From Azoarcus sp. L1K30 (GTDB lineage Bacteria; Pseudomonadota; Gammaproteobacteria; Burkholderiales; Rhodocyclaceae), in the NCBI RefSeq assembly GCF_018122735.1, contig NZ_JAGRRD010000001.1:3577190-3641189 (forward strand): DNA of 64,000 bases, in the 5' to 3' direction. The stretch's first letter is position 1; every line of letters begins with the position of its first letter. The translations under genes and the position numbers were made by a program. Below the pieces are notes generated by a model. That model saw nothing but the letters and a program-made list of their open reading frames with translations, had not been told where the DNA came from and searched no databases. Shown here piece after piece: positions 1-64,000 of the stretch.

Positions 1-2
1 AC

Positions 3-2246
3 GCGCCCAATGTCGCGCCGGAAACGAATGCGGGCAGTGGCAGCGGCGACGAGGACACCGACATCAGCGTGAGCCTGTCCGGTTCGGACAGCGATGGCAC
101 GGTGGACCACTTCGTGATCAAGACCTTGCCGACTGACGGTACGCTGCAACTGAACGGCACGCCGCTCAATGTTGGCGACACGGTACCGGCCACGGGCAAC
201 GCGGCGACGGTGACCTTCGTGCCGAATGCGAACTGGAACGGCCAGACCAGCTTCGACTACGCTGCGGTCGACAACGACAACCTGGAAGACGCCACCCCGG
301 CGACCGCCACGATCACGGTGAATCCGGTCGATGAGCCCAATGTCGCGCCGGAAACGAATGCCGGCAGCGGCAGCGGCAATGAGGACACCGACATCAGCGT
401 GAGCCTGTCCGGTTCAGACAGCGATGGCACGGTGGACCACTTCGTGATCAAGACCTTGCCGACTGACGGTACGCTGCAACTGAACGGCACGCCGCTCAAT
501 GTTGGCGACACGGTACCGGCCACGGGCAACGCGGCGACGGTGACCTTCGTGCCGAATGCGAACTGGAACGGCCAGACCAGCTTCGACTACGCTGCAGTCG
601 ACAACGACAGCCTGGAAGACGCCACCCCGGCCACTGCCACGATCACGGTGAATCCGTTGAACGACCCGCCTGAGACGGAGGCGACGAACGCAAACGGCGA
701 CGAAGACACCAGTATTGGCGTGAGCCTGTCCGGCTCGGACATCGACGGCACGGTGGACCACTTCGTGATCAAGACCTTGCCGACCGATGGTACGCTGCAA
801 CTCAACGGCACGCCGCTCAATGTCGGCGACACAGTACCGGCCACGGGCAACGCGGCGACGGTGACCTTCGTACCGAACGCGAACTGGAACGGCCAGACCA
901 GCTTCGACTACGCCGCGGTCGACAACGACAGCCTGGAAGACGCCACCCCGGCCACCGCCACGATCACGGTGAATCCGGATGCCCTCGTCGTGACCCATCT
1001 CGAGCCGACGACGGAAGCCGTGCCGCCAAGTGTGCAAGGATTGTCCGGCGCCTACTATGGATACAATGACAACCAGTCGAATTCGATCGATGGCATCGTC
1101 AACGGTGTCCGGGTGCACACCAATGACGGCACCGTCGGCAACCTGACATCCATTCAAAAGGCTCAGCAGATCATCGCTGGCAGGGCTGCGCCTGATGCCA
1201 CCTTTACTGCGAATTCGCTTGAATTCGGTCTTGTCGAGAACACCAACGATCCGCTGTTCTCGAACGATCTCGGGCGCAACTCTGCTGTCTTGGCCGGAGA
1301 CGCGGTGCCAAGCACGGGCAGCAATCTCTACCGCTTCCTGACCGGATCGAATCCGGGCAATGCCGGGAATCTGGTTTCGGTCAGTGGCGTTGCCTTCACG
1401 ACCGATGCCATCATTCACCTGACTGGGCAGATGGCGGTTCCGCAAGGCATTTACGATGTCCGGATCACCGCTGACGACGGCTACGATGTGCTGATTGGCG
1501 GCAAGTCGATTGCCGAATACAACGGCATTACCTCAACCAAGGTAACGACCTTTACCGGAGTCGATATCGGTGGCGGCCTGCAATCGCTCGACGTGCTGTA
1601 TTGGGACCAGGGTGGTCACGCGACTTTCCGCATGGAATTCAAGCCTACCGGAACGGACGACAGCGCCTACCAGCCGTTGGGGGAGCACGATTACGGCCTG
1701 TTCTCCTCCAGTCTGGTCGTGCCGACCGGTAGCGAACTGGTGCAGGCAGGCGATGGATCATGGCTGATCCAGACCGGCGCAAGCTTCAGCGACACCGACA
1801 ATGTGCCCAACGAGGTGCATGGCACGGTTGCTGCGGATACCATCCACGGCGGTGGCGACGATGACACCTTGTATGGCGGTCTGGGTGCCGACACTTTTGT
1901 GTGGAAGCTCAATGATGGCGGCCACGAAGGCGCACCTGCCATTGATACCATCAAGGACTTCAAGCTGGGGACGTTTACCGGCAGTGGCAATGCGGATCGT
2001 CTGGATCTGGCGGATCTGCTGCAAAATGAGAGTAGCTCGACGATCGACCATTTCCTCAATGCCGAACAGGTCGGTGGGCATACCGTACTTCATGTGAGCA
2101 GCAACGGTGGCTTTGCCGGCGGTTATGCGCCCGGCGCGGAGGATCAGACCATCGTGCTGGAGAATGTCACCTTCGATAGCGGGCTGAACAGCCATGATAT
2201 CGTTGCCCAACTCGTGGCCAACCATCAACTGCTCATCAATGGTTGA
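3..2246 (+). CDS. Giant RTX/type I-secreted adhesin, C-terminal part (LapA-like), 5' end outside the window
   Basis: The frame is open from the window edge, so about 747 C-terminal residues of a larger surface protein are visible. In order: three near-identical cadherin/Ig-like repeats of about 110 residues (visible residues 1-325), a PA14-like sugar-binding domain (about 345-550, with a YDVRITADDGYDVLIGG stretch), one glycine/aspartate RTX calcium-binding nonapeptide (GGGDDDTLYGG), and a C-terminal module of the kind that targets proteins to type I secretion (VCA0849-type). Acidic composition and lack of cysteine suit an extracellular calcium-stabilised fibre. lapG, lapD and a TolC-family gene downstream point to a LapA-type adhesin held in the outer membrane and released by LapG. 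The inner-membrane exporter genes (lapB/lapC) are not in the window. The family call is strong; the ligand is unknown. Confidence 0.88.
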   Translation, partial: APNVAPETNAGSGSGDEDTDISVSLSGSDSDGTVDHFVIKTLPTDGTLQLNGTPLNVGDTVPATGNAATVTFVPNANWNGQTSFDYAAVDNDNLEDATPATATITVNPVDEPNVAPETNAGSGSGNEDTDISVSLSGSDSDGTVDHFVIKTLPTDGTLQLNGTPLNVGDTVPATGNAATVTFVPNANWNGQTSFDYAAVDNDSLEDATPATATITVNPLNDPPETEATNANGDEDTSIGVSLSGSDIDGTVDHFVIKTLPTDGTLQLNGTPLNVGDTVPATGNAATVTFVPNANWNGQTSFDYAAVDNDSLEDATPATATITVNPDALVVTHLEPTTEAVPPSVQGLSGAYYGYNDNQSNSIDGIVNGVRVHTNDGTVGNLTSIQKAQQIIAGRAAPDATFTANSLEFGLVENTNDPLFSNDLGRNSAVLAGDAVPSTGSNLYRFLTGSNPGNAGNLVSVSGVAFTTDAIIHLTGQMAVPQGIYDVRITADDGYDVLIGGKSIAEYNGITSTKVTTFTGVDIGGGLQSLDVLYWDQGGHATFRMEFKPTGTDDSAYQPLGEHDYGLFSSSLVVPTGSELVQAGDGSWLIQTGASFSDTDNVPNEVHGTVAADTIHGGGDDDTLYGGLGADTFVWKLNDGGHEGAPAIDTIKDFKLGTFTGSGNADRLDLADLLQNESSSTIDHFLNAEQVGGHTVLHVSSNGGFAGGYAPGAEDQTIVLENVTFDSGLNSHDIVAQLVANHQLLING
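6..978 (+). repeat. Three tandem in-frame repeats, about 330/321/321 bp, inside the adhesin gene
   Basis: Equivalent positions recur at 69, 399 and 720, giving a 330-bp then a 321-bp period. The second junction lacks three codons and carries a different linker. Copies are nearly identical at DNA level, including silent positions, which suggests recent homogenisation by unequal crossing-over. More copies probably lie upstream of the window. Confidence 0.93.
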
Positions 2247-2277
2247 GTCGCCCGATATTCCACGGAGGCAGGATGCG

Positions 2278-2607
2278 GTGTTCGTAAAGCGTGATGAATC
2301 GGGGCGTATCGTCGCCGCGAGCCTTGAGATTCGCGGCGACGTCTGCGAACCGGTCGAGGAGGGGGCGCCCGAGTTGCTGGCGTTCGGGCGCGGCGACAGC
2401 AGTGAAGCCACGCTGACGGCATCCGATCTGCGCCTGGTGCGGGTGCTTGAAGACATCGTCGATCTGCTCATCGAGCGTGATGTCATACGCTTCACCGACC
2501 TGCCCGAACAGGCGCAGGAGAAGTTGATGGAGCGTCGCTCGCTGCGTGCGTCGATGCGCAGGGGGCTGGACTTGCTCGGTGCCGCCGACGACGACGGGCT
2601 GATCTGA
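2278..2607 (+). CDS. Small conserved acidic protein (family sometimes mislabelled tryptophan synthase beta-like)
   Basis: About 109 residues if GTG 2278 is used; it has a GGAGG at 2264-2268, 9 bases upstream. ATG 2239 is also in frame but overlaps the end of the adhesin gene and has no ribosome-binding site. The sequence starts FVKRDESGRIVAASLE, has a helical middle (RVLEDIVDLLIE) and ends DLLGAADDDGLI. From memory, proteins with this FVKRD...RFTDLP...RRSLR pattern are common in beta- and gammaproteobacteria. The tryptophan-synthase label is not supported, because no PLP-enzyme motif is present. No signal peptide or membrane segment is visible. It follows the adhesin gene by 31 bases and may be co-transcribed. 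Function unknown. Confidence 0.8.
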   Translation: MFVKRDESGRIVAASLEIRGDVCEPVEEGAPELLAFGRGDSSEATLTASDLRLVRVLEDIVDLLIERDVIRFTDLPEQAQEKLMERRSLRASMRRGLDLLGAADDDGLI

Positions 2608-2612
2608 TCGAC

Positions 2613-2647
2613 GCGAATGCGCCCCCGGAGGCCGGGGGCGCATTCGC
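2613..2647. terminator. Strong bidirectional hairpin terminator
   Basis: Perfect 14-bp inverted repeat GCGAATGCGCCCCC / GGGGGCGCATTCGC (2613-2626 and 2634-2647) with a 7-base loop, followed by TTT on the plus strand. It lies between the convergent adhesin/small-protein unit and lapD. Confidence 0.85.
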
Positions 2648-2660
2648 TTTGCGCCTTGGT

Positions 2661-4574
2661 TCAGTGGATACCGGGGCCCGTCATCGCATCGAAACCGACG
2701 TCATTGAGCGTGGATATCGCGTCGTTATTGTCCACGCCTTCCGCGATTACCGTCAGGCCAAGTGCGTGTGCAAGCATGCACAGGCTGCGCGCAAATGCCT
2801 GGTTGCCGGGGTTGCCGGCGAGATCTCTGAGCAAGGACGCGTCGACCTTGATGTAGTCGAGACCGAGATCGTGCAGGTCGCCCAGGTCGTTGAAATGGGG
2901 ACCGGCATGCTCGAGCCCCAGTTTGCATGCCATGGGTTTCAGCGCCAGGCAGAATGTCCGGAAGTCGGTCTGGTGGCGTGCAGCGCCCTGCTCGGGCACC
3001 TCCATCCACAGCTTCGCGGCCTCGTTCGGTGCCGTTTCCAGTTGGTGCAGCAGATCCGCAATGAAGCCGGCATCACGAATGGCCTGAGCCGAGATGTTGA
3101 CTGCGACCGACTGGCCCGTGCTGCGGATCAATTCGATCGCGGCGCGGACGACAGCGGCATCGATCTGCCCCATCAGCCCCAGGCGCACGGCCCAAGGCAT
3201 GAAGTAAGCCACGCCGCGCCAAGCGCCGTCCAGTCGCAGTCGCAACGGGGCCTCGACATGGAGCAGCGAGCCGCCAACATCGCGCACCGGATAGGTCTCA
3301 AGTCGGAGTTCCCCTTGTTCCAGTGCGCGGGAGATGACCTGGCGCCACTGTGACTGGTCGTGCTGCGGCTGCGCCAGGCGAACCCAGGCATCGAGCTGCA
3401 CGGCACGACTGCCGGCAAGTTCGGCTTCGGCGAGCGCGGTGTCGGTCCGGGTGAGAACCGTCTGCAGTGACTCACCGGCACCATAGAGCGCTGCGGCGAT
3501 GGGCAGCGCGACGGCGGCATCCGTGCCGCCGGGGGCGGCGCGATCGACGACATCATGCAGGGCCTTGGCGAAGCGCTCGGCCCACAGCGGCAGATAGCTG
3601 ACGCCCGGGGCCAGCACACTCAGGTCGGTGCCGTTGAGGCGTCCGGCAATCCAGGCCGGTTGGTCGGCAAACTGCGCACGCAGTGCGTTCGCCAGATCGA
3701 CGAGCAAGGCATCGGCGGATTCCCGGCCCAGCGTGCGGTTGAGCTCGGCAAGATTGCCGATGCGCGCGATCAGGAGCGCGCCGCCGTCCCCGTCATCATG
3801 ATCGGCGAGCTGTGCCTCCAGTACATTGAGAAACTGACGTCTTTCGAACAGTCCGGTCACCGGGTCTTCCTGTGTCTGTTTGCGCAGAACCTCCAGGCGG
3901 CGGGCCTCGTCCACCAGCATCAGGCGTACGCGATCGGACAGGGCGTTCATCGATCTGACCACGACGCGCAGTTCGGCGGTGGTGGGCTCGGGGGTGGTGA
4001 CGAAGCGGCGTTCGCCGATGGCTTCGGCCTGGCCGACGAGCTTTCGCAGCGGTGCGGTGATACGGCCCAGCAACAGACTGCCGGCCAGGCCGGCCATGGC
4101 GGCCATCACGCAGAACCAGATCAGCAGCTGGCGAAGACTGCGCCACAGTTCGGTATAGGCGTAACTGGTCTGGCTCTCCAGCGTCAGGGTCGCGAACTGC
4201 TGCCAACCATCTTGCACATGCGCGACACCTGGGTGGGCCTCGATCGAGGCAAGGCGTACGAACCAGGTCGGCACATCGTCGACACGCGACTCGGCTGCGC
4301 GCTCTACCATCGTCTTGCCGTCAGGGCCGACCAAGCGGATCAGCCGGTAATGACCGGCGTCGAACTGCGCGGCAACCTGCAGCTCGACGGTGACCGGATC
4401 CTTGGGCATCTGGGACAGCGACAGGGCCAGGGCGGTGGCGTTATCCACGTTCTTCACGTTGAGCTGCTCTTCAAGATAGCGTTTCGCTGCCAGTGTGCTC
4501 ACGACCAGGCTGCCGCCGAGAGACAGCAGGGTGACCATGACGATGGCGATCCACAGTTGCTTGATCAGGGACAT
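2661..4574 (-). CDS. lapD: LapD-type inner-membrane c-di-GMP receptor with degenerate GGDEF and EAL domains
   Basis: 637 residues from ATG 4574, which has a GGAG about 10 bases upstream; an in-frame extension to 4712 is not needed. Order: TM helix (about 7-29), LapD/MoxY-type periplasmic domain with a GWQQF loop near residue 124, second TM (about 150-171), HAMP, GGDEF-like domain (about 245-400), EAL-like domain (about 420-637). The GGDEF signature is replaced by GRLNGTD. In the EAL domain the signature reads VEAPLRL and the usual DDFG position reads EHAGP, so catalytic acids are missing. LapD proteins bind c-di-GMP without cleaving it and, when bound, sequester the protease LapG in the periplasm so that the adhesin stays on the surface. 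The Trp in the periplasmic loop may be the LapG-contact residue of the family. It lies 28 bases downstream of lapG in one operon. Confidence 0.93.
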   Translation of the reverse strand: MSLIKQLWIAIVMVTLLSLGGSLVVSTLAAKRYLEEQLNVKNVDNATALALSLSQMPKDPVTVELQVAAQFDAGHYRLIRLVGPDGKTMVERAAESRVDDVPTWFVRLASIEAHPGVAHVQDGWQQFATLTLESQTSYAYTELWRSLRQLLIWFCVMAAMAGLAGSLLLGRITAPLRKLVGQAEAIGERRFVTTPEPTTAELRVVVRSMNALSDRVRLMLVDEARRLEVLRKQTQEDPVTGLFERRQFLNVLEAQLADHDDGDGGALLIARIGNLAELNRTLGRESADALLVDLANALRAQFADQPAWIAGRLNGTDLSVLAPGVSYLPLWAERFAKALHDVVDRAAPGGTDAAVALPIAAALYGAGESLQTVLTRTDTALAEAELAGSRAVQLDAWVRLAQPQHDQSQWRQVISRALEQGELRLETYPVRDVGGSLLHVEAPLRLRLDGAWRGVAYFMPWAVRLGLMGQIDAAVVRAAIELIRSTGQSVAVNISAQAIRDAGFIADLLHQLETAPNEAAKLWMEVPEQGAARHQTDFRTFCLALKPMACKLGLEHAGPHFNDLGDLHDLGLDYIKVDASLLRDLAGNPGNQAFARSLCMLAHALGLTVIAEGVDNNDAISTLNDVGFDAMTGPGIH

Positions 4575-4602
4575 GGACGTCGTGCTCCGGGAAAGGTCGA
4601 TT

Positions 4603-5313
4603 TCATTGCGATCCTTCGCTGCGCATGCGCTCGAGCACATCGCGCCAGCGTGACAAACGGGTGGTCGGGTCGGCCGAGGAGGCACTGGTTCCGCCCACCC
4701 ACAGGCCTTCATTATTAAAACTGAACACCGGAAACAGATCGGGGCGCCTGCTCGCGGGCCGGATCTCGCTGATCAGGTTGTCGAGTACCAGCGGCTCGGC
4801 CGCCGGCGTGTCGAAGAAACTCAAAACCATGTGCGCCTGGGTAATGGTGCTGTCCGCAGCGCCGATGCGGGCGCGGACGTAGACCAGGCGTAATTTCTCT
4901 GCCGGGATGTCCAGCAGGCGCAGGCTGATGTACTTGGCAATGGAGAAATCCTCGCAGTCGCCGGCCCCGCGGCCGAGGGTCTCCATCGGCGTCGCCCAGT
5001 AGTCGGCCTGCTTCCAGATGACGATATCGTCCTCGAAGCGGATCCTGCGGTTGAAGAAGGCGTTTACCCGCGAGAGCTTCTCCGTGTCGTCGAGCGCGCG
5101 CGCTTCGCCGAGCATCCGGCGCCAGGCAGCGACCGATTCTCCGGCTTCCGCACCGTAACGTGCGACGGCAAGCGACTGCATATGATCGAGGTCGGGGGCT
5201 GCCGCGCACAAGCCGATTGCCAGTCCGAGCGTCGCGAGCAGACGCCGTCCCACGCGCAGGCAGGCGCCGGACGTCGAACTGTTATGCGCCGCGGGATGGG
5301 ACGAGAAAGGCAT
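4603..5313 (-). CDS. lapG: LapG-type periplasmic transglutaminase-like cysteine protease
   Basis: 236 residues from ATG 5313; longer in-frame starts reach 5481 but add only low-complexity sequence. A hydrophobic stretch near residues 24-40 is a likely signal or anchor. The catalytic triad of the family is visible as C120 (GAGDCEDF), H161 (QAHMVLS) and D178 (LVLDNL). LapG cleaves near the N-terminus of LapA-type adhesins when it is not held by LapD, releasing the adhesin and dispersing the biofilm. Known homologues need calcium, and the DCEDF region supplies acidic residues. It is the first gene of lapG-lapD and is divergent from lapE. Confidence 0.92.
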   Translation of the reverse strand: MPFSSHPAAHNSSTSGACLRVGRRLLATLGLAIGLCAAAPDLDHMQSLAVARYGAEAGESVAAWRRMLGEARALDDTEKLSRVNAFFNRRIRFEDDIVIWKQADYWATPMETLGRGAGDCEDFSIAKYISLRLLDIPAEKLRLVYVRARIGAADSTITQAHMVLSFFDTPAAEPLVLDNLISEIRPASRRPDLFPVFSFNNEGLWVGGTSASSADPTTRLSRWRDVLERMRSEGSQ

Positions 5314-5602
5314 CGGTGCTCTGCATGTGCGTGTCCCGGCATTATCCGGAATCGGCGCTCGTTGCGCTGCGCATTGTTGCGCATCTGTTGTGGACGCTTC
5401 CGCACGGCCGGTGCGTACGTGCATGCATCGGGAATTGTCGCCGAGCATGCCGAAATGACCTTCCTGCGCGCTTTTCGGCACGCATCTGTTGAATTGTTGG
5501 CGTTTTGCTTGTGGGTGTTGCGTATATCATTCGTGCCTTCCGAATTGGCAATCACCGATGCGCTTCTGCGTGCAACCTTCAACTTGCAGTACCGGAGTCC
5601 CG

Positions 5603-7045
5603 ATGAAACGAATGTGTTCCCTGATCTCGCTGGCGATTCTGGCGGTATTGCCGGTGACCGCGTCTGCCGTGGTACCGGCTCCCTTGCGCGATGCTGCACG
5701 CAAGGCCGTGGTAAGTAATCCCGAGGTGCAGGCGCGCTGGCATGCTTTCCTGGCCGCGTCCGCCGACCAGGATGCCGCGCGTGGTGCCTACCTGCCCCAG
5801 GTGGACCTGAGCACCGGCATCGGTCGCGAGAGTCAGAAGCGCCCGGGCGCTTCGACTGCTTACTACACGCATGGCAATACCACCCTGTCGCTCAACCAGA
5901 TGGTGTATGACGGTTTCTATACCCGCAGTGAGGTCTCGCGCCTGGGTTATACGCGCCTGGCACGCTACTACGAGATTGTCGATGCATCCGAGTCGGCCGC
6001 ACTCGAAGCGGTGCGCGCCTTTGCCGATGTGCAGCGCTACCGGGATCTGGTGAGGCTGGCGAAACAGAATTACGTCGAGCACAAACAGGTCTACGACCAG
6101 ATCGCGGAGCGCGCCGGTGCCGGCGTCGGCCGCCGTGTCGATCTCGAACAGGCCACCGGGCGTCTGGCATTGGCCGAGTCCAATCTGCTCACCGAAGTAT
6201 CTAACCTGCATGATGTCAGCAGCCGCTACCAGCGTATCGTTGGTGAATTGCCGGCCGACAGCCTGCCGGCGATGGGCGACCGGCTAGGCGCAGATGGCGT
6301 GCCGGCGTCGATTGGCGATGCATTGCGCGAAGCCTTCAACTCGAGCCCGGCGCTGAATGCAGCGGTCGAAAGTGTGCGTGCCGGTCAGGCCTCGATCGAG
6401 ACCCGGCGCGCGGCCTATCAGCCGCGCGTCGATCTGCGTGCCAGTCAGGCCTACGACCGCAATCTGAACAACCTCGACGGCCACTCGCGCGATGGCGTGG
6501 TCGAAGTGGTGCTCAGCTATAACCTGTTCCGTGGCGGCGCCGACGATGCACGCCTGCGACAGGCTGCGGAATCGCTCAACCAGGCCAAGGACCTGCGTGA
6601 AAAGGCATGCCGCGATCTGCGCCAGACGCTCGCGATCGCATACAACGACGTGCAACGCCTGCAGGAGCAGTTGCGCTATCTCGACCAGCACCAGTTGTCG
6701 ATCGAGAAGGCGCGCGAGGCCTATCGCCGCCAGTTCGATATCGGCCAGCGCACGCTGCTCGACCTGCTCGACACCGAGAACGAGTACTTCCAGGCGCGTC
6801 GTGCCTACACCAACGCCACGTACGACCGCATCACCGCCGAAGCGCGCACCCTGGCGGGCATGGGGCACCTGATGCGTGCGCTCGAGGTGGCACGCGAGGA
6901 CCTGCCCACGGCATCGGAGCTTGGCCAGGACCGCAATGGTGTGGATGTGGCCGAGATGTGCCCGGCCGATGCGCCGAGCCCGTTGCAGATCGACAAGGCC
7001 GCGCTGCTGCAACAGACGCTGAAGGAGATGGGCGGCAAGCGCTGA
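5603..7045 (+). CDS. lapE: TolC-family outer-membrane efflux protein of the adhesin type I secretion system (LapE/AggA-like)
   Basis: 480 residues from ATG 5603, preceded by GGAG at 5594-5597. Residues 1-22 form a signal peptide (MKRMCSLISLAILAVLPVTA then SA). The rest is the paired helical-hairpin architecture of TolC trimers, with the usual repeats around SRLGYTRLARYYE and a late RQFDIGQRTLLDLLDTENE motif typical of this family. TolC proteins form the outer-membrane channel for type I exporters. Next to lapG/lapD and the adhesin, this is most likely the dedicated channel, as in the Lap system. The matching ABC and membrane-fusion subunits must lie elsewhere, probably upstream of the adhesin. 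Confidence 0.9.
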   Translation: MKRMCSLISLAILAVLPVTASAVVPAPLRDAARKAVVSNPEVQARWHAFLAASADQDAARGAYLPQVDLSTGIGRESQKRPGASTAYYTHGNTTLSLNQMVYDGFYTRSEVSRLGYTRLARYYEIVDASESAALEAVRAFADVQRYRDLVRLAKQNYVEHKQVYDQIAERAGAGVGRRVDLEQATGRLALAESNLLTEVSNLHDVSSRYQRIVGELPADSLPAMGDRLGADGVPASIGDALREAFNSSPALNAAVESVRAGQASIETRRAAYQPRVDLRASQAYDRNLNNLDGHSRDGVVEVVLSYNLFRGGADDARLRQAAESLNQAKDLREKACRDLRQTLAIAYNDVQRLQEQLRYLDQHQLSIEKAREAYRRQFDIGQRTLLDLLDTENEYFQARRAYTNATYDRITAEARTLAGMGHLMRALEVAREDLPTASELGQDRNGVDVAEMCPADAPSPLQIDKAALLQQTLKEMGGKR

Positions 7046-7104
7046 CTCCCCGATGGAGGCCCCGGCGGGCGAAGATTCCGCGCGCCGGGTGAAGGCTCAC
7101 ATAG

Positions 7105-7136
7105 AATGGCGCAATCGCTTCCTGATTTGCGCCATT
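7105..7136. promoter_or_regulatory. 10-bp perfect inverted repeat just upstream of the transporter-kinase gene
   Basis: AATGGCGCAA (7105-7114) and TTGCGCCATT (7127-7136) with a 12-base spacer end 10 bases before the start codon. A TAGAAT at 7103-7108 could be a -10 element overlapping the left arm. It may be an operator, or an mRNA hairpin near a start that lacks an obvious Shine-Dalgarno sequence. Confidence 0.5.
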
Positions 7137-7146
7137 TTCCATTCCA

Positions 7147-10100
7147 ATGAACGCTGTGGACCCGCTCGCCGAAGGCCGTCCCGACGCCGATTCGTCGGCC
7201 GACGGGCGCAGTGCCGCGCCGCAGCGCGTGGTGAAGATTCGCCGTGACTACAACACCTGGGTGGCCAATGAAACGCTTGAAGACTATGCCTTGCGTTTTA
7301 CCCCGCGCAGTTTCCGCAAGTGGTCCGAGTTCCGGGTAGGCAACACCGCCTTCGGCGCAGCTTCGTTCCTGGTGCTCGAGGCAGTTGGCGCAACCATGCT
7401 GGTGAGCTACGGCTTCATCAACAGCTTCTGGGCCATTCTTGCCATCGGTCTCATCATTTTCCTGACCGGCTTGCCGATCAGCCTCTATGCGGCACGCTAC
7501 GGCGTGGACATGGACCTGCTGACGCGCGGTTCGGGGTTCGGCTACATCGGCTCCACGATCACCTCGCTGGTGTATGCCTCCTTCACCTTCATTCTGTTCG
7601 CGCTCGAGGCTGCCATCATGGCCTATGCGCTGGAGATGGCGCTGGGAATCCCGCCGAGCTGGGGTTACCTGATCTGCGCGTTGGTGGTCATTCCGCTGGT
7701 CACCCACGGGGTGACCGTGATCAGCAAGTTGCAGACCCTGACCCAGCCGATCTGGCTGTTTCTGCTCGCGCTTCCGTTCATCTTTCTGCTGCGCGAAGAT
7801 CCGGCGGCCCTGAAGGGCTTGTGGCAGTACCCCGGCGTCGACGGCCATGGTGGCGCGTTCGATCTTCACCTTTTCGCCGGCGCGATGACGGTCGGCATTG
7901 CGCTCATAACGCAGATGGGCGAGCAGGCCGATTACCTGCGGTTCATGCCGGCGCGCACCGCGGCAAATCGTAGGCGCTGGTTGTTCGGGGTGGTGCTGGG
8001 CGGGCCTGGATGGGTGCTGATCGGCGTGGTCAAATTGCTCGGCGGTGCCCTGCTGGCGTGGATGTTGTTGAGCAGGGGCATGGCGCCGGACAAGGCGGTC
8101 GACCCCAACCAGATGTATCTGCTGGGCTTTTCCGCCGTGTTCGACAGCTCGCTGTGGGCGGTGGTGGTGACCGCGCTGTTTGTCATCGTGTCGCAGTTGA
8201 AGATCAACGTCACCAATGCCTATGCCGGTTCGCTGGCCTGGTCGAACTTCTTTTCGCGTCTGACCCACAGCCATCCGGGGCGGGTGGTGTGGGTGGTGTT
8301 CAACATCCTGATTGCCCTGCTGCTGATGGAGATGAACGTCTTTCAGGCACTGGGCCAGGTACTCGGGCTGTATTCGAACATCGCGATCTCGTGGATGGTG
8401 GCGGTGGTCGCCGATCTGGTGATCAACAAGCCGCTCGGGCTTTCGCCCAAGGGAATCGAGTTCAAGCGCAGTCATCTGTATGACATCAACCCGGTGGGCG
8501 TGGGGGCGTTGCTGATTGCATCGGGCCTGTCGATCAGCACCTTCCTGGGGGTCTATGGTCCCGGTCTGCAGCCGTACGCGCCATTCGTGGCATTGATCAC
8601 GGCCCTGGTCAGCTCACCGCTCATCGCCTGGCTCACCGGCGGGCGTTACTATCTTGCGCGAGCGCCGGAGGCGGTGAATACCGGGGGCAAGGCCTGGGTC
8701 AAAACGCGGCAATGCTGCATTTGCGGCGAGCATTTCGAACCGGAAGACACCAGCCACTGCCCGGCCTATCAGGGCACGATCTGCTCGCTGTGCTGTTCGC
8801 TCGATGCACGCTGTGACGATCAGTGCAAGCCGCATGCGCGCCTGTCGGCGCAGTGGTCCGGGCTGCTGCAGAAGGTTCTGCCGAAATCCATGCTGCCCTA
8901 TCTCGATGCCGGTCTGGGCCACTACCTGTTGTTGATGGCCGGGATGACCGGGTTTCTTGCCTTGCTGCTCGGCACGCTTTACTACCATGAGCTGCTCGCC
9001 CGCAGCACGGACCTTGGCAGTGGTGCCGACCTGGGCAGTGGCGACCTGAAAAGCGTATTGCTGAAAGCCTTTGCCGCGCTGTTCCTGATGGGCGGGATCG
9101 CGGCCTGGTGGATGGTCCTGACGCACAAGAGCCGGCAGGTGGCGCAGGAGGAGTCGAATCGCCAGACACGCCTGTTGATGCAGGAGATCGAATCGCACCG
9201 ACGCACCGACGAACAGTTGCAGAACGCGCGCCGGGTGGCGGAGCAGGCCAATCATGCCAAGAGTCGCTACGTGACCTCGATCAGCCACGAGTTGCGCACG
9301 CCGTTGAACAGCATTCTCGGCTATGCGCAGATTCTGGACGGCGACGAGGCGATTCCGCCGCAGCGGCGGCAGGCGGTGAGCGTGATTCGCCGTAGCGGCG
9401 AACACCTGTTGTCGCTGATTGAGGGCACACTCGACATCGCCCGCATCGAGGGCGGCAAGTTCGCGCTGGAGATGCGCCCTCTGGCGTTTCCGGACTTCGT
9501 GCGCGAGCTCGTCGGCATGTTCGAACTGCAGGCGCGCAACAAGGGCCTGGGCTTTCGTTTCGAGACTGTCGGCACCCTGCCGGAGGTCGTTCGTGCCGAC
9601 GAGAAGCGCCTGCGCCAGATCCTGATCAACATCATCGGCAACGCGGTGAAGTTCACCGCGCGCGGCTCGGTCCAGGTGCGCCTGAGCTACCGGCGCGAAA
9701 TGGCCCTGTTCGAGGTGGAAGACAGCGGCCCCGGCATAGCGGCGGAGGAAATCGCGCACATCTTCGAACCCTTTGCGCGCGGCAGCAGTGCGCGCGGCGG
9801 CACCACCACGGGTACCGGTCTCGGGCTCACCATCAGCAAGATGCTGACGGACCTGATGGGCGGGGAGCTGACGCTCGACAGCCAGCCCGGGGTGGGCAGC
9901 GTATTCCGCATCCGCCTGTTCCTGCCGCAGTTGCACGATACACAGGCAGCCGAGGTGCAGCCGCGGGTTCAGCGCATCGGCTACAAGGGCGTGCGAAGGC
10001 GCATCCTCACGGTGGACAATGAACATGTGGACCGCGAACTGCTGGCAACGCTGCTCGAGCCGCTCGGTTTCGAGGTTGGACAGGCTGCGTCTGGCTACGA

Positions 10101-10629
10101 TTGCCTGGAGATGGTGCCGAGCTTTCGTCCCCACCTGATCTTCATGGATCTGGCCATGCCCGGCATCGACGGATGGGAGACCATTCGCCGCCTGCGCGCG
10201 GCAGGGCTGGACGAGGCGCCACTGGCCGTCATCTCCGCCAATGCCTTCGACAAGGGGCTGGACAACGATGCCGGTATCGCCGCAGAGGACTTCATCCTCA
10301 AGCCGATCCGGGTGCAGGAGCTGCTCGACTGGATCGGCCGCCGCCTGCAACTCGAGTGGGTGTGGGCCGACACGCCCGCGATGAAAGAGGAGCCCGAAGC
10401 CCCCCGCGCGGTGCCGGAACTGGTGCTGCCGCCAGCGCCCGACTTGCGGGCACTCGACGAGTTGATCGAACTCGGTTTCCTGCGCGGCATCCTTGCCCGG
10501 CTGGCCGAAATCGAGCGCGCCGACCCGGTCTATGGCGAGTTCGTGCGGGTCGAACGCGAGCTTGCGCGCCAGTTCCAGTTCGACGCCATGCGCGAGATAC
10601 TGCGGCGCCAGGAGGAGGGCCGTTCATGA
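7147..10629 (+). CDS. NCS1-family transporter fused to a hybrid sensor histidine kinase/response regulator
   Basis: 1160 residues. Residues about 35-490 are a multi-pass NCS1 permease domain (cytosine/purine/allantoin/hydantoin family), with YDYxxW-like N-terminal and GSGFGYIGS features. Residues about 519-560 hold nine cysteines (CCxC, CxxCC, CxxxC), likely a metal or Fe-S site. Two more TM helices follow at about 592-615 and 639-660. Then come a short coiled coil, HisKA with the phospho-acceptor in SHELRTPLN (H about 714), HATPase_c (NAVKFT, GTGLGLTIS) and a receiver domain with D about 1001 (LIFMDLAMPG). The likely role is a sensor that uses a transporter fold to detect a nitrogenous compound. 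The gene overlaps the next regulator by 4 bases (ATGA), so they act as a pair, and the urea transporter lies 6 kb downstream. Ligand and transport ability are unknown. Confidence 0.88.
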   Translation: MNAVDPLAEGRPDADSSADGRSAAPQRVVKIRRDYNTWVANETLEDYALRFTPRSFRKWSEFRVGNTAFGAASFLVLEAVGATMLVSYGFINSFWAILAIGLIIFLTGLPISLYAARYGVDMDLLTRGSGFGYIGSTITSLVYASFTFILFALEAAIMAYALEMALGIPPSWGYLICALVVIPLVTHGVTVISKLQTLTQPIWLFLLALPFIFLLREDPAALKGLWQYPGVDGHGGAFDLHLFAGAMTVGIALITQMGEQADYLRFMPARTAANRRRWLFGVVLGGPGWVLIGVVKLLGGALLAWMLLSRGMAPDKAVDPNQMYLLGFSAVFDSSLWAVVVTALFVIVSQLKINVTNAYAGSLAWSNFFSRLTHSHPGRVVWVVFNILIALLLMEMNVFQALGQVLGLYSNIAISWMVAVVADLVINKPLGLSPKGIEFKRSHLYDINPVGVGALLIASGLSISTFLGVYGPGLQPYAPFVALITALVSSPLIAWLTGGRYYLARAPEAVNTGGKAWVKTRQCCICGEHFEPEDTSHCPAYQGTICSLCCSLDARCDDQCKPHARLSAQWSGLLQKVLPKSMLPYLDAGLGHYLLLMAGMTGFLALLLGTLYYHELLARSTDLGSGADLGSGDLKSVLLKAFAALFLMGGIAAWWMVLTHKSRQVAQEESNRQTRLLMQEIESHRRTDEQLQNARRVAEQANHAKSRYVTSISHELRTPLNSILGYAQILDGDEAIPPQRRQAVSVIRRSGEHLLSLIEGTLDIARIEGGKFALEMRPLAFPDFVRELVGMFELQARNKGLGFRFETVGTLPEVVRADEKRLRQILINIIGNAVKFTARGSVQVRLSYRREMALFEVEDSGPGIAAEEIAHIFEPFARGSSARGGTTTGTGLGLTISKMLTDLMGGELTLDSQPGVGSVFRIRLFLPQLHDTQAAEVQPRVQRIGYKGVRRRILTVDNEHVDRELLATLLEPLGFEVGQAASGYDCLEMVPSFRPHLIFMDLAMPGIDGWETIRRLRAAGLDEAPLAVISANAFDKGLDNDAGIAAEDFILKPIRVQELLDWIGRRLQLEWVWADTPAMKEEPEAPRAVPELVLPPAPDLRALDELIELGFLRGILARLAEIERADPVYGEFVRVERELARQFQFDAMREILRRQEEGRS

Positions 10630-11591
10630 GCCTGCAACACCTGAGTACGGCCGATTCGACGGCAGCCGGCATCGTGCTGATCGTGGACGACGTGCCGGAG
10701 AACCTGTCGCTGCTGCACGACGCGCTGGATGAGGCGGGTTATCTGGTGCTGGTTGCCACCAACGGCGACAGTGCACTGGCACGTGCGCGGCAAAGTCTGC
10801 CCGACGTGGTCCTGCTCGATGCGGTGATGCCGGGCATGGACGGTTTCGAGGTGGCGCGACGACTCAAGGCCGATTTCGCGACCCGCGCGATCCCCTTGAT
10901 CTTCATGACCGGACTCACCGAGACCGAGCATGTCGTGGCCGCCTTCGCGGCCGGTGGTGCCGATTACGTGACCAAACCGATCAAGCCGGCCGAAGTCCTG
11001 GCCCGTATCGCGGCCCATGTGCAGAACGCGCGCCAGATGAAGCAGGCGCGCAGTGCGCTGGATGCGTTCGGTCAGGCCACGGTGGCGGTGCGCGCGCGCG
11101 ACGCGCGCCTGGTATGGCAGACGCCGCTGGCGCGACAGCTGATCCGCAGCTGGTTCGAGCCTGAACGCAGCGAGCCGGGCGAGATTGCTCCCCCGCGTCT
11201 GCTCGACTGGATTCACGCAGCCGAACTCGCCCGCCGCGAACGGCGCGAAGTCTCCAGTCTCGTCGTCAGCGCCGGCGCGCGCCGACTGCTGGCCTCATTT
11301 CACGACCAGACCGGGGACGAAGAGTGGCTGGTCGTGCTGCGCGAGGAGAACGACGCCAGTGCGATCGAGGCGCTGATCGCCGCCTTTCGCCTGACCAGCC
11401 GCGAGGCCGAGGTGCTGTACTGGGTCATCCGCGGCAAGACCAACCGCGATATCGGCGACATTCTCGGCACCAGTCCGCGCACCGTGCACAAGCATCTCGA
11501 GCATGTGTTCGAGAAACTCGGTGTCGAGACCCGCACCGCGGCGGCCTCGATGGCGATGGCAAAGATCCGTGCTGCGGGTGAAGGCGCATAG
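10626..11591 (+). CDS. Two-domain response regulator with LuxR-type HTH
   Basis: 321 residues from ATG 10626, which overlaps the stop of the kinase gene (ATGA), implying translational coupling. The receiver domain spans about residues 15-130, with acidic pocket D21/D22, phospho-acceptor D65 (LLDAVMPG) and K117 (YVTKPIKP). A linker of about 120 residues resembling a degenerate sensory region follows. The C-terminal LuxR/GerE HTH is at about 250-310 (LTSREAEVLYWVIRGKTN ... PRTVHKHLEHVFEKLG). It should bind DNA as a dimer when phosphorylated by the fused kinase. The half-site cluster upstream of urtA is a candidate target, but that is inference. Confidence 0.9.
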   Translation: MSLQHLSTADSTAAGIVLIVDDVPENLSLLHDALDEAGYLVLVATNGDSALARARQSLPDVVLLDAVMPGMDGFEVARRLKADFATRAIPLIFMTGLTETEHVVAAFAAGGADYVTKPIKPAEVLARIAAHVQNARQMKQARSALDAFGQATVAVRARDARLVWQTPLARQLIRSWFEPERSEPGEIAPPRLLDWIHAAELARRERREVSSLVVSAGARRLLASFHDQTGDEEWLVVLREENDASAIEALIAAFRLTSREAEVLYWVIRGKTNRDIGDILGTSPRTVHKHLEHVFEKLGVETRTAAASMAMAKIRAAGEGA

Positions 11592-11622
11592 GTGCCCGTT
11601 CACCGCCCGTCCCGGAAAGCGC

Positions 11623-12960
11623 TCAGCGCATCGTCACCAGCTCTTCGGCGCTGGTCGGGTGAATCGCCACGGTGGCATCGAAATCGGCCTTGGTCGCGCC
11701 CATCCTGATCGCCACGGCAAAGCCCTGCAGCATTTCGTCCGCGCCTTCGCCGATGATGTGGCAGCCCACCACGCGCTCATCCTCTCCGGCACACACCAGT
11801 TTCATTGCGGTCCTGGGTTTGTGTGCGGTGAGGGCGTGGTACATGCCGGTGAAGCGGGTGGTGTAGACCTTGACCGACTGGTGCTGCGTGCGTGCCTCGT
11901 CTTCGGTGAGACCGATGGTGCCGATGGGTGGATGGCTGAAGGTCACCGTGGGAATGTTGGTGTAATCCAGACGGGCGTCGGCCTCGCCCTTGAACAGGCG
12001 GGCCGCGAGCTTACGACCGGCGGCGATGGCGACCGGGGTGAGTTCGGCACGGCCGGTGATATCGCCGATGGCGTAGATGCCCTCAGCGTTGGTGTTCTGA
12101 AATGCATCCGTGTCGATGACGCCATCCCCGCGCACGGCAATGCCCGCCCGCGCAAGTTCAAGCTGCGCGGTATTGGCCTCGCGGCCAATGGCCCAGATCA
12201 GGGTGTCGACTTCGAGGTGCCGGGTCCCGCAATCGACCCCCAGCGCGCCGTCACCCAGGTGGCTGAGGGACTGCGGCTGGGTCCGGATGTGGACGTTGAC
12301 CCCGGCTTCCCGCATCTGCGTGGTCAATTCATCGCGGATCATCGCATCGAAGGGGCGCAGCAGGTGTTCGCTGCGCACGAGCAACTCGACCTTGCTGCCC
12401 AGCGCATTGAGGACGCCGGCCAACTCGACGGCGATGTAGCCGCTGCCGACGATGGCGACGCGCTTGGGCAGGTGGTCGAGCAGGAAGAAGCCATCGGAGG
12501 TGATGCCCAGGTCGGCGCCGGGCATCTCGGGTACCTTCGGTCGCCCGCCGGTGGCGATCACGATGTGACGGGCCGTGTAGTGCTGGCCATCGACTTCGAC
12601 GCTACGTGCGCCCGCAAAGCGGGCGTACCCTCGTACCAGGGTGACGCCGGCCTTCTCCAGCATGGTGGCGTAGATGCCGTTGAGACGTTCGATGTAGGCA
12701 TCGCGCGCGTGCTTGAGTGCTGCCCAGTCAAAACCCGTCTCGCCGATGCTGAAGCCATAGCCGGGCGCGTCCGCAAGTGTCTGTGCAATGCCGCCGGCGT
12801 ACCACATGACCTTCTTCGGCACACAGCCGACGTTCACGCAGGTGCCGCCGAGGCGGCCGCCTTCGATCAACAGCACCCGCGCGCCATATTCTGCCGCGCG
12901 CCGTGCGGTCGCCACGCCGCCGCTGCCTCCGCCGATGACCAGATAGTCGTATTCACGCAT
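11623..12960 (-). CDS. gor: Glutathione-disulfide reductase
   Basis: 445 residues, normal for the family. It is a flavoprotein that reduces oxidised glutathione with NADPH in the cytoplasm. Visible features: N-terminal FAD dinucleotide fold ([18 protein letters not shown]), redox-active disulfide motif [13 protein letters not shown], a second nucleotide fold ([14 protein letters not shown]), and the C-terminal dimer motif HPTSAEE that carries the catalytic His. Start ATG 12960 gives the usual N-terminus. It is convergent with the response regulator and divergent from the ABC exporter. Dihydrolipoamide dehydrogenase or mercuric reductase is less likely given length and motif. Confidence 0.93.
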
Positions 12961-13163
12961 GCCTGTTTCTCCTGAATGTGCTGCGGGCCGTTTTCGTCGC
13001 CGCTGTTCGCCTGCTTCTTACAGTATCAAAATACGCGACCGGGCAGGCATGCATGAGGGGGATCCGGTGCCGCCGGTTGTTTTCATCCTGCAGCAGGTTG
13101 CTCGGGCATCTTCTGGTATACCGCTTGTCGACTGACTGGCCGCCGCGTTCGCGGCCGGTATCC

Positions 13164-15059
13164 ATGGAGAGTCATCGCGTGTTCCGTCTGTTCGAAAACC
13201 TGGTCAACCCTTATCCCGATGCGGTGCCGGCCTCGCCGCCGCGTGGCTTCTTCGCCTTTCTGTGGGCGGGCACCGCCGGTCTGCGACCCTTCATCGCCGG
13301 CATGACCGCGATGACGGCGATCATCGGCGCTTTCGAGGCACTGTTGTTCGCGATGCTCGGCCGCGTGGTCGATTGGCTCGCAAAGGTCGAGCCTGCCAGC
13401 CTGTGGGCCGAAGAGGGCGGTACGGTGCTGCTGCTCGCAGGGGTCATTGCCGGCAGCAGCGTGCTGGTGGCGGTGCAGACCATGCTCAAGCACCAGACCC
13501 TGGCGGGCAATTTTCCGATGCGCCTGCGCTGGAACTTCCATCGCATGATGCTGGCGCAGAGCATGTCTTTCTATCAGGACGAATTTGCCGGGCGGGTGGC
13601 GGCCAAGGTCATGCAGACTGCGCTGGCGGTGCGCGATACCTGCCTGATCCTCACCGACATCCTGGTCTTCGTCACCATCTATTTCGTCACCATGGCGGTC
13701 GTGGTCGGCAGTTTCGACAGCTGGATGCTGTTGCCCTTCCTCGGCTGGCTGTGCTGCTACATCGTGTCCTTGCGCTGGTTCGTGCCGCGGCTGTCGAAGG
13801 TGTCGCGCGCGCAAGCTGATGCGCGTTCGCTGATGACCGGCCGCATTACCGACGCCTATACCAACATCGCCACGGTGAAACTGTTCTCCCACGCCGGACG
13901 GGAGGCGGCCCATGCCCGTGGCGCAATGCAGGAGTTCCTGCACACGGTGCATGCGCAGATGCGTCTGGTGAGCAGTATCGAGGTGGTCAATCACAGCCTG
14001 AGCATGGGACTGATCATGAGTACCGCCGGGGTGGCGCTGTGGTTGTGGACCCAGGGCACGGTCGGGGTCGGTGCGGTCGCTGCGGCGACGGCAATGGCCC
14101 TGCGCCTGAACGGCATGTCGCACTGGATCATGTGGGAGATGGCCGCCCTGTTCGAGCACGTCGGTACCGTGCAGGACGGTATCAACACCTTGTCGCGGCC
14201 TCATCGGGTGGTCGATCAGCCCGATGCCCTGCCGCTGAAAGTCAGCCGTGGCGAGATCCGTTTCGAGCACCTGAGTTTCGCCTATGGAGAGCGGGATCCG
14301 CAGGCACGCAAGGTCATCGACGATCTCACGCTGGTGATCCGGCCGGGGGAGAAAATCGGGCTGGTGGGCCGATCCGGCGCTGGCAAATCCACCATCGTCA
14401 ATTTGTTGCTGCGCTTCTACGACGTGGACAGCGGACGCATTCTCATCGATGGTCAGGACATTGCCCATGTCACCCAGGACAGTCTGCGTGCGCAGGTCGG
14501 CATGGTGACGCAGGACACCTCGTTGCTGCACCGCTCGGTGCGCGACAACATCCTCTACGGGCGTCCGGATGCCACCGACGCCGACATGATCGCGGCAGCG
14601 AAGCGGGCCGAGGCCGACGAATTCATCCGCACGCTGACCGATCCGCACGGCCGCAGTGGCTACGATGCGCATGTCGGCGAACGTGGGGTGAAGCTCTCGG
14701 GCGGACAGCGCCAGCGCATTGCCATCGCGCGGGTGATGCTCAAGGATGCGCCCATCCTGCTGCTCGACGAGGCCACCAGTGCGCTCGACTCCGAAGTGGA
14801 GGTGGCGATCCAGGCCAGTCTGTATCGCCTGATGGAGGGCAAGACGGTGGTGGCCATCGCGCACCGGTTGTCCACCATCGCAGCCATGGATCGTCTTATC
14901 GTGCTCGACAAGGGACGCATCGTCGAGGAGGGCGATCACCGCAGTCTTCTGGCGCAGGGCGGGTTGTATGCGCGGCTGTGGGCACATCAGAGCGGTGGCT
15001 TCCTCGGTGAAGAGGCTGGCGACGAAGGGGTGGCCGATATGGCCGCTGAGGTCGCATGA
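13164..15059 (+). CDS. MsbA/ATM-type ABC exporter, fused membrane and ATPase domains
   Basis: 631 residues from ATG 13164; a longer frame upstream runs through the gor intergenic region and is not needed. Six TM helices span about residues 35-330 (ABC transmembrane type 1). The ATPase domain follows, with Walker A GRSGAGKST (about 402-410), Q-loop (VTQDTSLLHRSV), signature LSGGQRQR (about 511) and Walker B ILLLDEATSALD. This is a homodimeric exporter half-transporter; lipid, drug or heavy-metal-thiol export are all possible. Proximity to glutathione reductase is suggestive but weak. It overlaps the next gene by 4 bases (ATGA). Confidence 0.9.
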   Translation: MESHRVFRLFENLVNPYPDAVPASPPRGFFAFLWAGTAGLRPFIAGMTAMTAIIGAFEALLFAMLGRVVDWLAKVEPASLWAEEGGTVLLLAGVIAGSSVLVAVQTMLKHQTLAGNFPMRLRWNFHRMMLAQSMSFYQDEFAGRVAAKVMQTALAVRDTCLILTDILVFVTIYFVTMAVVVGSFDSWMLLPFLGWLCCYIVSLRWFVPRLSKVSRAQADARSLMTGRITDAYTNIATVKLFSHAGREAAHARGAMQEFLHTVHAQMRLVSSIEVVNHSLSMGLIMSTAGVALWLWTQGTVGVGAVAAATAMALRLNGMSHWIMWEMAALFEHVGTVQDGINTLSRPHRVVDQPDALPLKVSRGEIRFEHLSFAYGERDPQARKVIDDLTLVIRPGEKIGLVGRSGAGKSTIVNLLLRFYDVDSGRILIDGQDIAHVTQDSLRAQVGMVTQDTSLLHRSVRDNILYGRPDATDADMIAAAKRAEADEFIRTLTDPHGRSGYDAHVGERGVKLSGGQRQRIAIARVMLKDAPILLLDEATSALDSEVEVAIQASLYRLMEGKTVVAIAHRLSTIAAMDRLIVLDKGRIVEEGDHRSLLAQGGLYARLWAHQSGGFLGEEAGDEGVADMAAEVA

Positions 15060-15598
15060 GCGAAGCCCCCCGGATGAAATACCTGGCCGCCTATCCCCAG
15101 GGGCTGGTCGACCAGGTACGCCAGCTCATGGCGCAGCAACGTCTGGCCGATGTGCTCGTGCAGCGCTATCCGGATGCGCATGAGGTGCGCACCGACGGCG
15201 CGCTCTACGACTACGTGACGACGCTCAAGGCGGATTTCATGCGCAAGGCGGCACCGCTGTCACGCGTGCTCTACGACAACAAGCTGCATGTGGTGCGGCA
15301 TGCGCTGGGCACCTATACCGCCATATCGCGGGTACAGGGCGGCAAGCTCAAAGCCAAGCGCGAGATCCGCATTGCCAGCGTGTTTCGCGACATGCCACCG
15401 GCCTTTCTGCGCATGATCGTGGTGCATGAACTCGCCCACCTGAAGGAAAGGGAGCACGACAAGGCCTTCTACCAGTTGTGCACCTACATGGAGCCGGCCT
15501 ACCACCAGCTCGAGTTCGATTTGCGCGTGTACCTCTGTCACCTGGATGCGGGTGGCCAGCCCTTGTGGTCGGCTGGCCCCGAAACGACTGCCGGTTAG
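15056..15598 (+). CDS. YgjP/DUF45-type (M48-like) metallohydrolase
   Basis: 180 residues, overlapping the ABC exporter stop by 4 bases. The zinc-binding motif HELAHLKEREHD is clear, followed by a conserved YQLCTYMEPAYHQLEFDLRVYL tail typical of the YgjP/WLM group (shown here as family context). Start ATG 15056 is coupled; an internal ATG at 15074 (MKYLAAYP) is also possible. No signal peptide, so probably cytoplasmic. E. coli YgjP has been reported as a nucleotide pyrophosphatase, but peptidase activity has not been established for most members. A link to the exporter is only positional. Confidence 0.82.
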   Translation: MSEAPRMKYLAAYPQGLVDQVRQLMAQQRLADVLVQRYPDAHEVRTDGALYDYVTTLKADFMRKAAPLSRVLYDNKLHVVRHALGTYTAISRVQGGKLKAKREIRIASVFRDMPPAFLRMIVVHELAHLKEREHDKAFYQLCTYMEPAYHQLEFDLRVYLCHLDAGGQPLWSAGPETTAG

Positions 15599-15627
15599 TC
15601 GCAGGCAGGGTATCGGCTGCGCCTGAC

Positions 15628-16149
15628 CTACCAGCGCAGATCCTCAATCGCATCCACCACCATGCCGGTACCGATCGCGATCATCAGGATGTCGGACGCA
15701 ACACGGACGTAGCGGTGACCTGCGGGTGGCGCACCGATTTCGACCACGACGGCGGGCGGCAGATCGTAATAGACAACGTCGCGCGGCAGCGGACGTCCCC
15801 GGGTCCATTTTTTCGCCAATCCGGGAGGCATGCAGCCATTCCCCTTCTTGCTCAGCCCGGGTGGGCAACGTGAGCTCGAGTAGGTCTGGCGATAGTAGTT
15901 CTGGATCACGATGCGGTCATGATCGTGGTCGCGGAATCGATAGCTGCCTGCGCGCTCCTGTCGGTCGTCGCGGGAATACGACCTGCCGTCGGCCTGCCCC
16001 TTGCCACCCTTGACCCGCTGTTCGTGCTTGCCCTTGTCCTTGCCAGCCCACTCCGGTTTCTCCGCCAGAGCCGGGGCACTCAGGATCAAGCCGAGGGTGA
16101 TGCAGGCCAGCAGGCGGCCCTTGATCATTCCGTTTGCCATGATTCTCAT
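15628..16149 (-). CDS. RcnB/CigR-family small periplasmic or membrane protein
   Basis: Up to 173 residues. Starts at 16149, 16140 (MANGMIKG) and 16128 (MIKGRLL) are all possible, and the signal peptide ending SAPALA fits any of them. After the signal come a lysine/arginine-rich hydrophilic stretch, a CPPGLSKKGNGCMPPGLAKK motif with two cysteines, a DLPP segment and a C-terminal hydrophobic helix (DILMIAIGTGMVVDAIEDL). This order is characteristic of the RcnB/CigR (anti-virulence regulator) superfamily. RcnB affects Ni/Co homeostasis in E. coli, but the molecular role of most relatives is unknown. Single gene, convergent with the metallohydrolase. Confidence 0.8.
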   Translation of the reverse strand: MRIMANGMIKGRLLACITLGLILSAPALAEKPEWAGKDKGKHEQRVKGGKGQADGRSYSRDDRQERAGSYRFRDHDHDRIVIQNYYRQTYSSSRCPPGLSKKGNGCMPPGLAKKWTRGRPLPRDVVYYDLPPAVVVEIGAPPAGHRYVRVASDILMIAIGTGMVVDAIEDLRW

Positions 16150-16201
16150 CCTTGTCGTTGAGGTCTGGATCAGGGCACGCCGCTATCCTCGTGTGAAGCT
16201 T

Positions 16202-17662
16202 CTAGAGCGCCCTGACCTTGACCTTCTTTCCCTTGATCTTGCCGTCTGCCAGCTTGCGAACGGCCACTGACACGATATCGCGCGCAACCGCCACATAGGT
16301 GTAAGCATCCGTGACCTGGATCTTGCCGACCTGTTCGCGGCTGAAGCCGGCTTCGCCGGTGAGCGCGCCGAGCACATCGCCCGGCCGGATCTTGTCCTTG
16401 CGCCCGCCGAGGATCTGCAGTGTCGCCATCGGTGGCAGCAAGGGTTCGTCACTGATCGCTTCCAGCGCATCGAGCCTGTGCCATTCGGGCTCGAAATTCT
16501 GCGCTTCGGCGATGGCTGCAATGCGGCGTTGATCGGCACGGCTGGCCAGGCTCAGCGCCCAGCCATCCTCGTCGGCGCGGCCGGTCCGGCCGATGCGGTG
16601 CACGTGAATTTCGGGGTCGGGGGTGACGTCGACGTTGATCACCGCCTCCAGCCCGGCAATGTCGAGGCCGCGGGCCGCGACGTCCGTGGCGACCAGTACC
16701 GAACAGCTGCGGTTGGCAAACTGCACCAGCACCTGATCGCGCTCGCGCTGCTCAAGCTCGCCGTGCAGGGCAAGCGCATGGATGCCATGTGACTGCAGCA
16801 CGTCAATCAGGTCGCGGCATTGTTGCCGGGTGTTGCAGAAGGCCAGCGTGCTGACCGGGCGATAGTGCTGCAGCAGCGTCACCACAGCCTCGAGGCGCCG
16901 TTCGTGCTCGACCTCGTAGAAACGCTGGCGGATCTTGCCGCTGTCGTGTTGCTCTTCGAGTTTGACTGTCTTCGGCTGGCGCAGGAAGCGCGCCGCCAGG
17001 CGTGCGATGCCGTCCGGGTAGGTTGCGGAAAACAGCAGCGTCTGGCGATGTGGCGGGCAGGCGTCGGCCACGGCAACGATGTCGTCGAAGAAGCCCATGT
17101 CGAGCATGCGATCGGCCTCGTCCAGCACCAGGGTGTTGAGGGCTTCGAGCCTGAGGGTGTCGCGCTGCAGATGGTCGAGCAAGCGTCCCGGTGTGCCGAC
17201 GACGACGTGGGCGCCGTGCTCCAGGCTGTTGATCTGCGGCCGGATCGGCGAGCCGCCGCACAAGGTCAGCACCTTGATGTTCTCCGCCGCGCGCGCCAGA
17301 CGGCGGATTTCCTTGGCTACCTGGTCGGCCAGTTCGCGCGTCGGGCACAGCACCATGGCCTGTACCCGTGTGCTGCGCGCATTGAGCTTGCCCAGCAGCG
17401 GCAGGGCAAAGGTGGCGGTCTTGCCGCTGCCGGTCTTGGCCTGGGCGATCAGGTCATGCCCGCCCAGCGCCAGCGGCAGCGCCGCTGCCTGGATCGGCGT
17501 CATCGTGACGTAGCCAAGCTGGTTCAGGTTGGCGAGGACTTCGGGCGCGAGCGCGAGGTCGGCGAAGGCCGGCGTGTTCGAGCCGGGAGCACCGGAAGGA
17601 CTGCTCGAGGTGGATGCATCAGGCAGAGAGCCGGTTTCCGGGTTGTCAGGTGTCGAGTTCAT
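16202..17662 (-). CDS. dbpA: ATP-dependent DEAD-box RNA helicase DbpA
   Basis: 486 residues from ATG 17660-17662. All DEAD-box motifs are visible: Q-motif region (LGYVTMTPIQAAALP), motif I AKTGSGKT, Ia PTRELADQ, GTPGRLLDH, II DEADRMLDMGF, III SATYP, V ATDVAARGLDIAG, VI HRIGRTGR. The C-terminal 70-75 residues (LGGRKDKIRPGDVLGAL onward, TDAYTYVAV) match the RNA-binding domain that directs DbpA to hairpin 92 of 23S rRNA during 50S assembly. Convergent with the small RcnB-like gene and divergent from urtA. Confidence 0.94.
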   Translation of the reverse strand: MNSTPDNPETGSLPDASTSSSPSGAPGSNTPAFADLALAPEVLANLNQLGYVTMTPIQAAALPLALGGHDLIAQAKTGSGKTATFALPLLGKLNARSTRVQAMVLCPTRELADQVAKEIRRLARAAENIKVLTLCGGSPIRPQINSLEHGAHVVVGTPGRLLDHLQRDTLRLEALNTLVLDEADRMLDMGFFDDIVAVADACPPHRQTLLFSATYPDGIARLAARFLRQPKTVKLEEQHDSGKIRQRFYEVEHERRLEAVVTLLQHYRPVSTLAFCNTRQQCRDLIDVLQSHGIHALALHGELEQRERDQVLVQFANRSCSVLVATDVAARGLDIAGLEAVINVDVTPDPEIHVHRIGRTGRADEDGWALSLASRADQRRIAAIAEAQNFEPEWHRLDALEAISDEPLLPPMATLQILGGRKDKIRPGDVLGALTGEAGFSREQVGKIQVTDAYTYVAVARDIVSVAVRKLADGKIKGKKVKVRAL

Positions 17663-17715
17663 ACCGGATTATACGGGGCTCTCAGCAACGGCAAGGTGAT
17701 GCCGAGCAGGGACAC

Positions 17716-17742
17716 TGCGTACCCCCTACGCAATCTTGCGTA
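17716..17742. promoter_or_regulatory. Three clustered TGCGTA half-sites upstream of urtA
   Basis: TGCGTA (17716-17721), TACGCA (17727-17732) and TGCGTA (17737-17742): two overlapping inverted pairs, one with a 5-base and one with a 4-base spacer. They abut a plausible sigma-70 promoter (TTCCTG 17743-17748, 17 bases, TAATCT 17766-17771), an arrangement expected for an activator. A LuxR-type dimer is a good candidate to bind here. No GG-N10-GC sigma-54 promoter was found before urtA. Confidence 0.55.
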
Positions 17743-17822
17743 TTCCTGCATCCCCACGAACTCCCTAATCTGGCATTGCAGCGCAGCAATGCGCTTCCAC
17801 TACCGATTACTGGGAGACCCAC

Positions 17823-19079
17823 ATGCAGACTCGTCGCAGCTTCATCAAGGCACTGGCCCTTTCCGCTTCCATCGCAGCGATCGGTGCGCCGATCGGCGCA
17901 CATGCCGCCGAGACCATCAAGGTCGGCATCCTGCACTCGCTGTCGGGCACGATGGCGATTTCCGAAACGGCGCTGAAGAACGTCGCGCTGATGACGATCG
18001 AGGAGATCAATGCCAAGGGCGGCGTGATGGGCAAGATGCTCGAGCCGGTGGTGGTCGATCCGGCGTCCAACTGGCCGTTGTTCGCCGAGAAGGCCCGCCA
18101 GTTGATCAGCCAGGACAAGGTCGCCGCGGTGTTCGGCTGCTGGACCTCGGTGAGTCGCAAGTCGGTGAACCCGGTGTTCAAGGAACTCAACGGGCTGCTG
18201 TTCTACCCGGTGCAGTACGAAGGCGAGGAGCTGGAAAAGAACGTCTTCTACACCGGTGCCGCGCCCAACCAGCAGGCGATTCCTGCGGTTGAATACCTGA
18301 TGAGTGCAGAGGGTGGTTCGGCCAAGCGCTTCGTGCTGCTCGGGACCGACTACGTCTATCCGCGCACCACCAACAAGATCCTGCGCGCCTTCCTCAAGAG
18401 CAAGGGCGTGGCCGAAGCCGACATCATGGAGGACTACACGCCTTTCGGTCACTCCGATTACCAGACCATCATCGCCAACATCAAGAAGTTCGCTTCGGAA
18501 GGCAAGAAGACCGCGGTCATCTCGACCATCAACGGCGACTCCAACGTGCCCTTCTACAAGGAACTGGGCAACGCCGGCCTGAAGGCGACCGACGTGCCGG
18601 TGGTGGCGTTCTCGGTGGGTGAGGAAGAGCTGCGCGGTGTCGATACCAAGCCGCTGCTCGGCCACCTTGCCGCCTGGAACTACTTCATGACGGTGAAGAA
18701 CCCGGAGAACGACGCCTTCATCGCCAAGTACAAGGCATGGGCGAAGAAGAACGGTGTGCCCAACGCCGACACCGTCGTCACCAACGACCCGATGGAGGCG
18801 ACCTACGTCGGCATCAACATGTGGAAGCAGGCGGTCGAGAAGGCCAAGTCGACCGATACCGACAAGGTGATCGCCGCCCTGGGTGGCCAGACCTTCAAGG
18901 CGCCGTCCGGCTTCACGCTGACCATGGACAAGACCAACCATCACCTGCACAAGCCGGTATACATCGGTGAAGTGCGCGCCGACGGCCAGTTCGACGTGGT
19001 GTGGAAGACGAAGTCGCCGATCCGTGCCCAGCCGTGGAGCCCGTTCATCGCCGGCAACGAAGGCAAGCAGGGGCTCTGA
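17823..19079 (+). CDS. urtA: Urea ABC transporter, periplasmic urea-binding protein
   Basis: 418 residues from ATG 17823, with GGGAG in the leader. The N-terminus has a twin-arginine-type signal (TRRSFIKAL, cleavage near AHA-AE). The mature protein is a leucine/branched-chain-type periplasmic binding protein (VGILHSLSGTMAISE, then YVYPRTTNKILRAFL), highly typical of UrtA (FmdD/AmiC relatives). It binds urea and hands it to UrtBC. First gene of urtABCDE. Short-chain amide binding is the main alternative, but the full urt order and the urease operon favour urea. Confidence 0.95.
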   Translation: MQTRRSFIKALALSASIAAIGAPIGAHAAETIKVGILHSLSGTMAISETALKNVALMTIEEINAKGGVMGKMLEPVVVDPASNWPLFAEKARQLISQDKVAAVFGCWTSVSRKSVNPVFKELNGLLFYPVQYEGEELEKNVFYTGAAPNQQAIPAVEYLMSAEGGSAKRFVLLGTDYVYPRTTNKILRAFLKSKGVAEADIMEDYTPFGHSDYQTIIANIKKFASEGKKTAVISTINGDSNVPFYKELGNAGLKATDVPVVAFSVGEEELRGVDTKPLLGHLAAWNYFMTVKNPENDAFIAKYKAWAKKNGVPNADTVVTNDPMEATYVGINMWKQAVEKAKSTDTDKVIAALGGQTFKAPSGFTLTMDKTNHHLHKPVYIGEVRADGQFDVVWKTKSPIRAQPWSPFIAGNEGKQGL

Positions 19080-19255
19080 CGGGCCGACGGGCGGATCTCG
19101 TATCGAGGTCCGCCCGTGCCCGGTGCGCGGGTGCGGCATCGGGCGGGTCTCCGGGCACAGGTCCGGAGCCGGTTTTCCCGGCCACGCGATATGGGCCGGC
19201 GGTAATGGAATGTTCCGATCCCGTCGTGCGGGCGGTTGATCGGTTGGAGCCTGCA

Positions 19256-20875
19256 ATGAACCGACTACTGATGCGGCTCGCGCTGCTCTTCGCTACCCTG
19301 AGTTGTCTTGCCGGCCCGGCCCGCGCGGCGCTTGATCCTGCCATGGTCGCGGGGTTCGCGGGCGACTTCACCAGCCGGATCAATGCCATCGAAGCGCTTG
19401 GCGTGGATGGCAGCGAGGATGCCCGCCGCGTTGTTGCTGCGCTTGAAGCCGGCAATCTTGGGGTGATCGCCGACAAGGTCGTCATACTCGACGGTGACAT
19501 CGTGCGTGATGCCGCCAGCGGAGAGGTGGTGGAGTCTGCTGCCGCCGATGTCGACACCATCACTGTGAATAACCGCGTGCGGCGCTCGATCGCGACCGCC
19601 AACGCCGCATTCGAACTGGTTTCCGCCGACCCCGCAAAGCGTCTGGCGAGCGCCAATGTACTGATCGAAAATGCCTCCGAGGCCTTGTTGCCCTTGTTCG
19701 AGCGTACGCTTGCGAGCGAGCAGGATGAAGCTGTGCGCAGCCTGATCAGCCGCGCGGCCGCCCGCATCAATCTCGGTTCGACCGATGCCGCCAAGCGTCT
19801 GAAGGCGGTCGAGGCGCTGGGGGATTCGTCCGATCCCGCAGTCAAGAACATGCTCGGGGCCCTGCTCGAGAAGCGGGGCGAAGGCAAGCAGGCAAGCTGG
19901 GTCGAGCCCGATGCGACGGTTCGTGAGGCCGCCCAGGCCGCGATACGGTCGATCGATGGCCGCATTGCCACCGCCCAGACCATCGGCACCGTGTTTTCCG
20001 GCCTGTCGCTCGGCTCCATCCTGCTGCTTGCCGCGCTCGGCCTCGCCATCACCTACGGCGTGATGGGCATCATCAACATGGCTCACGGCGAACTGCTGAT
20101 GGTTGGCGCCTACGCCACCTTCCTGGTACAGGGGCTCTTTCGCCACTATTTGCCGGCCTACGTCGACTGGTACGTGATCGCAGCAATTCCGGCATCTTTC
20201 TTCGCTGCGGCATTGGTCGGCGTGGCAATGGAGCGCCTGGTACTGCGCCACTTGTATGGCCGCCCGCTGGAGAGCCTGCTCGCGACCTGGGGGCTGTCGC
20301 TGGTGCTGATCCAGGCTGCGCGGGTGATCTTCGGGCCGCAGAACCTCGAGCTGGCGAACCCGACCTGGATGTCGGGCGGCATCGAGCTTGCAGCCGGCGT
20401 GGTGTTGCCCTTCAACCGCATCGTCATCATCGGCTTCGCCGGCTTCGTGCTGGTGCTGATCTGGTTGATGATGCAGAAGACCCGGCTCGGCATGTTCGTG
20501 CGTGCGGTGACGCAGAATCGTCCGATGGCGGGTTGCGTGGGGGTGCCGACGGCGCGTGTCGATACGCTCGCCTTTGCCATCGGTTCGGGGGTGGCCGGTC
20601 TGGGCGGTCTGGCGCTGTCGCAGATCGCCAATGTCGGGCCGGCCATGGGCACGGGCTACATCGTCGATGCCTTCATGGTGGTGGTGCTCGGCGGCGTCGG
20701 CCAGTTGGCCGGTGCGGTGTGGGCGGCGCTTGGTCTGGGCATCGTGGCCAAGTTCCTCGAGGGCTGGGCGGGCGCGGTGATCGCGAAGATTCTGGTGCTG
20801 GTGTTCATCATCATCTTCATCCAGAAGCGGCCGCAGGGGATCTTTGCCCTGAAGGGGCGGTTTGCGGATAGCTGA
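19256..20875 (+). CDS. urtB: Urea ABC transporter permease UrtB
   Basis: 539 residues from ATG 19256. A signal peptide (residues 1-24, ending GPARA) is followed by the periplasmic N-terminal domain of about 210 residues that is specific to UrtB (helical, many alanines). The LivH-type membrane domain starts near residue 243 (SLGSILLLAALGLAITYG) and contains the INMAHGELLMVGAY motif. The protein is longer than LivH because of the N-terminal domain, as expected. It lies 176 bases after urtA and 305 bases before urtC, and that second gap holds two palindromic elements. Confidence 0.94.
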   Translation: MNRLLMRLALLFATLSCLAGPARAALDPAMVAGFAGDFTSRINAIEALGVDGSEDARRVVAALEAGNLGVIADKVVILDGDIVRDAASGEVVESAAADVDTITVNNRVRRSIATANAAFELVSADPAKRLASANVLIENASEALLPLFERTLASEQDEAVRSLISRAAARINLGSTDAAKRLKAVEALGDSSDPAVKNMLGALLEKRGEGKQASWVEPDATVREAAQAAIRSIDGRIATAQTIGTVFSGLSLGSILLLAALGLAITYGVMGIINMAHGELLMVGAYATFLVQGLFRHYLPAYVDWYVIAAIPASFFAAALVGVAMERLVLRHLYGRPLESLLATWGLSLVLIQAARVIFGPQNLELANPTWMSGGIELAAGVVLPFNRIVIIGFAGFVLVLIWLMMQKTRLGMFVRAVTQNRPMAGCVGVPTARVDTLAFAIGSGVAGLGGLALSQIANVGPAMGTGYIVDAFMVVVLGGVGQLAGAVWAALGLGIVAKFLEGWAGAVIAKILVLVFIIIFIQKRPQGIFALKGRFADS

Positions 20876-20896
20876 TTCTGGCGTGGTGCCACGAGT

Positions 20897-20979
20897 GAGA
20901 CAGTCGGGTGCATTTGCTCCAGGGCTGCGGAACTCGCTCGGACAGCCCTCGCCCTTGCACAAACACACCCGACTGTCTC
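20897..20979 (-). repeat. Palindromic stem-loop element, copy A (urtB-urtC gap)
   Basis: Outer arms of 20 bases (20897-20916 and 20960-20979) pair with two mismatches that become G-U pairs if the minus strand is transcribed. Inside are a 4x4 internal loop, a 4-bp inner stem (AGGG 921-924 / CCCT 952-955) and a 27-base core (20925-20951). The core is 26/27 identical to that of copy C. Strand is given as the one reading CGAGGrCTGTCCGAG then GAGTTCCGCAG. With copy B it fills most of the 305-base gap; the remainder holds only the urtC ribosome-binding site (AAGGAGG). Confidence 0.8.
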
Positions 20980-21022
20980 TGGCATCGGGGCATCACTAGG
21001 CAAAAAAGGCGTGAGCGGACCA

Positions 21023-21121
21023 GCGATGGGTGGGGTGTTCGTGGCGCAGGCGAGGACTGTCCGAGCCGAGCGCAGCGAAGGTGAGTTCCGCAGCCTGCAG
21101 AACGAATGCCCCATCCATCGC
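21023..21121 (+). repeat. Palindromic stem-loop element, copy B, inverted relative to A
   Basis: Outer arms of 20 bases (21023-21042 and 21102-21121) pair fully on the plus strand if three G-U pairs are allowed. There is a 3x3 internal loop, a 5-bp inner stem GCAGG/CCTGC (21046-21050/21094-21098) and a core (21051-21093). The core has the same CGAGGACTGTCCGAG and GAGTTCCGCAG blocks separated by a 16-base insertion. Arm sequences are unrelated to copies A and C. Confidence 0.78.
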
Positions 21122-21180
21122 GAAGCGCAGGCACTGCCCGTCGGGCCACAACGAATCAAGGCAACCAAGGAGGCGCCAGA

Positions 21181-22380
21181 ATGCGCACCCCATTTACCGT
21201 AAGACTGATCCAGAGCATGCCGCGAAGCGGCTGGATTGCGCTCGCGATCTTCGCCGCCATTACCTGGATCGGCATTCCCGCAGCGCACCTAATGCTGCCG
21301 GAATCGAGCCCGCTACATTTGTCCGCTTACACCATCAGTCTGCTCGGCAAGATCCTGTGCTACATGGTCGTTGCCGTGGCAATGGACCTGATCTGGGGCT
21401 ATGCGGGCATCCTCAGCCTGGGGCACGGGCTGTTCTTCGCGCTCGGCGGCTACGCCTTCGGCATGTACCTGATGCGCCAGATCGGTCGTGACGGCAGCTA
21501 TGGTTCGGATCTGCCAGACTTCATGGTCTTCCTCGACTGGAAGGAGTTGCCCTGGTACTGGGCGGGCTCGGACTCCTTCCTGTGGGCCATCTTCCTCGCC
21601 ATGGCACTGCCCGGCGTGGTCGCCTTCATCTTCGGCTACTTTGCCTTCCGCTCGCGGATCAAGGGCGTGTATTTTTCCATCATCACCCAGGCGCTCACCT
21701 ACGCCGCGATGCTGCTGTTCTTCCGCAACGAGACGGGCTTTGGCGGCAACAACGGCTTTACCGACTTCAAGCGCATCCTCGGCTACAGCATCACCTCGCC
21801 CGAGATGCGTGTCACCCTGTTCGCGCTATCGGCGGCGCTGCTGGTGGCTTGCCTGATCCTCGGTCGCTACCTGGTGAGTTCACGGTTCGGACGCGTGCTC
21901 ACCGCGATTCGAGATGCCGAATCGCGCGTCATGTTCATCGGTTACAACCCGCTGCACTACAAGCTCTTCATCTGGACCCTGTCGGCCGTGCTGTGCGGTC
22001 TTGCGGGTGCGCTTTACGTGCCGCAGGTGGGCATCATCAACCCGTCGGAAATGAGTCCGGCCAACTCGATCGAACTGGCCGTGTGGGTGGCTGTCGGCGG
22101 GCGCGGCACGCTGATCGGCGCGGTGCTGGGTGCCGGCATCGTCAATCTGGCCAAGAGCTACTTCACCGTCACCGTGCCGGAGTACTGGCCGTTCTTCCTC
22201 GGCTTCCTGTTCATCGCCGTCACCTTGTACCTGCCCGATGGCGTGGTCGGTCTTTGGCGCAAGCTGCGCGCGCGAAAGGGACCGGACAGTGCGGGGGTGA
22301 GTGAGACGGCGGTTCGTAAGGCGTCCGAAACCGAAAACACGACGCCGGCCAATTCGTCAGCCAATGGAGCACGGGCATGA
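21181..22380 (+). CDS. urtC: Urea ABC transporter permease UrtC
   Basis: 399 residues from ATG 21181, preceded by AAGGAGG. It is a LivM-type inner-membrane permease with eight to ten TM segments and the family motif DLIWGYAGILSLGHGLFFALGG. A hydrophilic loop (YGSDLPDFMVFLDWKELPWY) and a C-terminal polar tail of about 40 residues are usual for UrtC. With UrtB it forms the urea channel. It overlaps urtD by 4 bases (ATGA). Confidence 0.94.
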   Translation: MRTPFTVRLIQSMPRSGWIALAIFAAITWIGIPAAHLMLPESSPLHLSAYTISLLGKILCYMVVAVAMDLIWGYAGILSLGHGLFFALGGYAFGMYLMRQIGRDGSYGSDLPDFMVFLDWKELPWYWAGSDSFLWAIFLAMALPGVVAFIFGYFAFRSRIKGVYFSIITQALTYAAMLLFFRNETGFGGNNGFTDFKRILGYSITSPEMRVTLFALSAALLVACLILGRYLVSSRFGRVLTAIRDAESRVMFIGYNPLHYKLFIWTLSAVLCGLAGALYVPQVGIINPSEMSPANSIELAVWVAVGGRGTLIGAVLGAGIVNLAKSYFTVTVPEYWPFFLGFLFIAVTLYLPDGVVGLWRKLRARKGPDSAGVSETAVRKASETENTTPANSSANGARA

Positions 22381-23240
22381 TGCAGACCACCGATATCGAG
22401 CGTGCCGCAAACGAATCCACGGCGAACGCAGGCAACCTTCGCGAACAATGGGAAAGCGAGGCAACGACCAGTCACCTGGTGACGGGCGAGCTCGACCTGT
22501 CGCATAACGTCATTCTGTATCTCGACGACATCACGGTCAGCTTCGACGGTTTTCGCGCACTGAACAAATTGTCGCTCGCCATCGATGCCGGCGAACTGCG
22601 CTGCATCATCGGGCCCAACGGTGCGGGCAAGACCACGATGATGGATGTGATCACCGGCAAGACCCGGCCGGACGAGGGCAAGGCGTTCTTTGGCCAGACC
22701 ATCGATCTGACCCGGATGACCGAGCCGCAGATTGCGCATGCCGGCATTGGCCGGAAATTCCAGAAACCGACCATTTTCGAGAAGCACACCGCGTTCGAGA
22801 ACCTCGAGCTGGCGATGAAGGCCGACAAGCGCGTGCGCCGCAGCCTGTTCGCGAGTCTGTTCGACGACGAGCGCGACCGCATCAGCGATGTGCTGAAGCA
22901 GATCCGGCTGGACAAGGAGGCCGATCGCAGCGCTGGCCTGCTGTCGCACGGGCAGAAACAGTGGCTGGAGATCGGCATGCTGCTGATGCAGGAGCCGCGT
23001 CTGCTGTTGCTGGACGAGCCGGTCGCCGGCATGACCGACGATGAAACCGAGCGCACTGCCGAGCTCTTTGTCAGCCTCGCGGGCAAGCACTCGCTGATGG
23101 TGGTCGAGCACGACATGGCCTTCGTCGAGGCGCTGGGGGGCAAGGTCACCGTGCTGTGTGAAGGTTCTGTGCTGGCTGAGGGTGACCTGGCTACGGTGCA
23201 GGCAGATCCGCGGGTGATTGAGGTTTATCTGGGGCGTTAG
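22377..23240 (+). CDS. urtD: Urea ABC transporter ATP-binding protein UrtD
   Basis: 287 residues from ATG 22377 overlapping the urtC stop; a second ATG at 22380 is equally possible. An N-terminal extension of about 45 residues precedes the ATPase core. Walker A GPNGAGKTT lies near residue 79, and Walker B LLLLDEPVAGM is present. The signature is LLSHGQKQW instead of LSGGQ, which is the form seen in UrtD proteins. The LivG-like insertion and VVEHDMAF are present. It energises urea import with UrtE. Confidence 0.94.
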   Translation: MMQTTDIERAANESTANAGNLREQWESEATTSHLVTGELDLSHNVILYLDDITVSFDGFRALNKLSLAIDAGELRCIIGPNGAGKTTMMDVITGKTRPDEGKAFFGQTIDLTRMTEPQIAHAGIGRKFQKPTIFEKHTAFENLELAMKADKRVRRSLFASLFDDERDRISDVLKQIRLDKEADRSAGLLSHGQKQWLEIGMLLMQEPRLLLLDEPVAGMTDDETERTAELFVSLAGKHSLMVVEHDMAFVEALGGKVTVLCEGSVLAEGDLATVQADPRVIEVYLGR

Positions 23241-23284
23241 TGTTTTGTTTCTGTGTTGTATGTGCCGCTAACGGCGGTCCCGCG

Positions 23285-23347
23285 GGGTATTTCTACCATG
23301 GGCTGCGGAACTCGCTCGGACAGTCCTCGCCCATTACGGAAATACCC
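23285..23347 (-). repeat. Palindromic stem-loop element, copy C (urtD-urtE gap)
   Basis: Outer stem GGGTATTTC/GAAATACCC (23285-23293/23339-23347, 9 bp perfect, weaker pairing continues outwards to about 23265/23368), a 4x4 internal loop, inner stem ATGGG/CCCAT (23298-23302/23330-23334) and the 27-base core (23303-23329). Orientation matches copy A. The arms differ from those of A and B while the layout is the same. It occupies much of the 255-base gap between urtD and urtE. Confidence 0.8.
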
Positions 23348-23495
23348 GGCGTCGCTGGCGGTAAGCAGCACAGTCCGCCTCCTCGCAGAACCATAAATTT
23401 GTCTTGAACTGGCAAAACCGCGCCCGATTCTTGCTAATGAAACCCTGACCCAAGGCCCCGGGCCACGAGCCAGGAAGCGCCGAAAGGAAAACATC

Positions 23496-24188
23496 ATGCT
23501 GAAAGTCGACAACCTGAATCAGTACTACGGCGGCAGTCACATCCTGCGCGGGCTCTCGTTCGAGGTCCCGGTGGGCAAGGTCACGACCCTGCTCGGGCGC
23601 AATGGTGTCGGCAAAACCACGCTACTGAAGACCCTGATGGGTCTGGTCCCGGCAGCCAGCGGTTCGATCCACTTTGGTGCGCAGGACATCACCCGCGCAC
23701 CATCGTACAACCGCGTGCGTGCCGGCATCGGCTATGTCCCGCAAGGGCGCGAGATCTTTCCGCGTCTCACCGTCGAGGAAAACCTGCACATGGGGCTGGC
23801 GACGCGTCCCAGCGGTGAGAGCATTCCGACCCGGATTTTCGACATGTTCCCGGTGCTCAAGCAGATGATGAGCCGTCGCGGCGGCGACCTCTCGGGCGGT
23901 CAGCAACAACAGCTCGCCATCGGGCGGGCACTGGCCTTCGGCCCCAAGCTGCTCATCCTTGACGAACCGACCGAAGGCATTCAGCCTTCCATCATCAAGG
24001 ACATCGAACGTGCCATCCGCAGCCTGGCCGCCACGGGCGAAATGGCCATCCTGCTGGTGGAGCAGTATTACGATTTTGCCCGCGCCCTGTCCGATCAGTA
24101 TCTCGTCATGGAACGTGGCGAGATCGTCATGCGAGGGGCGGGCGAGGATATGGATGCGGACGGCGTACGCGAAGCGCTCGCCGTCTGA
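23496..24188 (+). CDS. urtE: Urea ABC transporter ATP-binding protein UrtE
   Basis: 230 residues from ATG 23496 with GGAAA just upstream. It is a LivF-type ATPase: Walker A GRNGVGKTT near residue 34, Q-loop region GYVPQGREIFPRLTVEENL, signature LSGGQQQQLAIGRAL near 131, Walker B LLILDEPTEGIQPS. The EGIQPS and QYYDFA sequences are typical of UrtE rather than LivF. Last gene of urtABCDE, 35 bases before the LysR gene. Confidence 0.94.
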   Translation: MLKVDNLNQYYGGSHILRGLSFEVPVGKVTTLLGRNGVGKTTLLKTLMGLVPAASGSIHFGAQDITRAPSYNRVRAGIGYVPQGREIFPRLTVEENLHMGLATRPSGESIPTRIFDMFPVLKQMMSRRGGDLSGGQQQQLAIGRALAFGPKLLILDEPTEGIQPSIIKDIERAIRSLAATGEMAILLVEQYYDFARALSDQYLVMERGEIVMRGAGEDMDADGVREALAV

Positions 24189-24223
24189 CACCGGGCCCCG
24201 GTGGCCCGTACAGGAGAACCGGT

Positions 24224-25177
24224 ATGGCCAACGGATGTAGCTGGGATTCGCTCGACGCACACCTGTTGCGCGTGCTTCATGTATTGCTTACCGAAGGCAG
24301 TGTGTCGCGCGCGGCGCGTCGCCTCAATCTGTCGCAGCCTGCGGTCAGTACCGCCCTCAAGCGCTTGCGCGACATCACCGGCGATCCGCTGCTGGTGCGC
24401 TCGCGCGGCGGCATGACGCCGACCGAGCGCGGCGCCGAACTGCTCGAGCCGATTCGCATCGTGCTTGAACAGCTCGAACGCATCGCGGAAGGCCCGAGCG
24501 GGTTCGATCCCGCCAGCACGCGACGCAGTTTCAACGTGGCGACGCCGGACTACCTCAACGCCATGCTGCTGGGCGAGGTCGTATCCGATGTGCACAAATG
24601 TGCGCCGAAGGCGCAAATCGTGTTTCACTCGATGACGCAGAGTTCCGATTATCCGCGTGCGCTCGAATCCGGCGAACTCGATCTGGTCATCGGCAACTGG
24701 CCCAATCCCCCGGATCACCTGCGTACCGCCCCGCTGTTCGAAGACCGCATGGTGGTGATGATGCGCAGCGGGCATCCGCTGGCAAGCGCGCAGCTGGATA
24801 TGGGAGACTGGCTCGCCGCCGACCATGTCGTGCCAACGCCGTACTCGGTGGGGCAGCGTGGCGTGGTCGACGTGTTTCTTGCCCGCGAACGACTGCGCCG
24901 CAACGTGGTGGCGCACGTTCCCTATTTCCACATGGCCCCGTTCATGTTGATCGATTCGGAGCTGATCTTTACCGCTCCGGCGCGTTTTGCCGAGCACTAT
25001 ACGACCATGCTGCCGCTGTGCATCGTGCCCGCGCCCGTCGAGCTGCCGGCAATGGCCTACTATCTGCTCTGGCACGACCGTACCCAGCACTCGGCGGAGT
25101 GTCGCTGGTTTCGCGAGCGGATCGTGCGTGCCGCGCGGGCGGCACCCGCGGCGACAGCGCTGCGACGGGTCGCTTGA
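24224..25177 (+). CDS. LysR-type transcriptional regulator
   Basis: 317 residues from ATG 24224, with GGAGAA 10 bases upstream. The winged HTH covers about residues 8-67 (LRVLHVLLTEGSVSRAARRLNLSQPAVSTALKRLR). The ligand-binding domain follows (about 95-300). It is co-directional with urtE and close enough to be co-transcribed, so it may respond to a urea-pathway or nitrogen signal, but LysR proteins are often unrelated to their upstream neighbour. The DNA target and ligand cannot be read from the sequence. Confidence 0.9.
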   Translation: MANGCSWDSLDAHLLRVLHVLLTEGSVSRAARRLNLSQPAVSTALKRLRDITGDPLLVRSRGGMTPTERGAELLEPIRIVLEQLERIAEGPSGFDPASTRRSFNVATPDYLNAMLLGEVVSDVHKCAPKAQIVFHSMTQSSDYPRALESGELDLVIGNWPNPPDHLRTAPLFEDRMVVMMRSGHPLASAQLDMGDWLAADHVVPTPYSVGQRGVVDVFLARERLRRNVVAHVPYFHMAPFMLIDSELIFTAPARFAEHYTTMLPLCIVPAPVELPAMAYYLLWHDRTQHSAECRWFRERIVRAARAAPAATALRRVA

Positions 25178-25350
25178 GCCGATCGCCGTCCACGGTGTAT
25201 CGGTGGAGCCCGGGTCGCCGTTCTGGATTGTTGTGCCAAATTGCAGGCAATGTGCCGCGACCACGTTTCACCGGCACGCTTCCCATATGCGTGGGTTTAT
25301 CGTTAAGTTTCATTGGTTTGCCCTGAGCGAGGGTGGGTGTCAGCGCGGTA

Positions 25351-26478
<1,128 letters not shown>

Positions 26479-26492
26479 GGCGTGCAGCTTCC

Positions 26493-27665
26493 TCAACGGC
26501 CGATGGCAATGCCGGTCAGTGTCTGATTGACGTGGATACCATTGATCTGTTCGCCATAAGTACTGAATCCCACAGCATGGAAGCGCTTGAGCAATGTCTC
26601 CACCGCGTCCCGGTCTCCGCGTTGCATCATCTCCACCTGACGAAGGTAGCAGTCGCACGCGATCAGGAGTTCGGGTTTGCCACCGATCTCGGCGCTCAGG
26701 GATTCGAGCGCCTGTTCAAGATTGGCGACCAGGTTCTCGCCCCGGGCAACACGGAATACCAGGCCCTCCTCGATCGCGCTGAAAAATGTCAGGCTGCCGT
26801 CTTCATTGACCCGCTGGATCGAGCGCACGTAATCCGTGCCGTCGATCACGACGACGACTGGCGAGGAGGCAAATCTGGCCTCGGAGAGTTCTTCAACGCT
26901 GGTGCCGATGAGACGGGCATACTCCTGTGCGGCGGGCAACCCGTTGATTTCATGGACTATGCGGCGGCCTGCGTCGGCCTCGGTGACGACCAGACGCTCG
27001 GACTCCCGGATGAAGTGCTGTGTCTTGAAGGTTTGAAATGGCCGTTCGGTACGGATCAGCGAAAGCAGGGCTGCGTTGGCGTGAAAGGCACCGCGGTGAA
27101 ATATCCAGGTCTGGCAAAAATCGGCTCCGTCGCCGGCCGAGCCACCGAACATCGGCAGCGTGCCAAGCTCGCTCTGTATCGCGTTGGCAACGGGCTCTTC
27201 GCGGATCGACAGGCCGTCGATCAGAAGGAAACCAAAGGTGTTGCGGGCAGCGCGCGCCTTCCCGTCGTCGTCTAGGGTTTCCAGCAACCTGCGCGCGAAC
27301 GCACGGGCATCGCCGATATCGAGATCCTGCAGCCCCTGCAGCAGGTCATAGGCCACCTTGAATCCGCCGCTAGGGAGACTGAAGCCGGAAAGGCTGCCGG
27401 CGCGATATCCGGCTGGGCCGATCTCGCCCGCCGTAGTGCAGCCGATCACCGGGACGTCGACAAATCGCTTGTTCAGCGCCGCGGCCAGCGCCTCGAGATC
27501 GTAGTCGGCCGAGCAGAAGAATACGACGAGCGCGGCGTCGGGCTGCCGAACCGAATGGTAGAAGTCCTCCGCCGCAGCTTCGGGGTCGGTGGCCGGGGAG
27601 TGGCCCATCCGAATGCGTGATGTGCCCCCATGCGTCTCCATTCTGTCGTCTCCGGTGTGCGACAT
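26493..27665 (-). CDS. FIST-domain (FIST_N/FIST_C) signal-input protein
   Basis: Up to 390 residues from ATG 27665; METHGG (27641) and MGHS (27608) are alternative starts. The FIST_N region starts DAALVVFFCSADYDLEALA and contains the usual VIGCTTAGEIGPAGY motif. FIST_C covers about residues 240-375 (YARLIGTSVEEL, RGENLVANLEQAL, ACDCYLRQ). FIST domains are proposed to bind small ligands such as amino acids and feed signal-transduction proteins. The downstream kinase lacks a sensor, so the two likely work together. Cysteines in the GCTTAGE and ACDC segments are notable. Confidence 0.88.
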   Translation of the reverse strand: MSHTGDDRMETHGGTSRIRMGHSPATDPEAAAEDFYHSVRQPDAALVVFFCSADYDLEALAAALNKRFVDVPVIGCTTAGEIGPAGYRAGSLSGFSLPSGGFKVAYDLLQGLQDLDIGDARAFARRLLETLDDDGKARAARNTFGFLLIDGLSIREEPVANAIQSELGTLPMFGGSAGDGADFCQTWIFHRGAFHANAALLSLIRTERPFQTFKTQHFIRESERLVVTEADAGRRIVHEINGLPAAQEYARLIGTSVEELSEARFASSPVVVVIDGTDYVRSIQRVNEDGSLTFFSAIEEGLVFRVARGENLVANLEQALESLSAEIGGKPELLIACDCYLRQVEMMQRGDRDAVETLLKRFHAVGFSTYGEQINGIHVNQTLTGIAIGR

Positions 27666-27758
27666 ACAATGTTTCCGTCGGGGCCATAATACAGACTACA
27701 TGGTGGGTGTCCTAGTCAGACGTGGATCGCGGGATGTGGTCTTTCGGTTGTCGCAGGC

Positions 27759-28532
27759 TTACATGGCCCCGTTCGGATTGCGGTGTGCCCAGCCGGTGAG
27801 TTTGCGTTCGATCAGCGCGAAAAGCTCATACATCACCACGCCCATGATGCCGATCACGATCAGGCCGGCAAACACCAGCGCCATGTCCATCGACGAACTG
27901 GCGGCCATCATCAGGTAGCCGATGCCGAGGTTGGAGGCAACGGTTTCGGAGATGACAGAGCCGACGAAGGCGAGGGTGATCGCGACCTTCAGCGAAGCGA
28001 AAAAGTAAGGCATCGCGCGCGGCAGGCCGACTTTCTTCAGGATGTCGAGGCGGGACGCCCCGAGCGAACGCAGCACGTCTTCCATCTCGGGTTCGAGCGT
28101 TGCCAGGCCGGTGGCCACGTTCACCACGACCGGAAAGAACGAGATCAGGAAGGCCGTGAGAATGGCGGGAATCGTGCCGATGCCGAACCACACTACCAGA
28201 ACCGGTACGAAGGCCACCTTGGGGATGGAGTTGAAGCCCACCAGCAGGGGGTAGAGGGCCTTGTAGATGATCGGTGACGACCCCACCGCTGCGCCCAGCA
28301 GCAGTCCGAAGACCACGGCGATGGCGAAGCCGGCAAGTGTGGTGAGGAAAGTCTGCGTGGCATGCATCATGATCGGATCCCAGTGGTCCAGGGTCGAATG
28401 CCATACTGCCGACACCGAGGGGAAGAGGAACTCAGGTACGTTGAAGGCGACGACGATGCCTTCCCACAGCAGGCCGAAGAGCGCAACGACGAGCCATGGA
28501 GCAAGCCGGATCAGGGTTTTTTGTGACAGCAT
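27759..28532 (-). CDS. NitT/TauT-type ABC transporter permease
   Basis: 257 residues. It is a binding-protein-dependent inner-membrane permease with six TM helices and the EAA-type cytoplasmic loop (EDVLRSLGASRLDILKKVGLPRAMPYFF). The overall pattern is that of SsuC/TauC/ThiX relatives. It is the third gene of a substrate-binding protein, ATPase, permease operon, 14 bases after the ATPase gene. Substrate is unknown; the promoter of the operon points to a nitrogen source. Confidence 0.9.
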   Translation of the reverse strand: MLSQKTLIRLAPWLVVALFGLLWEGIVVAFNVPEFLFPSVSAVWHSTLDHWDPIMMHATQTFLTTLAGFAIAVVFGLLLGAAVGSSPIIYKALYPLLVGFNSIPKVAFVPVLVVWFGIGTIPAILTAFLISFFPVVVNVATGLATLEPEMEDVLRSLGASRLDILKKVGLPRAMPYFFASLKVAITLAFVGSVISETVASNLGIGYLMMAASSSMDMALVFAGLIVIGIMGVVMYELFALIERKLTGWAHRNPNGAM

Positions 28533-28546
28533 GAGGGCCTCCCGGC

Positions 28547-29326
28547 TCAGGATTGGCGAATGTGGCCGATGTGTTCGCGCAGTTCGTGCACATAGTCTGC
28601 AAACGGCTCGGAGTAGGTCACGTCGAGGTCGCGAGGACGGGGAAGGTCGATTTCACGCCTTGCCAGAATGCGGCCCGGGCGTTTGCTCATCACGTACACC
28701 GTGTCGGCGAGGAACACCGCTTCGCGCAGATCGTGGGTGACCAGCACCACGGTGAACGGCTCTTCCTGCCACAAGTCGCGCACCATGCACCACAACTCCT
28801 CGCGAGTGAAAGCGTCGAGCGCGCCGAACGGTTCGTCGAGCATCAGCAGGCGTGGCTTGTGGATCAGGGCACGGCAGATCGACGCGCGCTGCTGCATGCC
28901 ACCGGAGAGTTCCCACGGGAACTTGTCCTCGAAGCCGGCCAGGCCGACGCGCTTGATCAGGATTCGCGCCTGCTCTTCGTATTCGGCCCGTTTCGTCCTC
29001 AGCGTGGAGCGGTAAGGCTCGACGATTTCCATCGGCAGCATCACGTTCTGCAAGGTCGTGCGCCAGGGCAGCAGGTTGGAAGCCTGAAAGGCCATGCCGA
29101 CGCACTTCTGCGGACCGCCCACTTCACGACCGTCGACGTACACATAGCCCTTCGAGGGCGGTTTGAGTCCGGTGACCAGTTTCATCACCGTCGACTTTCC
29201 ACATCCCGACGGGCCGACCAGCGCAATGAACTCGTTCTCGCGAATCGACAGACTGACATCCTCGATCGCAAAGGGACTGCCAGGCTGGTACGCCAGGCTC
29301 ACATCTTCAAAACGGACGAAATCCAT
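28547..29326 (-). CDS. NitT/TauT-type ABC transporter ATP-binding protein
   Basis: 259 residues from ATG 29326 (MDFVRFEDVSLAY); an upstream in-frame extension to 29428 runs into the intergenic region. Walker A GPSGCGKST, Q-loop FQASNLLPWRT, signature LSGGMQQRASICRAL, Walker B LLMLDEPFGALD and the VTHDLREAVFLAD H-loop are all present, typical of the nitrate/taurine/thiamine-precursor family. Middle gene of the importer operon. Confidence 0.91.
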   Translation of the reverse strand: MDFVRFEDVSLAYQPGSPFAIEDVSLSIRENEFIALVGPSGCGKSTVMKLVTGLKPPSKGYVYVDGREVGGPQKCVGMAFQASNLLPWRTTLQNVMLPMEIVEPYRSTLRTKRAEYEEQARILIKRVGLAGFEDKFPWELSGGMQQRASICRALIHKPRLLMLDEPFGALDAFTREELWCMVRDLWQEEPFTVVLVTHDLREAVFLADTVYVMSKRPGRILARREIDLPRPRDLDVTYSEPFADYVHELREHIGHIRQS

Positions 29327-29387
29327 GATCGATACCGGCGGGCGCAAGCATGTATGCATGCCACCCGCGCACTCCTCTAGGTGATGC

Positions 29388-30446
29388 TCACTTGATCGCG
29401 CGTTCGGCGAGCGGCGGCAGATAGGCAACGGTAAACAAGGCCTCGGCGTCCGGCGTGGCAGGCAGTCCGAAGGCGACAGCCGCTTCGGCCACGGAGCGCT
29501 TCAGGCGCGCCGGATCGACCGCGCCAAGACCAAGTGAGCGCGTTTCGGGCGTGACGACGACGGATTCGAGTGCAAGTTTGAGGCGCCGGCTTTCGAGTGC
29601 GACGTTGATCAGCGGGTCACGTTCCTTGACCGCGAGGATGGCGGAATCCGGACTGGCGATGGTGTCCTTCAGGGCCTTGTTGAAGGCGCGTACGAAACCT
29701 GCGACGGCCTTGGGCTGTTCGTTCAGCATCTTCGGGCTTGCAATCAGCGTGTTGCCGTAGAACTCGACACCATGCTCGGGATACTTAAGGGCGACGATGT
29801 CCTCGGGTTTGACGCCCCGTGCTTCGAGATTGAGCACGCTGGTGAAGTAGAAGCCGGTAATTCCGTCCACGTCGCCGCGTGCAAGCAAGGTCTCCCGGAT
29901 GGCGGGTTCGACGGTTTGCCACTTCACCGCATCTGTGGCCAGGCCGTTGGCCTTGGCAAATGCCGGCCACGCCTTGCGTCCGGCGTCGAAGATCGGCGCC
30001 GCCAGCGTCTTGCCGGCGAGATCGGCAGGCTTGCTGACGCCGGATTTCTTGAGCACGAAAACCGCAGCTGGCGTCGAATTGTAGGCCATGTAGATGCCCT
30101 GGATCTTCGATCCCGGCGTCTTGGCGTCGTACTCGACCAGCGCATTGAAGTCGGCAAATCCCATGTCGTAGGCGCCGGTGGCGATGCGCGTCACCGCACC
30201 GGCTGACCCGTTGCCTGCGTCAATCTCGACATCCAGCCCTTCGGCGGCAAAGTAACCCTTGCTCTTGGCCAGCAGGAAAGGGGCTGACGGCCCCTCGAAG
30301 CGCCAGTCCAATGTGAACTTGATCCTGACCGGCTCTGCGGCGTGCGCCGGTCCGAGCCCCATCGTGCAGGTGGCGAGCAGCAGTGCGGCCAGCGCGCGGC
30401 GGCGGGTCATCCGTGTGGTGACGGGGTTTGCCTTGGTACGAAACAT
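29388..30446 (-). CDS. NMT1/ThiY-type periplasmic substrate-binding protein of the same importer
   Basis: 352 residues from ATG 30446, with AGGAG 6 bases upstream. The N-terminus carries a TRRRALAAL twin-arginine-like signal ending GPAHA-AE. The mature protein begins VRIKFTLDWRFEGPSAPF and has the NMT1/ThiY fold pattern (GYFAAEGLDVEIDAG, TGAYDMGFADFNAL). Relatives bind thiamine pyrimidine precursors, nucleobases, nitrate, taurine or formylaminopyrimidine. First gene of the operon, behind the best sigma-54 promoter of the window and divergent from a Tsx-like nucleoside channel. That favours a nitrogen-rich, nucleobase-like ligand (inference). Confidence 0.88.
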   Translation of the reverse strand: MFRTKANPVTTRMTRRRALAALLLATCTMGLGPAHAAEPVRIKFTLDWRFEGPSAPFLLAKSKGYFAAEGLDVEIDAGNGSAGAVTRIATGAYDMGFADFNALVEYDAKTPGSKIQGIYMAYNSTPAAVFVLKKSGVSKPADLAGKTLAAPIFDAGRKAWPAFAKANGLATDAVKWQTVEPAIRETLLARGDVDGITGFYFTSVLNLEARGVKPEDIVALKYPEHGVEFYGNTLIASPKMLNEQPKAVAGFVRAFNKALKDTIASPDSAILAVKERDPLINVALESRRLKLALESVVVTPETRSLGLGAVDPARLKRSVAEAAVAFGLPATPDAEALFTVAYLPPLAERAIK

Positions 30447-30478
30447 GTGCAGCTCCTGAGTGTCGGTCGATCACATCT

Positions 30479-30494
30479 GGCAAGCGTCATGCCA
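30479..30494 (-). promoter_or_regulatory. Sigma-54 (RpoN) promoter of the ABC importer operon
   Basis: On the minus strand the sequence reads TGGCATG-ACGC-TTGCC, an almost perfect match to the -24/-12 consensus (TGGCAYG-N4-TTGCW) with GG-N10-GC spacing. Transcription would start near 30468, giving a leader of about 22 bases with an AGGAG before ATG 30446. Confidence 0.85.
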
Positions 30495-30544
30495 TGCGAA
30501 ACGCGGTCAAAAGGCGGCATTCAGGGCCGGTTTCGAGGGTGTAG

Positions 30545-30561
30545 GGCACCGAAGCGGTGCG
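30545..30561. promoter_or_regulatory. NtrC-type enhancer dyad upstream of the importer operon
   Basis: GGCACC-GAAGC-GGTGCG, matching TGCACY-N5-RGTGCA except for the outermost bases. It sits about 85 bases upstream of the predicted start site, a normal place for an NtrC site. Confidence 0.65.
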
Positions 30562-30840
30562 CTCAAATACAAGGCTGAGGATAGTGGGTTGAAATCTATC
30601 GATTTTGCGATGCACAACTGCGGTGCGAGGCGGCAGGAAAAGCGCGATGGCGGTGCAGCGGGAAGTGATCTCTCGATCGCAAAATACACAATATAAACAG
30701 ATACTTGTTTAATGTATGAACATGTGAAATCGGTAATACGGACTATAGCGCATCAACCCCTTGGTCCCTGTTAGCTTGAAAAAAAGCAACTGTCGATGTT
30801 GCGATGAATCATCCCTTTCTTGCTCAGGAGCCCCCGTATC

Positions 30841-31701
30841 ATGAAGCCCAGTTTCTCGACCCGCATGCCCTCCCGCAAACTCGCCGCTGCGGTGATAGGC
30901 ACCTGCCTCTCGCTGCCATATGCGGCCACCGCGGCCAACTGGAGCGATACCTCCATCTCCTATCGCTATGGAGAGCAGTTCAACGAGCCGGCGATTGCCA
31001 AGGATGTTTCAAAGGACATCGTCGGCTTCACCCATGTGAGCGGCCATGGCTATGGGCAGAACTTCCTAAACGTCGATATCCTGATGTCGGACAAGAATGA
31101 TCCTGCCAAGGGCGGTGGCACGGGGGCGCAGGAAGTTTACGTGGTCTATGCCCATCAGCTGTTCATGGGCAAGGTGCTCGACAGGAGTCTGTCCTTCGGA
31201 CCGGTCAAGGAGGTGGCGCTGACGACCGGGTTCGACTGGAATTCGAAAGACACCGCCTTTGCCCCGAAAGTGCGCAAGATTCTTGTCGGTCCGACGCTGA
31301 AGTTCGACATTCCCAAGGGCTATTTCGATGTCAGTCTGCTGTTCTACAAGGAATGGAACAACAATGGCATCGTCGGCAAGTCGGTCAATTTCGACTCCAC
31401 CTACCGTATCGCCATGGCCTGGGGGGTGCCCTTCACAGTGGCATCGGTGCCGCTGTCCTTTGAAGGCTTTCTGAACTACACCGGGGAAAAGGGAAGGGAT
31501 GGTTTCGGCGTAAAGACCGACCCCGAAACCTGGACCGACATGTTCATCATGGCCGATGTGGGCCAGATGTTGATGGGCAAGCCGCGCACCTTGCGGGCCG
31601 GCATCGGTTACGAGTACATCAACAACAAGTTTGGCGCGAAGGAAGGTAGCACCGGCTCGGAAACCACGACGCCGATGATCAAGGTGCAATGGCACTTCTG
31701 A
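30841..31701 (+). CDS. Tsx/OmpK-like nucleoside-type outer-membrane channel
   Basis: 286 residues from ATG 30841, with AGGAG 12 bases upstream. Signal peptide about residues 1-33 (cleavage near TAA-NW). The mature protein begins WSDTSISYRYG and consists of alternating amphipathic strands ending VQWHF, a C-terminal aromatic as needed for outer-membrane assembly. SISYRYGEQF, HVSGHGYGQNF and SDKNDPAKGGG match the nucleoside-specific channel-forming (Tsx/OmpK) family. It would let nucleosides or similar solutes cross the outer membrane. Divergent from the ABC importer, which suggests a joint pathway. Confidence 0.85.
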   Translation: MKPSFSTRMPSRKLAAAVIGTCLSLPYAATAANWSDTSISYRYGEQFNEPAIAKDVSKDIVGFTHVSGHGYGQNFLNVDILMSDKNDPAKGGGTGAQEVYVVYAHQLFMGKVLDRSLSFGPVKEVALTTGFDWNSKDTAFAPKVRKILVGPTLKFDIPKGYFDVSLLFYKEWNNNGIVGKSVNFDSTYRIAMAWGVPFTVASVPLSFEGFLNYTGEKGRDGFGVKTDPETWTDMFIMADVGQMLMGKPRTLRAGIGYEYINNKFGAKEGSTGSETTTPMIKVQWHF

Positions 31702-31729
31702 CGCAAGGCCCTGTGCCGAGCCGGAACAC

Positions 31730-31747
31730 GGGCGGCCAGGGTCGCCC
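31730..31747. terminator. Weak hairpin between the converging Tsx-like and alr genes
   Basis: GGGCGGC-CAGG-GTCGCCC (31730-31736/31741-31747), 7 bp with one G-U pair, then TTGT. There is no long T-run, so efficiency is doubtful. Confidence 0.4.
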
Positions 31748-31778
31748 TTGTCGTTGAGCGGGGTGTTTTCATTGTTGT

Positions 31779-32891
31779 CTATTGGCCGCCAGTCCAGCTA
31801 CGGGCGTAGCGGTTGCCGAGGCTGGTCAGAATCTCGTATCCGATTGTGCCCGCGCGTTCGGCGACGGTGTCGACCGGATTCAGCGGACAGGCCAGATCGA
31901 TCAGTGTGCCTTCCTGGAGTGCACCTTCCGCGGTATCGGTGGCGTCAATCGTGATGGTGTCCATTGATACATTGCCCACGACCGGAAGGCGGATGCCGTG
32001 GAAATGGGCGTAACCGCTATTGCTCAGGCTGCGCAGGTAGCCGTCCGCATAGCCGATGGCGACAGTGACAATCCGCGACGGGCGGCGGGCCGTCCACCGA
32101 TGGTTGTAGCCCACCGCGGTACCGCTGTCGATGAGCCGCGTCTGAATCACCTTGCCGCGCAGATGGATGACGGCGCGCTGGGGATTGTCGATGCCTGCGG
32201 CCGGGGCGATACCGTAAAGGGCTGCGCCGGGGCGTACGAGGTCGAAGTGATAATCTGCGCCGAGAAAGATGCCCGACGAGTTGGCCAGGCTGGCCGCAGT
32301 GGGCGGCAGACGCCGCAGCGCAGCGCGGAAGCGCGCCAGTTGCCCGGTGTTGATCGGATTGCCCGCCTCTTCCGCGCTGACCAGATGGCTCATGATCAGC
32401 GTGAGATCGATGCCCTGGAGCAGGTCGGGGTCGTGTGAGACAAGATCCAGTTCTGCTGCCGATAGCCCCAGCCGGGCCATGCCGGTATCCACCTGCAGGA
32501 CGGCCGGCAAGGTCTTTCCAAGCTGTTGTGCCAACGCGCGCCAAGCAGCCAGTTGCGGCAGGCTGTTCAGCACCGGCACGATATCGTGGGCGGGGAACAC
32601 CGGCTCGGCGCCCGGTGGTGCGCCATGCAGGACATAAAGCGTGGCGTCCGCCGCGAGCAACGGGCGCAGGGCAAGCGCCTCGTCGACGTGGGCGACGAAG
32701 AAATGGCGGCAACCGGCACGATAGAGTGCGGGCGCGACGTGCTGCGCGCCCAGGCCATAAGCGTCGGCTTTGACCACGGCTGCGCAGTGGGTGGTGCCAA
32801 CGCGCGACTTGAGACTGCGCCAGTTTTCGCAGATGGCATCCAGGTCGATGATCAGCAGTGCGCCGGCGTGGGTTCGGGACGACGTGTTCAT
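31779..32891 (-). CDS. alr: Alanine racemase
   Basis: 370 residues, standard length. PLP enzyme that interconverts L- and D-alanine. The PLP lysine is in AVVKADAYGLGAQ near the N-terminus, and the second catalytic region is LPVVGNVSMDTITIDATD. Start ATG 32891 gives the normal N-terminus. It lies 86 bases downstream of dadA in the same direction, so it is more likely the catabolic (DadX-type) racemase feeding D-alanine to DadA than a purely biosynthetic Alr. Sequence alone does not separate the two. Confidence 0.93.
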   Translation of the reverse strand: MNTSSRTHAGALLIIDLDAICENWRSLKSRVGTTHCAAVVKADAYGLGAQHVAPALYRAGCRHFFVAHVDEALALRPLLAADATLYVLHGAPPGAEPVFPAHDIVPVLNSLPQLAAWRALAQQLGKTLPAVLQVDTGMARLGLSAAELDLVSHDPDLLQGIDLTLIMSHLVSAEEAGNPINTGQLARFRAALRRLPPTAASLANSSGIFLGADYHFDLVRPGAALYGIAPAAGIDNPQRAVIHLRGKVIQTRLIDSGTAVGYNHRWTARRPSRIVTVAIGYADGYLRSLSNSGYAHFHGIRLPVVGNVSMDTITIDATDTAEGALQEGTLIDLACPLNPVDTVAERAGTIGYEILTSLGNRYARSWTGGQ

Positions 32892-32977
32892 TGCGGGAAG
32901 CGGCGCGGGTGCTGGGCGCCTTTGTGCGTGAAGGTCATGATTCGGCGAGCGTCTCGGCCCGGTGCGAGGTGAACCGC

Positions 32978-34231
32978 TCAGCGGTAGCGGGCAATGCCGA
33001 GGTCGTCCATCTGGATCTCGGGAGTGCGTCCGCTGACGATGTCGGCCATGACGCGCCCGGTACCGGCGGCCATGGTCCAGCCCAGCGTGCCATGGCCGGT
33101 GCTGAGGTACAGGTTGCGATAGCGCGTCTTGCCGATGATGGGGGTGCCGTCGGGCGTCATCGGTCGCAGCCCGGTCCAGAATTCGGCCTTGCTCACATCG
33201 CCACCACGCGGGAAGAGATCGGTGACGACGAACTCGAGGGTTTTTCTTCTGTTTTCGACCAGTTCCAGGTCATAGCCTGAAAGCTGCGCCGTACCGCCCA
33301 CGCGAATGCGGTCGCCAAGGCGGGTCACCGCCACCTTGTGGGTTTCATCCATGATCGTCGACTCGGGCGCCATCCTGGCGTCGGTGATCGGCACCGTGAT
33401 CGAGTAGCCCTTGACCGGATAGACCGGAACGTCGATGCCGAGCGGCTTGAGCAGCAGGGGCGAATAGCTGCCCAGCGCGAGGACGTACTGATCGGCGGTC
33501 AGCATGCCAGCGTCGGTGCGTACGCCGCTGATCCGGTCGCCGCTGTATTCGAGGCCCTCGATCGTCGTGCCGAAGCGGAACTTGACCCCCAGGGCCTCGG
33601 CCATGCCGGCCAGGCTCTGGGTGAACTTGAAGCAGTCACCGGTTTCGTCGCCCGGCAGGCGCAGCGCGCCTACGAACTTCTCCTTCACCGCGGCGAGCGC
33701 GGGTTCGTACTCGAGATAGCCGGCCTGGTCCAGTACCTGGAAGGGCACGCCGTACTCCTTGAGAATGCCGATGTCCTTGGCCGTGTCGTCGAGCTGCTTC
33801 TGGGTGCGGAACAACTGCAAGGTGCCCTGGCTGCGTTCATCGTAGCGGATGCCGGTCTCGGCGCGCAGTTCACGCAAGCAGTCGCGACTGTACTCGGCAA
33901 TGCGCACCATCCGGCTCTTGTTCACGCGATAGCGGGCTTCGGTACAGTTGCGCAGCATCGACAGACCCCAGCGCCACATCTTCGGGTCGAGCATGGGTTT
34001 GATCACCAGCGGGCTGTGATGCATCAGCAACCATTTGATCGCCTTCAGCGGCACGCCGGGGCCGGCCCACGGGGCGGAGTAGCCGGGCGAGACTTCGCCG
34101 GCATTGGCGTAGCTGGTTTCCAGCGCCGGCCCCGGCTGGCGGTCGACCACGGTGACGTCGTGGCCGGCACGTGCCAGATAGTAGGCCATCGTCGTGCCGA
34201 TGACGCCGCTGCCGAGGATGAGTACATGCAT
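32978..34231 (-). CDS. dadA: D-amino acid dehydrogenase (D-alanine dehydrogenase) small subunit
   Basis: 417 residues from ATG 34231, with GGAG 8 bases upstream; the longer frame to 34276 has no support. N-terminal FAD fold [31 protein letters not shown] (shown by its GSGVIG signature), then [22 protein letters not shown], the DadA hallmark, and the C-terminal [16 protein letters not shown] motif. It oxidises D-alanine to pyruvate and ammonia with electrons passed to the respiratory chain. First gene of dadA-alr, behind a clear sigma-54 promoter with a TyrR-type activator divergent. Confidence 0.94.
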
Positions 34232-34296
34232 TGATCTGCTCCGTTTTGCGTGGTGGATGTCTCTTCCGGGGGGCAAAAGACCGTCTGAATCGCGTT

Positions 34297-34312
34297 AGCA
34301 ACGCGCATGCCA
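34297..34312 (-). promoter_or_regulatory. Sigma-54 promoter of dadA-alr
   Basis: Minus strand reads TGGCATG-CGCG-TTGCT, a full match to the -24/-12 consensus with GG-N10-GC. The predicted start is near 34286, leaving a leader of about 55 bases before ATG 34231. Confidence 0.87.
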
Positions 34313-34374
34313 GATCTCCAATGCTAGTTAAATCAATGTGTTGTATGTGATCTCCCGGCGCGACGCAGGGCATC

Positions 34375-34392
34375 CGTACGAAAATCAGTACA
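34375..34392. promoter_or_regulatory. TyrR-type box, distal to the dadA promoter
   Basis: CGTACGAAAATCAGTACA keeps the GTA-N10-TAC core of the TyrR box (TGTAAA-N6-TTTACA). It sits about 100 bases upstream of the predicted dadA start, as expected for an enhancer. Confidence 0.5.
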
Positions 34393-34474
34393 CTTTTTCC
34401 CGGCGATCGCCGGTAGGCAGAGATAAATCGTTGTGAAACAGCATTTTGGCTGATGTGTATCGGTTACGATACGC

Positions 34475-34492
34475 TGTATTGAAATTAGTACA
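34475..34492. promoter_or_regulatory. TyrR-type box just before the regulator's start codon
   Basis: TGTATTGAAATTAGTACA has TGT-N12-ACA and GTA-N10-TAC symmetry. It ends 10 bases before ATG 34503, so binding there would repress the regulator's own gene. A separate perfect GTATCG-N4-CGATAC repeat lies at 34457-34472. Confidence 0.5.
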
Positions 34493-34502
34493 TTGATGAC
34501 TC

Positions 34503-36038
34503 ATGCGCATCTCCGTCGTTTTCTCCGACCGTGTCGGCATTGCCCAGGAGGTCCTTGGCGTACTGGCCCGGCGCTCGCTCAATGTCACCGCGGTCGAGGT
34601 TGATCCGCCCTGGGTCTACATCGAGGCGCCCGAACTCGACCAGGCCGGCCTGATCGCGTTGCGGCAGGAGATGCAGCAGGTGCCCGGTGTGCAGTCGGTC
34701 GACGCGGTGGCCATGCTGCCCGGGGCACAGCGCAGGCTGTATCTCGACGCCTTGATGGCGGCGCAGGCCGATCCGATGCTGGCAATCGACTCCGGGGGCG
34801 AAATCGTCGTCGCCAACGGCGCCGCCGTTGCGGCCAGTGGTATTTCCGAGGACGCGCTGCTGGGCTCGTCGATCACGGCGCTGATCCCGGACGAGGGCTT
34901 GCTCGAAGCGCTGGTCGAAGGCGGGTACCAACTGTCCGCGCGCGAGATCGAGATCCGTGGCGAACCCTACCTGCTCGAGACCTTGCCCTTGCAGGAAAGC
35001 GGCGGGCGAACCGCGGGAGCGGTGCTGACCCTGCATGCGCCGAGCCGCCTGGGCGAGCGTCTGAGTGCCCTGCAGAATCTCGATTCGGGTGGTTTCGAAG
35101 CCATTCTCGGCAGCTCTTCGCAGATCGTGCAGCTCAAGCAGCGGGCGGCACGCATGGCCCAGGTCGATGCCCCGCTGCTGATCAGCGGCGAGACCGGCAC
35201 CGGAAAGGAATTGCTGGCGCATGCCTGCCATGCGGGCAGCGCACGCGGCACGGAACCCTTCTTCGCGCTGAACTGCGCCGCACTCCCCGAAAGTCTGGCC
35301 GAAAGCGAACTGTTCGGTTACGCACCGGGGGCCTTCACGGGCGCCTTGCGCGGCGGCAAGCCTGGCCTGCTCGAACTCGCCCATGGCGGCACGGTGTTCC
35401 TCGACGAGGTCGGCGAGATGTCGCCCTATCTGCAGGCAAAGTTGTTGCGATTCCTCAATAACGGAAGTTTCCGCCGAGTTGGCGGCGATCGCGAGACCCG
35501 GGTCGATGTGCGCATCATCAGCGCCACCCACCGTGCGCTCGAGGCCATGGTCGAGGCCGGGCAGTTCCGTCAGGACCTGCTGTTTCGTCTCAATGTGCTC
35601 AATCTGCACATGCCGTCCTTGCGCGAGCGTCCGGACGACATCCTGTCGCTGGCCAACTTCTTTCTCGAACGCGCCTGCGCGCAAGCCGGCCGACCGCTGC
35701 AGCGCCTGTCGCCAGCGGCGTGCGCGGCCTTGCTGGCGAATCCGTGGGAGGGCAATGTGCGCCAGTTGCAGAACGTCATTTTTCGCGCCATGACGATGAC
35801 CGAGCGGCGGGTGATCGACGCCGACGATCTGGAGCTGGCCAATGCCGCTCGCCAGGGCGTGAATGGCGTATCGGAAGAAATCACCAGCCTGGATCAGGCC
35901 GTGGCCGATTTCGAGAAGGGCATTCTGCAGCGGCTGTATCGCGACTTTCCCTCCAGCCGCAAACTGGCCCGGCGCCTTGGCGCCTCGCATTCGGCGATCG
36001 CATCCCGCATGCGCCGCTACGGGATCGGCCAGGGTTGA
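34503..36038 (+). CDS. TyrR/PhhR-like sigma-54-type transcriptional activator
   Basis: 511 residues from ATG 34503. Order: ACT domain (1-73, MRISVVFSDRVGIAQEVL), PAS domain (about 75-190), AAA+ domain (about 203-435) with Walker A SGETGTGKE, GAFTGA loop at 276-281 (needed to contact sigma-54) and Walker B GGTVFLDEVGEM, then a TyrR-type HTH (SRKLARRLGASHSAIASRMRRYGI at about 480-508). E. coli TyrR lacks an intact GAFTGA loop and works with sigma-70; this protein keeps it, like PhhR of Pseudomonas. Divergent from dadA-alr. The ACT domain suggests an amino-acid effector. D- or L-alanine is possible, aromatic amino acids are the usual ligands. Confidence 0.9.
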   Translation: MRISVVFSDRVGIAQEVLGVLARRSLNVTAVEVDPPWVYIEAPELDQAGLIALRQEMQQVPGVQSVDAVAMLPGAQRRLYLDALMAAQADPMLAIDSGGEIVVANGAAVAASGISEDALLGSSITALIPDEGLLEALVEGGYQLSAREIEIRGEPYLLETLPLQESGGRTAGAVLTLHAPSRLGERLSALQNLDSGGFEAILGSSSQIVQLKQRAARMAQVDAPLLISGETGTGKELLAHACHAGSARGTEPFFALNCAALPESLAESELFGYAPGAFTGALRGGKPGLLELAHGGTVFLDEVGEMSPYLQAKLLRFLNNGSFRRVGGDRETRVDVRIISATHRALEAMVEAGQFRQDLLFRLNVLNLHMPSLRERPDDILSLANFFLERACAQAGRPLQRLSPAACAALLANPWEGNVRQLQNVIFRAMTMTERRVIDADDLELANAARQGVNGVSEEITSLDQAVADFEKGILQRLYRDFPSSRKLARRLGASHSAIASRMRRYGIGQG

Positions 36039-36093
36039 AGCCCGTCCCCCTGCGTTCTTCGCTGTTTGCTCTCGGTGCGGCTTTCGAGTGGGC

Positions 36094-36120
36094 ATCGTTA
36101 TTGCATGTATATATAGCGAT
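36094..36120. promoter_or_regulatory. ModE-like palindrome upstream of the first molybdenum cluster
   Basis: ATCGTTAT (36094-36101) and ATAGCGAT (36113-36120) flank an 11-base AT-rich spacer; 7 of 8 arm positions are symmetric. The shape recalls the ModE box (CGnTATATA-N6-TATATAnCG, from memory). Confidence 0.5.
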
Positions 36121-36315
36121 GGCGGCTGCGGAGGGCCGCGCCATCTTGCATAAATCAGCGGATGGATATGATTAAACGAGAAATTGCCCTCCGGATTCAG
36201 TGAGGATTGCGATGTGCTATATACAACACAACATATAAAAGCTGGCGATCGACGTCGGGTTTCCGACAGCGGCGATCAACCGTGGTGGAGAAATCTCCCT
36301 ACGGAATGGCGTGAC

Positions 36316-36606
36316 ATGGTCGTAACACCGCTCGCCTTCGATCTGTTTCGCGAAGCAGACCTGGATGCCGAGCGGGTGTTCGGATACGACCATGACGGTG
36401 TGGCCTGCTATTACGCCCATCGCTACGTGCTGCGTGAGCCGCGCTCGGATGATGGCGAGGAGTTCTACGCGGCGCCGGCCTACTCGGAGTCGGTGTCGGC
36501 CTGGTTGTTGCGGGATGAGCGCTGGCTGATCCATCGCGTCGTGCGTGTCGGTGAGGACTGCGGCGGGCGGGGCTTCTACAGCTTCAGCGAGAGCATGCCG
36601 CGCTGA
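36316..36606 (+). CDS. Small hypothetical protein at the head of the first mod cluster
   Basis: About 96 residues from ATG 36316 (MVVTPLAFDLFREADLD). The frame is open back to a TTG at 36184, but that would place an AT-rich palindromic region (36216-36240) inside the gene, so the shorter form is preferred. Sequence: an acidic start, CYYAHRYVLRE, AYSESVSAWLLRDERWLIHRVVRVGED and a SFSESMPR end. No signal peptide, TM segment or known motif. It lies 36 bases before the ModA-like gene. I do not recognise the family; coding status is likely but not certain. Confidence 0.6.
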   Translation: MVVTPLAFDLFREADLDAERVFGYDHDGVACYYAHRYVLREPRSDDGEEFYAAPAYSESVSAWLLRDERWLIHRVVRVGEDCGGRGFYSFSESMPR

Positions 36607-36642
36607 GGGGCTTTTCTTCATTCTTTGGCAAGGAGTCCGTTC

Positions 36643-37422
36643 ATGTCGGTCCATGTGTTTTCAATTGCGGGTGGTTTCCGCCGCGCCTTTTCAGGGGTGC
36701 GGTCAATTCTCGCCCTCGTTGTGTTTGTTCTCGCAGGCGCCTTGCCTGCGCAGGCTGCGGACACGCTGACCATTGCTGCCGGCGCCGGCTACAAACGGCC
36801 GGTAAGCGAGCTCGCGGCTGCTTTCGAACGCCATGCCGGGGTCAAGGTCGAGCCTTTCTTCGGCAACATGGGGCAGGTGTTGGCACAGGCTGTGCAGAGC
36901 GAGCAGGTTGCGATCGTGATCGGCGATCAGGCCTTTCTCGAAAACGCGAAGCAGCTCGGTTTCGGGCGCTACCTGGGGGCCGGCAGGGGGCGGCTGGTGG
37001 TCGCCTGGCCAAACGGAAAGGCGCTCACGCGACCCGCCGACATCGCCGAGGCGGACGTTGCCCGCATCGCATTGCCAGACGTGCGTCATGCGGTTTATGG
37101 CAAGGCCGCAAGTGAATACCTGGCGCGCAGCGGGCTGGCGGACAGGGTGAAGGACCGACTGCTCACGGTTTCCACCGTTCCCCAGGTGACCGCCTATCTG
37201 GTCAGTGGCGAGATCGATGCCGGATTCATCAATCTGACCGATGCACTGGGCGTACGCGAGCGCATCGGCGGATTCATCGAGATCGATCCTGAGCAGTATG
37301 GGGAGATCCGGATTGTCGGTGGCGTGGTCGAGGGGCGCGAGGGTCTGCCTGGTGTGCATGCGTTCGGCGATTTCCTCGAGACCCCGGAGGCGAAGGCCAT
37401 CCTTGCGCGTCACGGTCTGTGA
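36643..37422 (+). CDS. modA: ModA-type molybdate (or tungstate) substrate-binding protein, first copy
   Basis: 259 residues from ATG 36643, with AAGGAG 9 bases upstream. Signal peptide about residues 1-39 (cleavage near AQA-AD). The mature protein begins LTIAAGAGYKRPVSELAAAFE and follows the ModA/SBP_bac_11 pattern (MGQVLAQAVQSEQVAIVIGD, PQVTAYLVSGEIDAGFINL). It differs from the second ModA at 41625, which has the canonical [12 protein letters not shown] start, so oxyanion preference may differ. It overlaps modB (GTGA). Confidence 0.85.
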   Translation: MSVHVFSIAGGFRRAFSGVRSILALVVFVLAGALPAQAADTLTIAAGAGYKRPVSELAAAFERHAGVKVEPFFGNMGQVLAQAVQSEQVAIVIGDQAFLENAKQLGFGRYLGAGRGRLVVAWPNGKALTRPADIAEADVARIALPDVRHAVYGKAASEYLARSGLADRVKDRLLTVSTVPQVTAYLVSGEIDAGFINLTDALGVRERIGGFIEIDPEQYGEIRIVGGVVEGREGLPGVHAFGDFLETPEAKAILARHGL

Positions 37423-38114
37423 CGCAGGGGGTGAATGCGCTTCTTGCGGTGCTGGCTGAACCGGCCGTCACGCAAGCCCTGCGTCTGAGTGCGGAGGTGG
37501 CGTTGGCCACCCTCGTGCTCCAGTTGGTGGCCGGGCTTGGGCTTGGCTATGCGCTGTCGCAGCGGCGCTGGTTCGGGCGGGGCCTGGTCGACACGATGGT
37601 GACGCTGCCGCTGGTGTTCCCGCCGGTGGCGACCGGTTTTGTGCTGCTGATGGTGCTCGGCCGTCGTGGGCCGGTTGGAAGCTGGCTCGGGGAGCAGTGG
37701 GCGATCGAGGTGGTGTTCTCGTTCTGGGGGGTGCTGATCGCGTCGCTGATCGCCGGGCTGCCGCTGGTGGTCAAGCCGGTGCAGTCGGCGCTCGAGAGCG
37801 TGTCGGGCCGGCTGGGCGAGGCGGCGCGGGTGTTGGGCAAGACCGAGCTCGAGATATTCCTGCGCGTGCTGTTGCCGAATATTCGCGGTGCGCTGGCGGC
37901 AGGGCTGGCGCTTGGCCTCGGGCGCTCGCTTGGCGAGGTCGGCATCACGTTGATGTTGGGGGGCAATGTTGTCGGGCGAACCACGACCATGTCGCTGGAG
38001 ATTTTCAACGCGGTGAGCGGTGGGGAGTTCGAGCGCGCTGCGGTGTTGTCGCTGGTGCTGGGGGTGGTGTCGCTCGGGCTGTTCGCCGCATTGAAACGGC
38101 TGGGCGCGGTCTGA
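37419..38114 (+). CDS. modB: ModB-type molybdate ABC transporter permease, first copy
   Basis: 231 residues from GTG 37419, overlapping the upstream stop by 4 bases. About five to six TM helices; family motifs TLPLVFPPVATGFVLL and the EAA-like loop EAARVLGKTELEIFLRVLLP are present, along with GEVGITLMLGGN near the end. No ATPase follows on the same strand; the nearest partner is the ModC-like gene on the minus strand at 39010-40050. Confidence 0.9.
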   Translation: MTQGVNALLAVLAEPAVTQALRLSAEVALATLVLQLVAGLGLGYALSQRRWFGRGLVDTMVTLPLVFPPVATGFVLLMVLGRRGPVGSWLGEQWAIEVVFSFWGVLIASLIAGLPLVVKPVQSALESVSGRLGEAARVLGKTELEIFLRVLLPNIRGALAAGLALGLGRSLGEVGITLMLGGNVVGRTTTMSLEIFNAVSGGEFERAAVLSLVLGVVSLGLFAALKRLGAV

Positions 38115-38228
38115 CGGGCGGCCAGGTCCGAGAATGAAATCACCGCGGCCGGGGATCGGTCATCCCCTTTCAACCGGTGTTTTCCTGCCCGGATCCGCCA
38201 AATGCCTCACAATCGGTCGCGTTCGTCC

Positions 38229-38765
38229 TCATTCCTCACCTTGCCGGCTGCACGCGCTCAAGGGCGACCGCCGCCTTGCGCACGTGAGCCCGAGCGGGGC
38301 TATGGGATGCAGGTAGCGCACCGTCGCCATCTCTGCCGCACGCCGGTGTAGCAGGCGCAGGCTCAGAATCTCCAGCCACCTCCACAGGCGACCGCCGTCG
38401 TCGGCCCTGACCTCTGCCGCCTGAAGCGCGGCATGTGCGCATTCGAGCCAGTGCCGGCGTTCGGCCTCAGTGCAGTGCTGCGCGAGCCGGTCGAGCAACG
38501 GCTCCAGGCTGTCCGGCGTGACGCTCCCGCCATCGCGCAAGCTACCCAGGCAGGCCGCAATCGCGCGGCAACGGCTGAGCCGCAGCGTGCCGGTCGGCGG
38601 TTGGCGCGGGTTCAAGGGGCCTGTGCTCAGGCCGACCTGCAGGTGAAGGGCGAATGTCCTCAGCCTGGCGTCACTTGCCGAAATGCCACGCAGGCTCGGC
38701 AGGTGGATCGTCGTGGTCGATGTTGCGCCCCAGTGTTCGGGGCGTGGGGCTCGATATTCGCACAT
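38229..38765 (-). CDS. Hypothetical protein inside the molybdenum region
   Basis: 178 residues from ATG 38765, with AAGGAG 5 bases before the start, which supports a real gene. The sequence is arginine/leucine-rich and predicted helical (PDSLEPLLDRLAQHCTEAER, HWLECAHAALQAAEVRADD), without signal peptide, TM helix or metal motif. The last 30 residues look less constrained. It sits convergent to modB and downstream of the ModC-like gene. I do not recognise it. Confidence 0.55.
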   Translation of the reverse strand: MCEYRAPRPEHWGATSTTTIHLPSLRGISASDARLRTFALHLQVGLSTGPLNPRQPPTGTLRLSRCRAIAACLGSLRDGGSVTPDSLEPLLDRLAQHCTEAERRHWLECAHAALQAAEVRADDGGRLWRWLEILSLRLLHRRAAEMATVRYLHPIAPLGLTCARRRSPLSACSRQGEE

Positions 38766-39009
38766 TGCAACTCCTTGTCAGCGAAGCATCGGGTCGATGC
38801 CAGCAAGCGCAATGCCATATGGGTCGGCGCCGTGGTGCCGAAGCAGGAGGGGCCTGGAAGCGTGTGTCTGCGTGTTTGGCCGTTCGGGATTCACCGTGAG
38901 AGGCATCGAAGTTGTCTTCATTGCGACATTTTATATGTATCAATGTAAACAATAAAACATATGCCATGGCGAAAGATGTGAGCATGTCCAGGATATTTTC
39001 TGGGTGAGC

Positions 39010-40050
39010 TCATTGTTTATATGTAGATGAATATATCGATAAGTGCCTGTCTTGTGCGGGCGAGCCCGGTGGCTCACCTTTCGACCGGGCTTCCGGTGTT
39101 CGGCGGTGAACTGATGGCCGTGAGGCACGCACGGACCAGCGGTCGGCGCTCACAAGCACCTTGTCGCCAGGTTCGAGCATGGCATCAGGCTCGCCGTGCG
39201 CGAGCCAGGTTCGGCCTTCGGCTTCGATCCGGTACTGTGGTCTGCCTTCCGTGATGCCGATGCAGGCGAGCACGCGTGCGGAAATGGTGAGCCGGTTGTC
39301 GTCCCCGACGTCGACTGCCACGCCGAACAGTTCCCGGGGTGGGGCGTTTGCGACGATGCGCCCGCCTTCCATTACCGCGGCGCGGTCCGCCAGCCGCAGT
39401 GCTTCGGCGGTGTCGTGGGTGACGAGCACGGTCGTCGTGGGGCGGTGGCGGTGCATGGCCAGCAGTGCGTCCTGCAGGTCGTTCCGCATCTTGCCGTCGA
39501 GCGCGGACAGCGGTTCGTCAAGCAGTAGCAGGTCGGGTTCGGCGGCCAGCGCACGTGCCAGCGCCAGACGCTGTTGCTGCCCCCCCGACAGCCGTCCCGG
39601 ACGCTGGTCCGCCAAGGCATCGAGGCCGACCATGTCGATCAGCTCATCCGCGCGTGAGCGAGGGGTGCTGCGACGCAGCGCGAAGCGCACATTGCCGCGG
39701 ACCGTCATGTTGGGAAACAGGGCGTAGTCCTGGAATACCAATCCGGCGCGCCGCTGACGCGTTGGCAGCGTGATGGCGCGGGTGGTGTCCAGCCACACGC
39801 GCCCGAAGGCGATGACGCGGCCTTCGTCCGGCTGCAGCAGGCCTGCCAGCAGCCTCAACAGCGTGGTTTTCCCTGTTCCCGACGGGCCAAGGAGCGCCAG
39901 TATTTCGCCCCTGGCGATCTGAAGTTCGACATCGAGCAGGGCCGGGCCGTGAGCGCCCGACAGCATCTTCCTGACCTGAACCGAGATGTCCCCGCGCACG
40001 ACGTCGCCCGCGCGGGCAGGGTGGTGCAACCGGCGGGAAAAGGGCCACAT
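39010..40050 (-). CDS. modC: ModC-type molybdate ABC transporter ATP-binding protein, first copy, on the opposite strand from its modAB
   Basis: 346 residues from ATG 40050 (MWPFSRR); an upstream in-frame start at 40122 is possible. Walker A GPSGTGKTT (about 55-63), signature LSGGQQQRLALARAL, Walker B LLLLDEPLSALD, VTHDTAEALRLAD, and a C-terminal TOBE region (about 235-305) with VAVDVGDDNRLTISARVLA. The last 20-25 residues after the TOBE domain are basic and low-complexity. It likely energises the ModB at 37419, or is interchangeable with the second system. Downstream of mop in the same direction. Confidence 0.86.
   Translation of the reverse strand: MWPFSRRLHHPARAGDVVRGDISVQVRKMLSGAHGPALLDVELQIARGEILALLGPSGTGKTTLLRLLAGLLQPDEGRVIAFGRVWLDTTRAITLPTRQRRAGLVFQDYALFPNMTVRGNVRFALRRSTPRSRADELIDMVGLDALADQRPGRLSGGQQQRLALARALAAEPDLLLLDEPLSALDGKMRNDLQDALLAMHRHRPTTTVLVTHDTAEALRLADRAAVMEGGRIVANAPPRELFGVAVDVGDDNRLTISARVLACIGITEGRPQYRIEAEGRTWLAHGEPDAMLEPGDKVLVSADRWSVRASRPSVHRRTPEARSKGEPPGSPAQDRHLSIYSSTYKQ
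39017..39038. promoter_or_regulatory. AT-rich ModE-like dyad at the 3' end of the first modC
   Basis: TTATAT (39017-39022) and ATATCG (39033-39038) flank a 10-base spacer. On the minus strand it reads CGATAT-N10-ATATAA. It could control the leftward hypothetical gene. Confidence 0.3.
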
Positions 40051-40147
40051 GATGTCGATACCGTGCGTTGGAACAATAGGTATCGTCACAGCATGTGCCG
40101 TGCCTGCACCGATGTCTGGCACGCCGCGGGGCGCGCCAGACGCATAT

Positions 40148-40576
40148 TCAGGCGGGCACGCCGAGAATCACATTTGAGGCCTTGATGACGGCAGTGACCG
40201 TTGCGCCGGGCTTGAGGCCGAGTTCGGCGGCCGCTTCCCGCGTGATCACCGAGGCGATCTCGCTTCCGCCCGGCAGTGCAATGCTCACCTCGGCATTGAC
40301 GGTGCCCACTTCCACCGACTTCACCGTGCCGGTGAGACTGTTGCGTGCCGAAAGCCGAATGTCGCCGCCGTCGCTCATCAGCATGACCCAGGGGGCCTTC
40401 ACCAGGGCAATGACCTCCTTGCCGACGGCCAGTTCGAGCGTACGGATGCTTTCCATGGTGACGATGGCCACCAGTGTGTCGCCGCCGCCGATCGCGACGG
40501 ACACCTCCGCGTTGACCGCGCCGGACTGCAGTGCGGTGATGGGGCCTTTGAAGATGTTGCGGGCGCTGACTTTCAT
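40148..40576 (-). CDS. Mop-type molybdopterin/molybdate-binding protein, two Mop domains
   Basis: 142 residues from ATG 40576 with GGAG 6 bases before it; the longer start at 40591 lacks a ribosome-binding site. Two tandem Mop/TOBE domains: KVSARNIFKGPITAL ... LVKAPWVML and RLSARNSLTGTVKSV ... VIKASNVILG. Such di-Mop proteins (MopI/ModG-like) bind several molybdate ions in the cytoplasm and act as storage or buffering. Divergent from modE, upstream of the first modC. Probably ModE-regulated. Confidence 0.9.
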   Translation of the reverse strand: MKVSARNIFKGPITALQSGAVNAEVSVAIGGGDTLVAIVTMESIRTLELAVGKEVIALVKAPWVMLMSDGGDIRLSARNSLTGTVKSVEVGTVNAEVSIALPGGSEIASVITREAAAELGLKPGATVTAVIKASNVILGVPA

Positions 40577-40738
40577 GCTTTTCTCCGACATGAGGGAATG
40601 GATGTGATACCAGGAAGCGTTGTAGCATTCAGTACATTAAAATGTTCCAAATCGAACAAATGCTGCATGGCAATAACTCTAGATCCACTGCCTGTATCGA
40701 TGCAACCATAGTAAAGCGCAGGTGGCACGCTTCTGGCT

Positions 40739-40760
40739 TTATATAAAATGGAATACATAA
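40739..40760. promoter_or_regulatory. Possible ModE-like dyad overlapping the modE start region
   Basis: TTATATA (40739-40745) and TACATAA (40754-40760), 6 of 7 symmetric positions, 8-base spacer. The upstream start codon ATG 40748 lies inside it, so initiation at ATG 40760 with autoregulation is plausible. Confidence 0.35.
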
Positions 40761-41587
40761 TGATCACGCAAACGATGACACCGACCCGCTTCCTCGCCCG
40801 CATGTCGCTCGAAACCGAGATCGGAGCGGCCCTGTCCGATACGCGTATCCGCCTGCTCGAGGAAATCGGGCGCAAGGGGTCGATCAATCAGGCTGCCAAG
40901 GCGGTGCCCTTGTCCTACAAGGCCGCATGGGACGCGATCGATACCATGAACAATCTCGCCCCGGAGCCACTGGTCGTGCGCGTCACCGGCGGACGACAGG
41001 GAGGCGGCACTCAGCTCACCGAGTATGGCCAGAAGATGGTGGCGATGTACCGGGCCTTGGAGATCGAGTACCAGGCTGCGCTCGACCGGCTGTCGGAACG
41101 CCTCAATGAAGCGGGAGGGTGCGATATCCGTGGCTTCCAGAAACTGATGCATCGCATGAGCATGAAAACCAGTGCGCGCAACCAGTTTTCCGGCGCGATC
41201 ACCGGTTTGCGCGATGGCGGCGTGGACTACGAGGTGCGCGTGCGCCTCGATGCCGACACCGAGATCGCCGCCATCATCACCAAGGCCAGCGCGGAAAACC
41301 TCGGGCTGACGATCGGCAAGGAAGTGTTTGCACTGGTGAAGTCGTCCTCGGTGATGCTGTCCGTCGATCCCGGTATGCGGCTCACCGCCCGTAACCAGTT
41401 GTGGGGCGAGGTCTCCGAGGTGCACGAGGGTCCGGTGAACAACGAGGTCACCTTGGTGCTGCCGTCGGGTCGTAGCGTGACCTGCGTGGTGACCGGCGAG
41501 AGCTGCAAGGCGCTCGGGATCGAACCCGGCGCAAAGGCCTGCGCCTTCTTCAAATCATCCAGCGTCATTCTGGCCATCTACGAATGA
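40748..41587 (+). CDS. modE: Molybdate-responsive transcriptional regulator ModE
   Basis: 279 residues from ATG 40748, or 275 from ATG 40760 (MITQTM), which has a GGAA upstream and avoids the operator-like dyad. N-terminal winged HTH of the ModE type (residues about 20-95: RIRLLEEIGRKGSINQAAKAVPLSYKAAWDAIDTMNN shown by its SINQAAKAVPLSYKAAWD part). Two Mop domains follow (about 140-207, TSARNQFSGAI; 212-279, LTARNQLWGEV) that bind molybdate. It represses mod transport genes when Mo is ample. Placed between the two sets of mod genes. Confidence 0.94.
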   Translation: MEYIMITQTMTPTRFLARMSLETEIGAALSDTRIRLLEEIGRKGSINQAAKAVPLSYKAAWDAIDTMNNLAPEPLVVRVTGGRQGGGTQLTEYGQKMVAMYRALEIEYQAALDRLSERLNEAGGCDIRGFQKLMHRMSMKTSARNQFSGAITGLRDGGVDYEVRVRLDADTEIAAIITKASAENLGLTIGKEVFALVKSSSVMLSVDPGMRLTARNQLWGEVSEVHEGPVNNEVTLVLPSGRSVTCVVTGESCKALGIEPGAKACAFFKSSSVILAIYE

Positions 41588-41612
41588 GGCTGACCGTTTC
41601 TTTCCTACCTAA

Positions 41613-42380
<768 letters not shown>

Positions 42381-42420
42381 GGGCAGCGCAGCAAGCTCGC
42401 GCAGGGACAGGAGACAAGCA

Positions 42421-43104
42421 ATGTTGTCATTGGACAGCATCGATCTCGCGGCGATCGGGCTGACGCTCAAGCTGGCGACGGTCACGACCGTGCTGCTGCT
42501 CGCGATCGGTACTCCGATCGCGTGGTGGCTGGCGCGTACTCGTTCGCGGCTCAAGGGGCCGATCGGTGCCGTGGTCGCACTGCCGCTGGTACTGCCGCCG
42601 ACCGTGCTCGGCTTCTACTTGCTGGTGGCGATGGGACCGAACGGTTTCGTCGGACAACTCACCCAGAGCCTTGGCCTGGGTACGTTGCCCTTTACCTTTG
42701 CGGGGCTGGTCGTGGCCTCGGTGTTCTATTCCATGCCCTTCGTCGTGCAGCCGCTGCAAAACGCGTTTGAGGCGATTGGTGAGCGGCCGCTCGAGGTGGC
42801 TGCCACCTTGCGCGCCGGGCCGTGGGATACCTTCTTCAGCGTGGTGTTGCCGCTGTCCAAACCCGGTTTCGTCACCGCTGGCATACTTGGCTTCGCCCAT
42901 ACGGTGGGCGAGTTCGGGGTGGTGCTGATGATCGGCGGCAATATCCCGGAGAAGACCCGGGTGGTGTCGGTGCAGATCTACGACCATGTCGAGGCGATGG
43001 AATATGCTCAGGCACATTGGTTGGCCGGTGGCATGCTGGTGTTTTCCTTCCTCGTGCTGCTGGCGCTGTACACCAGTCGGCTCAAGCACAACTGGCGAGG
43101 GTGA
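42421..43104 (+). CDS. modB: Molybdate ABC transporter permease ModB, second copy
   Basis: 227 residues from ATG 42421 with GGGACAGGAGA upstream. Family motifs [15 protein letters not shown] and the cytoplasmic loop [20 protein letters not shown], then [17 protein letters not shown], are characteristic of ModB. It follows modA by 40 bases and precedes modC by 5 bases. Confidence 0.94.
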
Positions 43105-43109
43105 GGGCG

Positions 43110-44264
43110 ATGATCGGCGAAGCGGAGATTCTGGTTGCAATGAGCGAATGTGCCGGTGAGGAACGGTTGGTCGCGACTGAAGGCCGCGTCGGTATTCATG
43201 CGCGTTTTCGGGTGGGTTACCCCGGATTCGCGCTGGATGTCGATCTGCGGCTGCCAGGAAGAGGGGTGACCGCGCTGTTCGGGCATTCCGGCTCGGGCAA
43301 GACGACCTGTCTGCGCTGCGTGGCCGGGCTGGAGTCGGCAGACATGGGCGTGCTCGAGGTCAATGGCGAGTTGTGGCAGGACAGCGCCCGCGGTGTCTTC
43401 GTGCCGACCCATCGACGCTCGCTCGGTTACGTGTTCCAGGAGGCCAGCCTGTTTCCCCATCTGTCGGTGCGGCGCAATCTCGAGTTCGGCATGAAACGGG
43501 TGGCTGCGGCGACGCGACGGGTGGCTTGGGATCAAGCGGTCGATCTGCTCGGCATCGAGTCCTTGCTCGATCGCATGCCCGAGCGTCTGTCCGGCGGCGA
43601 ACGCCAACGCGTTGGCATTGCTCGCGCCTTGCTTACCAGTCCGCGCCTGCTGCTGATGGACGAGCCGCTTGCTGCGCTGGATCTCAAGCGCAAGCACGAG
43701 ATCCTGCCCTACCTCGAGCGTCTGCACGACGAGTTGGAAATTCCTGTCCTCTATGTCAGCCATTCGCCCGACGAAGTGGCACGCCTGGCAGATCACGTGG
43801 TGCTGCTCGACCAGGGGCGGGTGGTGGCGCAAGGCGGCCTGGTGGCGACGTTGGCGCGGCTGGACCTGCCAACCGCATTTACCGAAGACGCCGGGGTCGT
43901 CGTCGAATCGGTCATCGCCGAACACGACGAGCACTACCATCTGTCACGGCTGGACTTTCCCGGTGGCAATGTGCTGGTCGCCCGGCGGCCGGAGGCCATC
44001 GGACATCGGCTTCGTTTCAGAGTGCATGCGCGCGACGTCAGCCTTGCCGAGTCGCGCAATGAGAACAGCAGCATTACCAATCTGCTGCCTGCGGTGGTGT
44101 GTGAGGTGGTGACGGCCGATACGCCGGCGCACGTGCTGGTGAGGCTGGACGCGGGCGGTACGCCGTTGATCGCACGTATTACCAGGCGTTCGTGCGATCA
44201 GCTCGGCATCGTTGCCGGGCGACAGATGTGGGCGCAGATCAAGGCGGTGGCGCTGCTGGGGTGA
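43110..44264 (+). CDS. modC: Molybdate ABC transporter ATP-binding protein ModC, second copy
   Basis: 384 residues from ATG 43110; a longer frame runs back through modB and is not used. Walker [10 protein letters not shown] (about 58-66), [16 protein letters not shown], signature [15 protein letters not shown], Walker [13 protein letters not shown], and a C-terminal TOBE/Mop domain (about 315-384, [34 protein letters not shown]). Slightly longer than E. coli ModC, with a 20-residue N-terminal extension. Completes modABC. Confidence 0.94.
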
Positions 44265-44360
44265 GCACATGATCGGGGCCGCCGCCTTTGGACGCCCGAT
44301 GAAGTGAAACGACTGGATTGCATGGACCGGGATGTACCCCCGGGGTCGGCGACTGTCCAT

Positions 44361-44382
44361 CGATATGTACTTAAGTATATTG
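44361..44382. promoter_or_regulatory. ModE-like dyad in front of the TonB-dependent receptor
   Basis: CGATAT (44361-44366) and ATATTG (44377-44382), 5 of 6 symmetric, with a 10-base spacer that contains the perfect palindrome CTTAAG. It lies 22 bases before the receptor start, ahead of its AAGGAG. Confidence 0.4.
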
Positions 44383-44403
44383 AAAAAGCCAGAAGGAGCT
44401 CGA

Positions 44404-46386
44404 ATGAAGCGAAGAATGGTGGGGCTACTGTTGTTTGCAGCATGGACTTTGCCGGCGATGTCCAGCGATTCGGCGGTATTTTCGCTCGGCGAGATCAGCG
44501 TCACGGCGCCCGCCGACGGTGGGCAATTGCCCGCGGGCAGCACGATCGATGTGCAGGACATCCGCGAGCAGGACCGCGAAACCGTGGGACGTGCGTTGCA
44601 GATGGTGGCGGGGGCCAACCTCAGCCGGGTCGGCGCACGCAATGAGGAAATGGCCTACCTGCGCGGCTTCGATCTGCGTCAGGTGCCGGTATTCGTCGAT
44701 GGCATACCGGTCTATGTGCCATACGACGGCTATGCGGATCTTGGGCGCTTCACGACCTTCGACCTCTCCCGTATCGAGGTGGCCAAGGGCTTCAGTTCCT
44801 TGATATACGGTCCCAATACGCTAGGCGGCGCCATCAACCTGATCAGCAGGCGCCCGACGCGGGCGTTCGAGGGTGAAGTCGGGGGCGGGATCGGTATCGA
44901 CGACAGCGGCGAGCGCAACAACTTCCGCGTCTACGGCAACGTCGGCCTGCTGCGCGAATCCTGGTACCTCCAGGCCGGTGTTTCCGTGCTCGATGAGGAC
45001 GGTTTCCGGCTGCCGGGCGGCTTCGAACCGGTCGCGGCCGAAGATGGCGGCTCTCGCGATAACAGCTATCGTCGCGACAGCAAGGTCAGTTTCAAGCTCG
45101 GACTGACGCCGAACGCAACGGACGAATATGTGCTCGGCTATGTGCGCCAGGATGGCGAGAAGGGAAATCCTCCCTATGCGGGAACCCGCTCCAGTGTGCG
45201 TTACTGGCAGTGGCCGTACTGGGACAAGGCCAGTCTCTTCGTGGCCACGCGAACGCAGTTCGGCGAGCACGTACTCAAGGTGCGTGCCTATCACGACACC
45301 TACGAGAACTCGCTGTTTGCCTACGATGACGCCGGCTACGACAGCCAGCTCAAGAGATCTTCCTTTCGCAGTTGGTACGATGACTACACCAACGGGCTCT
45401 CGGTAGAAGGCGATTTCGCTCTCGCCGCTTCAAATCGGCTGCGACTGGCCTATCACCTGAAGGAGGATGTCCATCGCGAGCACGATGGCGGCGAGCCGAT
45501 ACAGACCAATCGGGACCTGACACAGTCGCTCGCCATTGAAGACAGTATCGCGGTGAGCCGCTCGGTGACACTCGTCGGCGGACTCTCGTATGACTATCGC
45601 AAGGCGCTGCGCGCCGAGACCTATGACCTGTCCACCGGGCTGGTGCGACAGGACACGGGCGACAACGATGCGGTCAATGCACTCGCCGGGGCGTTCTACA
45701 CGCTTGAAGGCGGTGCGTCCGTACGTGCAACGGTGGCGCGCAAGAGCCGCTTCGCCACGATCAAGGATCGCTACTCCTATCGTCTCGGCACAGCCATTCC
45801 CAATCCGGGTCTGAAGACCGAGCGTGCGACCCATTACGAGGTCGGCTACGGCAGCGCAATGGCGCCTACCTGGTACCTCGATGCTGCGCTGTTCCACAGC
45901 GACATCGCCGATCTGATCCAGACCGTACGGATCGACCCCGCATTGTGTGCCAGCCCGCCCTGTTCGCAGATGCAGAACGTGGCGCGGGCGCGTTCCACCG
46001 GGCTGGAGGCGACGGTCGATGGTGAGCTCGGCCACTGGAAGATCGGGGCCAATTACACCCTGCTTTACCGGCGCAACCTCGAAGACGACGCAATCAAGCT
46101 CACCGATACGCCGCGGCACGAATTCTTCGCTGCGGCAATCCGCAGCCACGGGCCGTGGCAATACGGGGGCAGTGTCGAAGCCGCATCCGGGCGCTACTCC
46201 TCCAGCGATGGGGCGCAGCGTGCCGCCGGCTTTGCCGTGGCGAACATCAAGGGGGGCTATCGCACGGATTCGGGCGTCCTCATCGAGGCCGGAATCCGCA
46301 ACCTGTTCGACCGCCTCTATGCCTACGCTGAAGGTTTTCCCGAGGCGGGGCGCAACTACTTCGTGCAATTCAACGCGCCGCTCTGA
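44404..46386 (+). CDS. TonB-dependent outer-membrane receptor in the molybdenum region
   Basis: 660 residues from ATG 44404 with GAAGGAGCTCGA upstream; a longer start at 44332 is unlikely. Signal peptide about 1-17, then a TonB-box-like FSLGEISVTA (about 21-30). Plug domain about 45-165 (TVGRALQMVAGANLSRVGAR, VFVDGIPVYVPYDGYADLG, IYGPNTLGGAINLISRRP), then a 22-strand barrel ending in an aromatic-poor NYFVQFNAPL. Such receptors import siderophores, cobalamin, or metal complexes using TonB energy. The family does not fix the substrate. Position between modC and modD, with a ModE-like dyad ahead, suggests a molybdenum or tungsten complex; iron is the main alternative. Confidence 0.88.
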   Translation: MKRRMVGLLLFAAWTLPAMSSDSAVFSLGEISVTAPADGGQLPAGSTIDVQDIREQDRETVGRALQMVAGANLSRVGARNEEMAYLRGFDLRQVPVFVDGIPVYVPYDGYADLGRFTTFDLSRIEVAKGFSSLIYGPNTLGGAINLISRRPTRAFEGEVGGGIGIDDSGERNNFRVYGNVGLLRESWYLQAGVSVLDEDGFRLPGGFEPVAAEDGGSRDNSYRRDSKVSFKLGLTPNATDEYVLGYVRQDGEKGNPPYAGTRSSVRYWQWPYWDKASLFVATRTQFGEHVLKVRAYHDTYENSLFAYDDAGYDSQLKRSSFRSWYDDYTNGLSVEGDFALAASNRLRLAYHLKEDVHREHDGGEPIQTNRDLTQSLAIEDSIAVSRSVTLVGGLSYDYRKALRAETYDLSTGLVRQDTGDNDAVNALAGAFYTLEGGASVRATVARKSRFATIKDRYSYRLGTAIPNPGLKTERATHYEVGYGSAMAPTWYLDAALFHSDIADLIQTVRIDPALCASPPCSQMQNVARARSTGLEATVDGELGHWKIGANYTLLYRRNLEDDAIKLTDTPRHEFFAAAIRSHGPWQYGGSVEAASGRYSSSDGAQRAAGFAVANIKGGYRTDSGVLIEAGIRNLFDRLYAYAEGFPEAGRNYFVQFNAPL

Positions 46387-46411
46387 GCGCATCGTCGAAA
46401 AGGAGAGTCCG

Positions 46412-47740
46412 GTGGCAGTCGACATCGAAACTGGATTGCAGGGGGTCAGCCGCCGTCGCGTCTTGTCCCTCTTTGCGCATGGCCTGCTTGCCGCTGCGGT
46501 TGGCCGTCCTGCATTGGCGGCCGCACCGTCTCCGGTGGTCGTGCTGACCGCATACCCCGAAGAGGTGATGGCGCGGTTCGAGGCGGCCTTCGAGCAGGCT
46601 CACCCGGAATACCGCCTGCGCCTGCTGTGGCGCATGCCGCACGACGCCTTGCCCTATCTGCGCCAGCCTCGGCAGGGTGGTGTCGACGTGTATTGGTCGG
46701 CATCGCCGCGCACCTTTGCGCAACTGGCCGCGGAAGGCAGGCTTCAGCCCTTGGCGATCGATCGATCCGGCCTGCCCGACCATGTCGGTGGTGCCGCCCT
46801 CGCTGATCCGGCGGGGCGCTTTACCGCAACCGAGATGGCAGGATATGGATTCGTCGTGAATGATGCGGCGCTCGGACCCCTGGGCGTCAAGTCTCCGGAC
46901 GACTGGGCTGCACTGGCCGATCCGCGTCTCGCGGGGCGTATCGTGTTGCCCAATCCGGCGCGGGTCGGCTTTGCGCCCGTACTGGTCGATATCGTGCTGC
47001 AAGCCTACGGCTGGGAGAAGGGCTGGGCCTTGTGGAGCGAGATTGCGGGGCTGGCCACCTGGGTCGATTCAGGAGGAACTTTCGTCAGTGACGAGGTGGG
47101 CAGCGGGCGCGCAGCAGTCGGCGTGTCGATCGACTTCTTCGTCGTCTCGGCGATCGCCAATGGCGCGCCCTTGCGCTTCATCTACCCGTCACACGGTGGA
47201 ATCAACCCTGCCCACATCGCAATCACTGCGGAGGCAGCCAATCCGGAGGGCGCGCGCGCGTTTGCCGCCTTTGTCCTGTCCGAATCGGGGCAGCGCATCC
47301 TGGCGCATGCCGACATCCGCAAGCTGCCTGTACGTCCGGCGGTCTATTCCGCACTTCCTCCCGATTATCACGATCCTTTCGCTGCGGCCGCGCGCGGCGC
47401 TTACGACTATGACGGGGTGGCGAGCCGGGATCGTCTGCCGGTGGTGGCCTCGGTGTTCGAGCAGATGCTCGTCCAAGGCCACGACACGCTTGCAGGGCTG
47501 TGGGCCCGGATTCACGCTGCCGAGGCGCGCGGGCGCGATGTGTCCGCTGCCCGGAAACGCCTGTGTGCGCCATTGCTCAGTGAGCACGAGGCAGGCGTGC
47601 CGAATCTGCACAGGCGCTTTCGAGCGCGATTGGAGGGTACGCAGGATCAGCCACGGCTGCGCGAGGAGATTGCCTGGCAGTGGTCGGCGGCCAAGGCACG
47701 CGCCGCAGTGCGCAGACTGTTGGAGGAGGCGGGCGCATGA
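46412..47740 (+). CDS. Periplasmic AfuA-like substrate-binding protein with a long C-terminal extension
   Basis: 442 residues from GTG 46412, with AAGGAGAG just upstream; a frame extension far upstream overlaps the receptor gene and is spurious. The N-terminus has a twin-arginine signal (SRRRVLSLFAHGLLAAAVG, cleavage near ALA-AA). The mature part (VVVLTAYPEEVMARFEAAFE) is of the type 2 periplasmic binding fold (SBP_bac_6-like, ferric/metal class). About 100 residues beyond the normal C-terminus are helical and charged. No permease or ATPase is adjacent, so it may act with another transporter or as a periplasmic carrier. It overlaps the di-haem gene by 4 bases. Confidence 0.82.
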   Translation: MAVDIETGLQGVSRRRVLSLFAHGLLAAAVGRPALAAAPSPVVVLTAYPEEVMARFEAAFEQAHPEYRLRLLWRMPHDALPYLRQPRQGGVDVYWSASPRTFAQLAAEGRLQPLAIDRSGLPDHVGGAALADPAGRFTATEMAGYGFVVNDAALGPLGVKSPDDWAALADPRLAGRIVLPNPARVGFAPVLVDIVLQAYGWEKGWALWSEIAGLATWVDSGGTFVSDEVGSGRAAVGVSIDFFVVSAIANGAPLRFIYPSHGGINPAHIAITAEAANPEGARAFAAFVLSESGQRILAHADIRKLPVRPAVYSALPPDYHDPFAAAARGAYDYDGVASRDRLPVVASVFEQMLVQGHDTLAGLWARIHAAEARGRDVSAARKRLCAPLLSEHEAGVPNLHRRFRARLEGTQDQPRLREEIAWQWSAAKARAAVRRLLEEAGA

Positions 47741-49074
47741 GACGGGGTGCGGTATTGCTAGCCTTGATGCTGATGACGGGTGGCGCGGTCGCGGACGACG
47801 GTGTCACCACCACCGAGCGGGGGCGGGATGCATATTCCCAGCCATTTCCAGGACTCGACGCCGGGGAGCGCGAGCAGTTCGTGCGCGGTCGCAGCCTTTT
47901 CCGGCAGGCCTGGGTCGTTGCGCCATCTCGCGATGAGCGCGTCGACGGGTTGGGTCCGCTGTACAACCGCCTGACCTGTATTTCCTGCCATCCGAAAAAC
48001 GGACGGGGACGTGCGCCGGATGGTCCCGGGAGCAGAATGCAGGCGATGCTGGTGAGGCTGTCGGTGCCCGGCACGGATCCCCATGGCGGACCCAAGCCGC
48101 ACCCCAGGTATGGCGATCAACTCAACGAGGAGGGCATCCCGGGGGTGTCCGGCGAAGGGCGGGCAGTGGTGCGGTGGGACGAGCATGAGGTCAGTCTGGG
48201 CGATGGCGAGCGCATCCGCTTGCGCAAGCCGCGGCTCAGCTTCCACGAACTGAGCTATGGTGCGTTGGCGCAGGTGCTCGTCTCACCTCGCGTCGGACCG
48301 CCCGTATACGGCTTGGGGCTGCTCGATGCGGTATCCGGCGAAACGCTGCTGGCCCTCGCCGCCGAGCGTAAGCCAGATGGCGTCCGCGGACGGGTAAATC
48401 GGGTCTGGAGCGCTCAGCGCATGCGCCTGGAGGCCGGGCGCTTCGGACACAAGGCGAACACGCCGGATCTGCGACAGCAGATTGCGGGAGCGATGGTGGG
48501 CGATCTCGGTATCACGTCCTCCATGTTTCCCCGGCAGAACTGTTCGGAAGTCCAGTCCGACTGCAAGCATGCCGTCGATGGCGGTCAGCCGGAGCTGACC
48601 GACACCCAGCTCGACGACCTGAGCTTCTATCTGGCGCATCTGGCTGTACCCGCGTCCCGGGACGGGGACCATGACGATGTCAGGCGGGGCAAAGCGACGT
48701 TTGCCGCACTCGGGTGTGCCGTGTGCCACCGGCCGCAACTCGTCACCGGCACGCACCCGAACTTTCCGCGCGTGTCCGTGCGCACCATCGAGCCCTACAC
48801 GGATCTGCTCGTGCATGACATGGGGGAGGGGCTGGCCGACGGGCGCCCCGACTTCCTTGCCGGGGGGCGTGAGTGGCGTACGCCACCGTTGTGGGGAATC
48901 GGCCTGACCGAGGTGGTGGGCGAGCACACTTTCTATCTCCATGACGGACGGGCTCGCAACCTGACCGAAGCCATTCTGTGGCACGGCGGAGAGGCTGTGC
49001 CGGCACGCAACCGGTTTGCGGCATTGGACCGGCAGGCGCGCGAATCACTGCTCGCCTTCCTGAATTCACTTTAG
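47737..49074 (+). CDS. Periplasmic di-haem cytochrome c (DUF1111/thiol oxidoreductase family)
   Basis: 445 residues from ATG 47737, coupled to the upstream gene (ATGA). Signal peptide about 1-19. Two c-type haem sites: CISCH at 81-85 and CAVCH at 327-331, the second in a cytochrome-peroxidase-like domain (GLGLLDAVS, TPPLWGIGLTE, FYLHDGRARNLTEAILWHGGEA). This spacing matches the DUF1111 family, which often lies with iron-regulated imelysin or TonB genes. It may change the redox state of a metal during uptake. Its occurrence beside a TonB receptor and a binding protein supports a metal-handling role, but the reaction is unknown. Confidence 0.87.
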   Translation: MRRGAVLLALMLMTGGAVADDGVTTTERGRDAYSQPFPGLDAGEREQFVRGRSLFRQAWVVAPSRDERVDGLGPLYNRLTCISCHPKNGRGRAPDGPGSRMQAMLVRLSVPGTDPHGGPKPHPRYGDQLNEEGIPGVSGEGRAVVRWDEHEVSLGDGERIRLRKPRLSFHELSYGALAQVLVSPRVGPPVYGLGLLDAVSGETLLALAAERKPDGVRGRVNRVWSAQRMRLEAGRFGHKANTPDLRQQIAGAMVGDLGITSSMFPRQNCSEVQSDCKHAVDGGQPELTDTQLDDLSFYLAHLAVPASRDGDHDDVRRGKATFAALGCAVCHRPQLVTGTHPNFPRVSVRTIEPYTDLLVHDMGEGLADGRPDFLAGGREWRTPPLWGIGLTEVVGEHTFYLHDGRARNLTEAILWHGGEAVPARNRFAALDRQARESLLAFLNSL

Positions 49075-49153
49075 TCAATGGCGAGAGCGCCATGAGCGCC
49101 AGCGCTTCCGGTTATGCTCTGCCAATCTTCTCGATGCCTAGCGGACACCAGCC

Positions 49154-49984
49154 ATGTATTGTTGTCTATCCGAACACGACTTGTACGAGCTGCTTGCCGA
49201 CGATGTGCCGGCGGGAGACCTGACCACCGACGCGCTCGCCATCGGCAATGCACGGGGGCATGTGTCATTTCACGCTCGCGGTGCGATGCGGGTGTGCGGC
49301 AGCGAGGAGGCCGTTCGCCTGTTTCAGATCGCCGGTGCGACGGCGCGCCTTCATGTCGCGTCGGCGACGACGGTCGAGGCGGGGACATTGTTGCTTGAGG
49401 CCGAGGGCGCGGCGGGCGCGCTTCACCGTGCGTGGAAGGTGGCGCAAACCCTGATGGAGTGGTCCAGCGGCATCGCCACTGCGGCTGCCGCCATCGTTGC
49501 CGCTGCGGCACCGGTTGCGGTGGCCTGCACGCGCAAGAACGTGCCCGGCACCAAGGCGATGTCGGCCAAGGCGGTGAAGGCGGGCGGTGCGATCATGCAC
49601 CGGCTGGGGTTGTCGGAAACCTTGCTGGTCTTTGCCGAGCACCGGCTGTTTCTCGATGAGACGCCACCACAAACCGTTTCCCGTCTGCAGCGCAGCCAGC
49701 CCGAGCGTAAGCTCACGGTGGAGGTGGCCTCGGTCGAGGAGGCGCTGCAGTGGGCACGCGCAGGTGCGGGCGTGCTCCAGCTGGAAAAATTCCTGCCCGA
49801 GGCTGTGGCCGACTGCAGGGCGCAGCTCGCAGCGGAGGGTTTGCGCGCAGTGCTGGTCGCTGCGGGCGGCGTGCGCGCCGACAACGCCGCCGCTTACGTG
49901 GCAGCCGGTGCCGACCTCATCGCCACCTCGGCTGCCTACACCGCGCCGCCGTGCGATGTGCAGGTGCGCTTCACCCGGGCTTGA
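49154..49984 (+). CDS. modD: ModD (nicotinate-nucleotide pyrophosphorylase-like protein of molybdenum loci)
   Basis: 276 residues from ATG 49154. The fold is that of quinolinate phosphoribosyltransferase: N-terminal LLADDVPAGDLTTDAL, central CTRKNVPGTKAMSAKAVKAG (KNVPGTK replaces the RKTTPG of true NadC) and C-terminal VAAGGVRADNAAAYVAAGADLI. ModD proteins occur in mod gene clusters in several proteobacteria and their reaction is not established. It follows the TonB/di-haem unit by 79 bases in the same direction, which makes the whole stretch from modA to modD look like one molybdenum region. Confidence 0.88.
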   Translation: MYCCLSEHDLYELLADDVPAGDLTTDALAIGNARGHVSFHARGAMRVCGSEEAVRLFQIAGATARLHVASATTVEAGTLLLEAEGAAGALHRAWKVAQTLMEWSSGIATAAAAIVAAAAPVAVACTRKNVPGTKAMSAKAVKAGGAIMHRLGLSETLLVFAEHRLFLDETPPQTVSRLQRSQPERKLTVEVASVEEALQWARAGAGVLQLEKFLPEAVADCRAQLAAEGLRAVLVAAGGVRADNAAAYVAAGADLIATSAAYTAPPCDVQVRFTRA

Positions 49985-50010
49985 GCGCGAAGCGCGCGGT
50001 TGCCCGGGGC

Positions 50011-50877
50011 TCAGCGCCGCAACAGCAGCGTCGGAATGGTGGCACTGTGCAGCAGGTCGGTGGTCTTGCTGCCGAACAGCAGGCTGCGCAACGGTGAATG
50101 GGCGTAGGCGCCCATGATCAGCAGATCGATGGCCTGATCCTTCACCGTCTTCGCGATCACCGCTTCGGCTTCGCCCGGAACCAGCGCCGCCGCGGTGTCA
50201 AAGCCGGCCGCTTCGAGCGTGTTCCTCGCCCACTCCAGTTGTGTCGGTGCGCGCTGGCTTTCCTTGCCCGACATCAGCAGATGGATGGACAGGCCGCGAA
50301 ACAGCGGGCTGTCGGCTACCATCTCGACGCCGCGCCGGGTGGCGAGGCCACCGTCGAAGGCGATCAGCACGCGGCGCGGTTCGCAGAAGCCTTCAGTTAC
50401 GGTCAGCACCGGCTTGTGCAGGGCACGCACCACGCGCTCGACATTGCTGCCGAGCGCCTGCCGGTTGGCTTCCGCCGAGGTGCCGCGACGGCCGAATACG
50501 AACAGCCTTACATCGTCTTCCTGTTCGGCCAGGGTGTCGTCGAGTGCGCCGTGGCGTTGGCGCATGTCCGGTGCCGGCACCCCCGCTGCCATGGCGCGTT
50601 CGCGCAGGCGGTTGAGGAACACGCGGCCCTGTTCGCGTGCGGCACGCGTGCGCGCGGCATCCTTGTCGCTGAGGGCGTGCAGCAACTGCTCCTGAGCGTC
50701 GAAACCGATGGCGCCACTATGGTCCTCACCCGAGCCGATCTCCGGGTGGCGGTCGATGACGTGGAGAAATTCGAGCGGTGCGTCCATCCGCGTCGCGGCC
50801 CAGGCGGCGTAGTCCGCCACCGTATCGGCGTAACGAGACTGATCGACGCAGGCGAGCACCTTGTTGTCCCTATGCAT
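50011..50877 (-). CDS. Tandem universal stress protein (two UspA domains)
   Basis: 288 residues. Two Usp domains: residues about 1-150 ([21 protein letters not shown]) and 155-288 ([19 protein letters not shown]). The second has the nucleotide-binding-like [22 protein letters not shown]. Cytoplasmic. It lies 11 bases after the SulP gene in the same operon. Usp-SulP pairs are frequent, and the Usp protein may regulate the transporter or act in stress survival. No specific function can be assigned. Confidence 0.9.
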
Positions 50878-50888
50878 GGGTCTGCTCC

Positions 50889-52370
50889 TCAGTGGCCCAT
50901 CAGGTTTTCGACGGCTTCAGGCTTGTTATGCACCGCGAAGCGGTCGACCAGGGTCGCACTGGCTTCGTTGAGGCCGATGACCTCGACGTCGGTGCCTTCG
51001 CGGCGGAACTTGACGACGACCTTGTCGAGCGCGCTGATCGCGGTGACGTCCCAGAAATGCGCGCGGGAGACGTCGATGCTCACCTTGTCGATGACTTCCC
51101 GGAAGTCGAACGCGGCAACGAAGCGGTCGGCCGACGCGAAGAAGACCTGGCCCGTGACGGTGTAGCGGCGCACCCGCCCCTCCTCCTCTGCGCGTGAGCC
51201 CACATGCAGCACCTTGCCGACCTTGTGGGCGAAGAAAAAGCCCGACAACAAGACGCCGACCAGTACGCCGCGCGCAAGGTCGTGGGTGGCGACGGTCACG
51301 GCCACGGTGGCGATCATCACCACACTGGAACTGGGCGGATACTCGCGCAGTTTGCGCACCGAGTCCCAGCTGAAGGTACCGATCGAGACCATGATCATCA
51401 CCGCGACCAGCGCCGCCATCGGGATCTGGCGCACCCAGTCGCCGAGAAAGACGACCAGGATCAGCAGCACGACCCCGGCGGTGAGCGTGGACAGGCGCCC
51501 GCGCCCCCCAGACTTCACGTTGATGACCGACTGCCCGATCATCGCGCAGCCGGCCATGCCGCCGAGCATGCCGGCGGCGATGTTGGCCACGCCCTGACCG
51601 ACGCATTCGCGGCTCTTGTTGCTGCCGGTGTCGGTGAGGTCGTCGACGATGGTGGCGGTCATCAGCGATTCGAGCAGGCCGACGACCATCATCGTCAGTG
51701 CGTAGGGAAAGATGATGCCGAGGGTTTCCAGATTGAGCGGCACATCGGGCAGCAGAAACACGGGCAGGCTGTCGGGCAGCTTGCCCATGTCGCCGACGGT
51801 GCGGATATCGAGCCCCAGCATCATGGATACCGCGGTCAGCACGACGATGGTGACCAGCGGCGAGGGCACGGCACGGGTGATGTAGGGAAAGAGGTAGATG
51901 ATGCCGAGGCCGGCAGCGGTCATCGCATACACATGCCAGCTGACATTGGTCAGCTCGGGGAGCTGGGCCATGAAGATCAGGATGGCCAGCGCATTGACGA
52001 AGCCGGTGACCACCGAGCGTGACACGAAGCGCATCAGCACGCCCAGGCGCAGCCAGCCGGCGATGATCTGCAGCACGCCGGTGAGCAGGGTCGCGGCGAG
52101 CAGGTATTGCAGGCCATGATCCTTGACCAGGGTCACCATCACCAGCGCCATGGCGCCGGTGGCGGCCGAGATCATGCCCGGGCGGCCGCCGGCGAAGGCG
52201 ATCACGGTGGCGATACAGAATGACGCGTACAGGCCGACCTTGGGATCGACGCCGGCAATGATGGAGAAAGCGATGGCCTCGGGAATGAGTGCCAGCGCGA
52301 CTACCAGTCCGGCGAGCAGGTCGTTGCGGACATTGGCGAACCAGTCCTGCTGGAGCGATTTCATGGTCAT
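50889..52370 (-). CDS. SulP-family anion transporter with STAS domain
   Basis: 493 residues from ATG 52370 (MTMKS) or 491 from ATG 52364; a frame extension to 52451 is not needed. Ten to twelve TM helices begin at [19 protein letters not shown], the SulP signature. A C-terminal STAS domain occupies about residues 390-490 ([31 protein letters not shown]). SulP proteins carry sulfate, bicarbonate or other anions. The [11 protein letters not shown] and [15 protein letters not shown] motifs resemble bicarbonate/sulfate-type members. Given the molybdenum region beside it, molybdate is a possible but unproven substrate. Confidence 0.9.
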
Positions 52371-52597
52371 GGGGTCCGTCTGGGACTGTGCGGCAAGCCT
52401 GCGTTGGCGCCGATGTGCGGGGTGGGCGGGCGCTGTGTGTCCGGAGCGCAACGTGTGTGCGCCGGTCTTGCAGCCAGGTGACGCGACAGAGGGGGTGGCT
52501 CAGCGATGCGCACGGAAACGTGTTGAGGCGCGAGTCTACTATCCATGCTGCGTTGCAGCAACAGCGGGGCGAGCGCGCTTCTCTTACAATCACGCAC

Positions 52598-53443
52598 ATG
52601 AACGACACCTCTTCTCTTCGCCACGGTGCCGAAGCCTCGCCGCTCGGCAAGCCCGTCGCCTACCGCGATACCTATGCTCCCGAGCTCCTGTTTCCGATCG
52701 AGCGCCAGCTCAAGCGCGACGAGATCGGCGTGCGCGCAGATGCCTTGCCCTTTGTCGGCGAGGATCTGTGGAATGCCTACGAAGTATCGTGGCTGAACGC
52801 GCGCGGCAAGCCGGTGGTGGCACTTGCCCGTTTCAGGGTCCCGGCCGACACGCCGCGGCTGATCGAGTCGAAGTCGCTCAAGCTGTATCTGAATGCCTTC
52901 AATCAGAGCCGTTTTGCGGATGCAGCCACGGTGAGCGCAACCATCGCCCGCGATCTGTCCGCAGCGGCGGGCGGCGCGGTGGGGGTTGAACTGATGCCGC
53001 TTGGCGAGCATCCCTTGCGCCGGATTGGCTATCCGCAAGGTGTCTGTCTCGATGACCTCGATATCGAGATCGATACCTATCAACCGGCGCCGGCCTTGCT
53101 CGCGGCCCGTGGTGAGCTCGTCAGCGAGACCCTGTATTCCCATCTGCTCAAGTCCAACTGCCTGGTGACCGGCCAGCCGGACTGGGGCATGGTGGTCGTG
53201 CGCTACACCGGACCCGCAATCGACCGCGAAGGTTTGCTGCGCTATATCGTATCCTTTCGCGAGCACAACGAATTTCACGAGCAATGCGTGGAGCGGGTGT
53301 TCTGCGACATCATGACGCGTTGCCAGCCCCGGTCGCTGGCGGTGTGGGCGCGCTATACGCGGCGCGGCGGGCTGGACATCAACCCTTTCCGCTCGACGCC
53401 CGGCGCAGCGGGTGCCGACGAGTTCGATGAAGTGCGTCAGTAG
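52598..53443 (+). CDS. queF: NADPH-dependent 7-cyano-7-deazaguanine reductase, bimodular type
   Basis: 281 residues from ATG 52598; a longer frame overlaps the sulP leader. QueF reduces preQ0 to preQ1 in queuosine synthesis. The bimodular (E. coli-like) form is recognised by length and by the catalytic region [13 protein letters not shown] with its active-site cysteine, followed by [16 protein letters not shown]. Single gene, unrelated in function to the urease operon that follows. Confidence 0.95.
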
Positions 53444-53464
53444 GCATTCAGTCCGTCTGAATGC
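53444..53464. promoter_or_regulatory. Hairpin after queF
   Basis: GCATTCAG-TCCGT-CTGAATGC, 8 perfect bp, starts on the base after the queF stop. There is no T-run, and its last bases overlap the NtrC-like dyad, so it may be a weak terminator or part of the control region. Confidence 0.45.
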
Positions 53465-53478
53465 ACTGGCGTGGTGCA
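53462..53478. promoter_or_regulatory. NtrC-type enhancer dyad upstream of the urease operon
   Basis: TGCACT-GGCGT-GGTGCA, a full match to TGCACY-N5-RGTGCA. It lies about 130-150 bases upstream of the predicted start site of the urease transcript. Confidence 0.72.
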
Positions 53479-53584
53479 TCATGATGACTGTTTCGCCATC
53501 TGCCGCATTGCGACGTTGGTCGGCAACCCCGGTTCCTTGAGAAGATCCTGTCCAGACAGTCGCATACAGCGTTCATCCTCGAGC

Positions 53585-53600
53585 TGGAACATTGCTTGCT
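53585..53600 (+). promoter_or_regulatory. Sigma-54 promoter of the urease operon
   Basis: TGGAACA-TTGC-TTGCT has the required GG-N10-GC spacing and TTGCW at -12; CAC of the -24 box is replaced by AAC. The predicted start is near 53611, only about 2 bases before ATG 53613, so the ureD message would be almost leaderless. Confidence 0.72.
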
Positions 53601-53612
53601 AATAGAAGCCCC

Positions 53613-54494
53613 ATGAATGCCGTGACCGCTCCAGAATCCCGTTCCCTCGGCGCGCCGGCCGGTGATGTCCCATCCGCGCGCAGTTGGCGTGCCGAGTTGC
53701 GGCTGGCCTATGAACGCCATGGCGATCGCACCGTGCTTGCGGCGCGTTCGCATGTGGGTCCGCTGGTGGTGCAGCGACCGCTGTATCCGGAGGGAAGCGC
53801 GGTGTGCCATACCATTCTGGTGCACCCGCCCGCGGGCATCGCGGGTGGCGACAGCCTGAGTGTGGACGTCGATGTCAGGGTGGGCGCGCATGCGCTGCTG
53901 ACCACGCCGGGTGCCGGCAAGTGGTATCGCAGCGCCGGTGCGCGTGGTGGGCTCACGCAGCGTATCGCCGTCGCAGCAGGTGCCGTGTGCGAATGGCTGC
54001 CGCAGGAGAGTCTGGTGTTCGACGGCGCGATCGGCGATCTGGCGACCGAGGTCAGCCTGTCAGGCGATGCCTGCTTTGTCGGCGCGGAGTTGCTGTGCTT
54101 CGGTCGCACCGGTTCGGGCGAACGCTTCACCCGCGGCGAGCTGGCAATGCGCACCAGCATAGTGCGCGATGGACGCCCCATCTGGCTCGAGCGCGGCAGG
54201 CTGGGGGGCGGCAGTGTCTTGCTCTCATCCGCGGTGGGTTTGCAGGGTGAGCCTGTGAGTGGCAGTCTGCTGGTTGCCGCACCGCAGGTCGACATGGACT
54301 TGCTCGAGGCGTGGCGCGCGTTGGCGCCAACGGTCGGCACCGGCGGCGTCACGCTGCTCCCCGGCCTGCTTGTGGCGCGTTACCTTGGCCCCGCATGCGA
54401 GCCGGGGCGCGAATGGTTTACGCGCTTGTGGGCCGCTGTCAGGCCTGCTGTCGCGGGGCGGCCGATGCAGACGCCGAGAATCTGGAATACCTGA
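53613..54494 (+). CDS. ureD: Urease accessory protein UreD
   Basis: 293 residues from ATG 53613 (MNAVTAPES); GTG 53622 is an alternative. UreD is the scaffold that joins apo-urease with UreF and UreG for nickel insertion. Recognisable by [49 protein letters not shown] and [11 protein letters not shown]. It has no motif for an enzyme of its own. First gene of ureDA-orf-BCEFG, preceded by the sigma-54/NtrC-type region. The ATG is weakly supported by ribosome-binding sequence (AGAAG), in line with the short predicted leader. Confidence 0.94.
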
Positions 54495-54534
54495 TCAACT
54501 GACTGGCGGTGTCGCTGGCACCGTGGAGAATTCG

Positions 54535-54837
54535 ATGGAACTGAGCCCACGCGAGAAGGACAAACTGCTGATTTTCACCGCCGGACTGCTCGCCGAGCGC
54601 CGGCGTGCGCGCGGATTGAAGCTGAACTACCCGGAGGCGGTCGCCTTCATCACCTGCGCGATCCTGGAGGGTGCGCGCGACGGCAGGACCGTGGCCGAGC
54701 TGATGAGCTACGGCGCCACCCTGCTGACGCGTGACGACGTGATGGACGGCGTGGCCGAGATGATTCCCGATATCCAGGTCGAGGCAACCTTCCCGGACGG
54801 TACCAAGCTGGTCACCGTCCATAACCCCATCATCTGA
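54535..54837 (+). CDS. ureA: Urease gamma subunit
   Basis: 100 residues from ATG 54535 with GGAG 8 bases before. [20 protein letters not shown] and [22 protein letters not shown] (shown by its NYPEAVAFI part) are diagnostic for UreA. It is the smallest structural subunit of the (UreABC)3 enzyme. It lies 40 bases after ureD. Confidence 0.96.
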
Positions 54838-54848
54838 AGACAGCGCGC

Positions 54849-55154
54849 ATGAGCGAAGCCGATATCGAACTGGCGCGGCTGCTGGCCCGTTTCAAGCTGC
54901 AGGTGAAGCGTACGCTGGGGCGGAGCGTAAATCTGGCGGCGATGACGGGCGACCGCGCTTATGCCGCGGCGACGCTGGATGAAGTCGAGGAGCTTGCCGA
55001 GGACGAGGAATTGCTCTTGCTCGTCATCCGCTTGCGCGAAGGACTGGCACTTGCGGTGGCGGTCGAAGTCGTCGCGCAGCCCGCCGTTTCGGACGTGGTG
55101 ACAGACAAACCGCAGGCAAAGCGCGACTATCGGTTTGGCGCGCGCGGCGGATAA
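54849..55154 (+). CDS. Uncharacterised small protein between ureA and ureB
   Basis: 101 residues from ATG 54849. It lies 11 bases after ureA and 26 bases before ureB in the same direction, so it is part of the operon. N-terminal basic helix ([22 protein letters not shown]), an acidic middle ([19 protein letters not shown]) and a hydrophobic valine/alanine stretch ([19 protein letters not shown]). No cysteine or histidine cluster, so nickel binding is unlikely. Not a UreE or UreJ relative that I can recognise. It may be a lineage-specific accessory factor. Confidence 0.78.
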
Positions 55155-55180
55155 ACCGCAAGGCACATCAGGAGAAGAAC

Positions 55181-55486
55181 ATGATTCCAGGCGAACTCAT
55201 GCCGCGCGACGGCGAGATCGAACTCAACGCCGGACGTGCGACGCTGACGCTGTCAGTCACGAATACCGGCGACCGCCCGATTCAGGTCGGCTCGCATTAT
55301 CACTTCGCCGAAACCAATGCGGCGCTCGATTTCGACCGCGCGGCAGCGCGCGGCTTCCGCCTCAATATCGCGGCAGGCACGGCGGTGCGTTTCGAGCCGG
55401 GGCAGTTGCGGACGATCGAGCTGGTTGCGCTCGACGGTGCGCGCAAGGTGTTCGGCTTCAACGCCCAGGTCATGGGAGCGCTTTGA
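55181..55486 (+). CDS. ureB: Urease beta subunit
   Basis: 101 residues from ATG 55181 with AGGAGAAGAAC upstream. [39 protein letters not shown] and [17 protein letters not shown] are UreB hallmarks. Structural subunit of urease. One base separates its stop from the ureC start. Confidence 0.96.
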
Positions 55487-55487
55487 C

Positions 55488-57203
55488 ATGGCAAAGATCA
55501 CACGCCGCGCCTATGCGGAAATGTTCGGTCCCACGGTGGGCGATCGCGTACGGCTGGCAGACACCGGGCTGATCCTTGAAGTCGAACACGACTACACCAT
55601 CTACGGTGAGGAGGTGAAGTTCGGCGGCGGCAAGGTCATCCGCGACGGCATGGGCCAGGGGCAGCAGCTTGCGGCCGAGGTGGCCGACACCATCATCACC
55701 AATGCGTTGATCGTCGATGCGGTCACCGGCATCGTCAAGGCAGACGTCGGCCTCAAGGACGGCAAGATCTGGAAGATCGGCAAGGGTGGCAATCCGGACA
55801 TCCAGCCCGGCGTCACCATTCCGGTCGGGGCGGGCACCGAAGTCATCGCAGGCGAGGGCATGATTCTCACCGCGGGTGGCATCGACAGCCATATTCATTG
55901 GATCTGCCCGCAGCAGATCGAAGAAGCGCTGATGTCCGGCGTCACCACCATGCTCGGTGGCGGCACCGGGCCGGCGACCGGCACCTATGCCACCACCTGC
56001 ACGCCGGGGCCGTGGCACATCCATCGCATGCTCGAGGCGGCCGAAGCCTTCCCGATGAACCTCGGCTTTTTCGGCAAGGGCAATGCCAGCCTGCCGGGGC
56101 CGCTCGCGGAGCAGGTCGAGGCCGGCGTCATCGGCCTCAAACTGCACGAGGACTGGGGCACGACACCGGCGGCGATCGACAACTGTCTGAGCGTGGCCGA
56201 GCAGCACGACGTGCAGGTCGCGATCCATACCGACACCCTGAACGAATCCGGCTTCGTCGAAACCACGCTGGCCGCGTTCAAGGGCCGTACCATCCACACC
56301 TTCCACACCGAAGGCGCGGGGGGCGGCCATGCGCCGGACATCATCAAGGCGGTGGGCGCGGCCAACGTGCTGCCGTCGTCGACCAACCCGACGCGGCCGT
56401 TCACGGTCAACACCATCGACGAGCATCTCGACATGCTGATGGTGTGCCATCACCTCGATCCGGCGATCGCCGAGGACGTGGCTTTTGCCGAGTCGCGCAT
56501 TCGCCGCGAGACGATTGCGGCTGAAGACATCCTGCACGACACCGGCGCGTTCTCGATGATGTCGTCCGATTCGCAGGCCATGGGCCGGGTCGGCGAGGTC
56601 ATCATCCGCACCTGGCAGACCGCGCACAAGATGAAGGTGCAGCGCGGCGCACTGCCCGAGGATGGCGAGCGTGGCGACGGCGGGGCAGACAATTTCCGCA
56701 TCCGGCGCTACATCGCCAAGTACACCATCAACCCCGCGATCACTCACGGCATCTCGCACGTGGTGGGGTCGATCGAGCCCGGCAAGCTGGCCGACCTGGT
56801 GCTGTGGAGGCCGGCCTTCTTCGGTGTAAAACCCAGCCTGATCCTCAAGGGCGGCATGATCGCGGCAGCGGCGATGGGTGATCCAAATGCGTCCATCCCG
56901 ACGCCGCAACCGGTGCACTACCGGCCGATGTTCGGCAGTTTTGGCAAGGCGCTCAAGACCTCGGTGACCTTCGTCTCCCAGGCCGCGCTGTCCAATCCAG
57001 CGGTGGCGGCACTCGGCCTGAGCAAGCCGTTGGTGGCGGTAAAGGGCTGTCGCGAAGTGAAGAAGTCCGACATGGTACTCAATGGGGCGATGCCGCACAT
57101 CGAAGTCGATCCCGAAACCTACATCGTGCGCGCCGATGGCGAACTGCTGGTGTGCGAGCCAGCGACCGAATTGCCGATGGCGCAGCGCTATTTCCTGTTC
57201 TGA
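55488..57203 (+). CDS. ureC: Urease alpha (catalytic) subunit
   Basis: 571 residues from ATG 55488, the family length. It hydrolyses urea to ammonia and carbamate at a bi-nickel site. Visible ligands: HIHWICPQQ (two metal histidines), carbamylated lysine in [34 protein letters not shown], catalytic-flap histidine in MVCHHLDP, and metal aspartate in [10 protein letters not shown]. All are intact, so the enzyme should be active. Most conserved gene in the window. Confidence 0.98.
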
Positions 57204-57268
57204 CCAGCGCTGCCATGATCGTTCTGAACTCCCTGTTGCGCCAAGCACATCCTGGAAACTGAACTCAC

Positions 57269-57748
57269 ATGCTGTTGATTGAATCGCTTTACACCGGCGT
57301 GCGCGCCGCGACCGAAAAGCTGGAGCTCGACTTCGGCTACCGTACCAAGAGCCGCTTGCGCGCCAAGCTCGGGAGTGGGGAGGAGGTCGGCCTCTTCCTG
57401 CCGCGCGGCACCATTCTGCGGGGTGGGCAGAAGTTGCAGGGCGGTGACGGCAGGGTCATCGAGGTCGTGGCCGCGGCCGAGTCCCTGCTCGAAGTGCGCT
57501 GCGCAGATGCCTTCGAACTCGCGCGAGCGGCCTATCATCTGGGCAACCGCCATGTTGCGGTCGAACTGGGCGAAGGCTGGTTGCGGATTCAGGCCGACCA
57601 TGTACTCGAAGGCATGCTGGTCGGGCTGGGCGCGGAAGTGTCGCCGATCTCGGCACCCTTCGAGCCCGAGGCCGGGGCCTATGCGCACGGTCACCAGCAT
57701 CCGGGTGATGGCAGCGGTGCGCGCATTCACATGATGAGCGGCACGTGA
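57269..57748 (+). CDS. ureE: Urease accessory nickel chaperone UreE
   Basis: 159 residues from ATG 57269. N-terminal peptide-binding domain ([21 protein letters not shown] shown by [13 protein letters not shown]), metal-binding domain with the conserved [10 protein letters not shown], and a short histidine-bearing tail ([18 protein letters not shown]) without the long His-stretch of some homologues. It delivers nickel to the UreDFG complex. It overlaps ureF by 4 bases (GTGA). Confidence 0.95.
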
Positions 57749-58431
57749 CGCTGTTGCCGCTGGTGCGGCTGCTCCAACTCTCCAGTCCGACGCTGCCGGT
57801 CGGCGCCTACACTTACTCGCAGGGGCTGGAGTGGGCGGTCGAAAGCGGTCGGATGAAGACTGAGGCCGACACCCAGCGCTGGATCGGCGACCTGCTCGAA
57901 TGGAGCGTTTCCCGTTTCGAGGCGCCGCTGGTTGCCGGCCTGCTCGCGGCATGGGCGCAGGGCAAGGATGACGCGGTGCGACGCCTCAACGACGATTTCG
58001 TCGCCAGTCGCGAGACCTCGGAGCTGCGGGCCGAGACCGTACAGATGGGCTATTCGCTGGTCCGCATGCTGGTCGAACTCGACGCCTGGTCGTCCCTGCC
58101 CGGCTGGCGGGCGCGGCTGCAGGCGGTCGATACCCCGGCGTTTCCAACTGCCTGGAGCGCTGCTGCCGCGGCCTGGCAGGTGCCGGTCGCCGACGCGCTC
58201 ACGGCCTATCTGTGGGCATGGCTGGAGAACCAGGTGATGGCGGCGGTGAAGACGGTGCCGCTCGGGCAGAGTGCCGGGCAGCGCATGCTGGCAGCGCTCG
58301 GCGCCCGCATTCCGGATCTGGTACCGCTCGCGATGGCCCTCCCGGAGGACGACTGGAGCAACTACGCCCCCGGCCTGGCACTTGCCAGCAGCCACCACGA
58401 AACGCAGTATTCACGGCTTTTCAGAAGCTGA
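57745..58431 (+). CDS. ureF: Urease accessory protein UreF
   Basis: 228 residues from GTG 57745, overlapping the ureE stop. All-alpha protein; [27 protein letters not shown] (seen as [15 protein letters not shown]) is the family signature. UreF gates GTP hydrolysis by UreG and links it to UreD. No anomalies. Confidence 0.95.
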
Positions 58432-58449
58432 ACGACGGAAACCAGAATC

Positions 58450-59079
58450 ATGACTACTCCTGCATCCCAGGCGCTTCGCGTCGGTATCGGCGGCCCCGTC
58501 GGGTCCGGCAAGACGGCGCTGACCCTTGCGCTGTGTCAGGCCTTGCGCGACAAGTACAACATCGCGGTCGTGACCAACGATATCTACACGGCGGAAGACG
58601 CCCAGTTTCTGGTGCGTAACGAAGCGCTCGCGGCCGATCGCATCATCGGTGTCGAGACGGGCGGTTGCCCCCACACGGCGATCCGCGAGGATGCCTCGAT
58701 CAACCTCGAGGCGGTCGATCGACTCAACCGCAGTTTTCCCGGGCTGGAGATCATCTTCGTGGAGTCGGGCGGTGATAACCTGGCGGCCACCTTCTCGCCC
58801 GAACTCTCCGACCTGACGCTCTACGTCATCGACGTTTCGGCTGGCGACAAAATTCCACGCAAGGGTGGCCCCGGGATCACCAAGAGTGATCTGCTGGTGA
58901 TCAACAAGATCGATCTTGCGCCGCTGGTCGGGGCGTCGCTCGAGGTAATGGAGCGCGATGCACGCAAGATGCGCGGCGAGCGGCCATTCATCTTTTCCAA
59001 TCTCAAGACCGGGCAGGGGCTCGCCGAAATCATCGACTTTGTCGAGCGGCAGGGGCTACTGCGCATGGAGCAAATCTGA
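58450..59079 (+). CDS. ureG: Urease accessory GTPase UreG
   Basis: 209 residues from ATG 58450. SIMIBI-class GTPase that powers nickel insertion: P-loop [12 protein letters not shown], the nickel-binding-site region [19 protein letters not shown] (CPH motif), [15 protein letters not shown] and [10 protein letters not shown]. All key residues present. Last gene of the operon, followed by a strong terminator. Confidence 0.97.
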
Positions 59080-59123
59080 TCCGAAACTGACGCTAGTGCC
59101 GATTCTTCAGCGTCATGAACGAC

Positions 59124-59155
59124 AACGGGAGCCGGCTTGGCAACCGGCTCCCGTT
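59124..59155. terminator. Bidirectional terminator after ureG and hip
   Basis: AACGGGAGCCGG / CCGGCTCCCGTT, 12 perfect bp (59124-59135 and 59144-59155) with an 8-base loop. One more T follows on the plus strand. Confidence 0.85.
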
Positions 59156-59176
59156 TGAGTCTTGACTGATTGAAGT

Positions 59177-59446
59177 TCAGGGCTTCTTGGCCCAGGCGAC
59201 GCAGGAACCGCCCGGGTTCACTTCGGTGTCGCCGGGGAAGAGCTTACAGCCGCCCAGCGGATTGCCAGGAACGAAGTGCATGCAGCCCGAGCAAACCTTG
59301 GCCGGATCGGCCGACTTGTCAACGTACTTCATGCTGGTCCGCATTGCGTCGTTCTTGGCCGCAAATGCGACAACCGGAATCATGGCCACGGCCATGCCGC
59401 CAATCTTGATGAACGTGCGACGCGTTTGGTTGATGCTGTCAGACAT
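59177..59446 (-). CDS. hip: High-potential iron-sulfur protein (HiPIP)
   Basis: 89 residues from ATG 59446, with AGGAGG 5 bases before it; a frame extension to 59542 is unneeded. Twin-arginine signal (TRRTFIKIGG, cleavage near FAA). The mature part has four cysteines (CSGC, GGC, GGSC) spaced as for a [4Fe-4S] HiPIP, and ends WAKKP. It is a periplasmic electron carrier, often between bc1 complex and terminal oxidases or reductases. Divergent from the cytochrome c gene. Confidence 0.92.
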   Translation of the reverse strand: MSDSINQTRRTFIKIGGMAVAMIPVVAFAAKNDAMRTSMKYVDKSADPAKVCSGCMHFVPGNPLGGCKLFPGDTEVNPGGSCVAWAKKP

Positions 59447-59795
59447 ATTCCCTCCTGGGGTTGATGATGATCCGATCCGGGGCCAGATCTTCGCTGTGCA
59501 ATACTTGCGCACGTCGGAATTGGCCGGCAGAGAGTATGCCATCCAAAGCGCAAAAATAACCCCAATCTAATATAGGTTTTTCTTATCCGGGCATCTGTCG
59601 TGAGGAGTCATGATTTGCGCGGCGTTTCAGAATGGGATAGACCGGCGGCAGAGTCGGGGCTTGCCGAAAGGACAAAACCGGCAGCGCCAGCTACCATCCG
59701 GTGCCAATCGTGTCTCTGACTTTGTGGGTAGCACAGGGCTGCCCCTTGCGTTAGTATCCGATAGCGTTTCAGACCACTATAAAGAGGATGAGAAT
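59447..59795. other. 349-base divergent gap between HiPIP and cytochrome c genes
   Basis: No gene is visible. An AT-rich stretch at about 59545-59585 probably holds the leftward HiPIP promoter, and ACTATAAAG near 59775 (TATAAA as -10) lies just before the cytochrome c start. I saw no clear FNR/ANR dyad or other operator. Confidence 0.5.
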
Positions 59796-60104
59796 ATGAA
59801 GGCTCTTGTTGCTGTTGCAGTCGCCGCTGGTCTCCTTTCCGCTGCGCCGGCGTTTGCGTCGGCAGAATTGGCCAAGGCCAAGAATTGCCTGGCCTGTCAT
59901 GCGGTTGACAAGAAGCTGGTGGGCCCGGCCTACAAGGAAGTCGCCGCCAAGTACGCCGGCCAGAAGGACGCTGCTGCCATGCTGGCGACCAAGGTGCAGA
60001 AGGGTGGTGTGGGTGTGTGGGGCCAGATTCCGATGCCTCCCAACCCGCAAGTCAATGCCGAAGAAGCCGCCAAGCTGGTGGAGTGGATTCTGGCGCAGAA
60101 GTGA
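59796..60104 (+). CDS. Small periplasmic class I cytochrome c (c551/c552-like)
   Basis: 102 residues from ATG 59796. Signal peptide about 1-21 (PAFA-SAE). Single haem-binding site CLACH with the axial Met in IPMPPNP, matching the c551/c552 monohaem class that donates electrons to cytochrome cd1 nitrite reductase or oxidases. Located next to HiPIP, another periplasmic carrier. Followed by a clear terminator. Confidence 0.93.
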   Translation: MKALVAVAVAAGLLSAAPAFASAELAKAKNCLACHAVDKKLVGPAYKEVAAKYAGQKDAAAMLATKVQKGGVGVWGQIPMPPNPQVNAEEAAKLVEWILAQK

Positions 60105-60138
60105 TGCATGCCGGCCTGGTGCCGGCAGGTGCAAGTCC

Positions 60139-60162
60139 AAAGCCGGCGAATGCCGGCTTTTT
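60139..60162. terminator. Rho-independent terminator of the cytochrome c gene
   Basis: AAAGCCGGC-GAAT-GCCGGCTTT (60139-60147/60152-60160) with TT following: 9-bp stem, 4-base loop. It sits between convergent genes and can serve both. Confidence 0.88.
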
Positions 60163-60173
60163 CATGCCTGTCG

Positions 60174-62348
60174 TTAATGCGGCATGGCTGGCTGGGGGGC
60201 AACTTCCAGCCAGGCGGTCGCCTGGGCCGCGGTACCCGGACGGGCAAAAAGATAGCCCTGCATGATGTCGCAACCTAGGATGCGCAAGGTTTCCGCCTGT
60301 TCTGCGCGCTCGACGCCCTCTGCGATGAGATGTAGTCCGAAACCGCGCGCAATCCCGGTGATTGCGGAGATGATCGGATTGGTCGAGGGGCCGTCCAGGT
60401 CGCGGACAAAACTGCGATCGATCTTGAGCGTACTGACCGGAAATTTCTGCAGATAGGCGAGCGCCGAGTAGCCGGTGCCGAAATCGTCGATCGCCACGCT
60501 CAGCCCGGCCTCGCGCATGGCCTTGACCTTCGCCGCTACGCCGATGGTGTCCTGCATCATCATGCTTTCGGTGATCTCGACCTCGATCTGCGCCGGGGGC
60601 ACCGCATGGCGATGGACGCACTCGGTGACCATCTCCACGATGTCCTTGCGGCTGAAATCGTGCGGTGACAGGTTCAGCGACATGCGCAGGTCGTCGAATC
60701 CCTCTTTGCGCCAGAGTGCCAGTTGCGCGCAGGCCTGCTCCAGCACCCAATGACTGATGTCGCCGATCAGGCCCATTTCTTCGGCCACAGGGATGAAGGT
60801 GGCCGGGCCGATCTGTCCATGGGCCGGATGGTTCCAGCGCAGCAGCGCTTCCATGCCGACCACACGATGCTGTTTCATGCTGACCTGCGGCTGGTAATAA
60901 AGCTCGAACTCGGCGCGTTCCAGGGCCAGGCGCAGATCGTTCTCGAGCGCAATGCGCTCCCGGTAGTGGGCGTTGAGCTCGGTGTCGAAGAAGCGGAACG
61001 CATTCTTGCCCGAACGCTTGACCTGGTACATCGCGATGTCGGCATGCCGGGTAAGGTCTTCGGCAGTGTCTCCGTCACGTGGAAAGAGCGCGATGCCGAT
61101 ACTGACCGTGGCGCGGAAGTCGCCGTGCTCGAGACGAAAGGGCAGCGACAGGGCCTCCAGAATCTTGCGCGCGATGATCTCGGCGTCTTCCGGGTGATTG
61201 ATGTCTGGCAGCAGGACGGTGAACTCGTCGCCGCCGAGGCGGGCAAGCGTGTCACCGCGACGCAGCGTGGTCGATAATCTTGCCGCAATGCCGCGCAGCA
61301 GCGTGTCGCCCTCGGCATGACCGAACGTGTCGTTGACGAGCTTGAAGCGATCGACGTCGATGAACATCACCGCGAGTGCGCCCGTGCGCCGCTGCGCCTG
61401 CGCAATCGCAAGTTCGAGACGGTCCTTGAACAGCACCCGGTTGGGCAGGCGGGTGAGCTGGTCGTGGTAGGCCTGGAAGGTGATGATCTCTTCGGCACGC
61501 TTGCGTTCGGAGATATCACGCGCCACACCGTAGAGGCCGTTCGAAATCCGGCCCTTGCTGCCCGGCATCGGGATGCCGGTGAGTGACACCGTGGTGCTTT
61601 CGACGCCACCTTCGATCAGAGTCTCGCGGTTTCGCCGCAGGCGCAGTTCGACATTGAAGCTCTCTCCGGGCGTGTTGCCGCGCGCAAACATCAGGCTGTT
61701 GATGCGGTCTACGTCCTCGGCCATCACCAGGGTCGAGAATGGACGACGCATCAGGCTTGCACGCTCGTATCCCAGCATCTGGGTTACGCGCGGATTGATG
61801 TAGGTGAAACGCCCCTCGGTGTCGAGGGTGAAGATCAGGTCGGGCGAACTCTCGACCAGAAAACGATGCAGCCGCTCCGATGCCCGCAAGCGCTGGCTCA
61901 TGGCCTGGTTGGCGTGCTCCAGCGTCGTCTTGTGCAGCGTGCTCTCGACCGTGCGCTGAAGCTGGGCGAGGTGGTAGGGCTTGCGCACGTAATCGTCGGC
62001 GCCGCCCCGCAATGCGCCGATGGCCGCGTCGATGGCATCTTCGCCACTGATGATGATGACGGCCTCGTCGCGTTCGTGGCGCGTGAGCCAGTCGAGAACA
62101 TCGAGGCCGGTGCCGTCGGGCAGTCGGTAGTCGAGGAGGATGAGGTTGTAGCGCTGCCTCTCGAGCGCCGCAATGGCGTCCGCGACCGTGGCCGACTCGT
62201 CGAAGCTGCGCCCCTCGCGGGCGAGCGCACGCGGTAGCGTGCGCCGCAGGGAAGCGTCGTCATCTACAACGAGAATACGACAAGCGTCCAGCTCAGGTGC
62301 GTTACCTGTGACGCTTGCGTAAAAGGGCTGTTCTCCCGGTATGACCAT
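60174..62348 (-). CDS. Response regulator with PAS, GGDEF and EAL domains
   Basis: 724 residues. Receiver domain (about 22-135, phospho-acceptor D73 in ILLDYRLPDG), PAS (about 155-285, RFLVESSPDLIFTLDTEG), GGDEF with intact LGGDEF at 372-376 and EAL with intact EAL at 500-502 (MEALLRWNHP), plus DDFGTGYS and KIDRSFV. Both enzymatic halves keep their catalytic residues, so it can make or break c-di-GMP; the net activity is unknown. The HDOD/histidine-kinase gene 51 bases upstream in the same direction is a likely partner that phosphorylates the receiver. It may connect to the LapD-regulated adhesion at the other end of the window. Confidence 0.92.
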   Translation of the reverse strand: MVIPGEQPFYASVTGNAPELDACRILVVDDDASLRRTLPRALAREGRSFDESATVADAIAALERQRYNLILLDYRLPDGTGLDVLDWLTRHERDEAVIIISGEDAIDAAIGALRGGADDYVRKPYHLAQLQRTVESTLHKTTLEHANQAMSQRLRASERLHRFLVESSPDLIFTLDTEGRFTYINPRVTQMLGYERASLMRRPFSTLVMAEDVDRINSLMFARGNTPGESFNVELRLRRNRETLIEGGVESTTVSLTGIPMPGSKGRISNGLYGVARDISERKRAEEIITFQAYHDQLTRLPNRVLFKDRLELAIAQAQRRTGALAVMFIDVDRFKLVNDTFGHAEGDTLLRGIAARLSTTLRRGDTLARLGGDEFTVLLPDINHPEDAEIIARKILEALSLPFRLEHGDFRATVSIGIALFPRDGDTAEDLTRHADIAMYQVKRSGKNAFRFFDTELNAHYRERIALENDLRLALERAEFELYYQPQVSMKQHRVVGMEALLRWNHPAHGQIGPATFIPVAEEMGLIGDISHWVLEQACAQLALWRKEGFDDLRMSLNLSPHDFSRKDIVEMVTECVHRHAVPPAQIEVEITESMMMQDTIGVAAKVKAMREAGLSVAIDDFGTGYSALAYLQKFPVSTLKIDRSFVRDLDGPSTNPIISAITGIARGFGLHLIAEGVERAEQAETLRILGCDIMQGYLFARPGTAAQATAWLEVAPQPAMPH

Positions 62349-62399
62349 GCGCTCCCGGATGCGGTATCCCGCTTTAGCACTTTAAGGATAATGCAACAG

Positions 62400-64000
62400 T
62401 CAGACGGATTGTTCCAGTGGTATGAATATCTGGAAGCTGGTTCCACTGCCGGATTGGCTTCTGCACAGTATGGACGCATTCCATTTCGCGAGGATTTCGC
62501 GCACGATCGACAAGCCCATGCCCTGATGCTGCCCGCCCTTGTGGCTGCTGCCGGACTGGAACAGGTTGGCGGCACGTTCGGGGGGCAGGCCGGGGCCATT
62601 GTCTATCAGTCGCAACTCTGCGCAGCTGCGGCCGTCGGCGATGATCTGCCCGGCGTACGACAGCGACAGGCGGCTGCCCGGTTGCAGCGCCTCGGATGCG
62701 TTGCGCATCAGGTTGAGCAGCACCTGCTTGAGTGCCGAAGCCGGCATCGCGACCCGGGGCGAGCCCGACACGGCGCGCAGCTCGAACTGGATGTCACGCT
62801 GGGTGAACAGGCTTTCCGCGTAGAGTGCACGCATCTCGTGAAGAATATCTACTACGCGACAGGTCGGTGCTTCGGCCGACTCCAGCGGAAGGTTGCCTGC
62901 CGACCGAAGCAGATTGTCGATGCGATCGAGCTCGGCGTTGAGCATGCCCATGTCGTCCTGCAGGGAGCTGTCGTCAGCATGGCTTTGCACCAGCAGGCTG
63001 AGTCGACTCTTGATGACCGTCAACGGGTTCGTGGCTTCATGCGCGATGCGGCGTACATGCTCCCGGAAACGGGCATGAAGCTCGGCTTCGCGGGCGGCGA
63101 ATGCGGCATGCTGGCGTTGGGTGGAGAGGATGGTGCGGGTGGCGGCAGAGAGCAGTTCGACCATCAACCAGCGTGTCGCTCCATCCAGCGCGTCTTCGTG
63201 CGATTGACCGATGATCGCGACGGCCCTCAGTGGGCCGAGTTGAAGCGGCAGGCAGATGAAGCCCCTGTGTCCCAGCCAGCGCACCACATGCCAGTCCGCC
63301 ATGCTGCGCCCGGGCGCATTGGCGTTGGGAAAACAGGAGGTTGGTGTTTCACTGCGCAATGCAAGCGAGATGCAGCTCGCTTCGTCGTCCTCTCTCAGCG
63401 CAAGCTCCTCGAGCCACGCCTGGGCCGTATCCGGCAAGACCTTCAGCAGCGGCAGCAGCCGGCCGTCGTCGCTCGGCACCAGCACGATCGGTAGTGCGCA
63501 GTGACCGAGCAGCGCGCTGCCGATGCTTAGCCGCACCCCTGCGCGTTCGACATCGAGATCGGAGAACGCGGCCACGATCAGGCCATGCAGTGCGGCTGCC
63601 CGGAAGGGCTCGTCCTGCAACAATGCGGGCAGGCCGCCTTGCGTCGCGAGCGCGTTTGCGGCGGGCGCGGGTGGCGGGTAGGCGGCATGACCTGCAACGA
63701 TGTAGCCGACATCCGAGCGCAGGCTTACGAGGCTGCTTGTCGCCAGCCCGGTCAGTGAGGAGATCTGGTTGATTCGGTTTTCCCAGCCGTCGGCCGCGAG
63801 CATTCTGGCCGCCACCAAGATGCCGACGAGCGGGTGGGCGCCCCGAACCTGCTCGTCCAGCAGGCCACATAACTCGAGCGCGTCGGCGAGGGTGCCGGGA
63901 AACCCGCAGTTCCGTACGAGACGTGCCAGGTGTTGGCGGGGATTGTCCGCCGCGAGGGGGGGGCTGCCAGCGTCGGAAGTACGTCGGATGTCGAACAGCC
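62400..64000 (-). CDS. HDOD-domain sensor histidine kinase, 5' part beyond the window
   Basis: The frame stays open to the right edge, so the gene is cut; about 530 C-terminal residues are visible. The part nearest the edge (LADALELCGLLDEQVRGAHPL seen as ALELCGLLDEQ, then WENRINQISSLTGL) fits the end of an HDOD domain. A GAF-like region follows (IGSALLGHCALPIVLVP to AVAIIGQ). The kinase core has HisKA around VRRIAHEATNPLTVIKSRL (H in AHEATNP) and HATPase_c (LNLMRNASEAL, LIDNGPGLP, GMGLSIVREIL). No TM segment is visible. Together with the downstream REC-GGDEF-EAL gene it forms a probable two-component c-di-GMP unit. Confidence 0.88.
   Translation of the reverse strand, partial: LFDIRRTSDAGSPPLAADNPRQHLARLVRNCGFPGTLADALELCGLLDEQVRGAHPLVGILVAARMLAADGWENRINQISSLTGLATSSLVSLRSDVGYIVAGHAAYPPPAPAANALATQGGLPALLQDEPFRAAALHGLIVAAFSDLDVERAGVRLSIGSALLGHCALPIVLVPSDDGRLLPLLKVLPDTAQAWLEELALREDDEASCISLALRSETPTSCFPNANAPGRSMADWHVVRWLGHRGFICLPLQLGPLRAVAIIGQSHEDALDGATRWLMVELLSAATRTILSTQRQHAAFAAREAELHARFREHVRRIAHEATNPLTVIKSRLSLLVQSHADDSSLQDDMGMLNAELDRIDNLLRSAGNLPLESAEAPTCRVVDILHEMRALYAESLFTQRDIQFELRAVSGSPRVAMPASALKQVLLNLMRNASEALQPGSRLSLSYAGQIIADGRSCAELRLIDNGPGLPPERAANLFQSGSSHKGGQHQGMGLSIVREILAKWNASILCRSQSGSGTSFQIFIPLEQSV

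What the first reader, a model, noticed from the sequence alone, without database searches (positions are those of the whole stretch)
20897..23347. Stem-loop element in three copies with different arms but the same architecture around a fixed core
The gaps of the urt operon hold three elements (A 20897-20979, B 21023-21121 inverted, C 23285-23347). Each has an outer stem, a symmetric internal loop (4x4, 3x3, 4x4), a 4-5 bp inner stem and a core that reads CGAGGrCTGTCCGAG ... GAGTTCCGCAG. Core A and core C match at 26 of 27 positions. Arm and inner-stem sequences differ between copies yet still pair: AGGG/CCCT, GCAGG/CCTGC, ATGGG/CCCAT. In A and B, every mismatch in the 20-base outer stems is a G-U pair on the strand that reads the core in this direction and an A-C clash on the other strand, which suggests selection on RNA. 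I cannot tell whether this is a known repeat family, a non-autonomous palindromic element, or a processed RNA.
Basis: seen in the sequence. Interest (0 to 1): 0.75.

Follow-up and report, generated by a model that had tools for sequence, protein, structure and literature searches.

The report
Capped intergenic hairpin repeat family
The three stem-loops belong to a scattered family of DNA hairpins whose arms may have almost any sequence but whose tip is nearly the same in distant bacteria, which points to an unknown factor that reads the folded single strand.

Summary
A (20897-20979, -), B (21023-21121, +) and C (23285-23347, -) share a 27-nt cap inside stems of unrelated sequence. A covariance model finds 13 copies in the genome and copies in 26 of 101 relatives. 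On 61 copies, 96.0% of pair cells pair (shuffled 75.9%), with 403 two-sided changes (shuffled 105.7). Across 109 of 148 copies, outer-stem mismatches on the cap strand are 218 G·T against 17 A·C. The bias is the same in copies antisense to both neighbours (59:5) and in both members of inverted pairs (57:3 and 60:5), so it stems neither from the host mRNA nor from a strand-wise mutation bias. Neighbouring copies are inverted in 40 of 41 cases. One inverted pair persists at its site in two genera with compensatory changes. The same cap on other arms occurs in several other phyla, but rarely. Rfam has no match. It resembles REP/REPIN elements but lacks their GTAG tag and a linked transposase; the own genome has neither a Y1 nor a RAYT hit. 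Best reading: a single-strand hairpin element with an unknown partner, probably acting as DNA. RNA is not excluded.

The parts
20897..20979 (-). Hairpin A; cap strand is the minus strand; outer stem about 21 bp, inner stem 5 bp
   Evidence: fold z -7.65; model hit G000:C1:3598085-3598169:-
20925..20951 (-). Cap of A, 27 nt, no tip hairpin
   Evidence: exact pattern match
21023..21121 (+). Hairpin B; cap strand is the plus strand; outer stem 20 bp, inner stem 6 bp
   Evidence: fold z -7.67; model hit G000:C1:3598210-3598312:+
21051..21093 (+). Cap of B with a 16-nt variable tip insert
   Evidence: pattern match
23285..23347 (-). Hairpin C; cap strand is the minus strand; shorter, broken outer stem
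   Evidence: fold z -2.93; model hit G000:C1:3600462-3600548:-
23303..23329 (-). Cap of C, 27 nt
   Evidence: exact pattern match
23262..23371 (.). Outer ends of C (GTGCCGCTAACGGCGG ... CGCTGGCGGTAAGCAGCAC), like the two outer ends of the intact inverted pair of G001; C read as a collapsed pair
   Evidence: comparison of urtD-urtE gaps; inference

Best explanation
A, B and C belong to a dispersed, REP/REPIN-like family of hairpins, here called capped palindromes. Shown: on one strand the element folds into a stem of about 20-30 bp of free sequence topped by a near-invariant cap (CGAG opposite CGCAG, a GGA/TCC helix, a CTGTC bulge, CGAG opposite CGAG, and usually a short variable hairpin ending in C-GNA-G). 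Pairing on that strand is kept while the sequence drifts. Copies lie singly or as inverted pairs in gaps between genes, and single hairpins and whole pairs have spread within some genomes. Inferred: a trans-acting factor binds the folded cap strand, more likely as single-stranded DNA exposed at replication than as RNA. It reads the cap by sequence and the stem by shape, and either moves the element or uses it as a chromosomal site. An inverted pair offers a folded cap on either strand, whichever way a fork passes. The factor is unknown and is not a resident Y1 or RAYT transposase in the own genome.
For: Covariation: 96.0% of cells paired against 75.9% shuffled, 27 of 36 pairs with two-sided change, 0 of 500 shuffles as high. 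Strand: 218 G·T to 17 A·C on the cap strand; 89 copies with more G·T, 3 with more A·C, of 109. Same bias antisense to both neighbours (59:5 in 24 copies) and sense (31:1 in 15), and in both members of 27 inverted pairs (57:3, 60:5). Inverted layout in 40 of 41 neighbour pairs. In-place evolution: of 70 varying outer pairs in 12 orthologous sets, 29 change on both sides with pairing kept, 22 by G·T only; one inverted pair kept in five genomes of two genera. Spread: a whole pair duplicated in G003 at 90% over 279 columns; 20 of 30 G007 copies inspected are single hairpins with similar arms and sharp ends. Tips end in C-GNA-G in 123 of 148 copies; such loops make very stable DNA mini-hairpins (PMC4686876, PMC6479982, passages). 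A natural swap of the cap pair G-C to C-G supports the cap helix.
Against: No partner was found and no movement was seen directly. G·U at about 10% of outer pairs would also suit RNA, and no expression data were available. In Parazoarcus the copies stay in place and covary, which looks more like sites under selection than like a mover. Half of the copies (74 of 148) overlap an ORF in a crude gene call, though known gap copies such as C are among these. Compensatory change could in part come from template switching at palindromes. Spread within a genome is shown only for G003, G007 and G011.
Confidence: 0.45

Rival explanations
1. A structured non-coding RNA (sRNA, small ribozyme or protein-binding RNA) transcribed from the cap strand of each copy; the cap is its active or binding site.
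For: Strong covariation and tolerated G·U pairs, in two outer pairs the commonest type; an invariant core with variable stems across phyla is typical of functional RNA.
Against: No Rfam match in the window or in 8 loci at relaxed threshold, apart from one chance-level miRNA hit. Copies antisense to both neighbours keep the same bias, so each would need its own promoter; the A-B spacer is only 43 nt. No run of T behind the stems seen. Tip loops are GNA triplets, not GNRA or UNCG tetraloops.
Confidence: 0.27
2. Ordinary REP-like elements moved by a RAYT or IS200-type Y1 transposase that was later lost or acts on a variant foot signal.
For: Copy number, inverted dimers and gaps as sites resemble REPs (PMC3733652). 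GNA tips also occur in enterobacterial REPs listed in PMC2817692. 27 of 38 cap-bearing genomes examined have a RAYT-model hit. A cap lies near a RAYT in three loci (L271/L398, L384, L374).
Against: Neither Y1_Tnp nor the RAYT model hits G000 (13 copies), G007 (30), G030 (18) or G068 (29 pattern matches, at least one of them probably coding). RAYT hits are as common in cap-free relatives: 12 of 20 against 27 of 38. Only 1 of 20 Y1 loci and 2 of 30 RAYT loci carry a cap nearby, one gene being in both sets, and the genes looked at have other repeats: GGGGTCAG-type or other inverted repeats, GTAG palindromes in L374. GTAG near the stem foot in 11 of 109 copies (4.4 in shuffles).
Confidence: 0.13
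3. Old mobile hairpins without present function; arms stay complementary because template switching repairs imperfect palindromes, not because of selection.
For: Palindromes are known to be corrected this way (recalled). A hybrid hairpin in G002 shows exchange between members of a pair.
Against: Correction is not expected to spare G·T over A·C on one strand in both members of inverted pairs. An invariant cap across phyla needs a reader.
Confidence: 0.09
4. Transcription or mRNA-decay signals of the neighbouring genes (terminator-like or 3'-end hairpins).
For: Copies sit close behind stop codons and are scarce between divergent genes: 4 of 71 clear cases.
Against: Both orientations in one gap, and the bias does not follow the mRNA strand.
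Confidence: 0.06

Closest known systems
REP / BIME elements (GTAG- and CGTC-tagged; PMC3733652 passages and one section, PMC2817692 passages)
   Same: Short palindromes between genes, tens of copies, mostly inverted dimers, avoidance of divergent gaps, GNA tips in some enterobacterial REPs.
   Different: Stem about 20-30 bp of free sequence instead of a conserved 5-13 bp stem; the conserved part is the tip; no GTAG or CGTC foot tag; no linked transposase; the same cap in several phyla.
REPINs (PMC3116915, passages)
   Same: Inverted doublet as a unit; compensatory changes in the hairpin part; replicating within genomes (here).
   Different: REPINs conserve the two outer REPs and vary inside; here the inner cap is conserved and the stem varies. 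No RAYT in the own genome.
TIRs of TIRYT genes (PMC3733652, section 16)
   Same: Inverted repeats around some tyrosine transposases in this clade, partly dispersed.
   Different: The inverted repeats seen at Y1 genes here are unrelated in sequence to the cap.
Integron attC sites and plasmid ssi hairpins (recalled, not tested)
   Same: Work as one folded DNA strand; stems vary, structure is read.
   Different: attC boxes lie at the foot; no integrase or primase gene is linked to the caps.

Membership tests
REP (GTAG/CGTC) | Fixed GTAG or CGTC tetranucleotide at the stem foot | tested here: not met
   GTAG 11 of 109 copies (shuffled mean 4.4), CGTC 4 of 109 (7.2); the 3' foot has its own signal, GCAC 44 of 109 against 14.0
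REP (GTAG/CGTC) | Cognate RAYT/Y1 transposase flanked by the repeats | tested here: not met
   No Y1 or RAYT hit in G000, G007, G030, G068; caps near 1 of 20 Y1 loci and 2 of 30 RAYT loci, plus L374
REP (GTAG/CGTC) | Inverted (head-head or tail-tail) dimers | tested here: met
   33 divergent, 7 convergent, 1 direct of 41; orthologous pairs of several genomes counted apart
REP (GTAG/CGTC) | Between genes, in many copies | tested here: inconclusive
   74 of 148 copies intergenic in a crude call, the rest overlap ORF calls that include known gap copies; 4-30 copies per genome in most multi-copy relatives
REPIN | Doublet as replicating unit | tested here: inconclusive
   One whole pair duplicated in G003 and 600-730-bp blocks in G011; but G007 spreads single hairpins
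Known Rfam RNA family | Covariance-model match | tested here: not met
   No match at A, B, C in the window at gathering score; none in 8 loci up to E 5 except a chance-level miRNA
Structured RNA | Transcript from the cap strand | not testable with these tools
   No expression data

The most novel reading that the evidence does not exclude
The cap is a portable recognition site for a widespread but patchy single-strand nucleic-acid factor that accepts a stem of any sequence. One concrete form: a chromosomal single-strand start or handling site, since the invariant bulge CTGTC holds CTG, the start triplet of E. coli primase (recalled), and inverted pairs would serve both strands. Another form: the cap is a small catalytic RNA or DNA core. 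Either would be a new class and not a REP.
Probability: 0.2. Interest if true: 0.88.

Novelty: new variant of a known kind. Interest (0 to 1): 0.65.

Why it matters
A 27-nt tip kept nearly letter for letter in several bacterial phyla on stems of any sequence means that something reads it, and no library searched names it. If the partner is an enzyme, it is a new single-strand hairpin system. If the family is only a repeat, it widens the REP concept to elements defined by their tip and held in place by pairing on one strand. It also gives a clean handle for searches: cap sequence, strand-specific wobble, inverted pairs.

Tried and rejected
Y1/RAYT as mover: see rivals. My first test used Pfam Y1_Tnp, which misses RAYTs: a clear RAYT in L374 scores only 19 bits there. 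The RAYT model NF047646 was therefore run on 58 genomes (38 cap-bearing, 20 cap-free), and the absence in G000, G007, G030 and G068 held.

A gene shared by the neighbourhoods: blastp of ORFs from 30 distant loci against ORFs of loci L001-L193 showed, in the 60 top rows viewed, only repeats and ordinary families. A transposase between members of wide pairs: the 950-bp pair of G000 brackets an SDR-like gene, the 864-bp pair of G062 an fchA-like gene between fhs- and folD-like genes, the 2-kb pair of G082 two unknown genes; all named by eye. Plasmids and phages: no match for B at E 0.01. Viral contigs: two pattern matches that look like coding chance. Streptomyces matches: those shown lack the CGAGGA half and look like coding chance.

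Literature: cap and composite-end words were searched in the PMC library, with only primer-like coincidences by title; topical searches named no such family in the listings seen. 'Not in print' is claimed for that library only. Energy tables could not tell DNA from RNA tips; the cap strand folds better than its complement in 132 of 148 copies with RNA and 131 of 148 with DNA parameters.

Rows dropped: one search uses 109 of 148 copies; the 39 without a long symmetric stem, most distant-phylum copies among them, were set aside. One search uses 61 of 188 copies (9-nt tip loop, at least 24 of 30 arm pairs). In one search a column with any two-sided change is counted as such even if another member mispairs, and two sets (s11, s12) and the G003 member of A are of less sure orthology. 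In one search one row had wrong coordinates; that alignment was not used. In one search one cluster merged unrelated copies and was not used. In one search observed pairing exceeds the shuffled mean in 31 of 32 rows but the maximum of 200 shuffles in only 6 (3 ties); five rows do not stand out.

Full report
What is there. The urtABCDE genes score above the cut-offs of their NCBIfam models. The urtB-urtC gap holds hairpins A (minus strand) and B (plus strand), 43 nt apart; the urtD-urtE gap holds C (minus strand). On the cap strand each folds better than all of 200 shuffles. A strict form of the cap is expected about 1e-7 times in the genome by chance.

The family at home. The exact pattern finds 11 copies in the genome and a covariance model built from 61 copies finds 13. 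Among 101 genomes, relatives and the own, 26 have hits: 18, 14, 22 and 4 in four congeners, 30 in G007, 18 in G030, 19 in G011, 13 in G050 of another family. One congener, G004, appears to be Parazoarcus communis SWub3, judged by a shared contig length.

Structure. On 61 copies with a 9-nt tip loop, 96.0% of cells pair against 75.9% in shuffles and at most 46.6% when the partner is slid; 27 of 36 pairs have two-sided changes. In other Burkholderiales loci the middle pair of the cap helix is swapped (GAGCA with TTGCG in L336, L338, L339, L340, L344), which supports that helix. The tip is a C-GNA-G hairpin in 123 of 148 copies.

Which strand, and which molecule. In 109 copies outer-stem mismatches on the cap strand are 218 G·T, 17 A·C and 57 others; 89 copies have more G·T, 3 more A·C. 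If the host mRNA were the folded molecule, copies antisense to their neighbours should show the reverse. They do not: 59:5 in 24 antisense copies, 31:1 in 15 sense copies, 23:3 in 15 copies between convergent genes; 50 copies overlapped by ORF calls give 95:7. If a mutation bias tied to replication or transcription were the cause, the two members of an inverted pair should differ. They do not: 57:3 and 60:5 in 27 pairs, both members with more G·T in 20. So the cap strand itself is kept foldable, as ssDNA or as a separate RNA. Gene directions come from a crude gene caller.

Arrangement and evolution in place. Of 41 neighbour pairs within 1.5 kb, 33 point apart, 7 together and 1 is direct; orthologous pairs of several genomes count apart. 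In 12 sets of copies with shared flanks, 70 outer pairs vary: 29 on both sides with pairing kept, 22 by G·T only, 6 with A·C, 13 other. At one site an inverted pair is kept in G001-G004 and in G030 of another genus, with arms that differ except between G001 and G002, while G000 has unrelated sequence there. In the urtB-C gap, A and B are in G000, G001 and G003; G002 has A and a 3' remnant of B; G004 has none. In the urtD-E gap, G001 and G030 have a pair, G002 a hybrid hairpin, G000 has C, and G003, G004, G005 and G022 have none.

Spread. In the copies at hand from G000, G001, G002 and G030 (13, 15, 13 and 14 of 13, 18, 14 and 18), no two have arms 85% alike, so those sets are old. In G003 a convergent pair exists twice as a block of 279 columns at 90%. 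In G007, 20 of 30 copies were inspected: single hairpins with related arms (median 72% identical, highest 89%) and sharp ends. In G011 the pair is part of a 600-730-bp dispersed block with further hairpins towards its ends.

Reach. The strict cap is expected less than 0.01 times in that collection. Flank pairing around these caps is above the shuffled mean in 31 of 32 rows, above every shuffle in 6. Several of the records are MAGs, so misbinning cannot be excluded for single ones. In even samples the strict cap is rare: 2 of 398 genomes of the own phylum, one of them the own genome, and 1 of 396 of the phylum of G062, which is G062 itself with 14 copies. Patchy, multi-copy presence suggests a mobile element or a site for a horizontally moving factor.

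Transposases. Pfam Y1_Tnp hits 37 of 61 relatives but not G000, G007 or G030 and 20 of 25 cap-bearing genomes reached through loci, not G068. Because that model misses RAYTs, the RAYT model was run: 27 of 38 cap-bearing and 12 of 20 cap-free genomes have a hit, and G000, G007, G030 and G068 still have none. Caps lie near 1 of 20 Y1 loci, 2 of 30 RAYT loci and the RAYT of L374, which has GTAG palindromes of its own.

What it is. It works like a REP or REPIN: short, in gaps, inverted dimers, one strand folds. It fails two tests of the known REP family, the foot tag and the linked transposase. I call it a new variant of that kind, defined by its tip. The ssDNA reading is preferred for the both-ways orientation, the paired layout and the DNA-type GNA tips; a cap-strand RNA remains a serious rival. 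No partner was found.

Noticed in passing
window 55637-55926 (-): Rfam 5_ureB_sRNA match (92.3 bits, gathering 40). It may only reflect conserved urease coding sequence on the other strand.
   Followed up: no
L188 1562-2184; also L333-L340, L344: In other Burkholderiales the capped hairpin sits in a longer composite repeat with CGAGCAGCGCAGG flanks and a TTACTTTCTTTTG...CAAAAGAAAGTAA hairpin near its ends.
   Followed up: partly
L288 1453-2282, L289 1501-2347, L271 6-1269: RAYT-like Y1 genes flanked by GGGGTCAG-type inverted repeats; two have perfect 29-31 bp palindromes beside them.
   Followed up: partly
L374 211-877: A RAYT of a Gallionellales MAG flanked by GTAGGGTGCAT palindromes, about 280 nt from a capped hairpin.
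   Followed up: partly
L373 1620-2563: In a Coriobacteriaceae MAG both gaps of an fhs-fchA-folD-like operon hold a capped hairpin, in opposite orientation (genes named by eye).
   Followed up: no
L081 around 750-979: In a Gemmatimonadetes MAG contig end, pieces of the cap recur in tandem in a low-complexity array.
   Followed up: no
L305 (G000:C1:3967987-3968222): Where five relatives hold an inverted pair, the own genome has another GC-rich stretch with direct repeats.
   Followed up: no
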